A stretch of DNA of 64,000 nt from Dongia deserti (GTDB taxonomy: Bacteria; Pseudomonadota; Alphaproteobacteria; Dongiales; Dongiaceae): assembly GCF_003574735.1 (NCBI RefSeq), contig NZ_QORW01000013.1, forward strand, positions 62,001-126,000, given 5' to 3'. A model generated the notes under the pieces. It ran no database searches and was not told the origin of the DNA. It saw only the letters and a list, made by a program, of their open reading frames with translations. Shown here in pieces: positions 1-64,000 of this stretch; position 1 is the first letter of the stretch, and each line of letters starts with the position of its first letter. Both the position numbers and the translations under genes were made by a program.

Positions 1-64
1 GCTCGTCACCAGTAGCCGGCGCCACGCACAGCATGGTCAGGGCGAGGGTAAAGGCAAGGCGCAT
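1..64 (-). CDS. N-terminus of an exported protein (partial, runs off the window)
   Basis: Only the first 21 codons are present, starting at an ATG at 64 and running off the left edge. They read MRLAFTLALTMLCVAPATGD followed by Glu, which is a clear Sec-type signal peptide: Arg2, a hydrophobic core and a likely cleavage after an Ala-x-Ala-like site. The start lies 6 bases beyond the pdhC stop, so the gene is probably the next one of the same operon. The mature part is outside the window, so its function cannot be judged. Confidence 0.6.
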   Translation of the reverse strand, partial: MRLAFTLALTMLCVAPATGDE

Positions 65-70
65 CGGCTC

Positions 71-1396
71 TCACACCAGCATCGCGAGCGGGTTTTCGAT
101 CAGCTTTTTGAAGGCGCTCAGGAATTCGGCGCCGATCGCGCCATCCACCACGCGATGGTCGACCGACAAGGTGCAGCTCATCACCGTTGCCACCGCCAGC
201 TGGCCATTCTTCACGACCGGCCTTTGCTCGCCGGCGCCGACCGCCAGGATGCATCCCTGCGGCGGGTTGATGATGGCGGCGAAGTCCTTGATACCGAACA
301 TGCCGAGATTGGAGAGCGAGAAGCCGCCGCCAGTAAATTCCTCCGGCTTCAGCTTGCCGTCCTTGGCGCGCGTAGCGAGCCCCTTCATCTCGCTGGAGAT
401 GTCCGACAGCCGCTTGTCCTCCGCCCGGCGGATGACCGGCGTGATCAGTCCGTTTGGGATCGCGACCGCGACGGAGATGTCGGAGGTCTTGTATATCTTC
501 ACGCCTTCGTCGCTCCACGAGGCGTTGGCCGCCGGCACCTGCTTCAGGGTAATGGCGCAGGCCTTGATGATGAGGTCGTTGACTGACAGCTTGAAAGCGC
601 CCTTGCCTTCCTTAGGCGCGCCGGCATTGATCTCCTCGCGCATCTTCAGCAACCGGTCGATCTCGCAATCGATCGTCAGGTAGAAGTGCGGGACGAATTG
701 TTTCGATTCCTGCAGCCGCCGCGCGATCGTCTTGCGCATCATGCTGTGCGGATGGAGGTCGAATTCCGGCTCGCCAAAAGCAGGTGTCCCCGGAATTGCC
801 GGCGCCGTCGGCGGAGCCTTTGCCGCGGCCGGCGCCGGAGCGGCTTTCGCCTCACCGGTTGCGGCTACTCTCTCGATATCCGACTTGACGATCCTGCCAT
901 GCGGGCCGGAACCGACGATCCGTGACAGATCCAGCCCATGCTGCTCCGCCAAGCGCTTGGCAAGCGGGCTGGCGAAGATGCGGTTGCCCGCCGCGGCGGG
1001 TGCCGGCGTGGGTTTTGGCGCTGGCGCTGCGGCCGGCGCCGCGGGTTGCTTCGGTGCCTCGGCCTTGGCGGGTGCCGCCTCGGTCTTCGGAGCAGGTTCT
1101 GCCGGCTTGGGCGCGGGCGCCGCGGCCGGCGCCTTGATGTCGCCCGGGCTCTCGCCTTCTTCCAGCAGGACGGCGATCACGTCGTTGACCTTCACGCCCT
1201 GCGCGCCCTCGGGCACCAAGATCTTGCCGAGCTTGCCTTCCTCAACCGCCTCGACCTCCATGGTCGCCTTGTCGGTCTCGATCTCGGCGATGACGTCGCC
1301 GGATTTGACGGCGTCGCCTTCCTTCTTCAGCCAGCGCGCCAGATTGCCCTCGGTCATGGTGGGCGAGAGGGCTGGCATCAGGATGTTGATCGGCAT
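71..1396 (-). CDS. pdhC: Dihydrolipoyl acetyltransferase, E2 of pyruvate dehydrogenase
   Basis: This is the E2 core of the cytoplasmic pyruvate dehydrogenase complex, which moves the acetyl group from lipoyl-lysine to CoA. The 441-residue protein has one N-terminal lipoyl domain (about 1-80, lipoyl Lys43 in ETDKATMEV), a long Ala/Pro-rich linker, a peripheral subunit-binding domain (about 140-175) and a C-terminal acyltransferase domain ending with the catalytic DHRVVDGA motif. It is the third gene of pdhA-pdhB-pdhC, 12 bases after pdhB, and is followed at once by a signal-peptide gene rather than by lpd as far as the window shows. Length and motifs are normal for the family. Confidence 0.97.
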
Positions 1397-1408
1397 GGCC
1401 CGGCCTCC

Positions 1409-2776
1409 CTACTTGTAAGTAACGCGCTTGACGGCTTCGACGATGTTCTCGGCCTGCGGCAGAGCCAGCTTCTCGAGATTGGCAGCATAGGGCATCGGCA
1501 CGTCCGCCCCATGCACGCGCACGACCGGGGCATCGAGCCAATCGAACATCTGCTCCATCGCCAGGGCCGCGAGCTCGGAGCCGATGCCGGCAAAGGGCCA
1601 ACCCTCTTCAACGGTCACCAGCCGGTTGGTGCGCTTCACGGAGTTGACGATGGTCTCGATGTCGAGCGGACGGATGGTGCGCAGGTCGATGACTTCCGCC
1701 TCGATGCCCTGCTTCGCCAACTCGTCGGCGGCGATCAGCGCGACACCGACCATGCGCGAGAAAGCGGTGATGGTGACGGCATCACCGGGCCGCACGATCT
1801 TGGCCTTGCCGATCGGCACGATCCACTCGGGATCGGTCGGCACCTGGAAGGTCTGGCCGTAGAGCACCTCGTTCTCAAGGAAGATGACCGGATTGGGATC
1901 GCGAATTGCGGACTTCAGCAGCCCCTTCGCATCGGCCGCCGACCAGGGCGACACGACCTTGAGACCTGGGCAATGGGCATACCAGCTCGCATAGCACTGC
2001 GAATGCTGCGCCGCCACGCGCGCCGCCGCGCCATTCGGGCCACGGAAGACGACCGGACAGCCCATCTGCCCGCCGGCCATGTAGAGCGTCTTGGCGGCGG
2101 AATTGATGATGTGGTCGATCGCCTGCATGGCGAAGTTGAAGGTCATGAATTCGACGATCGGCTTGAGACCGGCCATCGCCGCGCCAACGCCCATCCCGGT
2201 GAAGCCGTATTCCGTGATCGGGGTATCGATCACGCGCTTGGCCCCGAACTCCTCGAGCAAACCCTGGCTGACCTTGTAGGCGCCTTGATACTCCGCGACC
2301 TCCTCACCCATCAGGAAGACGTCTGGATCGCGGCGCATCTCTTCCGCCATCGCGTCGCGCAGGGCCTCGCGGACAGTCTGCGCGCGCGTCTCGCCCTTGT
2401 AGTCCGCCTCGGCTGGCGCCGGCTTTACCGTTACAGGCGGCGGTGGTGCGGCGGCCGTCGTGGTCTCCGCGGTTTGCGGGCGCATCTCGTTCTTCGGCGG
2501 CGCCTTCGCAGCCGGCTTGGCGCCAGCTTCCTCGTCATCGCCGCGCACGATAGCGATCGGCGTATTCACCGCGACGCCCTCGGTCCCGGCCGGCACAAGG
2601 ATCTGATCCAGCACGCCCTCTTCGACGGCCTCGACTTCCATCGTCGCCTTGTCGGTCTCGATCTCCGCCAGGATATCGCCGGGCTTCACCGCATCCCCGA
2701 CCGACTTGCTCCACTTGGCGAGCTTGCCTTCGGTCATGGTGGGAGACAGAGCGGGCATCAGAACTTCAACGGCCAT
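1409..2776 (-). CDS. pdhB: Pyruvate dehydrogenase E1 beta subunit with N-terminal lipoyl domain
   Basis: This is the beta chain of the thiamine-diphosphate E1 that decarboxylates pyruvate. At 455 residues it is about 125 longer than a plain E1 beta because residues 1-80 form a complete lipoyl domain (Lys43 in ETDKATMEV, nearly identical to that of the neighbouring E2), joined by a Pro/Ala linker (about 85-130) to the transketolase-like beta domain. A lipoylated E1 beta is known from alphaproteobacteria, so this is a lineage trait rather than an artefact. The gene sits 15 bases after pdhA behind a purine-rich GAGGGGAGGCG ribosome binding site. Confidence 0.97.
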
Positions 2777-2791
2777 CTTCGCCTCCCCTCC

Positions 2792-3799
2792 TCACGCTTC
2801 CAGCAGCACATCGGTCCAGAGCTCCGACGGATCGGGCTCGGGCGATTGCTGGGCGAATTCGGTGGCGGCAGAGACGATATCCTTGATCTCGCGGTCGATG
2901 TCCTTGAGCTTCGCTTCGTCGGCGACCTTGTTGCTGAGGATATACTCGCGCAGCCGGTCGATCGGGTCGTGCTCCTGCCGCATCTTCGCGACCTCCTCCT
3001 TGCTGCGATATTTCGCCGGATCGGACATCGAGTGGCCGCGATAGCGATAGGTCATCATTTCCAGGATAAAGGGCCCCTTGCCCTCGCGCGCATGAGCCAA
3101 GGCCGCCGCCCCGGTCTTGCGCACGCTCATAACGTCCATGCCGTCGACCCGTTCGCCGGGAATGCCGTAGGCGACGCCGCGCTTGTAGAGCTCCGTCCCG
3201 GCTGAGGAGCGCTGCACACTGGTGCCCATGGCGTATTTGTTGTTCTCGATCACGTAGACCACGGGCAGCTTCCACAGCGCCGCCATGTTGAAGCTCTCGT
3301 AGACTTGGCCCTGGTTGATCGCGCCGTCGCCCAGGTAGCACATGGTGACCTTGCCATCCTCGCGGTAGCTGTGTGCGAAGCCGAGGCCGGTGCCCAGCGG
3401 GACCTGCGAGCCGACGATGCCGTGGCCGCCATAGAAGCCCTTCTCGCGGCTGAACATGTGCATCGAGCCGCCCTTGCCCTTGGAGTAGCCGCCGCGGCGG
3501 CCGGTAAGCTCCGCCATCACGCCTTTGGCGTCCATGCCGCAGGCCAGCATGTGACCGTGATCGCGGTAGGAGGTGATGACCGTGTCCCCCTGCTCGGCCG
3601 CAGCCTGCATGCCCACCACGACGGCCTCCTGGCCGATATAGAGGTGGCAGAAGCCGCCGATCAGGCCCATGCCGTAGAGCTGGCCGGCCTTTTCCTCGAA
3701 CCGGCGGATCAGCAGCATGTCGCGGTAGTACGTGAGGATCTCTTCGGGCGTGGAGTCACCGCCGCTTTTGGCAGCGCGGCTTTGAGCGGATTTCGCCAT
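2792..3799 (-). CDS. pdhA: Pyruvate dehydrogenase E1 alpha subunit
   Basis: This 335-residue alpha chain of E1 binds thiamine diphosphate. The cofactor motif is visible as GDGAINQGQ followed about 25 residues on by ENN, and the phosphorylation-loop region around YRGHSMSDP is present. I start at the ATG at 3799, which has AGGGG eight bases upstream; the longer frame to 3889 would add 30 residues with no family similarity and cross the promoter region. It is the first gene of the pdh operon. About 195 bases of AT-richer DNA with an inverted repeat lie between it and the next gene upstream. Confidence 0.95.
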   Translation of the reverse strand: MAKSAQSRAAKSGGDSTPEEILTYYRDMLLIRRFEEKAGQLYGMGLIGGFCHLYIGQEAVVVGMQAAAEQGDTVITSYRDHGHMLACGMDAKGVMAELTGRRGGYSKGKGGSMHMFSREKGFYGGHGIVGSQVPLGTGLGFAHSYREDGKVTMCYLGDGAINQGQVYESFNMAALWKLPVVYVIENNKYAMGTSVQRSSAGTELYKRGVAYGIPGERVDGMDVMSVRKTGAAALAHAREGKGPFILEMMTYRYRGHSMSDPAKYRSKEEVAKMRQEHDPIDRLREYILSNKVADEAKLKDIDREIKDIVSAATEFAQQSPEPDPSELWTDVLLEA

Positions 3800-3927
3800 G
3801 GTTAACCCCTGACTGGCTGGAGTGGCGAGCTTTAGGAACGGTCGCGCGGGTTGAACCGCTTTTCGCGGATTATCGCGAGAAAACCGCAAAAAGCAAGGAA
3901 GTTAAACTATTGTTCCATATGGCAAAT

Positions 3928-3958
3928 CTGTGATTAACTCGAAATCAGTTAATCGCAG
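3928..3958. promoter_or_regulatory. Inverted repeat in front of the pdh operon
   Basis: Arms CTGTGATTAACT and AGTTAATCGCAG (12 bp, one mismatch) flank a 7-base spacer, with a second small palindrome CCATATGG at 3915-3922. The repeat is about 130 bases upstream of pdhA and just past the stop of the ftsB-like gene. There is no T-tract on the minus strand, so an operator is more likely than a terminator. The binding protein is unknown. Confidence 0.45.
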
Positions 3959-3994
3959 AATTTTCGCACCGTGCAGGTGCACTTCTTGGATGGT

Positions 3995-4312
3995 TTATTG
4001 CTTGGGCAGGAAGATGACGAGGTCGTCCGGGTGGCTGAAATTGAGCATGATGCGCGCCCGTTCTTCGAGCATGTCGAGGTCGAGGGAGGAGTTGCTGAGC
4101 AGCGAAACCCGTTGCTCCAGGGCCGCGCGATGGGCCCCACTCTTGGCCAGTTCCTGTTGTGCCGCCTCGAGTTGCTGGTTGACGCGCAGCCACGCGAGGA
4201 TGCCGCGGTCGCCCTGGACGGCGTGATAGATGAAATAGCCGGCCACGCACGCGCCCAGCAGCTGAGCCGCCAGAGACTTGAGTCGTCGTTGAAATTCGCG
4301 CGGTACCTGCAT
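3995..4312 (-). CDS. FtsB/DivIC-like septum formation initiator
   Basis: This 105-residue bitopic membrane protein has a short basic N-terminus, one membrane segment (about 16-33), then a coiled coil (about 42-75, NQQLEAAQQELAKSGAHRAA) and a conserved tail with EERARIMLNF. This is the layout of the FtsB/DivIC family, which acts with FtsL and FtsQ at the division site. Its position between enolase and pdhA is the place where alphaproteobacteria usually keep this gene. It may be co-transcribed with eno and the cupin gene upstream. The family call is firm; the exact divisome role is inferred. Confidence 0.85.
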   Translation of the reverse strand: MQVPREFQRRLKSLAAQLLGACVAGYFIYHAVQGDRGILAWLRVNQQLEAAQQELAKSGAHRAALEQRVSLLSNSSLDLDMLEERARIMLNFSHPDDLVIFLPKQ

Positions 4313-4395
4313 GACGAGACGGAATCACACTCGGATTCATCTCGTCAACAGAATTGCGAGCGGGATCAGGCTGTTCTTGCGAAATGCCGCACGCC

Positions 4396-4791
4396 TTACG
4401 ACAAAGTCGGCCGATGTTCTGTGTTTTCGCCGGCCGTGGCGAAAAGGAGATCGCCCTCTTCCTCGATCTGGAAGGTGTGCCAGACGCCCTTCGGAACGAT
4501 AAAGGCTTCACCTGCTTTGAGGGGCGCATCGCGCCGGCCCGAGGGCTCCTCGAGAATAATCGTCGCGCGACCGGACAGCAGCAAAAGGAACTCATCGCCG
4601 TCGGGGTGCCGCTCCCAGTGATCGAGCGGCCCCGTCTCCAGATGCGCACAGCCGACCAGACGCCCATCAAGGCGCAGCCGTCGCGCAATCAGATCGCTCC
4701 AGAACTGAGGGTTGGCTTCGTAGCGCTCGATATCGTGCCCGCGTGTGAAGTGCAGAAAGGTGCGCTTGAGGTCGATCGCACCCTTCGGCAT
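4396..4791 (-). CDS. Single-domain cupin protein
   Basis: This 131-residue protein has one cupin barrel. The first cupin box is visible around WERHPDGDEFLLLLSG (His and Glu metal ligands) and the second around IVPKGVWHTF. It starts 3 bases after the eno stop, so it is almost certainly co-transcribed with enolase. No substrate can be inferred; the family includes small metal-binding sugar or acid isomerases, dioxygenases and non-enzymatic sensors. It is cytoplasmic, with no signal peptide. Confidence 0.8.
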   Translation of the reverse strand: MPKGAIDLKRTFLHFTRGHDIERYEANPQFWSDLIARRLRLDGRLVGCAHLETGPLDHWERHPDGDEFLLLLSGRATIILEEPSGRRDAPLKAGEAFIVPKGVWHTFQIEEEGDLLFATAGENTEHRPTLS

Positions 4792-4793
4792 GG

Positions 4794-6110
<1,317 letters not shown>

Positions 6111-6257
6111 TTATATCGCAGGAAACGCGACGGTCTAGCGAAATTACCGCACGCCATTGAGCGGCAGGTGACCGGCACGCGTGGGTACTTTCGAATGCCC
6201 GACCGGTATGCTATTGGCGTCCCCCCTATTCGCGCGGCTCGCTCCATGAGGAACATC

Positions 6258-6983
6258 ATGCCGGTACGCAAAATCAAGTATTGCTGGCCATTGGCGATAA
6301 TTCTGCTGCTGGCAGCCTGCTCGCCAAAGCCGGCTGACGATGCCGCGCAGGCTGCGGAAGCGCTGAAGGACTCGGCACGCTATCTGATCATCCACACGGC
6401 GCGGGCGCTTGACGTGGTTGAGTGCGGCGGAGGCAGCGCAAGGTGGGCTGTCCGCGTTGCGGCAGACCCGCAGGCTTGGCGCATCGATCTCAAGCAGGTC
6501 AAGGACGTGACGCTGGGTGAGCTGGAACGGCTCGAGTATCAGGCGCAGCAGGATTATCCGATCGTGCCGCCGCTGCGCTCAGGGCCCGAGCTCGGTGTTT
6601 ACCGCACGACGGGATACCTTGTCAGGATCGAGGCCATGGACGACGGCGATCTGCACATGATCATTGCGGATACGCCCGTCCCGGCGGAGCGCTTGATGCG
6701 CGGCATGGCCGTTCACACTCTCACCGCGGAGGTGCCAGACCCCCTCTGCGTCCAAGGCAGGCACGACCAGGTAAAGGGACCCAGCCGCTTTGCCGATCAA
6801 TTCCGCACCGTCCGTCACACCTTGGCTGCTGCGCTGCCGGACGTTGATGAAGGCGCGTTCTTGCCCGGCATACCGATTGAAATCATCGGAATCGGTGGCA
6901 TGGATCAAGAAAAGGCCAGCCGCCTCATAGAGCTGGAGCTGCACCCGGTCCTGGCGGTGCGGATCGGCCGAACCGGAGCGTAA
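6258..6983 (+). CDS. Predicted lipoprotein of unknown function
   Basis: The 241-residue product starts MPVRKIKYCWPLAIILLLAA followed by the lipobox Cys, so it should be lipid-anchored. The start at 6258 is preferred over the ATG at 6246 because AGGA lies seven bases before it. The rest is an alpha/beta protein with no domain I recognise; the C-terminal part (about 195-241) ends in a hydrophobic segment IEIIGIGGMDQEKASRL. It is divergent from eno and meets the YihY gene tail to tail 4 bases after its stop. Function is unknown. Confidence 0.75.
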   Translation: MPVRKIKYCWPLAIILLLAACSPKPADDAAQAAEALKDSARYLIIHTARALDVVECGGGSARWAVRVAADPQAWRIDLKQVKDVTLGELERLEYQAQQDYPIVPPLRSGPELGVYRTTGYLVRIEAMDDGDLHMIIADTPVPAERLMRGMAVHTLTAEVPDPLCVQGRHDQVKGPSRFADQFRTVRHTLAAALPDVDEGAFLPGIPIEIIGIGGMDQEKASRLIELELHPVLAVRIGRTGA

Positions 6984-6987
6984 CGCT

Positions 6988-8283
6988 CTATCGCAATCCG
7001 TGCGCCTTGAGCGTGTCCTCGATGCTGCGGTCGAGCAGGCCGCGCTCGCCGGCGGCGAGGTCCGTCATGACGCCCATGGTCTGCTTCGGCACATCCTGGA
7101 CGTCTGCCAGGCTGAGATTGAGAGCGTCGACTAGGTCGTTCAGCGTGACCTCGTTGAGGTCGCGCGCCAGCACCCAGCGGCGGTTGTCGCTCCGGACGAC
7201 AAGCCGCGCGCCCCGCAGCATGTCCATGACGTAGGTGAGCTTGCCGATCTCGGCACCCAGATCGCGGCTCAGATAGTCCAGCTTCTCACCCCCACTCGAA
7301 GTGCTCTGGACAGCGCGAAGGCTTGCCAGCGCACCCAGCGCCAAGCCCAGCATGTCGCCGCGCCGCGGTCGTTCGTTCGGGTCGCGCCGGCCGGAGCGCC
7401 ATTCCGGCAGCGAGGCGGTGATCTCCGCGCCGACCAACACCACCAGCCAGCCAACATACATCCAGATCAGGAAGAATGGCAGCGCCGCCAAGGCTCCATA
7501 GAGTGTCTGATAGGTGCCAACCATGCCGAGGTAGATGCCAAACCCGCGCTTCAGCAGCTCGAAGAGAGCTGCGGCGATAACGGCGCCGGTGGCCGCATCC
7601 ATCCAGCGCACCGGCCGCGTCGGGATCAAACGGTAGAATAGCAGGAAACCGACCGCTTCCAGGATGAAGGGCGCGATCGCGGTATAGACGCGCACAGCGG
7701 ACGACAGATAGCCCGACGACTGCGCCACGGCGAACGCATACCCGGACACCGAAAAGGCGATGCCGAACAGGATCGGACCCAACGTGATCAATGCCCAATA
7801 GACCGGGAAGCGCTGGATCTTGAACCCGCGACCGCCACCCCAGATGCGATCGAACGCAGTCTGGATCGTGTTGATGAGGAGCAGTGCCGTCACGGCCAGA
7901 CCCAGAATGCCGGCTCCTGTCGTCTGCCCTGCATTGCGGATGAAGCCCTGCAGGTGCTCTTCGACCATGACCGCCAGGCTCGGTGCGACGTTCTCGATCA
8001 AGGCCCGCAGCATGGCCTCGCGCATGTTGGCGAAGGCCGGGAACGCCGCAAACATGGCAAGGCCGATCGCCATCAATGGCACCATCGCCAGCAGTGACGT
8101 GTAGCTGAGCGAGGCCGCGACCGACGGACAGGAATCGCGCGCGAACCGCCGCACTACATAGCCGGTCAGGCCGTAAGCCTTGTGCTGACGCGTCTTGTCG
8201 AAGATGGATCTCAGACGGCTCGTCTCCGCCTCGTCAATCGGGCTCTCGGGCTGCAATGCAGAGTCTCGGCGATCGCCTTCCAT
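6988..8283 (-). CDS. YihY/BrkB-family inner membrane protein
   Basis: The 431-residue polytopic membrane protein has the YihY/BrkB pattern: a cytoplasmic start, a first helix with the conserved ASLSYTSLLAMVPL, five further helices (to about residue 275), and a soluble C-terminal domain of about 150 residues resembling a winged-helix-like tail. The family was once called ribonuclease BN, but that activity belongs to another protein; the real function is unknown. The long soluble tail is a known variant. It is a single gene, convergent with the lipoprotein gene and divergent from the subtilase. Confidence 0.9.
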   Translation of the reverse strand: MEGDRRDSALQPESPIDEAETSRLRSIFDKTRQHKAYGLTGYVVRRFARDSCPSVAASLSYTSLLAMVPLMAIGLAMFAAFPAFANMREAMLRALIENVAPSLAVMVEEHLQGFIRNAGQTTGAGILGLAVTALLLINTIQTAFDRIWGGGRGFKIQRFPVYWALITLGPILFGIAFSVSGYAFAVAQSSGYLSSAVRVYTAIAPFILEAVGFLLFYRLIPTRPVRWMDAATGAVIAAALFELLKRGFGIYLGMVGTYQTLYGALAALPFFLIWMYVGWLVVLVGAEITASLPEWRSGRRDPNERPRRGDMLGLALGALASLRAVQSTSSGGEKLDYLSRDLGAEIGKLTYVMDMLRGARLVVRSDNRRWVLARDLNEVTLNDLVDALNLSLADVQDVPKQTMGVMTDLAAGERGLLDRSIEDTLKAHGLR

Positions 8284-8444
8284 GCGAAAAACTAGGCTCC
8301 GATACGCGGCTGGGTCAATTGCCCCCCAACGGTCCGGAAGTGTCTAATCTTCAACCGGTGGAGGTGAACAGCAGAGCTTACCTGCAAATAGCGCGAAGTT
8401 GCTTGTATTTACACAATCTATTGTTGCTCGTGCGGAGGATTGCC

Positions 8445-9818
8445 ATGGGTATTGCTTCTAGGCCATCGCCGACATCGGTTCTCACCCGGGCGCTGCCCGC
8501 TCCGAAGCTGAAATTTGCACCGGGACAGTTGGTCCTCCGTATCAAGGCGAAGTCGCTATCGCACCTCGGCACGGCGATATCAGCGCGATCAGTCAGTGGG
8601 GCAGCGCTTGCAACGATGCCGGAATCGGTCAGCCGCCCGCTCGAGTACCTCCAGAACAATATGGGCCTGAGAGCGATGAAGCCGTTGTTCGTCGGGGCCG
8701 CGCCGCCACGTCCAGGTGCCGGTGCCCGCGTCACGGCGGCGCACGCCAAGGCCTGCGCCCTGACCAGCGTTATGTGTGCCGAGGAGAGCGCGCTCAGCGG
8801 CATCAACCTCATTGAGGTGGACGAGAAAGAGCTAATCCCGTCCCGCATGAGGCATTTGGAGCGATCCGATGCGATCGAGTACGTGGAGCGCATGCCGGCC
8901 CACTGGCTCGTGGCGCGCCGCAGTCGATTGCCGAAAGGCGCCGACCCGCGGCTGAACCTGCAGTGGGGGCTCCGCGCACTTGGCTGGTTCGAAGCTAAGC
9001 GGCCTTCCGCCGATGCCGTCGAGGTTGCGGTGCTGGATACCGGTATCGACACAGGCCACCCCGACCTGGCGCATGCAATCATCGAATACGAGACGAACAG
9101 CTTTCCCAAGCGGGACATCGTTGGGCATGGCACACATGTCAGCGGGATCATCGGCGCGATCGCCGATAATTCGATTGGAATCGCCGGCGTGGCGAACTGC
9201 AAGCTGCGCATCTGGAAGATCTTCTCGGACACGCCGTACCAGGGCGAATATTACGTCGATAGCGATGCGTTCTTGACGTCTCTTCGCGCGGCCGCAAACT
9301 CGGGCGTGCGTGTGATCAATCTCAGCATCGGTGGCACCGAGCCTTCGCGGACCGAGCAGATTCTGTTCAATTACGTCGCTACCAGGGGCGTCCTCGTCGT
9401 CGCCGCCATGGGGAATGAATATCAGGAAGGCAATCCGATCGAGTATCCGGCGGGCTACGAGCACGTGATGGCTGTGGGCGCGGTTGGCGTCAACCTCACG
9501 CGGGCGGAGTTCTCGAATACCGGGCGGCACATCTCCGTCGTGGCGCCCGGCGTCGAGATCTTGTCGACGCTGCCCATGAGGGCAGCTCCCCCCTATCGCA
9601 CGGAGAAGGAATACGATTCGTGGAGCGGCACTTCAATGGCGACACCGCATGTCGCGGGCGCAGCCGCGCTCCTGTTTGCCACGAACCCGTCGTTGAACCC
9701 GAACCAGGCGCGCCGCAGCCTGGAAAGGACCACCAGGAAAGTTCCGCAGATGAGGGGCAACGCCTTCACGCGTGATTATGGCTGGGGGCTGGTGAACCTT
9801 CCGAAGCTGCTCAAATGA
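8445..9818 (+). CDS. Subtilisin-like serine protease (S8) with propeptide and no signal peptide
   Basis: This is a 457-residue S8 protease. The triad is complete: Asp198 (VAVLDTGIDTGHPDL), His228 (GHGTHVSG) and Ser397 (SGTSMATPHVAGAA). Residues about 25-165 form an I9-like propeptide ending VDEKELIPSRMRHLERSDAI then EYVER. The start at 8445 has GGAGGA five bases upstream; the longer frame lacks one. No signal peptide is visible, so the enzyme is probably intracellular or leaves by another route. It is followed 30 bases on by a small protein resembling its own propeptide. The S8 assignment is certain; substrate and location are unknown. Confidence 0.93.
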   Translation: MGIASRPSPTSVLTRALPAPKLKFAPGQLVLRIKAKSLSHLGTAISARSVSGAALATMPESVSRPLEYLQNNMGLRAMKPLFVGAAPPRPGAGARVTAAHAKACALTSVMCAEESALSGINLIEVDEKELIPSRMRHLERSDAIEYVERMPAHWLVARRSRLPKGADPRLNLQWGLRALGWFEAKRPSADAVEVAVLDTGIDTGHPDLAHAIIEYETNSFPKRDIVGHGTHVSGIIGAIADNSIGIAGVANCKLRIWKIFSDTPYQGEYYVDSDAFLTSLRAAANSGVRVINLSIGGTEPSRTEQILFNYVATRGVLVVAAMGNEYQEGNPIEYPAGYEHVMAVGAVGVNLTRAEFSNTGRHISVVAPGVEILSTLPMRAAPPYRTEKEYDSWSGTSMATPHVAGAAALLFATNPSLNPNQARRSLERTTRKVPQMRGNAFTRDYGWGLVNLPKLLK

Positions 9819-9848
9819 GGCTATGGTTGGCCCCTGTGATGGCATGAC

Positions 9849-10100
9849 ATGAAATTCCACCTGAAGATACGTGACGGAGCCACCGAGCAGGACCGGTCGC
9901 AGTTGGAGCAGGCCGCTCGAGATTGTGGCGCAAGCATCATGCGCCCTCTTTTCCCCGACGCGCCCGAGCCATCGCTCAACACGCTTTACTCAGTCGATGT
10001 ATCGGATGGTACTGCCGAGAAGTTTGTGGCCTCTGTCCGCTCGCTTGCCATCGTCGAATTCGTCGAGAAACAGGCCAAGCGCACGATCCGCCGCGGTTAG
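9849..10100 (+). CDS. Small I9/subtilase-propeptide-like protein (putative protease inhibitor or chaperone)
   Basis: This 83-residue protein lies just downstream of the subtilase. It aligns by eye with that protease's propeptide: SIMRPLFPDAPEPS against RAMKPLFVGAAPPRPG, and VDVSDGTAEKFVASVRSLAI then VEFVEK against the EVDEKELIPSR...AIEYVER stretch. Free-standing I9-like domains are known to inhibit subtilases, so it may inhibit or fold its neighbour. The ribosome binding site is weak. Coding is supported by conserved-looking composition and by the tight fit between neighbours. The inhibitor role is inference. Confidence 0.7.
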   Translation: MKFHLKIRDGATEQDRSQLEQAARDCGASIMRPLFPDAPEPSLNTLYSVDVSDGTAEKFVASVRSLAIVEFVEKQAKRTIRRG

Positions 10101-10109
10101 TCGCGTCGT

Positions 10110-10961
10110 CTAAGGTGCGACACTCTCGATCGGGCGGGACTTGGCGATCTTGTCGAGCGCAACCAGGGTTTCCAGCACGCGGCGCAGGTGTTTGATCGGC
10201 ACCATGTTGGGGCCGTCCGAGGGTGCGTGGTCGGGGTCCTGGTGGGTCTCCATGAAGACCGCGGCGACGCCAACAGCAACGGCGGCGCGGGCCAGCACGG
10301 GCACGAACTCGCGTTGCCCGCCGCTCGAGGTGCCCTGGCCGCCCGGCTGCTGTACCGAGTGCGTGGCGTCGAATACGACCGGATAGCCGGTATCGGCCAG
10401 GATCGGCAGGGAGCGCATGTCGCTGATCAAGGTGTTGTAGCCGAAGCTCGCCCCGCGCTCGCACAGCAACACATTGTCGTTGCCGGCGCTGTGGCACTTG
10501 GCGGCGACGTTCTTCATGTCCCAGGGCGCGAGGAACTGGCCCTTCTTGATGTTGAGGGCGCGGCCGGTCTTCGCGGCGGCGACGATGAGGTCGGTCTGCC
10601 GGCACAGGAATGCCGGGATCTGCAACACGTCGACCGCTTCGGCGACCTGCGCGCATTGCTCCGGCGCGTGTACGTCGGTCAGCACCGGCACGTCGAACGT
10701 CTCGCGCAATTCAGCCAGGATCGGCAGGCTCTTCTCCATGCCGAGACCGCGGGCGGCGGTGACGCTGGTGCGGTTCGCCTTGTCGAAGCTGGTCTTGTAG
10801 ATGAGGCCAATACCAAGCTCACGCGTCAGCTCTGCCAGAGCCCCGCACATCTCGTGCGCATGCGTCCGGCTCTCGAGCTGGCATGGTCCGGCGATCAGGG
10901 CAAACGGCCTGTCGTTGCCGATCTCAAGATTGTGGATCTTAACGTGGCGCGACTTTGTCAT
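10110..10961 (-). CDS. kdsA: 3-deoxy-D-manno-octulosonate 8-phosphate synthase
   Basis: This enzyme condenses phosphoenolpyruvate with arabinose 5-phosphate to give KDO 8-phosphate for lipopolysaccharide. The 283-residue TIM-barrel protein shows [11 protein letters not shown] near the start, [23 protein letters not shown] and [12 protein letters not shown] start at the ATG at 10961, with AAGGTG upstream; an in-frame GTG at 10970 would add three residues. It lies 10 bases after pyrG in the same orientation, a common pairing. The cell is therefore expected to make KDO-containing LPS. Confidence 0.96.
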
Positions 10962-10971
10962 GGCAGCCACC

Positions 10972-12597
<1,626 letters not shown>

Positions 12598-12697
12598 GGA
12601 CCGACTTTATGAAACGAGTCGGGCGCGCCCAGCAAGGAAACAATCTCCTCTGGGATCACCCGAGTCGGATTGACGAAAAGCGCCCTTGGAGGGAGAC

Positions 12698-13090
12698 TTA
12701 ATCCCCCGTCGGCACTGCTGGAGTCGCTGGCTGTACCGGTGCGGTTTCCGCCGGCGCAGTGCCCCCAGGCGCAGCCTCGCCAGCTGGCGCGCTTTGCTCC
12801 ACGGGTGCTGTCACAGGTGCAGTTCCGGTCGTTCCGGGCACGAGCGGGCCGTGATCGGTCGAGCGGCTGCCGATGATCGCCAGTGCCAGGCTGGTCACGA
12901 AAAAGGCTGTCGCCAGGACGCCGGTCGCCTTGCTGAGGGTGTCGGCCTTGGCGCGGCCGGACATCAGGCCGCCAAGCCCGCCGCCGCCACCGCCGCCCAG
13001 GCCGCCGATGCCGCCTTCCTTCTTCTGCAGAAGGATGGCGCCCACCAGCCCCATGGCGATTAGGACGTGAATGACCAGAATGATTTGCAT
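12698..13090 (-). CDS. secG: Preprotein translocase subunit SecG
   Basis: This small subunit of the SecYEG channel has two membrane helices (about 2-22 and 54-74) around a Gly-rich cytoplasmic loop with KKEGGIGGLGGGGGGG, and a Pro/Ala/Thr-rich C-terminal tail of about 50 residues that is variable in alphaproteobacteria. I start at the ATG at 13090 giving MQIILVIHVLIAMGLV, the usual family N-terminus; an in-frame GTG at 13105 would add five residues. It lies between tpiA and pyrG, the standard neighbours. Confidence 0.93.
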   Translation of the reverse strand: MQIILVIHVLIAMGLVGAILLQKKEGGIGGLGGGGGGGLGGLMSGRAKADTLSKATGVLATAFFVTSLALAIIGSRSTDHGPLVPGTTGTAPVTAPVEQSAPAGEAAPGGTAPAETAPVQPATPAVPTGD

Positions 13091-13165
13091 CGAACTATCC
13101 AACACTACCGAGAACGGCGCGGGTTCTATCCGCTTTTCAATGACTTCGCCAGTCGGAATATTGGC

Positions 13166-13933
13166 CTAGGCGCCTGCTGCGGCAAGGGCGATGCCCCAGA
13201 ATTCCTCGCCTTTCAGGCTGGCACCGCCGACTAGGGCGCCATTCACCTCTGCCACGTGCATCAGGGTCGCGGCATTGGAGGCCTTCACCGACCCGCCATA
13301 AAGGATCCGCATCTCCGCCCCGTCCTTGAACCAGGCCTTCAGCAGGCTGCGGATGTGGGCATGGACGGCGGCGACATCATCCGGCGTTGGGGTCCGTCCG
13401 GTGCCGATCGCCCAGACCGGCTCGTAGGCGATCACCAGATTGCCGGCGGCGGCATCCGCCGGAACCGAGCCCTCCAACTGCGACGAAATTACATCCAAGG
13501 TGGCGCCGCGGTCACGCTCCGCCTCGGTCTCGCCGACGCAGACGATTGCGATAAGGCCGGCCTCGTGCGCCGCCTTCGCCTTCGCGGCGACCTGCTCGCT
13601 CTTCTCCGCGTGATCCGCACGGCGTTCGGAATGCCCCAGGATCACGTAGCGGCAGCCGCAATCCGCCAGCATCGCCGCCGACACGTCGCCGGTGTGCGCG
13701 CCCGACTGCTTCGTGTGGCAGTCCTGGGCGCCAAGCGCGATGGCGCTGCCTCCCACAAGTCGCGCTGCCTGCATCAGATAAGCCGCGGGCGGGCAGACCA
13801 GCAGATCAGCCGCCAGATCCGGCTTTGATGCCAGGCGGCCTTTCAGATCGGCGATCAGCGCCTCGTTCTGGGCGCGGCTGCCATTCATTTTCCAGTTTCC
13901 GGCGATCAGGGGTCGCAGGCGCAATGCAGTCAT
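13166..13933 (-). CDS. tpiA: Triosephosphate isomerase
   Basis: This enzyme interconverts dihydroxyacetone phosphate and glyceraldehyde 3-phosphate. The 255-residue TIM barrel shows NWKMNG with the active-site Asn and Lys, the catalytic His in LGHSERR, the catalytic Glu in [11 protein letters not shown] and the phosphate-binding LYGGSVK. I use the ATG at 13933; the ATG at 13945 has AAGG with no spacing in front and is less likely. The gene is divergent from the PpiD-like gene and heads tpiA-secG-pyrG-kdsA. Confidence 0.96.
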
Positions 13934-14119
13934 GGCGGCCGTCATCCTTGGATTGGGGGCGGGAGAAGCTTGTTAGCACAGCGCTTTTTGGCCTGTCAGC
14001 CATCCAGTTTCGGGCCGGCGTGCGCGCATTCTGCCCCTCCGTCACCCCTTGCCGCTGCCCTTGCCGCTCTAGGGGGGCATCCCTATTATGCGCGCCGATT
14101 TTTCAATGATTGGGGCATC

Positions 14120-15985
14120 ATGCTCACTTCCATCCGTGGCAAGGCCAAGTCCTGGATTTTCAAGATCCTGTTCGGCATCCTCATCATCGCGTTCGCGGCC
14201 TGGGGGATCGGCGACATCTTCGCGCGGCGCGATCTGAGCAAGCCGGTGCTGCAGGTCGGCGACCTCGCCTATACGCAGCAGGAGTTCGATCGCGATCTGC
14301 GCCGGCGCCTGCAACAGTTCCGCCAGCAGGGTCTCGACATCAACGTGCAGCAATTCGCCGCTCTCGGCGGCGTCGATCAGATCCTGAGCCAGCAGACCAG
14401 CCAGATGCTGCTGCGGCAGTATGCGGATCGTCTCGGCCTCACGATCCCGCAGGCCGTCGCGATCGGCGACATCCAGAACAATCCGGCATTCCGCAACGCG
14501 GCCGGCCAGTTCGATCGGGATCGCTTCCTCGCCCTCCTCAGCCAGAGTGGTCTGAGCGAGGCCGGTTATGTCCAGATGCGCCGGGACGAGATGCGCCTGC
14601 AGCAGCTGACCGGCCCGGCCTTCGGCGCCTTGTCCACGCCGCCGGTGCTCAGCGATCGAGTCTTCGCCTATCTCAACGAGGAGCGCACGGCGGAGTTCCT
14701 GGTGATCCCCGATGCCACCATGGAGGTGAAGGAACCCGATCAGGCGGCGATGGAAAAGTTCTATCAGGACAACATCGCCCGGTATCAACGGCCGGAGTAC
14801 CGCGCGTTCATCGCAGTGCATATGAAGCCAGAGGATTTCGCCAAGGACATCACGATTCCTGAGGATCAGCTGAAGAGCGAGTTCGAGAGCCGGCAGGCTG
14901 AATTCTCCACGCCGGAAAGCCGCGCCGTCGAACAGGTCGTGCTGCAGGATCAAGCGAAGGCAGATGCCATTGTCGCCGCAGTCAAGGGCGGCAAGAGCTT
15001 CGCCGACGCCGTCAAAGAAGTGACAGGCAGTGCACCAGTCGATCTGGGAGACGTGACCAAGGATAAGTTGCCGCCCGCGATCGCGGAGCAGAGCTTTGCG
15101 CTGCCTGCCGATGGCGTTTCAGAGCCGTTGAAGAGCGCGTTCGGCCTGCATGTGGTGCACGTCAAATCGATCACACCCGGCGTCACCAAGACGTTCGAGG
15201 ACGTGAAGGAACAGCTGCGTCAGGAGCTCGCACTCGCGCAAGCGGGCGATGCGATGGTTTCCGTGGTCAATCAGTTGGATGACACGCTCGCTGGTGGCGC
15301 TTCACTCGAGCAGGCGGCGCAGCAACTGAACCTGACCACACAGAAATATGAGGCCGTCGATTCCTCCGGCAAGGATCGCGACGGCAAGGACGCCAACGTG
15401 ATTCCCGAGATCCTGCAGCTGGCAGAACAGACCGAGGCCGGACAGACCAGCCTCGTCAGCACGTTATCGGACGGCAGCTATGCCGTCGTGCAGGTGACCA
15501 ACGTGATGCCCGCTGAAGCGAAGCCGCTGAACGAGGTGGCTGAGCAGGTGAAGCAGGATTGGCTAGCCAAGGCGCGGCGTGACGCGGCCGATGCCAAGGC
15601 CAAGGAAATCGCCGACAAGGTGAAGTCCGGTGATCTTGCGGCCCTGGGCAAGGAGTTGGGCCTGGAACTCAAGGTCTCCAAACCGTTCACGCGCAGTGAG
15701 GGTGACGGTCCAATTGATCAATCCCTGGCGCAGAAATTGTTCGAGCTGCAACTCGGCGAGGCGGCAACCGGCCGTACAGGCGACGGTGCGATTGTCGCAC
15801 GTGTCTCCGCTATCATCCCGGCGAAGCCGGAAGAGAAGAAGGATCAGGTCGCGCAGCTCTCCGAGCAGCTCGCCGACACGATGCGTAAGGATCTCTACGC
15901 CGAGTTCCTGTTCGCCCTGGGCCAGAACATCGAGGTTGAGCGCAACAACGATGTCGTCCAACAGATGATCTCGGCCGAGCAATGA
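14120..15985 (+). CDS. PpiD/SurA-type membrane-anchored peptidyl-prolyl isomerase
   Basis: The 621-residue protein has a short cytoplasmic start, one membrane anchor (about 12-34, FKILFGILIIAFAAWGIGDI), a SurA_N-like helical chaperone region (about 40-200), a parvulin domain (about 265-365) and a C-terminal helical part. This is the layout of PpiD, which assists periplasmic protein folding. The start at 14120 is chosen because the longer frame lacks similarity. Its TGA overlaps the trpE ATG, so the two genes are translationally coupled, an arrangement found in several alphaproteobacteria. Confidence 0.92.
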   Translation: MLTSIRGKAKSWIFKILFGILIIAFAAWGIGDIFARRDLSKPVLQVGDLAYTQQEFDRDLRRRLQQFRQQGLDINVQQFAALGGVDQILSQQTSQMLLRQYADRLGLTIPQAVAIGDIQNNPAFRNAAGQFDRDRFLALLSQSGLSEAGYVQMRRDEMRLQQLTGPAFGALSTPPVLSDRVFAYLNEERTAEFLVIPDATMEVKEPDQAAMEKFYQDNIARYQRPEYRAFIAVHMKPEDFAKDITIPEDQLKSEFESRQAEFSTPESRAVEQVVLQDQAKADAIVAAVKGGKSFADAVKEVTGSAPVDLGDVTKDKLPPAIAEQSFALPADGVSEPLKSAFGLHVVHVKSITPGVTKTFEDVKEQLRQELALAQAGDAMVSVVNQLDDTLAGGASLEQAAQQLNLTTQKYEAVDSSGKDRDGKDANVIPEILQLAEQTEAGQTSLVSTLSDGSYAVVQVTNVMPAEAKPLNEVAEQVKQDWLAKARRDAADAKAKEIADKVKSGDLAALGKELGLELKVSKPFTRSEGDGPIDQSLAQKLFELQLGEAATGRTGDGAIVARVSAIIPAKPEEKKDQVAQLSEQLADTMRKDLYAEFLFALGQNIEVERNNDVVQQMISAEQ

Positions 15986-17499
15986 ACGTCGAGCCCGAGT
16001 TCGGTCGCTTCGCCGCAGTCTACGAATCCGGCAAGCCGCAGGTCGTCTGGACCCGCCTGATCGCCGATCTCGAGACGCCGGTCTCCGCCTTGCTGAAGCT
16101 GGCCGATGGTCGGCCCAATTCCTTCTTGTTGGAATCGGTGGAAGGTGGCCGTTCGCGCGGCCGCTATTCGCTGATCGGGCTCAAGCCCGACGTGATCTGG
16201 CGCTGCCGCGGCAACAAGGCCGAGATCAACCGCGAGGCCCGCTTCCAGCCGGATCACTTTGTGGCCGAGCCGAATGGATCGCTGGCCTCGCTGCGGTCGC
16301 TGATCGCGGAATCCCGCATCGAGTTGCCGCAGGGCCTCCCGCCGATGGCCGCCGGCCTGTTCGGCTACCTGTCGTACGACATGGTGCGGCTCGTCGAGGA
16401 GCTGCCGGATTTGAAGCCGGAAAAGCTCAACCTGCCGGACAGCATCTTCCTGCGTCCGACGGTGATGGCGATCTTCGACAGCGTCGAGGACATGATCACG
16501 GTCGTGACGCCGGTCTGGCCAGGCGCCGGCGGCAATGCGCGCGCGGCATACAATCAGGCGATGGAACGCTTGTCCGACGTGGTGCATGATCTGGACCGCG
16601 CCCTGCCGCAGCAGCGCTCCAGCAATGGCGTGCTGCTCGACCTGCCGGAACCGCAATCCAACATGGCGCCGGAAGCCTTCCATGTGATGGTGGACCGCGC
16701 GAAGGAATACATTCTAGCCGGCGATATCTTCCAGGTGGTGTTGTCGCAGCGTTTCAGCCTGCCCTTCCAGCTGCCGCCGCTGGCGCTCTACCGCTCGCTG
16801 CGCCGGCTGAACCCCTCGCCTTTCCTGTTCTATCTCGATTTCGGCGGCTTCTCCGTGATCGGCTCCAGCCCGGAGATCCTGGTGCGGCTGCGCGACGACA
16901 CCATTACGATTCGCCCGATCGCCGGCACGCGGCCGCGCGGCAAGACGCCGGACGAGGATCGCGCGCTCGCCGCCGATCTGCTCGCCGATCAGAAGGAATT
17001 GGCCGAGCACCTGATGCTGCTTGACCTCGGCCGGAACGATGTCGGGCGCGTCGCCAAGATCGGTACCGTGAAGGTCACCGAGAAGATGATCATCGAGAAC
17101 TACTCGCACGTGATGCACATCGTCTCGAACGTCGAGGGCACCATCGATCGCAAATCCGACGCAATGGATGCGCTGATGGCAGGCTTCCCCGCCGGCACCG
17201 TCTCGGGCGCGCCGAAGGTGCGCGCGATGGAGATCATCGAGGAGCTGGAGCCGGAGAAGCGCGGCATCTACGGCGGCGCCGTCGGCTACTTCGCCGCCAA
17301 CGGCAGCATGGATACCTGCATTGCGCTGCGCACCACCGTGGTGAAGGACGGCGTTATGTATGTGCAGGCCGGCGCCGGTATCGTCGCCGACAGCGTGCCC
17401 GAGAGCGAACACCAGGAGTGCCAGCACAAGGCACGAGCTCTGGTGCGTGCCGCGCAGGAAGCCGTGCGCTTCGCCGCCAGCGGCCGCGGCAATCGGTGA
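15982..17499 (+). CDS. trpE: Anthranilate synthase component I
   Basis: This enzyme makes anthranilate from chorismate, the first step of tryptophan synthesis. The 505-residue protein has the N-terminal regulatory region with the LLES motif (SFLLESVEGG) that binds feedback tryptophan, and the chorismate-binding domain with GSSPEILVR, PIAGTRPRG and AGTVSGAPKVRAMEII. Stop and start codons overlap with the PpiD gene before it and with the cupin gene after it. No trpG follows, so the glutaminase partner must lie elsewhere. Confidence 0.97.
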   Translation: MNVEPEFGRFAAVYESGKPQVVWTRLIADLETPVSALLKLADGRPNSFLLESVEGGRSRGRYSLIGLKPDVIWRCRGNKAEINREARFQPDHFVAEPNGSLASLRSLIAESRIELPQGLPPMAAGLFGYLSYDMVRLVEELPDLKPEKLNLPDSIFLRPTVMAIFDSVEDMITVVTPVWPGAGGNARAAYNQAMERLSDVVHDLDRALPQQRSSNGVLLDLPEPQSNMAPEAFHVMVDRAKEYILAGDIFQVVLSQRFSLPFQLPPLALYRSLRRLNPSPFLFYLDFGGFSVIGSSPEILVRLRDDTITIRPIAGTRPRGKTPDEDRALAADLLADQKELAEHLMLLDLGRNDVGRVAKIGTVKVTEKMIIENYSHVMHIVSNVEGTIDRKSDAMDALMAGFPAGTVSGAPKVRAMEIIEELEPEKRGIYGGAVGYFAANGSMDTCIALRTTVVKDGVMYVQAGAGIVADSVPESEHQECQHKARALVRAAQEAVRFAASGRGNR

Positions 17500-18104
17500 A
17501 CGCACCGGATCCCGCCCGCCTACTGCTGGACGCCATCATCGCGTTCTACAATGGTCCGGGCCGCGCCGGAGATTCCGAAGCCCGCCCGATGCTCGATGCC
17601 GTGCATGCGGACCTGATGCGGGCGACGCCGGCGATGCCTGCTCCGCGCACGATCGCGGCATCGACACTTCTGGAGGCTGCGCTGCCCGAAAGTGCGCCCG
17701 GTGGTGCCATTGCCCAGGCTGCGCCCCTCTTTTACTGGCGGCAGAACCCCAATTATTCCGCAGCCAACATGGGCGCTACGTTCATGGCGGGCTACGGCTA
17801 TGTCGAGTTCGCAGGACCGAAGGATGCCTTGTTCCACGCACCGAACATTCGCGTCGGTCTGCTGGTGTTAGGACCGGGTCTGCACTATCCGCTGCACGCT
17901 CATCCAGCGGAGGAGATTTATCATCCTCTGACCGACGGCAGTTCGTGGCGGCGCGGAGACGAAGATTGGCGAATCGTGCCCGCGCTTCACGCGATCCATC
18001 ATCCATCGATGATTCCGCACGAGACTAAAGCGCCTGTTTCCACATTGCTTTCGCTCTATTGCTGGCGTGGCCATACGACAACTGAAGCGCGCTTAATCGC
18101 TTGA
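17496..18104 (+). CDS. DMSP-lyase-like cupin protein
   Basis: This 202-residue protein starts at a GTG (17496) that overlaps the trpE TGA. It carries a cupin core of the dimethylsulfoniopropionate lyase (DddL/DddQ-like) type: LGPGLHYPLHAHPAEEIYHP gives two or three His, Glu and Tyr candidates for the metal site, followed by GSSWRRGDEDW and a later His in HHPSMIPHETKA. Many relatives are annotated as DMSP lyases without proof, and the trpE linkage does not suggest DMSP. Metal binding is likely; substrate is open. Confidence 0.75.
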   Translation: MNAPDPARLLLDAIIAFYNGPGRAGDSEARPMLDAVHADLMRATPAMPAPRTIAASTLLEAALPESAPGGAIAQAAPLFYWRQNPNYSAANMGATFMAGYGYVEFAGPKDALFHAPNIRVGLLVLGPGLHYPLHAHPAEEIYHPLTDGSSWRRGDEDWRIVPALHAIHHPSMIPHETKAPVSTLLSLYCWRGHTTTEARLIA

Positions 18105-18119
18105 TGAAAATGACTTTCA
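18105..18119. promoter_or_regulatory. 7-1-7 palindrome upstream of bfr
   Basis: TGAAAAT-G-ACTTTCA matches its reverse complement at 6 of 7 pairs and resembles a Fur-type 7-1-7 half-site pair. It begins right after the stop of the cupin gene, about 85 bases before bfr. A further short repeat GCAACG-CAT-CGTTGC follows at 18124-18138. An iron regulator is plausible but not shown. Confidence 0.3.
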
Positions 18120-18203
18120 TTACGCAACGCATCGTTGCAGGAACGTGCCGCGCGGACTACCCTTCTCCAGCGAATCCATGGAACAAGAGCCGGGGAGGCC
18201 GCC

Positions 18204-18686
18204 ATGAAAGTCGATGCCAGCGTCGTCAAGCACCTCAACAAACTGCTGAAGAACGAGCTGACCGCCATCAATCAGTACTTCCTGCATGGGCGAGTGATCC
18301 GAAACTGGGGCTTCGAGCGGCTGGGCAAGAAGATCTACGAAGAATCTATCGAGGAGATGAAGCACGCCGATCACATCATCGAGCGGATTCTGCTCTTGGA
18401 AGGACTCCCCAATCTGCAGGACCTAGGAAAGCTGCTGATCGGCGAGAATGTACCGGAGTGCCTGAAGAGCGATCTCAAACTGGAGAATGCGGCGCGCACC
18501 GACATGGTCGCCGCGATTGCGCATTTCGAAAGCGTGAAGGACTACGTGTCGCGTGATCTCATCAGCGACATCCTCGAGGACACCGAGGAGCACATTCACT
18601 ATCTGGAAACCGAGCTCGAACTGGTGCAGAAGGTCGGGCTGCAGAACTACCTACAAACCCAGATCGGCGACGGACCTTCTTCGTAA
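18204..18686 (+). CDS. bfr: Bacterioferritin
   Basis: This 160-residue four-helix iron-storage protein assembles into a 24-mer haem-containing cage. The haem ligand Met52 is present ([13 protein letters not shown]), as are ferroxidase-centre ligands in [10 protein letters not shown] (Glu18 region), EEMKHAD and [11 protein letters not shown]. The start at 18204 has GGGGAGG in front. It is convergent with bfd, whose product releases iron from this protein, with only 7 bases between the two stops. Confidence 0.96.
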
Positions 18687-18693
18687 AGGGAGT

Positions 18694-18888
18694 CTATTCG
18701 GCCGCCATCAGGTGACGTTCACCTGCGGCGATCGTCTCGTCCAGGATCTCGCCCATCGCGTCCATGCAGGAGCCGCATTGCGGCGCCTTGCCCCGGCCGC
18801 CGAACACCTGCTTGCAGCAGGTCGCCCCGGCACGCGCGGCGGCGCGGATGTCGTGGTCGCTGATTCGATTGCAGACGCAGATGATCAT
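18694..18888 (-). CDS. bfd: Bacterioferritin-associated ferredoxin
   Basis: This 64-residue [2Fe-2S] protein of the BFD family reduces the iron core of bacterioferritin so that iron can be released. The four ligands are Cys4 and Cys6 (IICVCNR) and Cys38 and Cys41 (PQCGSC). The gene is convergent with bfr. Its upstream region holds a 21-bp palindromic repeat 15 to 35 bases before the ATG, where an operator would block transcription; bfd is classically induced in iron starvation. Confidence 0.93.
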   Translation of the reverse strand: MIICVCNRISDHDIRAAARAGATCCKQVFGGRGKAPQCGSCMDAMGEILDETIAAGERHLMAAE

Positions 18889-18902
18889 GCCAGCTCAATG
18901 AC

Positions 18903-18923
18903 AATGCGAACAATTCGCAGAAC
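18903..18923. promoter_or_regulatory. Operator-like palindromic repeat, copy 1 (bfd promoter)
   Basis: The 21-bp unit contains TGCGAAC-A-ATTCGCA, a 7-1-7 palindrome with one mismatch, at 18905-18919. It lies 15 bases upstream of the bfd start. A near-identical unit occurs 54 bases further on. Symmetry, repetition and position suggest a repressor site, perhaps of a Fur-family iron regulator. Confidence 0.6.
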
Positions 18924-18956
18924 AAAATAGGCGAGCGGCGGTTCCAGTCAAGCGCG

Positions 18957-18977
18957 AATGCGAACAGTTCGCAGAAC
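18957..18977. promoter_or_regulatory. Operator-like palindromic repeat, copy 2
   Basis: This copy contains the perfect 7-1-7 palindrome TGCGAAC-A-GTTCGCA at 18959-18973 and differs from copy 1 at one of 21 bases. An extra half-site GCGCGAA precedes it. It lies between the divergent bfd and adenylate cyclase genes and could serve either. The centre-to-centre distance of 54 bases is about five helical turns. Confidence 0.6.
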
Positions 18978-19089
18978 CGTGAGGGGGACCGCCGCGCTGC
19001 TAGTTCCCATAATCAACTCAAGGCTTTAGGAGCATTTGCTAAGAGATTCCGGCGCGCTATGCTGCACTCGGTCGCAGGGAGGGCTGCCC

Positions 19090-20259
19090 TTGGTAGAGAT
19101 CGCCCCGCTCCTGGCCTGGCTGCGAGGGCCCGGCCGCCGCCTGATCGAGACCGAGGCCTTTGTGGAGGCCCTGGGTGAGCAGCTGGTCGAGATCGGCCTG
19201 CCAATCGACCGCATCACTACCGGAATCCCCATGCTGCATCCCCAGATCGCCTCCTCCAGCGTGGTGTGGGAGCCGGAGCGCCTGGCGCATGAGCGTCAAT
19301 GGCAGCTGACCAGCCTGACCCGCTCCATGTACGAGCGCAGCCCGCTCTACGTCGTCTATCGCGGCGACGGGCCGGTGCGGGTGCGCGTCATGCCGGAGCC
19401 GCAGCCGGGTGAATACGGGATCATCCCCGACCTGCGCGAGGAAGGCTTTACGGACTACATCGCCCTGCCCGCGCCCTTCTCCGACGGCACCATCAAGGCG
19501 ATGACCTTTGCAACGCGGCAGGGAGGCGGCTTCGCGGATGCTGAGATCGCCGTGCTGCAGGAGCTGATGCCGCAATTCGCCTATCTGCTGGAGATCCAGA
19601 CTCTGCGCCGCACTGCGCGCGTGCTGCTCGACACCTATGTCGGGCGGATCTCAGGCCAGCGCGTGCTGCAAGGCCAGATCAAGCGCGGCCAAGGCGAGGA
19701 TATCCGCGCCATCATCTGGTTCTCCGACCTGCGCGGATTCACGGAACTGTCGGATGCACTGTCCAACGAGGCGCTGATCGCGCTGCTCAACGACTATTTC
19801 GGCGCCCTCACCCGCTCGGTCGAGGAGCAGCAAGGCGAAGTGCTGAAGTTCATCGGCGATGCCATGCTGTCGATCTATCCGATCGCAACAGCATCGAGCG
19901 GCCGCCGCGCCGCCCAGCGCTCGCTCGCATCAGCGCGCGCCGCCCAGGCGCGCATCGCCGAGATCAATCAGACCCGGCGCAACGCCCAACAGCCGATCAT
20001 ACAGTGGGGCTTGGCCTTGCACGTCGGCGAGGTGCACTACGGCAACATCGGCGGCGAGACGCGCCTGGATTTCACGGTGATCGGTCCCTCGGTCAACCTC
20101 GCCGCACGCCTGCAGAGCCTTTCGGCAAGTCTCGGCGAAAGCTGCCTCATCTCCGATGACTTCGCACGGCTGCTCACGGACCGCAGCGAGCTGCGTGACT
20201 TAGGTGCTCACGAGCTCAAGGGCATCATTGAGAAACGGCAGGTGTTCGGGTTGGCCTAG
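19090..20259 (+). CDS. Class III adenylate/guanylate cyclase
   Basis: The 389-residue protein has an N-terminal sensor-like region (about 1-180) and a C-terminal class III cyclase domain: FSDLRGFTELSD with a metal Asp, the second metal Asp in LKFIGDAMLSIYP, and the VIGPSVNLAARLQ motif. No membrane helix is seen, so it should be cytoplasmic. The likely start is the TTG at 19090 with GGGAGGG six bases before it; a TTG at 19036 with AGGAG is an alternative. It is divergent from bfd. Cyclic AMP is the likelier product, but this is not proven by sequence. Confidence 0.88.
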   Translation: MVEIAPLLAWLRGPGRRLIETEAFVEALGEQLVEIGLPIDRITTGIPMLHPQIASSSVVWEPERLAHERQWQLTSLTRSMYERSPLYVVYRGDGPVRVRVMPEPQPGEYGIIPDLREEGFTDYIALPAPFSDGTIKAMTFATRQGGGFADAEIAVLQELMPQFAYLLEIQTLRRTARVLLDTYVGRISGQRVLQGQIKRGQGEDIRAIIWFSDLRGFTELSDALSNEALIALLNDYFGALTRSVEEQQGEVLKFIGDAMLSIYPIATASSGRRAAQRSLASARAAQARIAEINQTRRNAQQPIIQWGLALHVGEVHYGNIGGETRLDFTVIGPSVNLAARLQSLSASLGESCLISDDFARLLTDRSELRDLGAHELKGIIEKRQVFGLA

Positions 20260-20278
20260 CACCGCACCGCATAGACCT

Positions 20279-20389
20279 GTCATCCCGGGTGCGCGCCAGC
20301 GCGATCTGGGACCCATGCGACCTCTCCGTGTCACTGAACCACTGCATGGGTCCCGGCTCTGCGCCGCTACGCGGCTTGGCCGGGATGAC
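20279..20389. repeat. REP-like palindromic repeat element
   Basis: This 111-bp element is bounded by GTCATCCCGG and CCGGGATGAC, and contains an inner perfect inverted repeat GGGACCCATGC / GCATGGGTCCC. The right end CTTGGCCGGGATGAC is shared exactly with the element at 60062-60164. It fills the gap between the cyclase and nitrile hydratase genes. Such extragenic palindromes are common in alphaproteobacterial genomes. Confidence 0.8.
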
Positions 20390-20406
20390 GGCGAGGAAGC
20401 GTTCTA

Positions 20407-20769
20407 CTACAGCTCCACCGGCTTACCGTGCGGCGTGCGCTCGTAGGCCTCGACCCAGGCGGCCTTGCGCGCGGCGAGCAAATCGGCGCTGGCGATCTGC
20501 TTCTCCTGCATCAGGTGTTCCAGCGCATCGAGCACGTGGCGATAATAGGTCGAGCCATCATCAGGATCGCCGGCTGCTTGCGCGCGCTTGATGGCGGCGC
20601 CGAGCGCATCGGCCCATTCCACGGCGGTGAAGCAGCCGCCCTGCTGTAGGGCGACGGCGAGAGCCAGTGCCTGCGCTTCCCACGGTTCGGCGAACAAGGG
20701 CTCGTGCTCGGACCGGCGGATCGGCTGCAGCGCCGCATCGGCACACGATTTCTGCGCAGGTCCACTCAC
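20407..20769 (-). CDS. Nitrile hydratase accessory protein (beta-like activator)
   Basis: This 120-residue protein resembles the N-terminal half of the nitrile hydratase beta subunit ([20 protein letters not shown], then [11 protein letters not shown] and [13 protein letters not shown]). In cobalt enzymes such proteins form a complex with the alpha subunit and help insert and oxidise the metal site. It starts with GTG at 20769, overlapping the alpha-subunit stop by GTGA, so it is translationally coupled as third gene of beta-alpha-activator. Confidence 0.9.
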
Positions 20770-21404
20770 GGCGCTTTCACCTTGGCGACACCGATCATGG
20801 AGTCGCGTGTGACCAGGGCGGCCAACTGCTCCTCGCTCAGATGCTCGGTACCGGCGGGGCGTTCAGGCACGACGAGATAGCGCACCTCGGCGGTCGAATC
20901 CCAGACCCGGATCTTCACATGCTCCGGCAGGTCCGTGCCGAACTCCTTCAGGACACCGCGCGGATCGAGCACGGCGCGCGAGCGATACGGCGCCGACTTA
21001 TACCAGGCGGGCGGCAGCCCCAGGATGGACAGCGGATAACAGGAACACAGTGTGCAGACGACAAGGTTATGGACTTCCGGCGTGTTCTCGACTGCAACGA
21101 TGTGCTGGCCCTGGCGGCCGAGGAAATCCAGTTCCCCGATCGCCTTGGTTGCGTCGCTCCTAAGGCGCTGCTTATACGCCGGATCGACCCAGGCTTTCGC
21201 CACCACTTTCGCGCCATTGCGCGGCCCGATCTTCGATTCATAGATCTCGATCCAGGCGTCGATCGCAGCGGGATCGACCAGGCCTTTCTCCGTCAGCAGG
21301 CTTTCCAGGGCCTTGACGCGCAAGGCCGGATCCGACGGCAGCTCGGAATGAATGTCGTGGTGGTGCGCAAGATCGTCGTCATGCGCGTGGCTATGCTGGC
21401 TCAA
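20766..21404 (-). CDS. Nitrile hydratase alpha subunit, cobalt type
   Basis: This is the metal-binding subunit of nitrile hydratase, which hydrates nitriles to amides. The metal claw is CTLCSC (Cys117, Cys120, Cys122); Thr in the second position is the hallmark of the Co(III) type, Ser of the Fe type. The start is a TTG at 21404 with GGAG seven bases upstream, overlapping the end of the beta gene by 14 bases; no ATG or GTG is available in frame. The 212-residue length is normal. The first 20 residues are unusually His-rich ([15 protein letters not shown]). Confidence 0.94.
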
Positions 21405-22050
21405 GATAGGACTCCCACAAATCGAGGCAGGCTTCGTCGCGCGCCGAGGCTTCCGGTCCCCACAGCTCGCGCATCGAGAACGCGACGGTATAAAGGTGTT
21501 GTGGCACTTCACCCTGCATGTGCGCGTTGGTGTCGGCGAAGACATGGCCGCCGTGATGGAGGTGCACCACGCCAACCTTGCCGCGCACGTAACGCGGCAG
21601 GCGCGTGTGCCCCGCCGGGTTTATGTTGCGCGCTCGCACGCGCTGGCCGATCGCGAACAGAGGCGGCGTCTCCAGCTCGCGCGTAAAGATGCCCTGGCTC
21701 TTCTGGCTCTGCCACACCTGGTCCGCGCGCACGGCGTCGTTGCGCCTAGCGCCGCCGGGCGCAGCTCGGCCATGCCTGATCTCGTCCGCAGTTGCGAGGC
21801 CGCCATCCAGCAATGCGGCGATACACACGGCGTACCAGTGATCATAGTAGGCACGCGCAAGGTAGAGGTCCGGCGGCAATAATTCGCGCAAGTGCCGGAA
21901 GCGATCGATGTTGAAGCCCTTGGGAAAGGTCATGGCGCGCGTGATGCCGAAGATCCGCGCCTCCCACGGTGCATGCCACAGGGGCTCATCCGCCTCCGGC
22001 GCGATTGGCCCGTGTCCGTGCATGCCGCCCATGTCGTGAACGCCGTTCAT
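21391..22050 (-). CDS. Nitrile hydratase beta subunit
   Basis: This 219-residue partner of the alpha subunit starts with the family signature [16 protein letters not shown] and has the SH3-like C-terminal domain with [20 protein letters not shown]. It is the first gene of a beta-alpha-activator operon, the order usual for cobalt enzymes. No amidase, nitrilase or cobalt permease gene is adjacent. The 136 bases upstream, shared with a divergent PAS gene, should hold the promoter. Confidence 0.95.
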
Positions 22051-22186
22051 GCTCTCGCTTCCTCAGGCTCGCGGTTCGTTGTCTCACCGAATCCCATACT
22101 CGGACTCCGGCCGATCGCCAAGAGACAAACCGGCTCTTTAGCGCCTCGATTCTTTCCCGGGAGCGACCGCCGCGGCGCTGCGCGCA

Positions 22187-22642
22187 TTGTGGATCCGACT
22201 AAAGGGCGAGATGCACGTGCCGTTGCGCAGTGCCTTTGGGCCGGAGCTACTGAAGCCGTGGTTGCCAAACATCGTGATCGTCGAAGCGATCGGCGCGTCA
22301 CCACGCTTCCGCGTCCGCCTCGCCCGGAACGGCGGCGGTCAGCTTCGCCGGCCGCGATTAACCAACAGGTTTCTCGACGAAGTCATTCTGCCTGAACAGT
22401 ATCAGACCATCCCTGCACCGTATCTCCGCGCGATGGAAACCGGCGAGCCTGCGGAGGACGACATTCTGGCTCACCAGTTCGTCGCGCCGGACGGCACGTC
22501 CCTATCCGTGCGGCGGCTGGTCATGCCGTGCAGCGGCGATGGCGAGACGATCGACCGTTTCGTGGTCGGGCTGTTCCTGTATCGGCCGGAGAGCCCCCAG
22601 CTGCAAACGTCTACACAGGCCCTTCATAGGCCGAATTGTTGA
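22187..22642 (+). CDS. PAS_5-type (DUF1488-unrelated) PAS domain protein
   Basis: This 151-residue protein is a lone PAS domain of the alphaproteobacterial PAS_5 kind: a W-x-R start helix, VPLRSAFGPELLKPWLPNIV, an FRVRLARNGGG strand, NRFLDEVI, and a closing RRLVMP / FVVGLFLY pair. No output domain is attached. The family Trp lies upstream of the only ATG (22211, with AAGG before it), so I use the TTG at 22187, though 22211 remains possible. The 3' end overlaps the convergent SRAP gene by 32 bases. Ligand and role are unknown. Confidence 0.7.
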   Translation: MWIRLKGEMHVPLRSAFGPELLKPWLPNIVIVEAIGASPRFRVRLARNGGGQLRRPRLTNRFLDEVILPEQYQTIPAPYLRAMETGEPAEDDILAHQFVAPDGTSLSVRRLVMPCSGDGETIDRFVVGLFLYRPESPQLQTSTQALHRPNC

Positions 22643-23252
22643 GCCTGGCGGACACGGCCTCGGCATCCATGCGGTGCGCGGGGAACGGATCCAGCATCGC
22701 TTCCAGCAGCATGCGGTCCGACTGCGCCAGCCAATTGTCGATCTCTTCCCGGTCCAGGATGACCGGCATGCGGTTGTACCAGTTGCGCACCAGCTTGTTC
22801 GCCTGGGTGGTCACGATCGTGTAGGTTTCCATCACCTCCCCTTCCTGCGATTTCCATCGCTCCCACAGGCCGGCGAAGCAGAAAGGTGCGCCGCCGTCGA
22901 CCGTCAGGCGATAGGGTTTCGGCGGCTTGCCCGATCGGTCCCATTCGTAATAGGCGGTGGCGGGCACGACGCAACGGCGGTGCTTGAAGGCATCGCGGAA
23001 GAATGGCTTCGAAGCGATCTCCTCCGCCGGCGCGTTGAAAGGTTGATTCTTGGTCTTGGCGGGATCCCACCAGAACGGCCGCAGCCCCCATCGCATCGGT
23101 ACCAGTTCGCGCGCACCGTCCTTCATCCGGATCACCGGGTTAATTGACGAGGGCGAAAGATTGATGCGCGGCTCAGCCCACTCCCCACCGATTACGCCGA
23201 ATAGTTGGCGGATGGCCTCCGATGACAATGTGAAGGCGTAGCGGCCGGACAT
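22611..23252 (-). CDS. SRAP/YedK-family protein with substituted catalytic residues
   Basis: This 213-residue SRAP-domain protein belongs to the YedK/HMCES family, which shields abasic sites in single-stranded DNA by a covalent bond through Cys2. Here the start reads MSGRYAF, so Cys2 is Ser. The second key residue, His160 in YedK (IHDR), is Tyr159 here (WYNRMP). Asn73 (PFNAPAE) and Glu103 (AYYEWDR) are kept, and the fold-defining segments RWGLRPFWWD and RRCVVPATAYYEW are intact. The protein may bind DNA without the usual crosslink. The reading of the first codons, ATG TCC GGC CGC, is clear. Confidence 0.9.
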   Translation of the reverse strand: MSGRYAFTLSSEAIRQLFGVIGGEWAEPRINLSPSSINPVIRMKDGARELVPMRWGLRPFWWDPAKTKNQPFNAPAEEIASKPFFRDAFKHRRCVVPATAYYEWDRSGKPPKPYRLTVDGGAPFCFAGLWERWKSQEGEVMETYTIVTTQANKLVRNWYNRMPVILDREEIDNWLAQSDRMLLEAMLDPFPAHRMDAEAVSARLNNSAYEGPV

Positions 23253-23371
23253 ATCTTTCTGCTACGCGATCATTTGCCAAATGTCACGAGCGCGTTCATC
23301 GCGCGTTCATCCCCCGCTCACCAGAATGCAGCCAAATGAGCCATAAAAAGATCGATACAGGAGTACGGCAG

Positions 23372-23593
23372 ATGGACGGGACCACGGGCGCGGCGCTTCA
23401 ACATATTCGCCTGATGGAAAAGCGGATCGAGCAGCAGAGCGCGCTGATCGTGGAACTGAGGCAATCCGGTAGAGATACTCTCGAGGCGGCCAACAGGCTG
23501 GCACTCCTGTGCCGTGCCCTCGAGGAGATGCGCCTGCAGCTCCACGGCTTGTTGCCGACCGAGGCGCAGGATCGCCTGCGCGCTGCGCGCTAG
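23372..23593 (+). CDS. Small coiled-coil protein, hypothetical
   Basis: This 73-residue protein is mostly helical with heptad-like spacing (IRLMEKRIEQQSALIVELRQ, then LALLCRALEEMRLQLHGLL), so a coiled coil is likely. The start at 23372 is supported by CAGGAG eight bases upstream; an ATG at 23336 has no such site. It is a lone gene between the SRAP and DoxX genes. I recognise no function. Confidence 0.6.
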   Translation: MDGTTGAALQHIRLMEKRIEQQSALIVELRQSGRDTLEAANRLALLCRALEEMRLQLHGLLPTEAQDRLRAAR

Positions 23594-23727
23594 GCATCGG
23601 GGCTCCGCCAACGCGCGGAGCAAGACGATCCCCCTTTCAACGCCAAGCGTCTGCATACAATCTGACGCTTGAGCCGTTCGACGCGCGTCGGTTAGCTTTC
23701 CTAATCCGTTCGGATTGGATCGGACCG

Positions 23728-24153
23728 ATGAGCATGAATGCATCAGCGTCCTTGTGGCAGGTCATCGCCATTCTTGTTGCCCGGCTCATTTTCGCTGGCC
23801 TCTTTGCCATTGCGGCGATTTTCAAGTTCGCCGACCTGAACGGGACCGCCGGCTACATCGCCTCCGCGGGCTTCCCGCTCCCTTTGCTCCTCACCTGGCT
23901 CGCCGCCTTGTTCGAGACCGCGCTGGCGCTGTGCTTCCTGACCGGCGCGTTCTTCACCGAGGCATCGCTCCTCGCCGCGGCCTATGTCCTCTTCCTCGCC
24001 TTCGCCTTCCACGGGCCTGCGCGCTGGGAGGGCAACCAGACAGAGTTCGGCTTCTTCGTCGATCACTTCACGTTCATCGCCGGCCTATTGTTCGCCGCGG
24101 TGCACGGGCCGGGGTCGAAATTGGCTGTCCGCAGTGCTGCGATCGTCAGGTAG
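23728..24153 (+). CDS. DoxX-family membrane protein
   Basis: This 141-residue protein has four predicted membrane helices and the DoxX pattern: ARLIFAGLFAIAAIFKFADL in the first helix, GTAGYIASAGFPLP before the second, and a third helix with LFETALALCFLTG. DoxX-like proteins are small membrane proteins of mostly unknown role, some linked to thiol or redox stress. It starts at 23728 (MSMNASA). It is a single gene with no operon partner. Confidence 0.85.
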   Translation: MSMNASASLWQVIAILVARLIFAGLFAIAAIFKFADLNGTAGYIASAGFPLPLLLTWLAALFETALALCFLTGAFFTEASLLAAAYVLFLAFAFHGPARWEGNQTEFGFFVDHFTFIAGLLFAAVHGPGSKLAVRSAAIVR

Positions 24154-24276
24154 GGCCCGAGGCTCATGAGCGCTTGACGGCCCGTGCCGCCGCCGGGGGC
24201 TTGACGCGGCCAACACGTGCCTCTCCCGGGCTGGGCAGCCTGCCGGCTCCACCGGAGCATGTACTAAGGTCAAGAC

Positions 24277-24570
24277 TCATTGACCGAGCCAAAGGGTAAC
24301 GATTGCCGCGATGCAGATAGCGCTGAAGAATGTGTGAGCGCAGCGGTCGTAGCGCATTGAGATACGCCGCCAGTCCTTTACCCTTGCGACCATGTTGCCG
24401 GGCTTCAGCACCGCTGGACGATGCACACCATTGCGCGATTTTCCAGCCGTCGCCTTCGCGCCATGGGTTTCGAGCGCGAGTGGGATGGCTCGGTCATCCC
24501 GATCGTGGATGGCCAGGAAGGATCGCGGCGGAATTGACGCGCGCGTTCGGCCGCATCGCACGGTGATGCC
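24277..24570 (-). pseudogene. C-terminal remnant of an IS5-family transposase
   Basis: The minus strand encodes a decayed transposase C-terminus. The clear part is VKDWRRISMRYDRCAHTFFS then AICIAAIVTLWLGQ and a stop, matching the end of the IS5-type DDE transposases where RNRIEIMFGRLKDWRRVATRYD is usual. Upstream the match weakens (ASIPPRSFLAIHDRDD...), with the expected Glu region degraded. A matching N-terminal fragment lies at 25201-25251 in the same orientation, with a PhnB-like gene between. No complete element or terminal repeats can be drawn. Confidence 0.7.
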
Positions 24571-24628
24571 AAGACCGATCACCTGATCCCAACCCGCGAG
24601 ACTCCCAACGATCGCAAGGATGAGAACC

Positions 24629-25084
24629 ATGCCGAAAATATTTCCCCATCTCTGGTTCCAGAACCAGGCCGAGGAGGCCATGGAATTTTACATGTCCGTG
24701 TTCAAGGACTCGAAGGTCCTCAGTAGCACGAGCCTTCCCGACCCCGAACTGTCGGTTGTCCGTTTCGAATTGGCCAAGCTGCCGGTCGTCGCCCTCAATG
24801 CCAATTCGCACGTGCCGTACAACGAAGCGTTCTCCTTTCTTGTGGAGACCCAGGATCAGGCGGAAACCGATTATTACTGGAACGCGCTGACGGCCGGCGG
24901 CGGCAAGGAGCAGCCGTGCGGCTGGCTCACGGACAAGTTCGGCGTCTACTGGCAAGTGACGCCAACCGCCTTGCTTCGATTGATCACGGATCCGGACCGG
25001 GAGAAGGCCGGTCGGGTGCTGCAAGCCATGTACAGGATGAAGAAGATCGTCATCGCCGACCTCGAGGCGGCCTACGCCGGCTAG
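24629..25084 (+). CDS. PhnB-like VOC superfamily protein
   Basis: This 151-residue protein belongs to the PhnB/3-demethylubiquinone-methyltransferase-like branch of the vicinal oxygen chelate fold: FPHLWFQNQAEEAMEFYMSV at the start, SVVRFELAKLPVVALNAN, FSFLVET and a GWLTDKFGVYWQVTP closing strand. The start at 24629 has AAGGA eight bases upstream; the ATG at 24620 overlaps that site. It is an intact gene lodged between two transposase fragments. Relatives are mostly uncharacterised. Confidence 0.85.
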   Translation: MPKIFPHLWFQNQAEEAMEFYMSVFKDSKVLSSTSLPDPELSVVRFELAKLPVVALNANSHVPYNEAFSFLVETQDQAETDYYWNALTAGGGKEQPCGWLTDKFGVYWQVTPTALLRLITDPDREKAGRVLQAMYRMKKIVIADLEAAYAG

Positions 25085-25129
25085 GCGCCGTTTTATCTCA
25101 CCTACGCACCACAGCAGCAAGAAAGAGCA

Positions 25130-25222
25130 GTGTCACGACGTTTTCTCGACGGCAAAAAGGTCGTGATTTTCGGCGGCAGCTTGGGCCTCGGCGTCGCGCA
25201 AGCTGCAATGCGCTTGAGCTGA
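25130..25222 (+). pseudogene. Truncated short-chain dehydrogenase (N-terminal 30 codons)
   Basis: A GTG at 25130 opens a 30-codon frame, MSRRFLDGKKVVIFGGSLGL then GVAQAAMRLS and a stop. This is the dinucleotide-binding start of an SDR enzyme (GGSxGxG). Similarity stops at about 25200, exactly where a transposase N-terminus begins on the other strand, so the gene was cut by an IS-related event. The rest of the SDR is not seen downstream. Confidence 0.6.
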
Positions 25223-25251
25223 GCCTTAGTCAGCCAGAATTGATCAGACGT
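25201..25251 (-). pseudogene. N-terminal remnant of an IS5-family transposase with mutated start
   Basis: On the minus strand AGGAGG is followed by ACG where the transposase ATG would be, then SDQFWLTKAQLKRIAA, the typical start of IS5-type transposases (SD-x-FWLT-x-AQ-x-x-R-x). Similarity ends after about 17 codons at the junction with the SDR fragment. From here to 25428, up to the next gene, I see nothing else I can identify. Confidence 0.55.
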
Positions 25252-25428
25252 CGACAGGTCCTCCTGCTGCGCTTGAATCACGATGTCACATCAGATGGAA
25301 TCTCAGTTTGCAAAGGTCTGCGGAGGACAAACCGGACACGGAACGAGATCGTCTTCAATCTCGGTGAGCTTGCCTCGACAGCTTGCCCGCACCGCAGCCG
25401 ATGATTTTGGCCAAGGAGGAGCCTCACG

Positions 25429-26082
25429 ATGACCATCACCATTACCGCCTTTGAACGGTCACCCGATGGCGGCAGGGGATTGGCGCGTGATACGCGCGTT
25501 CGCTGGGCGCTTGAGGAAGTGGGCCAACCCTACGAGGTTCGCCTTGTTTCGTTTCGTGCGATGAAGGAACCCGCGCATCTGGCTCTTCATCCTTTCGGCC
25601 AGATTCCGACTTACGAGGAAGGCGATCTTGCCCTGTTCGAGACAGGGGCGATCGTCTTCCATATCGCCCAGCGCCATGCGGGCCTTCTGCCGGATGACGC
25701 CAATGCCCGGGCGCGCGCGATCACTTGGATGTTTGCCGCGGTAAACACGGTGGAGCCGCCGATCCTTGAACTTGGAACCGCCAGGCTCCTGGAGGGTGAC
25801 AAGCCCTGGCACGACGAGCGCTTGCCTCTGGTCGAGGATCGCGTTCGCAACCGGCTGAAACAACTTTCCGCCCGCCTGGGCAATGCCGACTGGCTCGATG
25901 GTGCGTTCAGTGCGGGGGATCTGATGATGGTGTCGGTGCTGCTCAGGCTGAAATCGTCGGGCATTCTGGACGAATACCCAAACCTAGCAGCCTACCTCGC
26001 CCGCGGTGAAACGCGGCCTACCTACAAACGGGCTTTCGCCGCTCAATTAGCGGTTAACACCGGCAGGCCGCCGACCGGCTGA
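25429..26082 (+). CDS. Glutathione S-transferase family protein
   Basis: The 217-residue protein has an N-terminal thioredoxin-like domain with the cis-Pro region FGQIPTYEEGDLALFETGAI (glutathione site) and a helical C-terminal domain with FSAGDLMMVSVLLRL. The start at 25429 has AAGGAGGAG eight bases before it. Asp/Arg-rich residues at the usual catalytic position (RSPDGGRG LARDTRVRW) leave the chemistry open. It is a lone gene. Confidence 0.9.
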   Translation: MTITITAFERSPDGGRGLARDTRVRWALEEVGQPYEVRLVSFRAMKEPAHLALHPFGQIPTYEEGDLALFETGAIVFHIAQRHAGLLPDDANARARAITWMFAAVNTVEPPILELGTARLLEGDKPWHDERLPLVEDRVRNRLKQLSARLGNADWLDGAFSAGDLMMVSVLLRLKSSGILDEYPNLAAYLARGETRPTYKRAFAAQLAVNTGRPPTG

Positions 26083-26348
26083 TGGGGCCGCCCTGGGCTC
26101 GAAGTCGTCATCCGAGTCTTTCGATCAGTTTATGGGTCCTGACCCTAGGCTTTAATGACTGTGCATGATCTGATCACCTCGCCTGAGTAGCCTATACGAC
26201 GGCTTTTGCCGATGATCCGCCGGTCTGAACGGCAAGTGGCCGTGTCGGTTGCAACGTTGCCAATGCATGGCTGTCAAATTAATCTTAGCGGCACTCACAA
26301 GAATACCGCTGCAATCGGCGGGATCATCGGAAACACATGGAGGCACCA

Positions 26349-27137
26349 GTGAAGAGGATTACAACTTGGCTACTGGCCGGCGCGATGTTGGCTGCAACGT
26401 TCGGCTCCGCCATTGCCGAGGACATGAAGAAGGTGAAGATTGGCACCGAGGGTGCCTATCCGCCCTTCAATTCGATCGACCCGAACGGAAAACTTGTCGG
26501 CTTCGACATCGACATCGCCAAGGCGCTTTGCAAGGCGGCGAAATTCGACTGCGAGTTCGTCGTGCAGGACTGGGACGGCATCATCGACGGTTTGAATGCC
26601 AAGAAGTACGACGCCATCATTGCCTCGATGTCGATCACCGAGGAGCGCAAAAAGGTCGTCGACTTCACCAAGAAGTACTACAACACGCCCGCAAAGTTCG
26701 TCGCCAAGAAGGACGCGAACCTGGAAATCTCGCCGGAAGGGCTGAAGGGCAAGGCAGTTGGCGTGCAGCGCGCGACGATCCACGAGAACTTCCTGCGCGA
26801 CAATTTCCCGGACGTTGACATCCGCACGTATGCCACGCAGGACGAGGCCAACGCTGATCTGGTTGCCGGGCGTGTTGACCTGGTCATGGCGGATTCGGTC
26901 GCCTTGTTAGAGGGATTCCTGGAGACGCCGGAAGGGGCGGACTTCGAGTTCGTGGGGCCGAACTACAGCGAGCCGAAATGGCACGGCGAAGGTGCCGGCA
27001 TCGCGATCCGCAAAGGCGATACGGAGCTGCTCAATGCCTTGAACAAGGCGATCGATCAGATCCGCGCCGATGGCACCTACAAGGCGATCAATGACAAGTA
27101 TTTCGACTTCGACGTCTACGGAAAGCCCGTAAGCTAA
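26349..27137 (+). CDS. Polar amino-acid ABC transporter substrate-binding protein
   Basis: This 262-residue periplasmic protein of the HisJ/ArtJ (SBP family 3) type starts at a GTG (26349) with GGAGG five bases before it, giving a signal peptide MKRITTWLLAGAMLAATFGS then AIA. The family signature GFDIDIAKALCKAAKFDCEF is present, as is DAIIASMSITEERKK. It captures a polar or basic amino acid or an opine for the permeases encoded next. An ATG at 26337 also exists but has no ribosome binding site. Confidence 0.93.
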   Translation: MKRITTWLLAGAMLAATFGSAIAEDMKKVKIGTEGAYPPFNSIDPNGKLVGFDIDIAKALCKAAKFDCEFVVQDWDGIIDGLNAKKYDAIIASMSITEERKKVVDFTKKYYNTPAKFVAKKDANLEISPEGLKGKAVGVQRATIHENFLRDNFPDVDIRTYATQDEANADLVAGRVDLVMADSVALLEGFLETPEGADFEFVGPNYSEPKWHGEGAGIAIRKGDTELLNALNKAIDQIRADGTYKAINDKYFDFDVYGKPVS

Positions 27138-27233
27138 GGACCGCGACATGACTCTCGGCCCCGCCCGCGCTGGGCAAGGCGTGAGCGGGGCGCGTTCCCA
27201 TTTGCAGCCTGTCGCATAGAACGGAGTCGGAGC

Positions 27234-27926
27234 TTGTTCGACTATCGGGGCTACGGCTGGGTGTTCTGGGAAGGGGTGCAGATCACCATTCTCGTGGGGC
27301 TCTGTGCAGCTGTTGTCGCGATCTTGATGGGCCTGATCGGCGCGTGGGGCAAGCTGGCCCGCTCGCGGCCCGCTAACCTCGTGGCGAACGCCTATACGAC
27401 CATCGTGCGCGGCATCCCGGAACTTGTCCTGATCCTGCTGGTCTACTATGGCGTCACGATCCTGCTGCAGCGGACCTTGACCGCTCTCCTCGGGTCTGAG
27501 GTGCTGATCGACATCGATCCGTTCACGGCGGGAGTCCTGACCCTCGGTGTCATATACGGCGCCTTCGCGACCGAGGTATTTCGCGGCGCGTTCCTCGCCA
27601 TCCCGAAAGGGCAGATCGAGGCTGCCTATTCCTTCGGCATGTCGCGGGTCCAGACCCTCTGGCGCATCATGCTCCCGCAGGTCTGGCGCTTCGCGCTGCC
27701 CGGCCTCGGCAATGTCTGGTTGGTGCTGATCAAGGCTACGGCTCTCATGTCGGTGATCCAGCTCGAGGAGCTGCTGCGCTGGTCCGACATCGGCGCACGC
27801 AATACCAAGCTGCCCTTCACCTTCTATCTGACCGCGTCGTTCATCTATCTTGGCATCACCGTGGTTTCGATGCTGCTGCAGCATCGCGCCGAGGTCTGGG
27901 CCAATCGCGGTATCAGGCGCGCGTGA
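27234..27926 (+). CDS. Polar amino-acid ABC transporter permease (HisQ-like)
   Basis: This 230-residue inner-membrane permease has five or six helices and the HisMQ signature: TIVRGIPELVLILLVYYG early and the EAA loop around QIEAAYSFGMSRVQTLWRIM. The start is a TTG at 27234 behind a GGAG-rich stretch. It follows the binding protein gene by 96 bases and overlaps the next permease gene by 4. The N-terminus FDYRGYGWVFWEGVQITI is the family norm. Confidence 0.93.
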   Translation: MFDYRGYGWVFWEGVQITILVGLCAAVVAILMGLIGAWGKLARSRPANLVANAYTTIVRGIPELVLILLVYYGVTILLQRTLTALLGSEVLIDIDPFTAGVLTLGVIYGAFATEVFRGAFLAIPKGQIEAAYSFGMSRVQTLWRIMLPQVWRFALPGLGNVWLVLIKATALMSVIQLEELLRWSDIGARNTKLPFTFYLTASFIYLGITVVSMLLQHRAEVWANRGIRRA

Positions 27927-28711
27927 GCGGCATGATGGAATCGCTTGACGCGTTCTTCGAGAGCTGGGGACTGGAGCCGATCTGGAACAACCTGCCGCGG
28001 TTCATGAGCGGTACCATCCTGACGATCGAGATCACCGCACTCAGTGTTGCACTGGGGTTGGTGCTCGCTGTCCCGATGGCCCTGGCCCGGGTATCCTACA
28101 ACCCTGCCCTGCGCGTACCGGTCTATTGCTACATCCTGTATTTCCGCGGCACGCCGCTGCTGGTCCAACTCTTTCTCATCTACTATGGCAGCGGGCAGTT
28201 CCGCGATGCTCTGGAGAATGCCGGCCTCTGGGTCTTCTTCCGCGAGCCGTATTTCTGCGCCGTTCTCTCGCTGACGCTCAACACGGCGGCCTACACAGCC
28301 GAGATCCTGCGGGGCGCGATCCAGGCCGTGCCGATCGGTGAGATCGAAGCTGCGCGGGCATGTGGCATGCCGCGCTCGCTGCTCTATCGCCGGATCATTC
28401 TGCCGAAGGCGGCACGTCTCGCCTTGCCGGCCTATTCCAACGAGGTGGTGTTCCTGTTCCAGGCGACATCGCTGGTGAGCATCATTACTCTCATGGATCT
28501 GACCGGCGTCGGCCGGGTCATCATCTCCCGTTCGTTCCGCACGTTCGAGGTATGGATCTTCGTCGGCCTCATCTATCTGGCCATCACTTACCTGATCGCT
28601 TGGGCCTTCAACAAGGTCGAGTACCGGTTGATGGGCCATTTGCGCGCCAGCCCGGATCAGAAGCGCGCTCGAGAGGCGGACCGTGCCCATGCGGCGATTG
28701 CGACACGCTAG
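27923..28711 (+). CDS. Polar amino-acid ABC transporter permease (HisM-like)
   Basis: This 262-residue second permease has LYFRGTPLLVQLFLIYYGSG and an EAA loop around GEIEAARACGMPRSLLYRRI. It begins with GTG at 27923, overlapping the preceding stop as GTGA. The C-terminal tail after residue 240 is rich in charged residues. No HisP-type ATPase gene follows, which leaves the importer incomplete in this window; a shared or distant ATPase must energise it. Confidence 0.93.
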   Translation: MSGMMESLDAFFESWGLEPIWNNLPRFMSGTILTIEITALSVALGLVLAVPMALARVSYNPALRVPVYCYILYFRGTPLLVQLFLIYYGSGQFRDALENAGLWVFFREPYFCAVLSLTLNTAAYTAEILRGAIQAVPIGEIEAARACGMPRSLLYRRIILPKAARLALPAYSNEVVFLFQATSLVSIITLMDLTGVGRVIISRSFRTFEVWIFVGLIYLAITYLIAWAFNKVEYRLMGHLRASPDQKRAREADRAHAAIATR

Positions 28712-28801
28712 GGAAGAGCGGCGTCAAAATACGCAGTAGGTTCACAGGAACCAGCCCGCACCTCGGCTGTTGGCCGCGAGGATGGCGACAGCGAGGTATA
28801 G

Positions 28802-29044
28802 GTGAAGAGCGATCTGGAAAAGGTGCGCAATTGGGCCGAGGCGCGGCTCAGGTCCGGCGCAATTCCCGGCCGGTCATGGGCGCGGCACGTGAGGCTGATC
28901 GAAGCCGTCGATGCCGTCCTGCATGACATGGCTGTGACGGAGAATGCATCACGCCCCGTCCTTCACGTGGTGCACCGAGAAGGTCAGCGCGGTGAAGGTG
29001 ACGCCGGTTCCCGAATGAAGCGAAAGCGGGTTACCGTCCGCTAA
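28802..29044 (+). CDS. Small hypothetical protein
   Basis: This 80-residue protein starts at GTG 28802 after GAGG. The N-terminal half (SDLEKVRNWAEARLRSGAIP then HVRLIEAVDAVLHDMA) looks like a small helical family seen in alphaproteobacteria; the C-terminal tail is basic (MKRKRVTVR). Its stop overlaps that of the convergent small membrane protein. No function is known to me. Confidence 0.5.
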   Translation: MKSDLEKVRNWAEARLRSGAIPGRSWARHVRLIEAVDAVLHDMAVTENASRPVLHVVHREGQRGEGDAGSRMKRKRVTVR

Positions 29045-29304
29045 GACAATAGTGGCAAAGCATGCGGTCGACTCAGAACCCACATCGCGATGCCCGCCAG
29101 ACAGGCGACGCCAAGAATGGTTAGACCGACCTTGATGCTGGAGCGGCCGCGGCGCTGCTCGCGCTCCACCCACGCATCGATGCTTGGGTCGGGCACGGCC
29201 GAAGCCGAAGGAACCAAGCGCGCAAGCGGCGTGGTCACCGCAGCCGCAACGTGCTCGGCCACGGCTTGACGATCGGTCTGCTTCGCTGAATCCTGCGCGC
29301 TCAT
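29041..29304 (-). CDS. Small single-helix membrane protein, hypothetical
   Basis: This 87-residue protein has a soluble Ala/Asp-rich N-terminal part, a basic stretch EREQRRGRSSIK and a C-terminal membrane helix (about 63-80, VGLTILGVACLAGIAMWVLS). It would be tail-anchored with the N-terminus in the cytoplasm. No clear ribosome binding site stands before the ATG at 29304. It is convergent with the preceding small gene. Function unknown. Confidence 0.45.
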   Translation of the reverse strand: MSAQDSAKQTDRQAVAEHVAAAVTTPLARLVPSASAVPDPSIDAWVEREQRRGRSSIKVGLTILGVACLAGIAMWVLSRPHALPLLS

Positions 29305-29434
29305 GCTGCGCAATATGGTGTCGGGTCGAGGGCTCTGACAGTCGCCAGACGGACTACGCCGAAAGACACACGCGCCCGTTCGCCGAGAAGCAAGTGGCCC
29401 AAGTACAGCTTGCCCCTGCCAACAGTGCACGTGG

Positions 29435-29664
29435 CTGCTCATCCTGACGATCACCGCCTTAATCGTCGGCAATTGGCTCCGCAAAGTGAGCGTGGAGCAG
29501 GCGCGCGCCAACCTCTATCTCAACCCACCTCTCCCGCCGGACGAAGGAAGTGGCCTCGGAACATGGATCAATGTCGGAGGCGGCATCTGTCTGGCCGTTC
29601 CTCTGAATTGGCCGAAGCCGGACTTCCTTGAGCGGCTGAAGAATGGTCGGAGCGGCGGGATTTG
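29435..29664 (+). other. Coding-like stretch without a start codon beside tRNA-Pro
   Basis: This frame encodes a plausible small membrane protein: a helix LLILTITALIVGNWLRKVSV, then YLNPPLPPDEGSGLGTWINV and GGGICLAVPLNWPKPDFLER. Codon third positions are mostly G or C, as in real genes here. No ATG, GTG or TTG lies between the previous in-frame stop (29336) and the helix; only CTG 29435 is available. The stop falls inside the tRNA gene on the other strand. It is either a gene with a rare start or a remnant. Confidence 0.3.
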
Positions 29665-29720
29665 AACCCACGACCCCCAGACCCCCAGTCTGATGCGCTA
29701 CCAGGCTGCGCTACGCTCCG
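29644..29720 (-). tRNA. tRNA-Pro (anticodon GGG)
   Basis: The reverse complement folds as a tRNA of 77 bases including an encoded CCA: acceptor stem CGGAGCG / CGCTCCG, D-arm with GCGCAGCCTGGTAGCGC, anticodon loop CTGGGGG (anticodon GGG, reading CCC) and T-arm GGGTTCAAATCCC. The discriminator base is A. No integrase or attachment-site repeat is seen next to it. Confidence 0.95.
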
Positions 29721-29840
29721 ACTTCGCATGATATGGCGCGGGTGGTCCTCATCTGGGGGTGGACCAACCGGCGCGGGTTATATAGCGACCGCTGCGCAGG
29801 CGAGCAAGGACGACGGTGTAACAGTCGTTAATTTTCGGCC

Positions 29841-30389
29841 TTAATTTCTGGCCCTTTTGCCAGCCTCGAGCGCCCGGCGCAGGCGGTCGCGGAGTTCCGC
29901 CAACTCGCCGACCGCCGCCTTCACCTCCCGCACCTGATCGGTGGTCAGGGTAGCCCGGAACAGGGGCAGATCGGCGCCAGGAGCCACCTCAGCCTGGCTG
30001 GCAGCCTCCTCGCCTTCCAGGGGGCCCGGCACATCCGGCACCACCTCGCCATCGGACAGCTTCAGCCCGCCTTCGCGGATCAGCTTCTGGACGCCCTTGA
30101 TGGTGTAGCCCTTGTCATAGAGCAGGCCCCGAATGGCCCTGAGAAGGTCGATATCCTCCGGGCGGTAGTAGCGCCGGCCGCCGCCCCGCTTCAGGGGCCG
30201 GATCTGGGCGAACTTGGTTTCCCAGAAACGCAGGACGTGCTGGGGCACCTCTAACTCGTCCGCGACCTCGGAAATGGTGCGGAAGGCATCGGCCGATTTC
30301 TCGACCCGACGCGCCCTCGGTGAACCCTGGGCCGCTGCCTGCGGTGTCTGCTGGACCTCAGGACGGGAAGCCGGCTTGGCGTTGCTCAT
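29841..30389 (-). CDS. MerR-family transcriptional regulator
   Basis: The 182-residue protein has an N-terminal disordered Gln/Ala-rich part and a MerR winged-helix domain (about 36-105: [20 protein letters not shown] then [20 protein letters not shown]). The C-terminal part lacks metal-binding cysteines. Its ATG overlaps the ihfA stop as ATGA; this ihfA-merR pairing is common in alphaproteobacteria, where the regulator's role is unclear. I would not infer metal sensing. Confidence 0.92.
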
Positions 30390-30688
30390 GACGCGATGCC
30401 TTTATTGACCCGGTCCTTGAGCACGTGCGAGGCGCGGAACACCAGTACCCGGCGCGGCTTGATCGGCACCTCTTCCCCGGTCTTAGGGTTGCGGCCAATG
30501 CGCTCGCCTTTCATGCGCACCAGAAACGAACCGAAGGACGAAATCTTGACACTCTCGCCCCGTGTCAGCGCGGCGGAGATTTCCTCAAGCACGGTGTCGA
30601 CCAGCTCGGCCGACTCGTTTCGAGACAGACCTACCTCTTGATAAACCGACTCGCTGAGATCGGCGCGAGTGATGGTCTTTCCAGTCAT
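30386..30688 (-). CDS. ihfA: Integration host factor alpha subunit
   Basis: This 100-residue DNA-bending protein of the HU/IHF family starts [20 protein letters not shown], with the beta-arm region [18 protein letters not shown] and its intercalating Pro. IHF-alpha rather than HU is indicated by the start and by the merR neighbour. The start at 30688 has GAGGGGGA upstream; the longer frame to 30769 is not conserved. It heads the ihfA-merR unit, 182 bases from fabH. Confidence 0.94.
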
Positions 30689-30870
30689 GCGCTTCGTCCC
30701 CCTCGGTCCTTCGCTGTATCTTGGTCGCACAGCTTGGCCCGCGAGTCTCTCGTAACAGGCCAGAAACAAGCCTAACGAGTCACGATATATCAGTCAATTA
30801 AGGAACGATCTTAAGACGCGCTGCCGCGCTGATTGCACACTATGGTAAACGCGGACATGCGACGACTCGG

Positions 30871-31842
30871 CTACCAGCGCACCAAAGCCGAGCCCCAGGT
30901 GAAGCCGCCGCCCATCGCCTCCATCAGCACCAGCTGGCCGCGCTTGATTCGCCCGTCATTGACCGCTTCGGCGAGCGCCAAAGGAATCGATGCCGCGGAG
31001 GTATTGGCATGGCGATCGACGGTGATGACGGCGCGCTCCTCCGGCAGCTTCAGCCGGTGCCCCATGCTGTCGATGATGCGCCGGTTGGCCTGATGCGGCA
31101 CCAGCCAATCGACCTCGTCCGCGTTGATGTTGTTGGCCGCGATGGCGACGTCGATCGCGGCCGCCAGATTAACCACGGCGTGGCGGAAGACCTCGCGGCC
31201 GTCCATTTTCACATGGCCGGTGGTCTGGGTTGCCGACGGGCCGCCATCGACATAGAGCCGCTCGTAATGCGCCCCGTCCGAGAACAGGTGCGTGGAAAGG
31301 ATGCCCTGGTCGCTCTTGTTGCCCTTGCCCTCGCTCGCCTGCAGCACCACCGCCCCGGCGCCGTCGCCGAACAGCACGCAGGTGCCGCGATCTTTCCAGT
31401 CGAGGATGCGCGAGAAGGTTTCCGCGCCGATCACCAGCGCATTCTTCACCTGACCGAGACGGATGAAATTATCGGCCGCCGCCAGCGCGAAGACGAATCC
31501 CGAGCACACCGCGCCGACATCCATCGCGAAACCCTTGGCGCCCAGCACGTGCTGGACCCGGGTCGCCGTGGCCGGAAAGGTATGATCCGGCGTGCAGGTG
31601 CCGAGGATGATGCAATCGACGTCGCTGCCCTTGAGGCCGGCATTCTCCAGCGCCTGGTGCGAGGCGGCGACCGCAAGGTCGGAGGTCAGCTCCCCCTCCG
31701 CCGCGATATGGCGCTGACGGATGCCGGTGCGCTGGCGGATCCATTCGTCGTTGGTGTCGATGGTCTTGGCCAGCTCGTCATTGGTCACGATGCGGGCCGG
31801 CAAATAGGAGCCGGCGCTGAGAACTCTGGAACGTGTGACCAT
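30871..31842 (-). CDS. fabH: 3-oxoacyl-ACP synthase III
   Basis: This enzyme starts fatty-acid chains by condensing acetyl-CoA with malonyl-ACP. The 323-residue thiolase-fold protein has the catalytic Cys113 (DVGAVCSGF), His in VPHQANRRI and Asn in HANTSAAS, with the C-terminal [13 protein letters not shown]. It lies 12 bases after plsX, the conserved plsX-fabH pairing of fatty-acid and phospholipid synthesis. Confidence 0.97.
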
Positions 31843-31854
31843 ATCAATCCGACC

Positions 31855-32907
31855 TTAAAGCGATGCGGCAGTCTGCGAGGCTTCCGTCGACGCAGTGAGC
31901 TCCGCGAATTCCTGCTGGATCTTCGCGATGGCATCATTCTGCACCATATCGACGGCAACGCCGATCGCGTTGGCAAAGCCGAAGGCGTCGGTACCGCCGT
32001 GGCTCTTCACGCAGATGCCGTTGAGGCCCATGAAGATCGCGCCATTATAGCGCCGGGGATCAACCCGCGCGCGCAGGGCGTTCAGGGCCGGCCGCGCCAT
32101 CAGATAGCCGATTCCTGCCATCCAGGAGCTCTTGAAGCTCTGCCGCAGGAACTGCCCATAGAGCTTCACGGTTCCCTCGATCGTCTTGAGCGCGACGTTG
32201 CCGGTGAAACCGTCGGTGACGATCACGTCGACGGTTCCGCGCGCGATGTCATCGCCTTCGATGAAGCCGTGGAACGTGCCGGGCACATGCGAAGCCGCGC
32301 GCAGGATCTGCGCAGCACCGCGTACCTCCTCGTGCCCCTTCATCTCCTCGGTGCCGACATTGAGCAGCCCGATCGAAGGTTCGCGCACACCAAGAACTGT
32401 GCGTGCAAATACGCTGCCCATGACGGCGAACTGCACGAGGTTGGTGGCGTCGCACTCGACATTGGCGCCCAGATCCAGCATCACGCTTTCGGAGCGGATG
32501 GTCGGGAAGAACGACGCGATGGCCGGCCGGTCGATCCCAGGCAAGGTCCGCAGCACGATCTTTGCCATTGCCATCAGCGCGCCGGTATTACCCGCGGAGA
32601 CGACGGCTGCCGCTTCGCCGTTATGGACGGCATCGATCGCAAGGCGCATGGAGGATTTGCGGCCGGCGCGCAGCGCTTGGCTGGGCTTATCGTCCATCTT
32701 CACTTCGGTCTCGGCATGGCGCACGGTGCTGACCGCGCTCAGACCCGGCAGCCGATCAATCATCGGCTTGATGCGCTGCTCGTCACCAAAGAACAGGAAA
32801 TGCGCTTCGGGGAAGCGCTGGCGAGCAATGTCAGCACCCCGGATCACCATCTCTGGAGCGTTGTCGCCACCCATCGCATCCAGAGAGATTGCCAGGTTGG
32901 CGCTCAC
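31855..32907 (-). CDS. plsX: Phosphate acyltransferase PlsX
   Basis: This peripheral membrane enzyme makes acyl-phosphate from acyl-ACP for phospholipid synthesis. The 350-residue protein shows the family pattern ISLDAMGGDNAPEMVIRGAD, AAAVVSAGNTGALMAM, and VIVTDGFTGNVALKTIEG. It is followed by fabH and preceded by rpmF and DUF177, the standard order. Length and motifs are normal. Confidence 0.97.
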   Translation of the reverse strand: MSANLAISLDAMGGDNAPEMVIRGADIARQRFPEAHFLFFGDEQRIKPMIDRLPGLSAVSTVRHAETEVKMDDKPSQALRAGRKSSMRLAIDAVHNGEAAAVVSAGNTGALMAMAKIVLRTLPGIDRPAIASFFPTIRSESVMLDLGANVECDATNLVQFAVMGSVFARTVLGVREPSIGLLNVGTEEMKGHEEVRGAAQILRAASHVPGTFHGFIEGDDIARGTVDVIVTDGFTGNVALKTIEGTVKLYGQFLRQSFKSSWMAGIGYLMARPALNALRARVDPRRYNGAIFMGLNGICVKSHGGTDAFGFANAIGVAVDMVQNDAIAKIQQEFAELTASTEASQTAASL

Positions 32908-32964
32908 CCCCCGATCTCCTTCCTGGCCGGCCGTTTCCCCCTAATCAGGTCGGCCGCCGTGACG

Positions 32965-33150
32965 TCAGGAGGCGCTGGTAGTCGCCGCAACTTCCCGGCC
33001 GTCATAATAGCCGCACGCGCCGCAGACATGGTGCGGGCGCTTCAACTCGCCGCAATTCGGGCATTCGGTTGCCTTCTGCACCTTCAGCGCATGATGGCTG
33101 CGGCGCATATCGCGGCGCGAGCTCGACACTTTCTTTTTCGGAACTGCCAT
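32965..33150 (-). CDS. rpmF: Ribosomal protein bL32
   Basis: This 61-residue large-subunit protein starts [20 protein letters not shown] and has a four-cysteine zinc ribbon (Cys30, Cys33, Cys43, Cys46: CPNCGE and CGACGYY). The zinc-binding form is kept, so this is the C+ type. It lies between DUF177 and plsX, the usual place. Confidence 0.97.
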
Positions 33151-33283
33151 GGTCCAGTCTCACTGCAAAATAAAAGGCAGCTGTCGCTGCCGCCAATTGG
33201 CGGGTTCATAGCCAATATCGCCCCTTCGCGCAAGGTGCGAGCTTAGTGGCTGTGCCCGCCCATTTCCCACTGGGCGTCGTCGG

Positions 33284-33832
33284 TCACTCTTTATTTTCCT
33301 TCAATTTTTCCAATACCGCAAAGGGGTTAGGACGCTCTTCCGCAGCCTGCTCGCTCGGCGGTTCCGCCCGCCACTCGCCCGGAACCTCGGCATCCGGCTT
33401 GCGCGGGTAAGGATTGAGCGCCAGTCCCATCTGTTCCGCCGCCAGCTCGCCGAGGTCGATCCAGCCGTCGGGTGCCGGTTCCGGCGCCTCGGCAGCCTCG
33501 GCATCCAGTTCCAGATCGGCAACCGCCGGCTGTGCGCCCTCCAGGAAATCCACCTCGAATCGCTCATCGATCCGCGCCGGCACGGGATCCAAGGTGACGA
33601 CACAGGCCTGCACTAGGTCGGCGGACACCCTGCCCTTCACGCGTACCAGATCCTTGCGTACACGCTTCAGGGTGAAACTGGCGGTAAGGCTGTCGAGGCC
33701 CAGCAAGTCAAAGCGCTGCGCCAAGGCGGCGCGCTCCTTCTCCGTCGCCGTGACCTCCTCGTGATGCTGGGTCGCACTGACGCGATCGAGCGCCAAGGGC
33801 CGTGAGAATTCCACAGGATCAGCCGGTTGCAT
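33284..33832 (-). CDS. YceD/DUF177 family protein
   Basis: This 182-residue protein belongs to the DUF177/YceD family found just upstream of rpmF in most bacteria and linked to 23S rRNA or ribosome-related functions. Seen here are VSADLVQACVVTLDPVPARI, an acidic stretch DLELDAEAAEAPEPAPDGWI and the conserved DLGELAAEQMGLALNPYPRK. The start at 33832 has GGAGG seven bases upstream and overlaps the end of the preceding gene by 14 bases. Confidence 0.92.
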   Translation of the reverse strand: MQPADPVEFSRPLALDRVSATQHHEEVTATEKERAALAQRFDLLGLDSLTASFTLKRVRKDLVRVKGRVSADLVQACVVTLDPVPARIDERFEVDFLEGAQPAVADLELDAEAAEAPEPAPDGWIDLGELAAEQMGLALNPYPRKPDAEVPGEWRAEPPSEQAAEERPNPFAVLEKLKENKE

Positions 33833-34391
33833 TCGTGGCCTCCAGCGATGCTGGCGGTTCTGGTAGCAGCGACATGATGCGGGACGTCCGCAGATCCTCA
33901 AAGGACGCTTGCAGGAGCACGAGCCTGAGGTTCCGCAGATAAGCTGTCATCCCGCGTACCTGATCGTCAGCCGGCCTCACCGTCCCATAGACGTTGCGCC
34001 GGATCGCCTGCTCGAGGTCGGCGTCGTCGGCGGCGAAACCGCAATCGTAGGCCTGGATGCGCCCGTTGAGCGCCTCGGTCATGGTCTTGATGCGGCGACC
34101 GACGCCCAAATCGGCAGCGCCAAGCTCCCTCAGGGAACCATCAAGGTCTGCGAACATCGCATCATAGATCGCTTGCGACAGGTCCTGGGCGTCGGTGCCC
34201 TTCCCCTTCAACCCATGGAAAACCGCATAGGCGTGCAGGCATAGCATTTCGAAGCGGCCGTCGATCGTGTCGGGCACCCCGTAGAGCGTGTACAGGATCG
34301 GGCGGCGGGCGCGCGCCGCGATCTGGCGGTAGAGTGCCCGGCCTTCCGCCTGGAACCGAGGCGTCTGGAATAATCGCTTGAGAAACAACAC
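33819..34391 (-). CDS. Ubiquinol-cytochrome c chaperone (CBP3-like)
   Basis: The 190-residue helical protein belongs to the CBP3/UQCC1 family, which helps cytochrome b assembly in mitochondria and occurs in alphaproteobacteria. Features: FQAEGRALYRQIAARARRPI, GVPDTIDGRFEMLCLHAYAV and the RNVYG segment near residue 155. I start at GTG 34391 (MLFLKRLFQ) with AGGA upstream, leaving 130 bases for the two divergent promoters; an ATG at 34514 would overlap the start region of the bamE-like gene. The start is uncertain. Confidence 0.85.
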   Translation of the reverse strand: MLFLKRLFQTPRFQAEGRALYRQIAARARRPILYTLYGVPDTIDGRFEMLCLHAYAVFHGLKGKGTDAQDLSQAIYDAMFADLDGSLRELGAADLGVGRRIKTMTEALNGRIQAYDCGFAADDADLEQAIRRNVYGTVRPADDQVRGMTAYLRNLRLVLLQASFEDLRTSRIMSLLPEPPASLEATNATG

Positions 34392-34521
34392 GATAGCTGA
34401 ATCCTGAAACTTGACAGGCAAGCCCTCGAGTGCGATGGTCCGCGCGCGAAGGACGCCTCGCGCTGGGGCATAGCGCCGGTAGCGCGCCAACACAAGGGTA
34501 CTCACAGAGGGCATGATCCGG

Positions 34522-34986
34522 ATGATCGGTTGCTATCGCCGTACGCTGCTGGCTGCTGTCGGGCTGGCTGTGGCCTTGACGGTCGCCGCCTGCTCCGCCC
34601 GCATCGACCAGCGCGGCAACAAGCCGGACGAAGAGCAGGTGGTGCTCATCAATCCCGGCGTCGATGACAAGAACCGCGTGGCGGAGCTGATCGGCACACC
34701 CTCGGCGATTTCCACCTTCGACGACCGCACTTGGTACTACATCTCTAAACGCACGGAGACGACCGCCTTCTTCGAGCCCGAAGTGGTCGACCAGGAAGTG
34801 CTGGCGATCTCGTTCGACGAAAACGACGTCGTTGAGAACATGCGGATCTACGGCCAGGAAGACGGCCGCACCATCGCCTATGTCGAGCGCACCACCCCAA
34901 CCGAAGGCAACGAGCTGACGCTTATCCAGCAGTTCCTAGGCAACCTCGGTCGCTTCAACCCGCAAGGCAATCAGGAACAGCCGTAG
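34522..34986 (+). CDS. bamE: BamE-like outer-membrane assembly lipoprotein
   Basis: The 154-residue lipoprotein has a signal peptide ending VALTVAAC (lipid-modified Cys) and a SmpA/OmlA domain: KNRVAELIGTPSAISTFDDR then TWYYISKRTETTAFF and VLAISFDENDVVENM. BamE supports the Bam complex that inserts beta-barrels in the outer membrane. The ATG at 34522 is preferred to 34513. Divergence from the bc1 chaperone gene is a known arrangement in this class. Confidence 0.92.
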   Translation: MIGCYRRTLLAAVGLAVALTVAACSARIDQRGNKPDEEQVVLINPGVDDKNRVAELIGTPSAISTFDDRTWYYISKRTETTAFFEPEVVDQEVLAISFDENDVVENMRIYGQEDGRTIAYVERTTPTEGNELTLIQQFLGNLGRFNPQGNQEQP

Positions 34987-35217
34987 CTATTGCGAGTCTT
35001 CGGCTGTCGATCCCAAGTCGAGGCGGAATCCCGCGACAGAAGCGTCGACGGGACCAACGGGACTGCCGACCTCCAGGCGGTCGCTCTGCTCTGGACTTGA
35101 ATCGATCAGCAGCGTCGTGAGCAGTGACCGGCCGTTCCCCTCGACGAGACGCGGCAGCAGAATGGTCGCGCCGAAGGCGATGGCCACGATGATGGCAAGA
35201 TAGAGATTCTTCTCCAT
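34987..35217 (-). CDS. Small single-pass membrane protein, hypothetical
   Basis: This 76-residue protein starts MEKNLYLAIIVAIAFGATIL, one membrane helix with a short cytoplasmic or uncleaved start, followed by an exported acidic tail (SSPEQSDRLEVGSPVGPVDA). GGAG stands ten bases upstream. It is the second gene after the Ser/Asp-rich protein and separated from it by a strong hairpin, so it may be part of the same system. It ends directly against the bamE stop. Confidence 0.65.
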   Translation of the reverse strand: MEKNLYLAIIVAIAFGATILLPRLVEGNGRSLLTTLLIDSSPEQSDRLEVGSPVGPVDASVAGFRLDLGSTAEDSQ

Positions 35218-35239
35218 TGCTGTTGTGCTCCATGAGGCT

Positions 35240-35274
35240 GGGCAGCCCGCGGCGCGGAATGCCGCGGGCTGCCC
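35240..35274 (-). other. Strong intercistronic hairpin without T-tract
   Basis: Perfect 14-bp arms GGGCAGCCCGCGGC and GCCGCGGGCTGCCC surround a 7-base loop. It lies 12 bases after the stop of the Ser/Asp-rich gene and 23 bases before the next start on the minus strand. No U-run follows, so it may stabilise or partly attenuate the transcript rather than end it. Confidence 0.7.
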
Positions 35275-35286
35275 ATGCCGTTGTCG

Positions 35287-36639
35287 TCACTCGACTTCCG
35301 CGCTGGTTTCTCCAAAGGTCTCCGCCGACATGGTGCCGTCCGGCAGGATCTGCGCAGCGGCGTCCGCATCCGCGGAGGCTTCCGCGTCACCCATGGTCTG
35401 GGTGCTGGTATTCGTTTTCGCGGTCGTCTTCTGTGTGCCCGGGGTGTTGAGCGCCTTGGCCTGAGCCTTCGCCATGGCCTTTGCGAGGTCGCCGTCATCG
35501 CTATGCGCATGGCTCAACGAATGAGTCATGCTCTTGACCATGTGCGGCGTGACGATGGACTTGGTCCAGGACCTGGACTTGGCCATTGCCGCGTCCTCGT
35601 CATCCTCGTCAACGATATCGCCGTCGTCCGCCACGTCCGTGGGCTCGTCGACGTCCTCTTCGTCCTCAGACACGCTGGCGTCGACGTTGACGTCGGTCTC
35701 AGTGTCGGTTTCGATCGTGCCACTGTCGACGTTCGCGTCAGCATTGGCATCTGCATTCGCGTCCGCGAAATCGTCGCCGACTTCGACGTTGGCTGAGACA
35801 CCGGCTGAGGATTCCGGATTGACACCGGCTGCACCGGCTGCCGCATTCGCTGCGGCCTCGGCCGAGTGCTCGTCGCTGGTCAAGCCGGCATTTGCTTCAG
35901 CGGACGTGTCCGTCGATCCCTCGCCATCGACCTCGGCAACCGAGGCCGCACCGGCATCAACCGACTGGACGTCGCCGTCGATCTCGGTGCTCACGCCTGC
36001 TGCCGATCCGACTGCCGCGGAACCCGTACTATCGAGGTCCGCGGAAGCGTCGGCGTTTGCACTGCCCGAGACGTCATCTCCAGTGAGACCGGCGTTGGAC
36101 GTGCTTGACGCGCTGCCGCTCGGATCGCCATCGATCGAAACCGCGGCGCCACCGTTCGACTCCACGCTTGCAGAGTCCTCATCCGCTAATAGTCCGGACG
36201 AGGCCGTGGAGGCCGCGTCAACGGACCCGTCGCCTTCGATTGACCCGTCCGCGGACGAGTCTGTGCTGCCGGTCATGCCGGCACCCGAGACGTTTGTGCT
36301 CGCATCGGTGTCGACGGTCGCATCATCGCCGCTCGCGCTACCGTCGGACGTCGCCTCGGCGCCAGCACTCGTTGAGTCACCGGACACGCTGGCTTCCGAA
36401 CCTGCGGAAGAAGACGCACTGGCCGAGTCACCGCCGGATGCTTCAGTACCGCTCGAAGCGGAGGCCGAGACGCCATCCGGGGCGCCCGCATCAGCGACCT
36501 GCATCACACCAGCATCGCTGTTCTGGTCATCGAGGCCCTGCTCAAAGGAGCCGGCATAGGCTGTCGAAAAGCCAAGCCCCAATGTCAGAGCACCTGCGGC
36601 TCCCAGCAATTTCCACCGGGTGGATTCTGTCCGCATCAT
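35287..36639 (-). CDS. Secreted Ser/Asp/Ala-rich low-complexity acidic protein
   Basis: This 450-residue protein has a cleavable signal peptide (MMRTESTRWKLLGAAGALTL then GLGFSTAYA, cut after Ala29). Almost all the rest is Ser, Asp, Ala, Gly, Glu and Thr with no Cys and hardly any aromatic residues; short irregular repeats such as SASSG, ADANADAN and DEDDEDAA recur. A single basic island near residue 360 (AKSRSWTKSIVTPHMVKSM) interrupts the acid. It should be disordered and exported. The ATG pair at 36639/36636 has GGAG in front. No family is recognised; SD-rich surface or biofilm proteins are the nearest analogy. Confidence 0.75.
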   Translation of the reverse strand: MMRTESTRWKLLGAAGALTLGLGFSTAYAGSFEQGLDDQNSDAGVMQVADAGAPDGVSASASSGTEASGGDSASASSSAGSEASVSGDSTSAGAEATSDGSASGDDATVDTDASTNVSGAGMTGSTDSSADGSIEGDGSVDAASTASSGLLADEDSASVESNGGAAVSIDGDPSGSASSTSNAGLTGDDVSGSANADASADLDSTGSAAVGSAAGVSTEIDGDVQSVDAGAASVAEVDGEGSTDTSAEANAGLTSDEHSAEAAANAAAGAAGVNPESSAGVSANVEVGDDFADANADANADANVDSGTIETDTETDVNVDASVSEDEEDVDEPTDVADDGDIVDEDDEDAAMAKSRSWTKSIVTPHMVKSMTHSLSHAHSDDGDLAKAMAKAQAKALNTPGTQKTTAKTNTSTQTMGDAEASADADAAAQILPDGTMSAETFGETSAEVE

Positions 36640-36857
36640 TCTGCTCCATTTCTGATGGCCAGCTCCCAAGAAGGAAACCCACCGCCATCGCTATCGTTGC
36701 GAAATCAAGGAACCTGAACTCCAGGTGAACAGAAGCGACCACTGAGAGATCAATCGTGGAGTCAGCGGGCAGAATGGGTCATGCCTTGCGAGGTGGCGCG
36801 CAACGCGGCGTCCGCTCTCAGGTTTTCTATTCATCCAAGGTTGGGGAGGAGAACGAA

Positions 36858-37934
36858 ATGTGGAAGCACACACATCAAGCCAAGTTGCCGGGAGCGTCGG
36901 CTCTCGTTCTCCTCATCGGTTTCGTCTTGCCGTTCGACGCAGACGCAGTTGGGTTCCATGATTTCCATCCAGACGATCTGCCCTTGATGATGATCCCTGT
37001 TGATGATGTAGGCGGCGCCGATTCAGGGAGTGAGAATGGTGGCGAAGCCGGCTCTAAGGATGCTGGCTCTGAAAGCGACTCAACGACGGCTGACGATCCC
37101 GCAGACTCCGATGGCATGAGTTCGAGTGTGGAAGGCTCTGGCGAGACAAGCTCTACGGACAATTCCGGATTGGATACAGATTCAGCAGTAGATGCCAGTC
37201 CGGATGTTCAAGGTGACACTTCAACGTCCACGGACGTATCCACCGGTGATGCAGGCGGCAGTGCTGGGAGCAGCGAGTTCGATCAAGTCGACCGCGCCAC
37301 CGCAGACTCGGAACTATCCACCTCCACTGCTGAAGGCACTTCCGTGGACGCGACAAGCGTGGACGGCTCACCTGCGGGCGCGCCGCCCTTGGGAGCAGGT
37401 GCACCAGCTGCAAGCAGCACCAGTGTAGAAATCGGCGAATCACTTTCCAGTCCGGCGCAGAGCACCTCAGGCCGAAAGGGCGGCATCGTTGTCATCGAGC
37501 CCACCATCACCTGCCTTGTAGGCGATCCGAACTGCCTGAGCGCCGACCGTTCGCCCGCTCTCGCTCCATCGCAACTGCAGGATTCGAACCGCGGTGTCAC
37601 GGGTGTTTGGCCTCCACCGGCGCCTGCCGTTACGAGACCTTCCGCCAAGCAAAGTGTTCGAGCCTTGGGACTGTCGTTGGTCGACCCGATCAAGGCGCGT
37701 GACGGGCTCGTGGTTCAAGGAATCATTGTCAACGGCAGTGGGCGATCGCAGATCGTCCCGCCTGTGCAGATCAGCGTGGAGAATAAGGCAGGCCAGATCC
37801 TGCAGCGATGGAACATGAGACCGCCTATAAGCCAGCTACCCGCCGGCCAGCACAAGGCGTTCAAAGTGGTGCTGCAGTCCCTGCCGCCCACCGTCTCGCG
37901 CGTGAACGCGGCATTTCTAGCAGCGTCACGATAG
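36858..37934 (+). CDS. Secreted Ser/Asp-rich protein with C-terminal DUF3426/FxLYD-like domain
   Basis: This 358-residue protein is divergent from the other Ser/Asp-rich gene. It has a signal peptide (MWKHTHQAKLPGASALVLLI then GFVLPFDADA), a low-complexity Ser/Asp/Gly/Thr region (about 50-210), a short region with two Cys (TITCLVGDPNCLS) and a C-terminal beta-rich domain (about 270-358) with VQGIIVNGSGRSQIVPPVQI, RWNMRPPISQLPAGQHKAFK. The last part resembles DUF3426/FxLYD domains. The start at 36858 has GGGGAGGAG eight bases before it. Function unknown. Confidence 0.75.
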   Translation: MWKHTHQAKLPGASALVLLIGFVLPFDADAVGFHDFHPDDLPLMMIPVDDVGGADSGSENGGEAGSKDAGSESDSTTADDPADSDGMSSSVEGSGETSSTDNSGLDTDSAVDASPDVQGDTSTSTDVSTGDAGGSAGSSEFDQVDRATADSELSTSTAEGTSVDATSVDGSPAGAPPLGAGAPAASSTSVEIGESLSSPAQSTSGRKGGIVVIEPTITCLVGDPNCLSADRSPALAPSQLQDSNRGVTGVWPPPAPAVTRPSAKQSVRALGLSLVDPIKARDGLVVQGIIVNGSGRSQIVPPVQISVENKAGQILQRWNMRPPISQLPAGQHKAFKVVLQSLPPTVSRVNAAFLAASR

Positions 37935-37957
37935 AGGGAGATGGTCTGAGGCGCTGC

Positions 37958-38368
37958 TCAATCGTCAGTGCTTTGCGAGAGCAGCATTCTGATCCTGAGC
38001 GCCAGATCGCAGTGATCGTAGGGCTTCGGTACGATCTGATGCCGATCGGACACCCCTGACCACGCTCGCGCGGCAAGCCCCGAAGTAAGGATCACTTTTA
38101 TTCCTGGATGCTCGCGAGAAATCCACTGCGCAAGTGTGACGCCGTCAATCGACCCCGGCATCTGCACGTCCGAGAAGATGACATCTATGTCCGTGCCGCT
38201 CTTGAGCACTCGAATTGCCTCCAGCGCATTCGCAGCTTCAATAACGTGCAAGCCGCAGGACCGCAGATAATCGCTGACGGACGACCGAAGGAAGACTTCG
38301 TCCTCGACGATGAGCACCGTCTCGGACGCTCTTCGAACCGAGGATATTGCAGGCTCCACTACGTTCAT
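37958..38368 (-). CDS. Single-domain response regulator
   Basis: This 136-residue receiver domain has the acid pocket VEDE (Glu22, Asp23), the phospho-acceptor Asp67 (VIFSDVQMPG), the Thr/Ser switch in VILTSG and the Lys in VPKPYD. No output domain follows. It starts at 38368 behind GGAGG. It belongs to the type common in alphaproteobacteria next to hybrid kinases, but no kinase is adjacent. It is convergent with the Ser/Asp-rich gene. Confidence 0.92.
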   Translation of the reverse strand: MNVVEPAISSVRRASETVLIVEDEVFLRSSVSDYLRSCGLHVIEAANALEAIRVLKSGTDIDVIFSDVQMPGSIDGVTLAQWISREHPGIKVILTSGLAARAWSGVSDRHQIVPKPYDHCDLALRIRMLLSQSTDD

Positions 38369-38446
38369 GGCGGCCCTCCGCGGTTGTAACACGGAAAAGG
38401 CGCGTTCGTTCCTGCGCGCTCTACGTCATTTACGGCGCACCACCAG

Positions 38447-38486
38447 CAAAGAAAACGGCCGATGATCCGCTCTGGACCATCGGCCG
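38447..38486 (-). terminator. Rho-independent terminator of hppA
   Basis: On the minus strand CGGCCGATG and CATCGGCCG (9 bp, perfect) enclose a 13-base loop and are followed by TTTTCTTTG. It lies about 50 bases after the hppA stop. Confidence 0.9.
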
Positions 38487-38537
38487 CTTGTTGCTTCGAG
38501 CGAACGGCGGCGTTCGTGCCGTTCGCACCCGGTCGCG

Positions 38538-40628
38538 TTACGCCGCCAATACCGCCAGCAGCAGCAGCGCGACGATGTTCGTGATCTTGATCATCGGGTT
38601 CACGGCCGGACCGGCGGTGTCCTTGTAGGGATCACCGACCGTGTCGCCGGTCACCGCGGCCTTGTGGGCGTCGGAGCCCTTGCCGCCGTGATGGCCCTCT
38701 TCGATCAGCTTCTTGGCGTTGTCCCAGGCGCCACCGCCGGAGGTCATCTGGATCGCGACGAACAAGCCGGTCACGATCGTGCCGAGCAGCATGGCGCCCA
38801 GCGCCACGAAAGCCTGAGCCTGGCCAGCAACCGCCCAGATCACGACATAGAGCACGATCGGCGCGAACACCGGCAGCATTGAGGGCAGGATCATCTCCTT
38901 GATCGCCGCCTCGGTCAGGAGGCTCACCGCCTTGCCGTATTCCGGCTTGGCAGTGCCTTCCATGATGCCCTTGATCTCGCGGAACTGACGGCGGACTTCA
39001 ACCACGACCGAGCCAGCCGCACGGCCGACCGCCATCATGCCCATCGAGCCGAACAGGAACGGCAACGCGCCGCCCAGGAACAGGCCGATGACCACGAAGG
39101 GATCATTGAGCTGGAAGCTGATCTGCCCGGTGAGGTTCGGGAAGTAGTGCTTCAGATCCTCGGTGTAGGCCGCGAACAGCACCAGGGCGGCGAGGCCGGC
39201 GGAGCCGATCGCATAGCCCTTGGTCACTGCCTTGGTGGTGTTGCCGACCGCGTCGAGCGCGTCGGTCACCCTGCGCACATCCTTCGGCAGCTCCGACATT
39301 TCGGCGATTCCGCCGGCATTGTCGGTGACCGGACCGTAGGCATCGAGCGCCACGATGATGCCGGCGAGCGACAGCATGGTGGTCGCCGCGATCGCGATGC
39401 CATAGAGGCCGGCCAAGGCATAGGCGGCAACAATGGCGGCGCTGATCACGATGGCGGGCAGCGCGCAGGACTCCATCGAGACCGCAAGGCCTTGGATGAT
39501 GTTGGTCGCATGGCCCGTGGTCGAAGCCTTGGCGACGCTGATCACGGGACGGAAGGTGGTCGCCGTGTAATATTCGGTGATCCACACCAGCAGGCCGGTG
39601 ACGGCAAGGCCGATCAGCGAGCAGACGAAGATCCCCATGCCGGTGACGGTGGCGCCCGTGCTGAGCTGGATCGGCACATCGAACCCGAAGCTCAGGTGGA
39701 CCATCACCGCGATCAGGATCGCCGAAATGACGCCCGTCGCGATCAGGCCCTTGTAGAGCGCGCCCATGATGTTCTGGCTCGCGCCTAGCTTGATGAAGAA
39801 GGTGCCGATGATCGAGCCGATGATGCTGACGGCGCATACCAGCAGCGGGAATAGCATCATCTTTTCCTGCTCCAGGCCGGTGAAGAAGATCTGCCCCAGC
39901 AGCATCGTCGCAACGACGGTCACGGCGAAGGTCTCGAACAGGTCGGCTGCCATGCCGGCGCAATCGCCAACATTATCGCCCACGTTGTCCGCGATCACGG
40001 CCGGGTTGCGGGGATCATCCTCCGGGATGCCCGCTTCGATCTTGCCCACCAGGTCCGCGCCAACGTCGGCACCCTTGGTGAAGATGCCGCCGCCGAGACG
40101 CGCGAAGATGGAGATCAGCGAGGCACCAAAGCTCAAGCCCACCAGGGCCTCCAGCATGGGCCGCATTTCGATGCCCATGTTGCGCAGGAAAAGGTAATAG
40201 CCAGCGACGCCCAGCAGGCCGAGGCCCACCACCAGCATGCCGGTGATGGCACCCGCCTTCGCGGCGATGGCGAGGGCCGGCGCCAGCCCCTGGCGTGCGG
40301 CTTCGGCCGTACGCACGTTGGACCGCACCGAGACATTCATGCCGATATAGCCGGCTGCGCCCGACAGGATCGCGCCGATCACGAAACCGATCGCCGACAA
40401 GCCGCTCAGGGCCACCGCCAGCACGATGGCGACGACGATGCCGACGACGCCGATGTAGGTGTATTGCTTGTTGAGATAGGCCTTGGCGCCCTCCTGCACC
40501 GCGGCGGCAATCTCCTGCATCCGTGGAGTGCCCGCTGAAGCCGCCAGGACCGACTTGGTCGCCAGCGCCCCGTAAACCAAGGCTGCGGCGCCGCATACGA
40601 TCACGCCCCAGTAGTAGAAAGTTTCCAT
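38538..40628 (-). CDS. hppA: Membrane proton-translocating pyrophosphatase, K+-independent type
   Basis: This 696-residue integral membrane protein couples pyrophosphate hydrolysis to proton pumping. The catalytic block [20 protein letters not shown], then [19 protein letters not shown], is complete, and Lys in [10 protein letters not shown] marks the K+-independent subfamily (Ala there in K+-dependent forms). The start at 40628 gives [13 protein letters not shown]; the frame extends further upstream without similarity. It has its own terminator and lies after an MFS gene in the same direction. Confidence 0.97.
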
Positions 40629-40780
40629 CTCGAGATCATCCCCTGTCAGAAAAGTCGTTCTTTGGCTGGCCAAGGCCATGGAATCCAAAGGGAATCCAAG
40701 CCCCAGCAGACTTTCGGGCGCGGAGCATAGGGAAAAGGGCGAACTGGCGCAACGGGCCGATTGTCCGGCCGATGCGCCCA

Positions 40781-41974
40781 TCAGGCTGTGACCGGGGCCG
40801 CTTTCGAGAACCGTGGCGCGCCCCACAGCACGGCGATCAGTATCAGGATCGTCGGGGCAAGCGAACCCCAGAGCACAGCGTCCCAGCCCCAGCTTTGCTC
40901 GACTGCGCCAGCGATTAGGGAGCAGATGGCAACGCCAGTGAAGGTTAGGAAGTCGTTCGTGCCCTGGACCTTCGCGCGCTCGGCCGGCCGATAGCACGTC
41001 GTCAGCAGGCTGGTGCCGCCGACAAACAGGAAGTTCCAGCCGAGGCCGAGCAGCACCAGCGCGAGCCAGAAATTCAGGATATCGATGCCGGCCAAGCCAA
41101 TCATCACGGTCGCGATCATGCAGGCTGCGCCGGTGAGTAGAACCTTGCGCTCGCCAATGCGCCGGATGATGTGACCGGTTACGAAAGACGGCGCGAACAT
41201 GCCAAGGATATGGAACGAGAGCACGGTCGCGGTGTCGCCGATCCCGAAGCCGCAAAATTTCATCGCGAGCGGCGTTGCCGTCATCACGAAAATCATCGTG
41301 CTGTAGCCGAAAACGCCCGCGAACAAGGCTGCGATGGCGATCGGCTGGCGCAATATCTCCAGAATGGGGCGCTGCTGACCATCGATCTCGCCTTCAGTCG
41401 GCTGCGGGAAACGCACCGGGGCAATCGGCGGAATCATCGCGAGGGAAAGCAAAGCCACGAACATAAAGGCGCCCGCGAAGGTGAAGGGCGCGAACAGGTC
41501 CGTGCCGATCTGCGCCAGTCGCGGCCCGATGATGGCGGCAACGATGCCGCCAGCGAGGACCAGGGAGATGGCCTTCGGCCGGAACGCATCGTCTGCCACT
41601 TCGGCCACCGCAAAGCGCAATTGCAGTGCAAAGGAATTGGAAGCACCCATGATGGCGTTACCGACGCAGAACAGGACGAAGCTGTTCTGAAAGACGGCAA
41701 GCATCGCAAGCGCACCCCCCGCGGCGCCGACGAAGGCGCCGATGAAGAAAGCGTTGCGCCGGCTCAGTGCCCGCATGAGCTGCGCGACCGGCATTGCGGT
41801 CGCCATCGTCATCACGAATTGCAAGCTGAGCGGCAGCGTCGCCCAGCGCGGATCGGCGGCCAACATCTGCCCAGTCAGGGCAGAAACCGTCATGAAGACC
41901 GACATGCAGGAATTGGCCAGAGCCTGCGCCACGGCAAGAAGAAATACGGCGCGATATTGCGATTGGGTCGTCAT
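40781..41974 (-). CDS. MFS transporter
   Basis: This 397-residue protein has 12 predicted membrane helices, the MFS loop 2-3 motif in degraded form ([20 protein letters not shown]) and a matching loop after helix 8 ([16 protein letters not shown]). It resembles the YwoG/YcaD-like or drug-efflux groups, but the substrate cannot be read from sequence. The ATG at 41974 is chosen over a GTG at 41986. It lies 152 bases upstream of hppA and may be transcribed with it. Confidence 0.9.
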
Positions 41975-42024
41975 GCGCAGCGACACTGTGCGAACGGGCC
42001 GCGCGCGACAAGGACGAAATTGTC

Positions 42025-42468
42025 CTATTTCAAATCCAGGCGCTCCATAGCGCGGATCGACACTTTATAGACCTTGTTCTCACCGATGCGAGCCTTGATC
42101 ACTTTGTCGAGGCGCTGGCGAATGAGCGGCTCTTCGAAGCCGCTTTGCTCCAACTGCTTGCGGCTGAGCAACTGATGAAGCTCCGTGGTGACGGCGTCGT
42201 AGACCTCCGGCAGCTTGTACCGGATCTGCTCTTCTTTGAGCGGATCATCGAACATCAGCACAATGCGGAAAAAGAACTGATAGGTCGGCTTGCCGTTACG
42301 CAGGACAGTGACGGGAATGGTGTCGAGCTCGAGTTGCGAGAGCTGAGGAATGGCAGGTCCAGCATCTTCGGCAGTCTCCGGCGCGCGGAAATAGAACCAC
42401 CAAGCAGCAGCGGCGCCGCCACCGCCGAGCACCAGCAACAATACGAAGACGATCAGGAGCTTCTTCAT
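42025..42468 (-). CDS. FliL-like single-pass membrane protein
   Basis: This 147-residue protein starts MKKLLIVFVLLLVLGGGGAA, a membrane helix, followed by a periplasmic domain (QLELDTIPVTVLRNGKPTYQ, then FFFRIVLMF, VYDAVTTELHQLLSRKQLEQ). The layout is that of FliL, but no other flagellar gene is present, and relatives beside thiL in alphaproteobacteria are usually called hypothetical. It follows thiL by 72 bases as the last gene of the long operon. Confidence 0.65.
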   Translation of the reverse strand: MKKLLIVFVLLLVLGGGGAAAAWWFYFRAPETAEDAGPAIPQLSQLELDTIPVTVLRNGKPTYQFFFRIVLMFDDPLKEEQIRYKLPEVYDAVTTELHQLLSRKQLEQSGFEEPLIRQRLDKVIKARIGENKVYKVSIRAMERLDLK

Positions 42469-42540
42469 CGCAGCGCCAGCGCGACTCCTTCCGATCCGCA
42501 CACCCGGCGGAATCCTTAGGAACACTAACGCCCGGACTGG

Positions 42541-43539
42541 TTAAAAGTGGGTAAATCCTTGTTCTTTTAAGGTCAAAGGGTGCCCATCGCGGTCGATGAA
42601 GTGCATTGCTGATTGCGGTGAAAATACACCGATGTCGGTGATCCTGGTCTCCGCCTTCCTGGCGGCCTCGAACGCATCCGCTAGGTTGCTCGGCGGCACG
42701 GCCAGGAGGAGTTCGTAGTCATCCCCGCCCGTCACCACCGAGGCGATCAGTGCCGGATCCGCGGCCACCAACTCGGCAACGGGTTCGGACAAGGGAACTG
42801 ACGCGACCTCCACCGTCGCGCCACAGCAGGACGCCTCGCAGATGTGGGCAAGGTCGGCGGCAAGGCCGTCCGAGATGTCCATGCTGGCATGTGCCAGCCC
42901 CTGCTCCACCAGCATCCGGCCAAGCGCGAGGCGCGGCTCCGGCAATACGTACCGCTGAGCCAGGAAATGCCGCGCCGGCTCCGCGAGATCAGTCAGTTCG
43001 CCGCGATGGGCAGCAAGCCCGAAGATTCCATCGCCGACCGTGCCGGTGACCAGGATGCGGTCACCGGGTCGGGCGCCGCTGCGGCGCAAGGTGCGGCCGG
43101 TCGGAACGGCACCGATTACCGTAGCGGTGAACGCCAGCGGGCCCGGCGTCGCCGTGGTATCGCCGCCCCACAATGCGATGCCGAACTCGGCCTGATCCTG
43201 CGCCAGCCCCTCCACGAACTTGGCGACCCAGGCTTCGTCGATCGCATCATCGAAGGCTGTGGTCATCAGGTAGCCGAGCGGCCGTGCGCCCTTGCCAGCG
43301 AGATCGGACAGGTTCACACGAAGCAGCTTGCGCGCGACCAGATCAGGCGGGTCGCTGCGCAGGAAATGGACGCCGGCCGTGATCGCATCGGTCTTCAGCA
43401 CCAGATCCATGCCGGGCGGCGGCGTGAAAGCGAACACGTCGTCCTGCAGGTCCACCGCACCCGGCGCCTGTGCCGCGAGCGGCGCGAAATGGCGCGCGAT
43501 CAGTTCGAATTCGCCTGGCAGCTTGCCTTTGGCTGTCAC
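42541..43539 (-). CDS. thiL: Thiamine-monophosphate kinase
   Basis: This enzyme phosphorylates thiamine monophosphate to the active diphosphate. The 332-residue protein shows GKLPGEFELIARHFAPL at the start, the TDAITAGVHF metal loop, VNLSDLAGKGARPLGYL, WGGDTTATPGP and SMDISDGLAADLAHI. It begins at GTG 43539, 8 bases after nusB; a longer frame upstream shows no similarity. The order nusB-thiL is conserved. Confidence 0.95.
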   Translation of the reverse strand: MTAKGKLPGEFELIARHFAPLAAQAPGAVDLQDDVFAFTPPPGMDLVLKTDAITAGVHFLRSDPPDLVARKLLRVNLSDLAGKGARPLGYLMTTAFDDAIDEAWVAKFVEGLAQDQAEFGIALWGGDTTATPGPLAFTATVIGAVPTGRTLRRSGARPGDRILVTGTVGDGIFGLAAHRGELTDLAEPARHFLAQRYVLPEPRLALGRMLVEQGLAHASMDISDGLAADLAHICEASCCGATVEVASVPLSEPVAELVAADPALIASVVTGGDDYELLLAVPPSNLADAFEAARKAETRITDIGVFSPQSAMHFIDRDGHPLTLKEQGFTHF

Positions 43540-43547
43540 GCGCCGGC

Positions 43548-44063
43548 TCAGTGATTGGCGGGGCCGCCAGCCCGCATTTCCGCCGGCCGCAGCTGCCGCG
43601 CGAGCTGATCCAGGATGCCGTTGACCAAACCAGTCTCCTTGGCGCCGAAGAAGGCATCGCATACGCCGACATATTCCGCGATCACCACGCGCGGCGGCAC
43701 GTCCTCGCGATGCGCCAGCTCGAACGCGCCGCAACGCAGGATGGCACGCAAGGTCGCCTCGAGGCGCTCGACCGTCCAATCTTCCGTCAGGACGGCCGCG
43801 ATCATGTCGTCCAGTTCCGCAACGTTGGCAGCAGCGCCCAGCACGACTGTAGTGAAGAGCTTCAGGTCCGCCGGCGGCAGCGCGATCTCATCCACCACGG
43901 CGCCCAGGCGATGATCGGCGAACTCCTTGATGATCGATTCCGCGCGCGTGCCGGTCGCTTCCCATTGATACAGCGCCTGCACCGCCGCCAGTCGTGCATT
44001 GCTGCGGGTCAAGGCCAGGCGCTTGCCGCGCTCCGCACGATCTTCGGGTGCCTTGCCCGCCAT
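43548..44063 (-). CDS. nusB: Transcription antitermination factor NusB
   Basis: This 171-residue all-helical RNA-binding protein acts with NusE in rRNA antitermination. It shows RSNARLAAVQALYQWEATGT near the start, AILRCGAFELAHREDVPPRV and the C-terminal FFGAKETGLVNGILDQLAR. Its ATG at 44063 overlaps the ribH stop (ATGA). The position between ribH and thiL is standard. Confidence 0.96.
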   Translation of the reverse strand: MAGKAPEDRAERGKRLALTRSNARLAAVQALYQWEATGTRAESIIKEFADHRLGAVVDEIALPPADLKLFTTVVLGAAANVAELDDMIAAVLTEDWTVERLEATLRAILRCGAFELAHREDVPPRVVIAEYVGVCDAFFGAKETGLVNGILDQLARQLRPAEMRAGGPANH

Positions 44064-44521
44064 CACTCCAGCCCCCAGCGCCACTTGAGCGCGACCATGG
44101 CAAGGCACGCCTTCGCTGCGCCCCCGCCCTTATCCTGCTCCTCAGGCTTGGCGCGCGCCCACGCCTGATCCTCATCCTCGACGGTGATGATGCCGTTGCC
44201 GATCGCAAGGTCGTACAGGATCGTGAGATCGACCAGCCCGCGCGCGCTTTCCTGGCACACGGTGTCATAGTGCGTCGTCTCGCCGCGAATGACACAACCG
44301 ATTGCGACGTAGCCGTCGAACAGGCGCTCGAGCCGCCCGGACTTGCCGGCTTCGTACGCGAACTTGATGGCGCCGGGAATCTCCAGCGCACCGGGCACCG
44401 TGACGATCTCGTAGGTGGCGCCCGCCTTGTCCAACACGCGCTTGGCGCCCTTCAACATTGCGTCGAGCAGGTCGTCGTAAAAGCGTGCTTCGACGATGAG
44501 GATATGCGGCTTGTCAGTCAT
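44063..44521 (-). CDS. ribH: 6,7-dimethyl-8-ribityllumazine synthase
   Basis: This 152-residue subunit makes lumazine, the penultimate step of riboflavin synthesis. Visible are [16 protein letters not shown], the substrate loop [21 protein letters not shown] with the catalytic His, and the NGIITVED segment. It lies between ribE and nusB. Gene overlap with nusB couples translation. Confidence 0.96.
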
Positions 44522-44545
44522 GTCGGATTGCGTGTCCTTGGCCGA

Positions 44546-45136
44546 TCACAGGGCCGGCGCCAGCAGGCGCGCAACATATCGCGCGATCAGATCGATTTCC
44601 AGGTTGACCCGGTCGCCCTCGCGCGCCTGGCCCAGATTGGTCGCGGTCTGCGTGATCGGGATGATGTTGACCCCGAAACGCGTGCCATCGACTTCGTTGA
44701 CGGTGAGCGAGATGCCATCTACCACGATCGAGCCCTTGGGCGCGATCATGCGCGCCATCTCGGCCGGCGCCTCGATCACCATGCGCTGGCTGCCACCATC
44801 CGGCTTGATGGAGACCAACCGCCCGACGCCATCGACGTGGCCGGAGACCAGATGGCCGCCCAACTCGTCGCCCAGCTTCAGCGCCCGCTCCAGGTTGATC
44901 GGGAGGCCCGCCTTCCAGTCCGCCATGGTGGTCTTGTCGAGCGTCTCGCGGCTGGCCTCGAATGCCATCCAGCCTGGCCCCTTCTCAACCACGGACAGGC
45001 AGCACCCATTGCACGCGATGGACGCGCCGAGCGGGATTGTTCCTGTGTCATAGGCGGTCGCGATCTCCAACCGCGTGGTCGGGCCGAATGAGATCGTCTT
45101 GACTTTGCCGAGGTCGGTGATGATGCCGGTGAACAT
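44546..45136 (-). CDS. ribE: Riboflavin synthase
   Basis: This 196-residue enzyme joins two lumazines to form riboflavin. It has the tandem lumazine-binding barrels: MFTGIITDLGKVK with SIACNGCCLSVVE in the first, and GGHLVSGHVDGVGRL with SIVVDGISLTVNEVDG in the second. I start at the ATG at 45136, the usual family N-terminus, rather than three codons upstream. It lies between ribD and ribH. Confidence 0.96.
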   Translation of the reverse strand: MFTGIITDLGKVKTISFGPTTRLEIATAYDTGTIPLGASIACNGCCLSVVEKGPGWMAFEASRETLDKTTMADWKAGLPINLERALKLGDELGGHLVSGHVDGVGRLVSIKPDGGSQRMVIEAPAEMARMIAPKGSIVVDGISLTVNEVDGTRFGVNIIPITQTATNLGQAREGDRVNLEIDLIARYVARLLAPAL

Positions 45137-45176
45137 GCTCGCCATAAAAAGTTAACGCCGCGAATTGGGCGCCAAT

Positions 45177-46274
45177 CTAGGCAGCCCGACCGTAGAGTTC
45201 CAGCACATCATTCCCGAGCGTCCGGCGGCCGACGCAACGCAGCCCGACGCTCCCTGCAAGGCGGTCCACCGCCAGCGGCGCGATCCCCGGCAGTCCATCC
45301 CCGCCGATGACGATCGGAGCCCGGAACCAGTAGAGACGGTCCACCAATCCGGCGCTCAGAAGAGCGGTGGCCAGGGTTGCGCCACCCTCGACGAGAACGC
45401 GCGTCAGGCCGGCTTTTCCCAATTCCTGGAAGACAGCCGGCAGCCAACGATCAGCGTCCTGATTTGCTGCAATTTCAATATGCTGCGCCGCTTTCTTCGA
45501 GGCATCTGTGGGGCCCGCTCCAACAACCCAGGTAGGGGGGGCTTCGGTCATGACCTTGGCGCTGGCTGGAACCCGCCCACGCCGATCGAACACCAGCCGC
45601 ACCGGCGAGCGATGCTCCAGCCCCTTGAGGCGGCAGGTCAGCTCCGGATCGTCGGCCAGAACCGTCCCGGAACCGACCGCAATAGCATCGTGGGTGGCGC
45701 GAAGCCGGTGGCCGAACGCCCGCGCCTCCTCGCCGGTGATCCAGCGGCTCTCGCCCGCCCGGGTGGCAATGCGCCCGTCCAGCGAGGTGGCGAGCTTCAG
45801 GACCACGAATGGGCGGCCCGTGGTGACACGCGTCAGGAATCCGACGTTGAGTTCCCTGGCCCCCTCGGCCAACACACCTGTCTCAACCGCGATGCCAGCC
45901 TGTTTCAGCGCGGCGAGCCCGCGCCCAGAGACGCGGAGGTCGGGATCTTCCAGCGCCGTCACGCAGCGTGCGATGCCGGCTGCAACAAGCGCCTCGGCGC
46001 AGGGCGGCGTCTTGCCGTGATGGGCGCAGGGCTCGAGCGTCACATAGGCTGTGCCGCCCCTGCCCCGCTCGCCGGCCATCTTCAGTGCTTCGGTCTCGGC
46101 GTGAGGGCGCCCGCCTGGCTGCGTCCAGCCCCGCCCGACGACATGGCCGGCCTTGTCGACGATCACGCAGCCGACGGCGGGATTGGGCCAGACCTGCCCC
46201 AGGTTGCGCGCCGCCAGCGACAAGGCAGCGGCCATATGTTCGAGATCGACGGCCCTTTGCTCAGTCTTCGTCAC
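45177..46274 (-). CDS. ribD: Bifunctional riboflavin deaminase/reductase
   Basis: This 365-residue protein has an N-terminal cytidine-deaminase-like domain with zinc site HAE (RPHAETEAL) and [11 protein letters not shown], and a C-terminal reductase domain with [15 protein letters not shown] and [14 protein letters not shown]. It carries out steps two and three of riboflavin synthesis. The start is GTG 46274, overlapping the nrdR end by 14 bases; a later ATG at 46235 is possible. Confidence 0.94.
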
Positions 46275-46719
46275 TGCCAAGCTTGCCGATGAAGGTCTCG
46301 AAGTCCTTCGCCTCGCGGAAGTTGCGATAGACCGAGGCGAAGCGGACGTAGGCGACCTTGTCCAACGTGGCGAGCGCATCCATCACCGCTTCGCCGATAT
46401 GGGTGGTCGGGATCTCAGTCTCGCCCGAGCTTTCGAGACGCCGCACGATACCGTTCACGACACGCTCCAGCCGGTCCTGGTCCACTGGCCGCTTGCGCAG
46501 CGAGATCTGCATCGAGCGCAGCAGCTTCTCGCGATCGAACGGCTCGCGTGCGCCGTTACTCTTCACAACGACCAGCTCGCGCAGCTGCACGCGTTCGAAG
46601 GTCGTGAAGCGCGCACCGCAATTGGTGCATTGCCGCCGCCTGCGGATGGCAGAGTTGTCGTCCGTCGGTCGAGAGTCTTTGACCTGTGTATCCTCGTTTC
46701 CGCAAAACGGACAGCGCAT
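46261..46719 (-). CDS. nrdR: Transcriptional repressor NrdR
   Basis: This 152-residue regulator of ribonucleotide reductase genes has an N-terminal zinc ribbon (Cys3, Cys6, Cys31, Cys34: [18 protein letters not shown] and [13 protein letters not shown]) and an ATP-cone domain ([20 protein letters not shown]). It follows glyA by 24 bases and overlaps ribD, the widespread glyA-nrdR-ribD order. Confidence 0.97.
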
Positions 46720-46743
46720 TCACGTCCCCCAAAAGCCTCGTCT

Positions 46744-48039
46744 TCAGCCCCCGTAGATCGGGAACCTCTTGCACAAGGCGCGCACTTCCTCGCGCACCTC
46801 GTGTTCAATCTTGCTGTTGTCGCCACGGTTCGCGGCCAAGCCGTCCAGCACGCGCACGATCATCTGCCCCACGTGCTTGAACTCCTTCGGCCCGAAGCCG
46901 CGGCTGGTCGCAGCGGGCGTGCCCAAGCGGATGCCGGAGGTGATCGCCGGCTTCTCCGGATCGAACGGAATGCCGTTCTTGTTGCAGGTGATGCCTGCCT
47001 GCTCGAGGCTGTGCTCGGAATCCTTGCCGGTCAGCTTCTTCGGCCGCAGGTCCACCAGCATCAGGTGGTTATCGGTGCCGCCGGTGGTGATCGCGAGGCC
47101 GCCCTGCACCAGCGCGTCCGCCAGCACCTTCGCATTCTCGACGACGGTCTGCGCGTAGACCTTGAATTCCGGGCGCAGCGCTTCGCCGAAGGACACGGCC
47201 TTGGCCGCGATCACATGCATCAGCGGCCCGCCTTGCAGCCCCGGGAAAACGGCGGAGTTGATCTTCTTGCCGATCCCCTCGTCGTTGCTGAGGATCATGC
47301 CGCCGCGCGGCCCGCGCAACGTCTTGTGCGTCGTCGTGGTGACGACGTGCGCATAGGGAAGCGGGCTCGGATGCACGCCGCCGGCGACGAGGCCGGCGAA
47401 GTGCGCCATGTCCACCATGAAATAGGCGCCGACGGAATCCGCGATCTCGCGGAAGCGCTTGAAGTCCCAGAAGCGCGGGTAGGCGGAGCCGCCCGCCAGG
47501 ATCAGCTTCGGCTTATGCTCCTTGGCGAGCTCCGCGACCTGCTCCATGTCGAGCTGCTGGTCCTGCGTCCGCACCGTGTAGGGAATGGGCTTGAACCACT
47601 TGCCTGACTGGTTGACCGGCGAGCCATGTGTCAGGTGACCACCTGCTGCCAGATTAAGCCCGAGGAAGCTGTCGCCCGGCTGCAGCAGCGCGAAGAACAC
47701 CGCCTGGTTGGCTTGCGCGCCGGAATGCGGCTGCACGTTGGCGAAGGCGCACTCGAACAGCTTCTTCGCGCGGTCGATCGCGATCGCCTCCGCGACGTCG
47801 ACGAATTCGCAGCCACCGTAGTAGCGCCGGCCGGGATACCCCTCGGCATATTTGTTGGTGAGGACCGAGCCCTGCGCCTCGAGCACCGCGCGCGAGACGA
47901 TGTTCTCCGACGCGATCAGCTCGATCTGATCCTGCTGTCGATAGAGCTCCTTGCCGATCGCGCTGAACACGTCGGGGTCGCGCTCAGCCAGGCCAGCCGT
48001 GAAGAAACCGGGCATCGGGGTATAGGTCGCATTCGTCAT
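46744..48039 (-). CDS. glyA: Serine hydroxymethyltransferase
   Basis: This PLP enzyme interconverts serine and glycine with tetrahydrofolate. The 431-residue protein has the PLP lysine in [27 protein letters not shown], and [12 protein letters not shown]. It lies between rpiB and nrdR in one operon. Length and motifs are normal. Confidence 0.98.
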
Positions 48040-48072
48040 GTCGCTAGGTCCTTTGTCGCAGGCGAGCCGGGC

Positions 48073-48516
48073 TCATCGGCCCAGCTTGGCGACGCGATTT
48101 TCGTGACGGCCCCCCTCGAAATCTGTCGTCAAAAACACCCTGAGGCAATCCTTTGCGACATCGGCGCCGGTGATGCGGGCGCCCATGCACAGCACGTTCG
48201 CGTCGTTGTGCTGACGGGTCAGGCGAGCGGTCGTCGCGTCGTGGACCACGGCGGCACGCAGATGGCGGTGGCGGTTTGCCGCCATGGAGATGCCGATGCC
48301 GGTTCCGCAGACCAGCACGCCCTTGCTGGCCCTCCCCTCCTTGATGGCGGCGGCCAGGCGATCGGCGAAATCCGGGTAATCGACCGAGCCGACGGAATCG
48401 GTCCCAAGGTCCAGGGCCTCAAAACCGAGGGCCTCGAGTTGCTGCTTCAGTTCGACCTTCAGCTGAAAGCCGGCATGGTCGCTGGCGATGACGACGGCTT
48501 GCTTGGTTTCGGGCAT
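48073..48516 (-). CDS. rpiB: Ribose 5-phosphate isomerase B
   Basis: This 147-residue RpiB/LacAB protein interconverts ribose 5-phosphate and ribulose 5-phosphate. Seen are His14 in ASDHAGF, the catalytic Cys70 in LVCGTGIGISMAAN and RQHNDANVLCMGAR. It is the first gene of the run rpiB-glyA-nrdR-ribDEH-nusB-thiL, with its promoter in the 144 bases up to the LivK-like gene. Confidence 0.96.
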   Translation of the reverse strand: MPETKQAVVIASDHAGFQLKVELKQQLEALGFEALDLGTDSVGSVDYPDFADRLAAAIKEGRASKGVLVCGTGIGISMAANRHRHLRAAVVHDATTARLTRQHNDANVLCMGARITGADVAKDCLRVFLTTDFEGGRHENRVAKLGR

Positions 48517-48605
48517 GACTAGATTCCGGCAAATGGTCTCCGGTTACGCGAGCGCGATACAATATCTCCGGTCCCCCGCCCCGCCAACCACAATCTATCG
48601 TCAAA

Positions 48606-48637
48606 TCAAAAGGCCCGGGCATCGCCGCCCGGGCCCT
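48606..48637 (-). terminator. Rho-independent terminator of the LivK-like lipoprotein gene
   Basis: On the minus strand GGCCCGGGC and GCCCGGGCC close around a 6-base loop and are followed by TTTTGATTT. Stem and most of the loop are the same as in the livK terminator at 52516-52546. Confidence 0.88.
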
Positions 48638-48660
48638 ACAAAACGGCGGTAAATGACCAG

Positions 48661-49809
48661 TCAGGGTTCTTCAAAAAACTCACCGCCGGACCAGACATAC
48701 CAAGCATAGCGGGGATTCTTCAGGTCGCCCTTGGCATCCCAGTCCAGGTCACCGAGGACAGTGGGAATTGTATTGGCATGCAGCGCCGCCGCGATGTCCG
48801 AACCGATTGTGGACTTGGCAATCTCGGCACCTGCGGCCCAAGCCTGCACAGCGGCATAGGCATTTAGGGCATAGCCCTCGGGCTCAGAGCCGTGGGCCCG
48901 GAAGTTCGCGACCACGGTCCTGGCGCCTGGGAGATCCGCCAGCGATGCCGCATCCGTGAAGCGCACGCCCTTGCCAGACGAACCGGCAATCCGCCAGAAC
49001 TCCGACGTATTGAGTGCATCGACCGACGCGAACTCTCCATTGAAGCCCTGCTCACGTGCTTGCCGCACGATCAGGGCAACGTCGTTGTGATAGCCGCCGA
49101 TGTAGACGGCGTCGATATTCGAGTTCTTCAACTTGGCAATCAGCGCAGAGAAATCCGCTTGCTTCTGAGCATAGGTGTCTCGCAGCGCCGCTTTCAGGCC
49201 GGCCGCCTCCATCGCCCTTAGCGCTTCGTCGGCGACTTCCCGGCCGTAGGCAGATCGATCGTGAAGGATGGCGACGTTCTTCCCAGCGTATTTGGTCGCC
49301 AGCCATGCCCCTGCAAATGTGCCTTGCCGGTCGTCGCGGCCCGTGGTGCGGAACAGCGTCTGAACGCCATCTGCCGCGGCCATCTCCGTGAGTTTCGGAT
49401 TGGTCGAGGCCGGCGTGATCTGGACAATGCCTTCCTCGGCATAGATCTCCGACGCCGGGATGGACGAACCCGAGCAGAAGTGGCCGGCGACGAACACCAC
49501 GCCCTTGTTGACGAGGTTATTGGCGACACGCACGGCACGAGGCGGATCGCACTGATCGTCGCCAATGACCAAGCGCACCTGCTTCCCGAGCACGCCGCCT
49601 TGCGCATTCAGATCAGCGACCGCCTGTTGCGCGCCACGCCTCAGCTGCTCGCCGAAAGGCTTCAGGGCGCCGCTCATCGGTCCCGCAACGCCAATCACGA
49701 TTTCGTCGGCTGGCGCTTGCGGTTGTTTGGATGTGGACGAGCCATTCGTGCATGCGGACAGCAGTGCGGCGCCCAGAACGCACGCACTTCGGAATACCCC
49801 AAGCCTCAT
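48661..49809 (-). CDS. LivK-like substrate-binding lipoprotein
   Basis: The 382-residue protein is a branched-chain amino-acid-type binding protein. The signal MRLGVFRSACVLGAALLSAC ends in a lipobox, so it is lipid-anchored, unlike the soluble paralog at 52570. Shared motifs include IGDDQCDP, FVAGHFCSGSSIPASE and QITPASTNPK. The start at 49809 has AGGAGAGGG seven bases before it. It is single-gene with its own terminator, separate from the liv operon; the ligand may differ. Confidence 0.93.
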   Translation of the reverse strand: MRLGVFRSACVLGAALLSACTNGSSTSKQPQAPADEIVIGVAGPMSGALKPFGEQLRRGAQQAVADLNAQGGVLGKQVRLVIGDDQCDPPRAVRVANNLVNKGVVFVAGHFCSGSSIPASEIYAEEGIVQITPASTNPKLTEMAAADGVQTLFRTTGRDDRQGTFAGAWLATKYAGKNVAILHDRSAYGREVADEALRAMEAAGLKAALRDTYAQKQADFSALIAKLKNSNIDAVYIGGYHNDVALIVRQAREQGFNGEFASVDALNTSEFWRIAGSSGKGVRFTDAASLADLPGARTVVANFRAHGSEPEGYALNAYAAVQAWAAGAEIAKSTIGSDIAAALHANTIPTVLGDLDWDAKGDLKNPRYAWYVWSGGEFFEEP

Positions 49810-49890
49810 ATGAAATCCCTCTCCTATTAAGCGACAATCACAACGCGCACTGACCATATTAGAAGACGCTCTAAAATGGTAGCCACATGC

Positions 49891-49917
49891 AAAAACAAGG
49901 GCCCGAAAAAGGGCCCG
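49891..49917 (-). terminator. Rho-independent terminator of the KefB/YbaL gene
   Basis: Two GGGCCC arms flank a 6-base loop, with TTGTTTTTG following on the minus strand. It lies about 40 bases after the antiporter stop. Confidence 0.8.
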
Positions 49918-49956
49918 CAGAAGCCGCCCAGCCTCGCACCTGCACGCTTGGGCAGA

Positions 49957-51726
49957 CTATCGCACCTCCATTGGTGAGCCGGTTGCTTCATGGGCGCTTT
50001 GATCTGACGTGGATCTGTGGCTCGCAGAGCCTCCTCTCAGTATGTGATCCGAAATGCCACGCGCGATTTCGCGCTCGCCCATGATGATGCGGTTCGCGCC
50101 CAGCTTCCTGAGATAATCCACTTCGGCATCGGAATGAGCACGCGCGATGATATCCAGATCTGGATTGGCCGCGCGAGCACGTTCGATCAGATTCCCGCTC
50201 TCGAACGGGTTAGGAATTGCGCTGATAAGGATCCGCGCCGCTGAAACATTGGCGGCCGCAAGCATCTCCTCCTGCGCAGCGTTTCCCTGGATCACTTCGA
50301 TGCCTCGTTCACGCAGTTCGTCGATGATCGCCTGGCGCTCTTCAATCACCAGATAGGGCAAATTCATCTGGCTCAAGGTTTGCGCCACCAAAGTCCCGAC
50401 CCGTCCGTGTCCGACCAGTACGGCGTGATCGGTTAGGGTAGCAGTTGGTAGCTCCGGCGCTTCCTCCTGGCTTGCCATCTGCTCGCCGCCAGCTTGATCA
50501 CCTCTCGCGAGCCGGGGAGAAAGCCGGCGCATTGCGGCAAACAGGAGAGGATTCAGCAAAATGGACAACATCGCGCCGGCGAGGATGAGGTCCCGTCCGG
50601 CCTCAGGCAACAACCCGAGGTTTATGCCGAGTCCTGCAACGATGAACGAGAATTCGCCGATCTGTGACAAGCTCACCGCAAGCAACAAGGCCTTCGGGGG
50701 CTCGTGACCATAGATTCGCGCGATAGCAAACACGACCGCCGCGTTGCCTCCGACAATGATCATCAAGGTAATTGCAACAAGGATCGGCTGGCTGATCAGA
50801 ACCATCGGGTCGAACAGCATTCCGACTGACACAAAGAACAGAACGGCAAACGCATCCCGCAGCGGCAGCGTCTCTTGAGCAGCGCTTTGGCTCAGCTGGG
50901 ATTCCGACAAGATCATGCCTGCGAAGAACGCGCCCAGGGCGAACGAGACGCCGAAGAGTTCGGCGGCTCCAAAGGCAACCCCAAGCGCCATGGCGAGAAC
51001 TGCGAGCCGAAACAGCTCACGAGATCCCGTATGGGCAACATAATGCAGGACCCATGGAATGACACGCCTGCCGACAAGGATCATCAAGGCAACGAATGCG
51101 GCAAGCTTGAACGCCGTAAGGCCAAGCGCTTCAGTAAGCGTCTGGGGCTCTAGGAAGGCGAACGCGCCAGCGGAAACGGCAGCAGACTGATCTATGTTTC
51201 CTTCAACCAGGCTTGAAATGGTGGGCAGCAGAACGAGCGCGAGGATCATCGCAATGTCCTGGACGATGAGCCAACCGACAGCAATGCGCCCCGTGTCGGA
51301 TTGCAGCTGGTGCTTGTCCTGCAGCGTCCTCAAGACAACGACAGTGCTCGCGACCGAAAGCGCCAGGCCGAAGATCAATCCGGCCTCGATTGACCAATCG
51401 ACGAGTTGTGAGAACGCCAGCCCGAGCGCGGTTACGACGGCGATTTGGACAAGCGCACCGGGAATCGCGATTCTTCTGACCGAAAGGAGTTCTTCGAGAG
51501 AGAAATGCAGCCCTATGCCGAACATCAGCAGGATCACGCCAACCTCTGCCAGCTGGCGTGCCAAACCCTGGTCTGCCACAAAGCCGGGCGTGAAGGGTCC
51601 GATGATGACGCCGGCCACAAGATAGCCCACAAGAGGCGACAGACGCAGGCGGTTCGCCAAGGTGCCCAGAATGAAGGCGAGTCCCAAGCCGGCAACCAGC
51701 ATTGCGATGAGCGGGGTATGCGTCAT
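49957..51726 (-). CDS. KefB/YbaL-type cation:proton antiporter
   Basis: This 589-residue protein is a CPA2 antiporter: about 12 membrane helices (1-400; GVILLMFGIGLHFSLEELL and SQIGEFSFIVAGLG are typical) and a cytoplasmic RCK-N domain (about 425-545) with VLVGHGRVGTLVAQTL then YLVIEE. The family exports K+ or Na+ in exchange for protons, gated by ligands of the RCK domain. No KefF/KefG partner is adjacent; a universal stress gene lies 42 bases upstream and is likely co-transcribed. Confidence 0.92.
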   Translation of the reverse strand: MTHTPLIAMLVAGLGLAFILGTLANRLRLSPLVGYLVAGVIIGPFTPGFVADQGLARQLAEVGVILLMFGIGLHFSLEELLSVRRIAIPGALVQIAVVTALGLAFSQLVDWSIEAGLIFGLALSVASTVVVLRTLQDKHQLQSDTGRIAVGWLIVQDIAMILALVLLPTISSLVEGNIDQSAAVSAGAFAFLEPQTLTEALGLTAFKLAAFVALMILVGRRVIPWVLHYVAHTGSRELFRLAVLAMALGVAFGAAELFGVSFALGAFFAGMILSESQLSQSAAQETLPLRDAFAVLFFVSVGMLFDPMVLISQPILVAITLMIIVGGNAAVVFAIARIYGHEPPKALLLAVSLSQIGEFSFIVAGLGINLGLLPEAGRDLILAGAMLSILLNPLLFAAMRRLSPRLARGDQAGGEQMASQEEAPELPTATLTDHAVLVGHGRVGTLVAQTLSQMNLPYLVIEERQAIIDELRERGIEVIQGNAAQEEMLAAANVSAARILISAIPNPFESGNLIERARAANPDLDIIARAHSDAEVDYLRKLGANRIIMGEREIARGISDHILRGGSASHRSTSDQSAHEATGSPMEVR

Positions 51727-51768
51727 GTCTCCATCTGCTCTCGAAGCATGCTGCCAAAGCGTCAGCGA

Positions 51769-52305
51769 CTATGACAGATCTTTGCAAAAGAGAAACTGCC
51801 GTCGAGGCCGTTCATCCCTTGGATGCAGGTTGACAGCCCGCAACAGTTGCACTTCCTCGTCCTGTTGTGGACGAATTGGAGCCGCATCCTCGCGCAAGCG
51901 GCGAACCATCAGCACTGGGCAATTCGCTCTTGCGATGAGTTCTCTCGCGACCGAGCCGCGTAGTGCTCTTATCATCGATGATCTGTCGCTGACTCCTGCC
52001 ACGATAAGATCGACATTGTGTGCGTCGGCGTAGCTGATGATACTCTCCGCTACGTCTATGGCATTCCAAGTCTCGCTCTTGACCTTGAGCACCCCAGCCC
52101 ATTTTGCATGGCAGACTGCTTCATCTAGAACGCGATTTATGTGCTCCTGCGGCCATCGAGTGATGACCGCCCGACCTGGCACGATGGGGTTGACCATGCA
52201 GATGCTCAGCTCAGCACCCGATTGAACTGCCAGGTCGAACGCTGCTCGAGTGCCTTTGATTGAGGGCTCTTGCCCGTCGATTCCACAAAGGATCCGGAAA
52301 GCCAT
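51769..52305 (-). CDS. Universal stress protein, UspA family
   Basis: The 178-residue protein has the UspA fold with ATP-binding motif G-x2-D...G-S-V-A near 110-125 (AGVSDRSSMIRALRGSVARE) and NCPVLMVRR closing the last strand, plus a C-terminal basic tail of about 35 residues. ATP binding is likely. It lies just upstream of the antiporter gene, and Usp proteins are known to act with ion transporters. Confidence 0.88.
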   Translation of the reverse strand: MAFRILCGIDGQEPSIKGTRAAFDLAVQSGAELSICMVNPIVPGRAVITRWPQEHINRVLDEAVCHAKWAGVLKVKSETWNAIDVAESIISYADAHNVDLIVAGVSDRSSMIRALRGSVARELIARANCPVLMVRRLREDAAPIRPQQDEEVQLLRAVNLHPRDERPRRQFLFCKDLS

Positions 52306-52515
52306 GGCGTCCCTTCACTGGCGCGGTCGCCGTGGCAGGAGGCAGTGCCGGCGTCAGCGCCTGCCAGAATCTGGTGCCTCGTCTCGACAGTTTAGCACCC
52401 GTTCGTGCTGGTATGCTGCGAGATTCATCCAGCGACCGCACCTCAATGGTTTCTTCACCGCATCAGGCTGGATGAGGATTTGCGCCTCCAAGCCATCGTT
52501 CATGCTCGGCACACA

Positions 52516-52546
52516 AGAAAAAGGCCCGGGCGTCGCCGCCCGGGCC
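52516..52546 (-). terminator. Rho-independent terminator of livK
   Basis: On the minus strand GGCCCGGGC and GCCCGGGCC (9 bp) surround a 6-base loop, followed by TTTTTCTTG. The remaining bases from 52306 to 52515 hold no gene I can support. Confidence 0.9.
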
Positions 52547-52569
52547 CCAAGAACTGAGCTCTGAAAAGC

Positions 52570-53703
52570 TTAGTTGATCGGCTCTTGGACCGCCTTGCCG
52601 TCGTGCCAGACGTACCAGGCGTAGTTGACCTTGGTCAGGTCGCCCTTCTCATCCCACTTCAACTCGCCGATCACGGTCGGGATCGTGTTGCCGTGGAGAG
52701 CCTCGGCCACCTTCTCGCTGTCGGTCGACTTGGCGATGTTGGCCGCCTTCGCCCACGCCTCGATCGCGGCGTAGGAGTTGAGGGTGTAGCCTTCCGGCTC
52801 GTAGTTCTGAGCGCGGAACTTCTCGACCACCGCCTTCGCGCTGTCGAGATTGACCGCGGAAGCCGCATCGCTGTAGCGCACGCCTTCGCCAGCCGGACCG
52901 GAGATGGACCAGAACTCGGCCGTGTTCAGAGCGTCAGCCGAGATGAAGTCGGCGTTGAAGCCCTGCTCACGCGCCTGGCGCACCATCAATCCGACGTCGT
53001 CGTGATAACCACCGATGTAGACGACATCGACGGCAGCGCTCTTGAGCTTGCTGAGCAGCGCGGAGAAGTCCTTCTCCTTCGCGGTATAGGTGTCGCGGAC
53101 GGCCGTCTTCAGGCCAGCCGCTTCCATGTTCTTCTGTGTTTCGTTCGCCAAACCCTGGCCGTAGGCCGTCTTGTCATCGAGAATGGCGACCTTCTTGCCG
53201 GCATAGGTCTTCGCAAGCCACGGACCGGCAAACGAGCCCTGCGCGTCATCGCGACCGCAGGTACGGAAGATCGTCTGGACGCCCTTAGCCGCCGGATCGT
53301 CCGTGAACTTCGGGTTGGTGGAGGCTGGAGTGATCTGAAGGATGCCCTCCTCCATGTAGACCTCTGATGCCGGGATCGATGAGCCGGAGCAGAAGTGGCC
53401 GGCCACGAAGACCGCACCCTTTTGCACCAGTTCGTTCGCCACCTGCACGGCCTGCTTCGGGTCGCACTGGTCGTCGCCGATCTCCAGCTTCAGCATTTCG
53501 CCGTTGACGCCGCCGGCAGCATTGATGTCGGCAACCACCATCTCCGCGCCGCGACGCAGCTGTTCGCCAAAGGCGGCCAGGCCACCCGTCATCGGGCCAG
53601 CGACCGCGATCGTGATGTCGGCGCTGGCAACCGTCGGCATGGCAAAAGAGCCGGCGGCGACCGCCGCGACGAGCGCAGTCGTCGAAAGCAACTTCTTGAA
53701 CAT
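52570..53703 (-). CDS. livK: Branched-chain amino-acid ABC transporter substrate-binding protein
   Basis: This 377-residue periplasmic protein of the LivJ/LivK type starts MFKKLLSTTALVAAVAAGSF and has a cleavable signal peptide ending near TVASA. It has GPMTGGLAAFGEQLRRGAEM, FVAGHFCSGSSIPASE and YIGGYHDDVGLMVRQAREQG. The start at 53703 follows GAGGGAG. It is the last gene after livH-M-G-F-DUF6867, 153 bases downstream of the previous gene, and has a strong terminator. Confidence 0.96.
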   Translation of the reverse strand: MFKKLLSTTALVAAVAAGSFAMPTVASADITIAVAGPMTGGLAAFGEQLRRGAEMVVADINAAGGVNGEMLKLEIGDDQCDPKQAVQVANELVQKGAVFVAGHFCSGSSIPASEVYMEEGILQITPASTNPKFTDDPAAKGVQTIFRTCGRDDAQGSFAGPWLAKTYAGKKVAILDDKTAYGQGLANETQKNMEAAGLKTAVRDTYTAKEKDFSALLSKLKSAAVDVVYIGGYHDDVGLMVRQAREQGFNADFISADALNTAEFWSISGPAGEGVRYSDAASAVNLDSAKAVVEKFRAQNYEPEGYTLNSYAAIEAWAKAANIAKSTDSEKVAEALHGNTIPTVIGELKWDEKGDLTKVNYAWYVWHDGKAVQEPIN

Positions 53704-53856
53704 GTCTCCCTCTCTAACGTTGTTTGTCACCCGGTTGGTGCTCCCAACATTCGGGCTTGGCGCAATCTTCCTCCGCCTGCGCTGCCCGGTCAATCCGCTA
53801 TTGCGCGCAAATTAGCGTGAAATAGGCGGACGTCCCCTCGGCCCGTTGGTATAGGC

Positions 53857-54198
53857 CTAAGCCGATGCCTTCTCCCGCCAGCTCAACAGACCGGCACGTT
53901 CGTAGATCCATGGGTACTGCGCGACGACCTTGCGCGCCAAGGTGACCCGATGCGCGAACAGCGCGATGGCCATGAGCACGACGACATTCGTGAGGTAATG
54001 CACCCAGTTGCCCCAGCTGCTGCTGAACAGGGCACAATCGATGAAGTGATTGCCGGCCCCCAGCAGGAAGCTGTAGGGGACGTTCTGCCAAGCCGGGCGC
54101 CACGTGTCGGCGATCGCCTGCCCCATCATGAAAGCGCAACCACCGAACAGGATGACCGTGATGCCGAGGAACTCCCACCAATTGATTTCAGCGACCAT
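53857..54198 (-). CDS. DUF6867-family small membrane protein of the liv operon
   Basis: This 113-residue protein has two to three membrane helices (FLGITVILFGGCAFMMGQAI; VPYSFLLGAGNHFIDCALF; LTNVVVLMAIALFAHRV) and a short basic tail. Genes like it lie between livF and livK in many alphaproteobacterial liv operons, where the product is of unknown function (DUF6867). The start at 54198 is backed by position and hydrophobicity. Confidence 0.85.
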   Translation of the reverse strand: MVAEINWWEFLGITVILFGGCAFMMGQAIADTWRPAWQNVPYSFLLGAGNHFIDCALFSSSWGNWVHYLTNVVVLMAIALFAHRVTLARKVVAQYPWIYERAGLLSWREKASA

Positions 54199-54231
54199 GC
54201 CGGTCCTCCCTTAGCGTTCCTCCGTACCTCA

Positions 54232-54954
54232 TCAATGATGCCCGCCCTCGAGATACGCAGCGCGCACCTCAGGATTGGCAAGCAATTCCGCGCCGCCGCC
54301 GCTGAGCGTGATCCTGCCATTCACCATCACGTAGCCGCGGTCCGCCAGCTTCAGTGCATGGTTCGCGTTCTGCTCGACCAGCAGCACCGTCACCTTCTGC
54401 TGTTCGTTGATTTCCCGGATCACCTGGAAGATCTGCTTGACGATCAGCGGCGCGAGGCCGAGCGACGGTTCATCCAAGAGCAACAGCCGCGGCCGGCTCA
54501 TCAGCGCGCGGGCGATCGCCAGCATCTGCTGTTCGCCGCCGGAAAGCGTGCCGCCCCGCTGTGCCTGCCGTTCTTTGAGGCGCGGGAATATGGCGAACAC
54601 CTTTTCGACGTCCTCGTCGAAATATTTGGGATCGCTGGTGATGGCGCCCATCTTCAGGTTCTCGATCACCGACATGCGCGGGAATATGCGACGCCCCTCC
54701 GGGGCTTGGGCAATGCCCTTGCGCATGATCTCGAAGGTGGGCTGACGCGTGATCTCCTGGCCCTCGAACACAACTGAGCCATCGCGCGCTTGCGGGGAAC
54801 CGCAGATGGTCATGAGCAACGTCGACTTGCCGGCGCCGTTGGCGCCAATGATGGTGACGATCTCGCCCTCCGCGACCTCGACATCGACGCCCTTCAGTGC
54901 CTCGATATGGCCGTAGAAGGTGCGAACGCCCGAGATCCTCAGCATCGCGGTCAT
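54232..54954 (-). CDS. livF: Branched-chain amino-acid ABC transporter ATP-binding protein LivF
   Basis: This 240-residue ATPase has Walker A GANGAGKST, the signature LSGGEQQMLAIARALMS, Walker B LLLLDEPSLGLAP and the switch His. It pairs with LivG to power the LivH-LivM importer. Its ATG overlaps the livG stop (ATGA). Confidence 0.97.
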   Translation of the reverse strand: MTAMLRISGVRTFYGHIEALKGVDVEVAEGEIVTIIGANGAGKSTLLMTICGSPQARDGSVVFEGQEITRQPTFEIMRKGIAQAPEGRRIFPRMSVIENLKMGAITSDPKYFDEDVEKVFAIFPRLKERQAQRGGTLSGGEQQMLAIARALMSRPRLLLLDEPSLGLAPLIVKQIFQVIREINEQQKVTVLLVEQNANHALKLADRGYVMVNGRITLSGGGAELLANPEVRAAYLEGGHH

Positions 54955-55787
54955 TCCTTCTCCTCCTCGCCCAGATAGGCGCGGATGACCGCCGGATCCC
55001 TCTGCACTTCGGCCGGCGTGCCATCGGAGATCTTCTTGCCGTAGTCGAGCACGATGATGTGATCGGAGATTCCCATCACCACGCTCATATCATGCTCGAT
55101 CAGCAGCACGCCGATGCCGGTTTCGTCACGAATGGAGAGGAGGAGCTGGTTGAGCTCTGCCGACTCGCGCGGATTGAGGCCCGCCGCCGGCTCGTCCAGG
55201 CACAAAAGTACCGGATCGGTACACATGGCGCGCGCGATCTCCAGCCGCCGCTGCGCGCCGTAAGGTAGGTTGCCGGCCGAGAGATCGGCATGGTCGATGA
55301 GGCCGCAGCGCTCCAGCCAATGCACCGCCTTCTCCTGTGCTGCGCGCTCCGCTTTGCGGTAGACCGGCAAGCCGAGCATGCCGAACACTGTGTAGCCGGA
55401 GGCCAGCATCAGCTTGTTGTGCTGCGCCACCATCAGGTTCTCGAGCACCGACATGCCGGCGAACAGCCGGATGTTCTGGAACGTGCGCGCCACGCGTGCC
55501 TTCTGGCCGATCGCGTAGCCCTCCATCTGCTCCAGCAGATAGGCCACCTTGCCGTCTCGGAACAACTCGAGCCGTCCGATCGTCGGCTTGTAGAAGCCGG
55601 TGATGCAGTTGAACAAGGTGGTCTTGCCGGCCCCGTTCGGGCCGATGATGCCGGTGATCTCGCGTTGGCGCGCAACGAAGCTCACATCGTCGATCGCCAG
55701 CAGTCCGCCGAACCGCATGGTGAGGTGCGTGACCTTTAGCAGGCTGGTATCGTCCGGCTCAGCCATTGCCGCGGCGGTGAAGCTCAT
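54951..55787 (-). CDS. livG: Branched-chain amino-acid ABC transporter ATP-binding protein LivG
   Basis: This 278-residue ATPase shows Walker [10 protein letters not shown], the degenerate signature [17 protein letters not shown], Walker [14 protein letters not shown] and the LivG-type long loop after [18 protein letters not shown]. It starts at ATG 55787, overlapping livM by ATGA; the longer frame upstream reads through livM and is not real. Confidence 0.96.
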
Positions 55788-57358
55788 GCTGTCGCTCCCG
55801 CTTTTCGCGGCTTCGCCTTGCCGCCGCCGCGGCGCAGGAGAATAGTCGGCTCGCGGTGTGCAAGCAGGCCGCGCGGCCGCCACAGCATGATCAGCACCAT
55901 GACCGCGCCGAAGGCGAGCATGCGATAGAGCGAAAGCTCGCGCATCACCTCCGGCAAGCCGATCAGCAATACGGCCGCGAGCGCCACCCCGACCTGGCTG
56001 CCCATGCCACCAAGAACGACGATGGCAAGGATCACGGCGGACTCGAGGAAGACGAAGCTTTCCGGGCTGATGAAGGCTTGGCGAACCGCGAAGAAGGAGC
56101 CTGCGAAGCCGGCCATCATGGCGCCGAGCGCAAACGCCGTCAGCTTGGTGTTGGTCGGATTGATGCCGAGCGCACGGCACGCCGTCTCATCCTCGCGCAG
56201 TGCTTCCCACGCCCGTCCGATCGGCAGCTTGCGCAATCGGATGGTGAAGAAATTGGTGATGAGCGCGAGCCCCAGAATGACGTAATAGAGGAACAGGATG
56301 CGGTGCATCGTGCTGTATTCAAGGCCGAAGAGGGTGTGAAAGGCCTGCGTGCCCTCCTCGGGCGTGCGGTCGAACGGCACGCCGAAGAACGTCATGCGCG
56401 GAATGCCCGTGATGCCGTTCGGGCCGCCGGTGAAGGCCTGCCAGTTGATCAGCGTGATGCGGATCATCTCGCCGAAGCCGAGGGTCACGATGGCGAGATA
56501 GTCACCCCGGAGCCGGAGCACCGGAAAGCCGAGCACGACGCCGAAGAATGCCGCGAACGCCCCCGCCAACGGCAGGCTCGCCCAGAAGTCCAGGCCGAAC
56601 TCCGTCGCCAGCTTGGCGTAGGAGTAGGCTCCAACCGCGTAAAACGCCACGTAACCCAGATCGAGCAGCCCGGCCAAGCCAACCACGATGTTGAGGCCCC
56701 AGCCCAGCATCACGTAAGTCAGGATCAGGGTCATGGTCTCGACCAGCACGCGATCCGACCAGGGCGTGAAGGGAAGCACCAGAGCGGTCACCAGCAACGC
56801 CGGACCGAGCACCATTGAAATCTGCTTCGCCCGCAGCGCGGTGCGCGCCTCCTTTGCTTCGCGCTGCGCGAGAGTCAACTCCCCGTGGGCGGTATGCCGC
56901 ATCGTCTGGATGCCGAGGATGACGATGTAGAGCGCGCCCAGCCCGAAGATCGCATCCACGATCGGATCGGCAAACGGGAGTGGGATGCCTGCGGCGCCCG
57001 CCGCTTCACCGAAATAATCATTGAACGGGATCACCAGCACATCGAACAGGATGGCGATGACGGCACCGCCGAACAGGTACAGGAAAGCGAACCCGCCGCC
57101 AATCAAGGCCGGCATGGGGCGGCCGTGGCGATTGAACACGATCAGGATGCGGCCAAGCGGCACCAGAATGATGCCCCAGACGATCGCAGCGAAGCGCGTG
57201 ACGTAGGACAGCGGCTGCCCCTGCTGCGCCTGGGTCTCGAACCCGATCATCAGGAAGGAGAGCATGAACACCAGGAAGGCGGTGAGGAACGCCTCCTTGA
57301 TCGCGATCTGCATGGTGCTTGGCACCGGCTTAGCGCCGGTCATAGTCAACGTCGCCAT
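55784..57358 (-). CDS. livM: Branched-chain amino-acid ABC transporter permease LivM, long form
   Basis: The 524-residue permease has an N-terminal extension (about 1-190) with four or five extra helices (DUF3382-like), then the LivM core: [36 protein letters not shown] and [19 protein letters not shown] short cytoplasmic basic tail follows. It lies 3 bases after livH. The long form occurs in E. coli LivM too, so length alone is not odd. Confidence 0.95.
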
Positions 57359-57361
57359 CGC

Positions 57362-58279
<918 letters not shown>

Positions 58280-58526
58280 CAGTCCCCCATCACCGCCGTG
58301 CGAAGCCCGTCCGCGCGCCGGGTGCATATCCCGTTCATGACGTCATGCGCCGACGCGCCGACCAATTTCGGCCACGTGACGAAGTTCCATGAACGCAAAA
58401 TGGAAATGCCAAAGCCCCCTGTTGGCCTGTCCCGGATCTCGCGTCCAAGTACCAGCCGCAGCCGTCGATTCGTAATGCGGCGCGGACCGTAACCCAAGAG
58501 ATTACCGGCCACAAGCCAAAAAATAT

Positions 58527-58538
58527 ATTGTATACAAT
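58527..58538. promoter_or_regulatory. GntR/FadR-type operator-like palindrome
   Basis: ATTGTATACAAT is a perfect 12-bp palindrome and fits the TnGTnnnACnA pattern of FadR-subfamily GntR sites. It lies about 250 bases upstream of livH and within an AT-rich patch, near the end of the DUF6898 gene. A promoter role for the liv operon is inferred. Confidence 0.4.
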
Positions 58539-58565
58539 CCAAAAGACTGGTTGTGCCAGCGCCGC

Positions 58566-58760
58566 TTATCCGCCTTTGCCGGCCCGTTTCGACAACACGT
58601 ATTCCAGCTTCTTGACCGCCTGTCGCGTGAGGAATTCCTGCGAATATTGGGCCGCTCCGACGATCGAGACTTCCGTCATGGTTTTGGGATCGATCGCCGT
58701 CACCTTGATGCTGGCGCCGACCTTGGTGAACTCGATGATGTAGTTATCCGCCTCGGACAT
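58566..58760 (-). CDS. DUF6898-like small protein
   Basis: This 64-residue protein reads MSEADNYIIEFTKVGASIKV, TAIDPKTMTEVSIVGAA and RQAVKKLEYVLSKR, the pattern of a small alphaproteobacterial family of unknown function. The ATG at 58760 is the family-like start; the longer frame to 58868 is not conserved. It is divergent from the acyl-CoA dehydrogenase gene. Confidence 0.75.
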   Translation of the reverse strand: MSEADNYIIEFTKVGASIKVTAIDPKTMTEVSIVGAAQYSQEFLTRQAVKKLEYVLSKRAGKGG

Positions 58761-58851
58761 AGGGCTATGATATTCGGCCTCTGCCTCGTCCCCGGAGCAC
58801 ATGCTATACGCCGCGCCGCATCGATACCATATTCCGGTCAGGAGCACGTTC

Positions 58852-60042
58852 ATGGACGCCAAGGCCAAACATAAAGCCGAGTTTCAGTGGGAAGACCCGC
58901 TCCTGCTCGAGGACCAGTTGACCGAGGAAGAGCGCATGGTGCGAGACACCGCGCGCGACTATGCGCAGGACAAGCTGATGCCGCGCGTGCTGGAAGCGAA
59001 CCGGCACGAGATCTTCCACCGCGAGATCATGACCGAGTTGGGCGAACTCGGCCTGCTCGGCTCGACGATCGACGGCTATGGCTGCGCCGGGACCAACTAC
59101 GTGTCCTATGGCCTGATCGCACGCGAAGTGGAGCGCGTCGATTCCGGGTATCGCTCTGCAATGTCTGTGCAATCGAGCCTGGTCATGCATCCGATCCACG
59201 CCTACGGCACGGAGGAGCAGCGCCAGAAATACCTGCCCCGCCTCGCGACCGGAGAGATCGTCGGCTGCTTCGGCCTGACGGAGCCCGACTACGGCTCCGA
59301 TCCCGGCGGCATGAAGACCCGCGCAAAAAAGTCCTCCGGCGGCTACGTGCTGAACGGTGCCAAGATGTGGATCACAAACGCGCCGATCGCAGACATCGCG
59401 GTCGTGTGGGCGAAGACTGAGGACGACGTGATCCGCGGCTTCATCCTGGAGCGTGGCATGAAGGGCCTCTCCACACCCAAGATCGAAGGCAAGTTCTCGC
59501 TCCGCGCCTCCCTCACCGGCGAGATTGTGATGGATGACGTGTTCGTGCCGGAAGAGAATCTGCTGCCGAATGTGAGCGGTCTCAAAGGCCCGTTCGGTTG
59601 CCTCAACAATGCGCGCTACGGCATCTCCTGGGGCGCGCTCGGCGCGGCCGAATTCTGCTGGCACGCCGCGCGGCAATACACGCTCGACCGCAAGCAGTTC
59701 GGCCGCCCGCTTGCGGCCAACCAGCTGATCCAGAAGAAGCTCGCCGACATGCAAACCGAGATCACGCTGGGCCTGCACGCCTGCCTGCGCTTGGGCCGCC
59801 TCAAGGACGAAGGCCGCGCCACGCCCGAAGCGATCTCCATGCTCAAGCGCAATTCCTGCGGCAAGGCCCTGGACATCGCCCGCCAGGCCCGCGACATGCA
59901 CGGCGGCAACGGAGTCGCCGACGAGTTCCACGTCATCCGCCACGTGATGAATCTGGAAGCGGTCAACACGTACGAAGGCACGCACGACATCCACGCGCTG
60001 ATCCTCGGCCGGGCGCAGACGGGGATCCAGGCGTTTATGTGA
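58852..60042 (+). CDS. gcdH: Glutaryl-CoA dehydrogenase
   Basis: This 396-residue FAD enzyme oxidises and decarboxylates glutaryl-CoA to crotonyl-CoA in lysine and tryptophan breakdown. Among acyl-CoA dehydrogenases it is singled out by [20 protein letters not shown] at the start, [17 protein letters not shown] and [19 protein letters not shown] with the catalytic Glu375. The start at 58852 follows AGGAG by seven bases. It is a single gene, followed by a REP-like element. Confidence 0.94.
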
Positions 60043-60061
60043 GGAGCACAATATTGCTATC

Positions 60062-60164
60062 GTCATCCCGGACAGCCGCGAAGCGGCGTGAGCCGGGATC
60101 CACTCATCCGCCGCAGTGACCGTCGAAATGGATCCCGGCTCGCGCTGCGCTTGGCCGGGATGAC
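60062..60164. repeat. REP-like palindromic repeat element
   Basis: This 103-bp element is bounded by GTCATCCCGG and CCGGGATGAC, with an inner perfect 13-bp repeat GAGCCGGGATCCA / TGGATCCCGGCTC. It shares ends and the CTTGGCCGGGATGAC segment with the element at 20279-20389. Confidence 0.85.
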
Positions 60165-60293
60165 TGGATGGAGCACGTGAGCGCGCCGCCCAAGCTGTGG
60201 TCAGGACCACCTTCGCAAAGTGACGCGCATCGTCGAGCGGCGCATCGCCTTGTTCTCGGTTGCGATGCTTTAGGAAGATGGAGAAGAGAGGAC

Positions 60294-60319
60294 GGGTGCG
60301 GGCCCTTGATGGCCCGCAC
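60294..60319 (-). terminator. Hairpin after the MarR-family gene
   Basis: Arms GGTGCGGGCC and GGCCCGCACC (10 bp) surround a 6-base loop, ten bases past the stop of the MarR gene. The following minus-strand bases are pyrimidine-rich (CGTCCTCTCTTCTCC) rather than a plain T-run, so termination is likely but not certain. Confidence 0.6.
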
Positions 60320-60328
60320 CTTGCGTGG

Positions 60329-60781
60329 TCAGCGGCCAGCGTAGCTCATCGAGGTGCCCCAGAAACGCTCCAGCCGCCGGAGGGTGCCATTCGCGGTCTC
60401 GAGGTCGCCCTGGGTCGCGACTTCCGTCATGCCGCGCACGTGCCGATCGTACATCTCGTGCATCTTCTGGCACACAGACTGCGCCTTGGTGGACAGCTTC
60501 ACGTGCACGGCGCGACGGTCATGCGGCGAACGCTCCTGGACGAGATAGCCGTTCTCCACCATCTTCTTCACGTTGTAAGAGACGTTGGAGCCCAGGTAGT
60601 AGCCGCGATTGGTCAGTTCACCGACCGAGAGCACATCCTCGCCGATGTTGAACAGGATCATCGCCTGCACGTTGTTGAGGTCGCGGATGCCCTGCCGATC
60701 GAGATCTGCCTTGATGACTTCAAGGCACTCGCGGTGCAGGCGCTCGATCAGCGCGATGGTTTCCAAATAGGCTTTTTTCAC
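60329..60781 (-). CDS. MarR-family regulator, LdtR-like
   Basis: The 150-residue winged-helix protein closely follows the LdtR pattern of alphaproteobacteria: AYLETIALIERLHRECLEVI, GIRDLNNVQAMILFNIGEDV, ELTNRGYYLGSNVSYNVKKM and SPHDRRAVHVKLS. LdtR controls an L,D-transpeptidase and stress genes in Rhizobiales. Here it is a single gene upstream of a hairpin, and its targets are unknown. Confidence 0.88.
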   Translation of the reverse strand: MKKAYLETIALIERLHRECLEVIKADLDRQGIRDLNNVQAMILFNIGEDVLSVGELTNRGYYLGSNVSYNVKKMVENGYLVQERSPHDRRAVHVKLSTKAQSVCQKMHEMYDRHVRGMTEVATQGDLETANGTLRRLERFWGTSMSYAGR

Positions 60782-60889
60782 GTGGGTTCCCCTTCGCAGG
60801 TCACCGGCAGATTTCTAGCGTCCCGAGTGAACGCCCACGTGCAAAGCTAGGCATTCGCTGTAAAAGAATGGTAAATGGCGAGTTATTGA

Positions 60890-60926
60890 AAAGATGAAAA
60901 ATGCCCAGGAATTCAATCTCCTGGCA
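60890..60926 (-). terminator. Rho-independent terminator of mmsB
   Basis: On the minus strand GCCAGGA and TCCTGGGC close a stem over an 8-base loop and are followed by ATTTTTCATCTTTTC. It begins 3 bases after the mmsB stop. Confidence 0.8.
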
Positions 60927-60928
60927 AT

Positions 60929-61816
60929 TCAACGCTGCCGGATCGCCTGAATTATTGCGGAAAAATCGAGATCGCCGGACCCGTCCTGGACAAAGCGCTC
61001 ATAGAGTTGCTTAGCCAGGCCGCCCAGTTCGATCGCCTTGTTGTGCTTCTCCGCCGCGTCCGTAGCGAGCCGCAGATCCTTCAGCATCATCTTGGCGGCG
61101 AAGCCCGGCTGGTAGTCGCGGTTCGAAGGCGCGGCGGGAACCGGCCCGGGCACCGGGCAATAGGACGTCAACGACCAGCATTGGCCGGACGAGGTCGAGG
61201 AGACGGCGAACAGCTTCTCCGGCGACAGGCCGAGCTGTTCGGCCAGCACGAACGCCTCGCACACGCCAATCATGCTGATGCCGAGGATGAGGTTGTTGCA
61301 GATCTTCGCGGCCTGACCGGAGCCGTTGGAGCCGGTATGGACCACGTTCTTGCCCATGGCCATCAGGATGGGGCGCGCCGCTTGGACTGCCCCATCCTCG
61401 CCACCCGTCATGAAGGTCAGCGTCCCCGCCTCCGCCCCGGCCACGCCGCCGGAAACCGGCGAATCGAGAAATGGCAAGCTGCGCTTCTTGGCGGCATCGC
61501 CAACCGCGCGAGCGCTGTCGACGTCGGTCGTGGAGCAGTCGATCAGCAGAGCCCCGGCTTTGGCGTGCGCCACCACGCCGTCATTGTCGAGATAGGCGAC
61601 GCGCAGTTCGCGGCCTGACGGCAGCATGCTGATGACCACATCGCTGGCCGACGCCAGCTCCACCAGGCTCGCCGCCTGCTTTGCCCCTGCGTTCACCATC
61701 GCCTGGGCGTTTTCGACATCGGGGTCGAAGATCGTCACCGGATGGCCGGCCTTGAGCAGGTTCCGCGCCATGGGAGCGCCCATGTGACCGACGCCGATAA
61801 AGCCGATGCTGGGCAT
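60929..61816 (-). CDS. mmsB: 3-hydroxyisobutyrate dehydrogenase
   Basis: This 295-residue NAD-dependent enzyme oxidises 3-hydroxyisobutyrate in valine breakdown. It has the Rossmann start MPSIGFIGVGHMGAPMARNL, the substrate loop DSPVSGGVAGAEAGTLTFM and the catalytic Lys region GSGQAAKICNN. The start at 61816 has GGAGG seven bases upstream. It follows the 3-hydroxyisobutyryl-CoA hydrolase gene, which makes its substrate. Confidence 0.95.
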   Translation of the reverse strand: MPSIGFIGVGHMGAPMARNLLKAGHPVTIFDPDVENAQAMVNAGAKQAASLVELASASDVVISMLPSGRELRVAYLDNDGVVAHAKAGALLIDCSTTDVDSARAVGDAAKKRSLPFLDSPVSGGVAGAEAGTLTFMTGGEDGAVQAARPILMAMGKNVVHTGSNGSGQAAKICNNLILGISMIGVCEAFVLAEQLGLSPEKLFAVSSTSSGQCWSLTSYCPVPGPVPAAPSNRDYQPGFAAKMMLKDLRLATDAAEKHNKAIELGGLAKQLYERFVQDGSGDLDFSAIIQAIRQR

Positions 61817-61845
61817 GAATATGCCTCCTTCCCGCAGGAGCCGGA

Positions 61846-62865
61846 TCACCTAAGCTTCAGATCAAGATCCGGCTGACCGGACAGTCTCTCAAAGTACCGG
61901 TTAACAACCACTTCCGAAACCTCGGACGGCGTCGCCGGGTTCCACTTCGGCGCGTTGTCGCGTTCGATGAGGACAGCTCGCACGCCCTCGAAGAACTCGG
62001 TGCCCGCCATCATGTGCTGGCTGATGCGCCAGTTCTCCTTGAGCACGTCTGCTAGGCTTTTGCTCCGCATCCGCCGCACGTGTTCGAACGTCACCTTGAG
62101 GCTGGTGGGCGAGCCGCGGCGCAGCAGGTTCAGGGCGTCCTGGGAGCCTGGGTCGTTGCGGTTGGCCAGAGCCGTGAGGATGGCGTCGATCGAATTCAGC
62201 CCGAAGCAGATGTCGATCGCCGGCTGCAGCTTCGCGATATCGGCGGCACGGGTCGCGACATTCTGGACCGAGAGGGTCTCCGGCATCAGGCTGGGCAGCC
62301 GGTCCGCCGGGATCGTGTGGGTGACGAGGTTGCAGTAATAGAGCCCCGCCGTGCGCAGGCGTAGGCCGGTCAGGGCCAGGAACATGCCGATCTCGCCCGG
62401 GCAACGCTGCAGGAAATGCGCGGCGCCGATGTCCGGATAGAGGCCGATGGTGCACTCGGGCAGCGAGAAGACTACGCGCTCGCTTGCCACCCTGACCGGC
62501 GCGTTGAGCCCGATGCCGGCCCCACCGCCCATGGTGAGGCCGTCCATGACCGTGATCAGATCCTTGGGGTAGGTCGCGATCCGGTAGTCCAGCCGGTATT
62601 CGTGCCAGAAGAACTCCGACAACAGCTTGGCATTGCCGTTCTGCTTCGCGTCATAGAGCGCACGGATATCGCCGCCGGCGCAAAACGCCTTGTCGCCCGC
62701 GCCATAGATCATGACCGCGCGAATGGACTTGTCCGCCGCCCACTCGACCAGCTTGTCGTCGAGCGCGCGGATCATGTCGAGCGTCAGCGCATTCATCTGC
62801 TGTGGCCGGTTCAAGGTGGCCTTGCCGACGCCGTCGGCGACTTCAAACAGCACGTCGGTGAACAA
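61846..62865 (-). CDS. 3-hydroxyisobutyryl-CoA hydrolase
   Basis: This 339-residue crotonase-fold enzyme hydrolyses 3-hydroxyisobutyryl-CoA in valine breakdown. The oxyanion-hole motifs AFCAGGDIRALYD and MGGGAGIGLN, the catalytic Glu/Asp segment SLPECTIGLYPDIGAAHFL, and the C-terminal RAVLIERDNAPKWNPATPSE identify it as HIBCH rather than enoyl-CoA hydratase. It lies 29 bases upstream of mmsB in the same direction. Confidence 0.94.
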   Translation of the reverse strand: MFTDVLFEVADGVGKATLNRPQQMNALTLDMIRALDDKLVEWAADKSIRAVMIYGAGDKAFCAGGDIRALYDAKQNGNAKLLSEFFWHEYRLDYRIATYPKDLITVMDGLTMGGGAGIGLNAPVRVASERVVFSLPECTIGLYPDIGAAHFLQRCPGEIGMFLALTGLRLRTAGLYYCNLVTHTIPADRLPSLMPETLSVQNVATRAADIAKLQPAIDICFGLNSIDAILTALANRNDPGSQDALNLLRRGSPTSLKVTFEHVRRMRSKSLADVLKENWRISQHMMAGTEFFEGVRAVLIERDNAPKWNPATPSEVSEVVVNRYFERLSGQPDLDLKLR

Positions 62866-63043
62866 GGGAATAGCCTCCGCACCAATTGACCGGCCGCTTC
62901 TTGCGGCACGACGAGGCTAGCGTCAAGCGCCGGTGGTGTCTCAGCTTTGAATTTCGGCTCAGACCGAAAGCTGCTAGCCGATCAACCAGACAAGACGTTG
63001 AACGCGGTCACTGATTGGTGCAGCTACCACACCGCTCCCCAAC

Positions 63044-63853
63044 TCATGATGGCCTGACACCGCGAACGGCAAATGCACGCGCCGTGAGGGCAATGCTGCC
63101 GTCAGGCGCTGCTGGCAGCTCGGCACTTAGCTTTTCCCTGAGGGCCTCGCGCTTGGTCTCCGGGAGCGATACGCAGTAGCCCGGCGCCGGTCCCTGGCCG
63201 CCGAGGAATGGCGACCAGTAGTCGTCGAAATCGTGGAAAACGGTCGGCACATCAATTGCGCGGTCTCGGACGTCACGGAGGCCGGCCTCAGTGAACAATG
63301 CGCGCAGCGGCTCGGGCTTGCAAATCGGAAACCGGCGCCCCTCGTCCAGCTCCCGCGCGACCGGATCGATCGCTGCGGCGGCCTCCCAGAAGCGGCGCAT
63401 GAGCTGCATTTCCCCGGCATAATCCCAGACATAGACCGCTACGATTCCACCAGGGTGGACTGCGCGGCGCATCTCGGCGAGTGCGCGGGCCGGCTCGCGG
63501 ACAAAATTGAGGACAAGGCCGGCGACGGCGAGACCACACGTCCCGTCGTCGATGGGGAGAGCGCGGGCATCGCCAATCCGGAATGCAACCCGCGCGTCGC
63601 GGAGGCGGCTTCTGGCGAAATCGAGGTAGCCCTCCGACGGGTCTATGCCGACGACCTGTTCCGGAGCGGCACGATCGAGGATCGCTTCCACGAGCGCGCC
63701 TGTGCCGCAGCCGACATCGAGCCAGTGCGCGCCTTTCGCTGCGTCGAGCCAGTCCACGAATTCGGCTGCGACCTTCCTGCTCCAACGGCCGACATATGGT
63801 TCATAAGCATCGCCGGCGCTCCATTTGTCCTTGGGCTGGGTCACGTCTCGCAT
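63044..63853 (-). CDS. Class I SAM-dependent methyltransferase
   Basis: The 269-residue protein has the Rossmann-like SAM site HWLDVGCGTGALVEAI, the acidic residue in VVGIDPSEGYLDFAR, and the post-motif LVLNFVREPARALAEMRR of the UbiE-like type. The start at 63853 is preceded by GGAGGAGAAG. The N-terminus WSAGDAYEPYVGRWSRKVA is typical of small-molecule methyltransferases; the substrate is unknown. The 178 bases after its stop hold no gene I can support. Confidence 0.9.
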   Translation of the reverse strand: MRDVTQPKDKWSAGDAYEPYVGRWSRKVAAEFVDWLDAAKGAHWLDVGCGTGALVEAILDRAAPEQVVGIDPSEGYLDFARSRLRDARVAFRIGDARALPIDDGTCGLAVAGLVLNFVREPARALAEMRRAVHPGGIVAVYVWDYAGEMQLMRRFWEAAAAIDPVARELDEGRRFPICKPEPLRALFTEAGLRDVRDRAIDVPTVFHDFDDYWSPFLGGQGPAPGYCVSLPETKREALREKLSAELPAAPDGSIALTARAFAVRGVRPS

Positions 63854-63989
63854 CTTCTCCTCCGTCGAATGGTGCCTTCCTCTTTCAGGCTCATGTCGAG
63901 GAGGATGCACCAGGAAGATGATCTCTCCAGTCCAGAAATTGAATCGGCCGGCGGCCGGAATTCCGCTATGATGGGATATGGAGGCCGGC

Positions 63990-64000
63990 ATGGATCATGG
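63990..64000 (+). CDS. Start of a further gene (partial, runs off the window)
   Basis: An ATG at 63990 with a perfect GGAGG five bases upstream opens a frame reading MDH before the window ends. It is divergent from the methyltransferase gene. Nothing more can be said. Confidence 0.4.

Follow-up and report, generated by a model that had tools for sequence, protein, structure and literature searches.

A divergent pair of exported acidic low-complexity genes in Dongia deserti and its kinship to a four-gene operon

The extra block between bamE and hppA

The window analysed here is a stretch of 64,000 nucleotides of Dongia deserti, in which four genes, designated A to D, occupy an extra block between bamE and hppA (Table 1). 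Genes B and C had been described in the original prediction as divergently transcribed secreted proteins very rich in Ser, Asp, Ala and Gly, a description borne out by the frames and by signal peptides recognised by eye in both (AYA/G in B). The start of B was set at the second ATG (36636) because the homologues of B, designated B1, begin with MRKETTRW and have the same bases just upstream. Protein B contains 19% Ala, 16% Ser, 13% Asp and 11% Gly (59% together), has a pI of 4.05 with 87 acidic and 12 basic residues, and carries the predicted basic island as a single basic stretch near its C-terminus. The N-terminal part of C is acidic and rich in Ser, Ala, Gly and Asp, and the low-complexity parts of the two proteins showed no relation beyond composition (z 1.2). 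No sigma-70-type promoter was found in the gap of 221 bp between the two genes. Antisense to B lies an open frame of 343 aa, and B1 has comparably long open frames on its opposite strand. The frame antisense to B was rejected as a coding frame, since the pattern of substitutions points to the strand of B, and is regarded as a by-product of composition.

A DUF3426/FxLYD-like domain had been predicted at the end of C. Both models did match (E-values 0.0045 and 0.0055), with scores below their thresholds: C reached 17.5 bits and its homologue C1 15.9 bits against DUF3426 (PF11906, Pfam gathering cut-off 27.7 bits), and C reached 16.6 bits against FxLYD (NF038353, NCBIfam cut-off 23 bits). B had no match in Pfam or NCBIfam. 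The statement that the pair belongs to no described family still holds. Gene A likewise matched no Pfam or NCBIfam family; its hydrophobic segment agrees with the predicted single-pass protein, while its topology is ambiguous by charge and the exported tail is only a possibility. Gene D was correctly read as a lone receiver protein.

The congeners G002 and G003 lack the extra block, with a bamE-hppA interval of approximately 475 bp in G002 and 92 bp in G003, and of the 15 relatives with an identified bamE, 11 have the two genes facing each other less than 0.5 kb apart. The GC3 of genes A to D (0.62-0.74) is lower than that of bamE (0.82) and hppA (0.87), which would fit an origin from outside without proving it. 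With regard to signs of a mobile element at the block, no convincing flanking repeats were detected and the only tRNA lies at 29644.

Table 1. Features of the window and of related loci
Feature	Position	Strand	Description
bamE	34513-34986		Flanking gene
Extra block A-B-C-D	34962-38527	both	About 3.57 kb between bamE and hppA (hppA ends at 38538)
A	34987-35217	-	76 aa, one hydrophobic segment
Hairpin in B-A gap	35239-35275	-	Perfect 15-bp stem, no U-run; folding z -6.7
B	35287-36636	-	449 aa; exported, acidic, of low complexity; P4-type C-terminal domain after a B1-type repeat part
B C-terminal domain	35287-35592	-	About 100 aa with basic island; homologous to C-terminal half of P4 of the C20 operon
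Antisense open frame	35528-36559	+	343 aa, rejected as coding
Divergent B/C gap	36637-36857	.	221 bp with both leaders; last bases before B resemble B1 leader
C	36858-37934	+	Exported, 358 aa; low-complexity N part and C1-type beta-sandwich domain
C C-terminal domain	37650-37934	+	DUF3426/FxLYD-like; six-stranded sandwich in model of G003 homologue
D	37958-38368	-	Lone response-regulator receiver domain (Pfam Response_reg, E 2.3e-16)
B1			530/556 aa; repeat protein; export signal by eye
C1			341/359 aa; lipobox, N domain, DUF3426-like domain; export signal by eye
P3			About 145 aa; two Cys; export signal by eye
P4			About 225 aa; export signal by eye
C1-P3 hairpin region	L025:6157-6297	-	
C1-P3 hairpin region	L026:7296-7540	-	
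C1-P3 hairpin region	L069:9010-9150	+	
Three small genes, G003	L026:11160-12791		Predicted lipoprotein/secreted
Scarred operon site, G002	L069:8560-9680		
C1 homologue, G108	L074:1-1556		

Kinship to the operon B1-C1-P3-P4

Within a comparison set of 17 genomes of the order, all of one family, B had homologues at only two other places, one on contig C20 of the D. deserti genome and one on contig C22 of G003, and full-strength matches of the end of C were found at the same two places. Both loci are tandem four-gene operons with the conserved order B1-C1-P3-P4, flanked upstream by genes for an AraC-type regulator and a GFA-type enzyme and downstream by genes for an ABC transporter and a MOSC-type protein, the names of these flanking genes being read from their sequence. 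No secretion machinery genes were found beside the window locus or the C20 operon. Between the GFA-type gene and B1, G003 has three small genes for predicted lipoproteins or secreted proteins of unknown family, which the C20 locus lacks. The dN/dS values between the C20 and G003 orthologues (B1 0.24, C1 0.28, P3 0.31 and P4 0.53) indicate purifying selection, and thus that these low-complexity frames are real genes.

The similarity of B to B1 lies far beyond that expected from composition (z 27, 200 shuffles), with residues 31-350 matching the two B1 orthologues at z 27 and 23. The last 100 residues do not match the end of B1 itself (z 1.9 and 0.8); their match is to P4, a protein of its own in the operon (z 15 and 18), at a score reached by none of 500 shuffles. 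Judged by these matches, B is a fusion of B1 and P4. Between B and B1, variation is highest at the third codon position (0.62, compared with 0.41 and 0.34 at the others), and dN/dS is 0.39. As B is far less identical to the two B1 orthologues (44 and 39%) than these are to each other (75%), either the duplication is older than the split of G000 and G003, or B is evolving fast, or B came from outside.

The end of C matches C1 with an E-value of 4.9e-22, the match being confined to the C-terminal domain of C1. The low-complexity N-terminal part of C is unrelated to C1, and C lacks both the N domain and the lipobox found in the C1 proteins of C20, G003 and the genome G108 of another family. Kinship to the operon was taken as a B1-type repeat part beside a C1-type domain, which is the arrangement of the window pair, and on sequence grounds B-C is a shortened, rearranged and partly fused version of B1-C1-P3-P4 from which P3 is missing. 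The pairing of B and C is, by the same comparison, a real unit, because homologues of the two genes are paired again elsewhere in the genome and in the congener G003. Most other DUF3426-like matches were rejected, being ordinary zinc-ribbon proteins, which in the relatives adjoin ftsEX-type genes.

The operon is absent from G002, the nearest congener by HppA (95.6% compared with 80.8% for G003). There B1, C1, P3 and P4 are all gone and the site is scarred, with three noncoding remnants still in order at the syntenic place: a block preceding B1, the hairpin from the C1-P3 gap and the terminator that follows P4. Given these remnants, it is most likely that the operon was present in the common ancestor and was then lost in G002, and its loss from so close a relative shows it to be dispensable. 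Further afield, a sample of 385 alphaproteobacterial genomes yielded no P4 domain beyond the genus, and the C1 N domain turned up in a single genome, G108, where both C1 domains and the lipobox are present; the system thus appears rare and patchy. An open frame rich in Ala, Gly and Ser that runs off the contig end precedes the G108 gene by 34 bp; with so high a G+C content, such a frame by itself is weak evidence. The remaining 18 genomes of the order of G108 gave ordinary matches to the C-terminal domain only. No relatives of C1 were found in viral contigs, plasmids or PDB sequences, and a literature search for such proteins returned nothing on point.

Repeats, folds and hairpins

B1 contains about nine copies of a 34-residue unit around the motif [LIV]xG[DE]GS, mostly spaced 33-35 residues apart. 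In a leave-one-out analysis, which leans in favour of the repeats as the copies were chosen by motif, five of the nine copies scored above every one of 500 shuffles, two were equalled by one and three shuffles, and two were unremarkable. Analysis of periodicity without any motif gave signals at lags 17 and 33-35. A further signal at lag 2 suggests strands in what may be a solenoid-like arrangement. Together, the repeats and the signals at lags 2, 17 and 33-35 point to an ordered repeat and not filler. Only about three degenerate copies are present in B. A repeat common to B1, P3 and P4 was also considered and was dropped, as the profile was not significant for P3 and marginal for P4, and direct comparison gave z 4.0 for B1-P3 and z 1.4 for B1-P4.

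AlphaFold gave no fold for B with one relative (pLDDT 34). For the G003 C1, only the C-terminal domain was modelled with confidence, as a six-stranded sandwich (pLDDT approximately 76). Its nearest PDB matches by Foldseek, none with a strong E-value, were DUF1425 (3o0l, TM 0.55 normalised by target length) and Fn3-like domains. Long Foldseek matches of this protein to GH2 enzymes were discarded as products of the low-confidence model.

At each of the three loci, the B-type gene is directly followed by a strong hairpin without a U-run (z -3.3 at C20 and -2.3 in G003; see Table 1 for the window), with position and stem kept and sequences differing. In other operons, hairpins of this kind shield the upstream message and lead to an abundant product. 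The C1-P3 gap of the operon contains two adjacent hairpins (z -4.7), which are kept in G003 with compensating changes and also in G002 despite the gene loss. A search of Rfam gave no match. The conserved loop GAGGCUCCCUC of the C1-P3 hairpins can pair with the ribosome-binding regions of several operon genes better than shuffles do; in exploratory, uncorrected counts, shuffles were as good in 3 of 200 cases for its own B1, 2 of 200 for its own C1, 0 of 200 for the G003 C1 and 1 of 200 for the G003 P3. Its pairing with the ribosome-binding regions of window genes B, C and A was no better than that of shuffles. This element is a candidate regulatory RNA.

Possible roles of the B-C pair and its operon

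It is tentatively proposed, at somewhat less than even confidence, that the B-C pair and the operon represent a lineage-specific system of exported, highly acidic, repeat-bearing structural or matrix proteins with a beta-sandwich partner. Such an exported structural role, raised in the original prediction, is the most reasonable reading of the B1 repeats, the export signals and the sandwich partner. In this scheme, B or B1 would supply the bulk polymer of the cell surface or of a matrix and would be made in excess over its partners, as the hairpin just behind the gene would protect that part of the message. The beta-sandwich of C or C1 would bind or position the polymer, which C1, as a predicted lipoprotein, may anchor, with C being soluble. 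The operon keeps apart what is fused within B, which suggests that B1 and P4 act together, and the P4 domain could serve the same polymer as a terminal or linking module. The sequences themselves show the export signals, the homology, the fusion, the operon, the hairpins and the extra block at this site, while the extracellular location, polymer or matrix role, differential expression and anchoring are what we infer. The conserved order and flanks in C20 and G003, the export signals, purifying selection, the B fusion, the B1 repeats, the hairpins at three loci and the G108 homologue all speak for the structural reading; the loss of the operon in G002, the degenerate repeats of B, the missing AlphaFold fold for it and the lack of neighbouring secretion genes speak against it. 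A bolder version, for which we consider the chances slim, would see here a new class of bacterial surface or matrix material. Its core would be an acidic secreted polymer built from 34-residue repeats and accompanied by a lipoprotein anchor and two small exported proteins, with hairpins between the genes setting the proportions of the components. The C1-P3 hairpin, whose conserved loop can pair with ribosome-binding sites in the operon and which outlasted the genes in G002, would then resemble a regulatory RNA.

The very acidic B (pI 4.05) without a confident fold would also suit soluble, intrinsically disordered proteins, either periplasmic or secreted, that retain cations or water as a charge or hydration buffer, with C and C1 as partners and no polymer. 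Some D-x-D stretches of B do exceed shuffles (14 of 300), but B1 itself shows no such enrichment, no known calcium motif is present, and the regular repeats of B1 and the conserved sandwich partner are not accounted for; this explanation is considered unlikely, though it deserves some weight. The calcium binding suggested in the original prediction gains no support from motifs, as neither RTX nor dockerin/EF motifs were found and the weak D-x-D enrichment is limited to B. It is about as improbable as the new material class that the window copy is a functionless duplicate, decaying or newly arrived, and that the C20 operon alone matters. The copy is rearranged and absent from congeners, has lost P3 and the C1 N domain with its lipobox, carries degenerate repeats and has a GC3 of 0.62-0.74 compared with 0.82-0.87 in bamE and hppA; against this, the frames of B (449 codons) and C (358 codons) are intact with signal peptides present, and B compared with B1 shows a third-position excess and a dN/dS of 0.39. 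The least probable explanation, and a very doubtful one, is that A-B-C-D forms one functional module in which D or A controls or tethers the pair. All four genes do adjoin within the same extra block, A following B on the same strand after 69 bp, but A has no homologue in any of the 17 genomes, neither A nor D adjoins the homologous operon, and the genome yields 92 receiver matches, of which D is one. A and D therefore look incidental and are probably bystanders; of the four-gene set originally predicted, only B and C co-occur in relatives.

If the structural reading is true, this would be an undescribed exported-protein system of one small alphaproteobacterial lineage and at least one distant genome. 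The natural gene fusion would tell which parts cooperate, the full, empty and scarred sites provide a record of gain and loss, and seemingly featureless low-complexity frames can hide real repeats that are traceable by comparison.

Among known proteins, those with DUF3426 or FxLYD domains resemble C and C1 in their weakly matching terminal domain, a beta-sandwich in the model. C and C1 differ in scoring below both cut-offs and in starting with a signal peptide or lipobox and no zinc ribbon, whereas ordinary DUF3426 members in the relatives have an N-terminal zinc ribbon and a transmembrane segment. RTX-type proteins are acidic, Gly/Asp-rich, repetitive and exported by a C-terminal type I secretion signal. 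The window and operon proteins share this acidic, Gly/Asp-rich and repetitive character and are predicted to be exported, but GGxGxDxUx nonapeptides occur in none of B, B1 and C, and signal peptides were seen by eye at the N-terminus rather than a type I signal at the C-terminus. The curli csg, fap and hfa operons encode small exported repeat proteins, a lipoprotein and minor subunits, with a bulk subunit rich in small residues. B1-C1-P3-P4 resembles such amyloid or surface-fibre operons in its small, predicted exported repeat proteins with a lipoprotein and putative minor subunits, and in a bulk subunit rich in small residues. It differs from curli in that no CsgG-type pore was seen beside it, and from curli and Fap in that the Pfam and NCBIfam profiles recognised neither type of repeat in B or B1, the repeat unit of B1 being 34 residues around GDGS.
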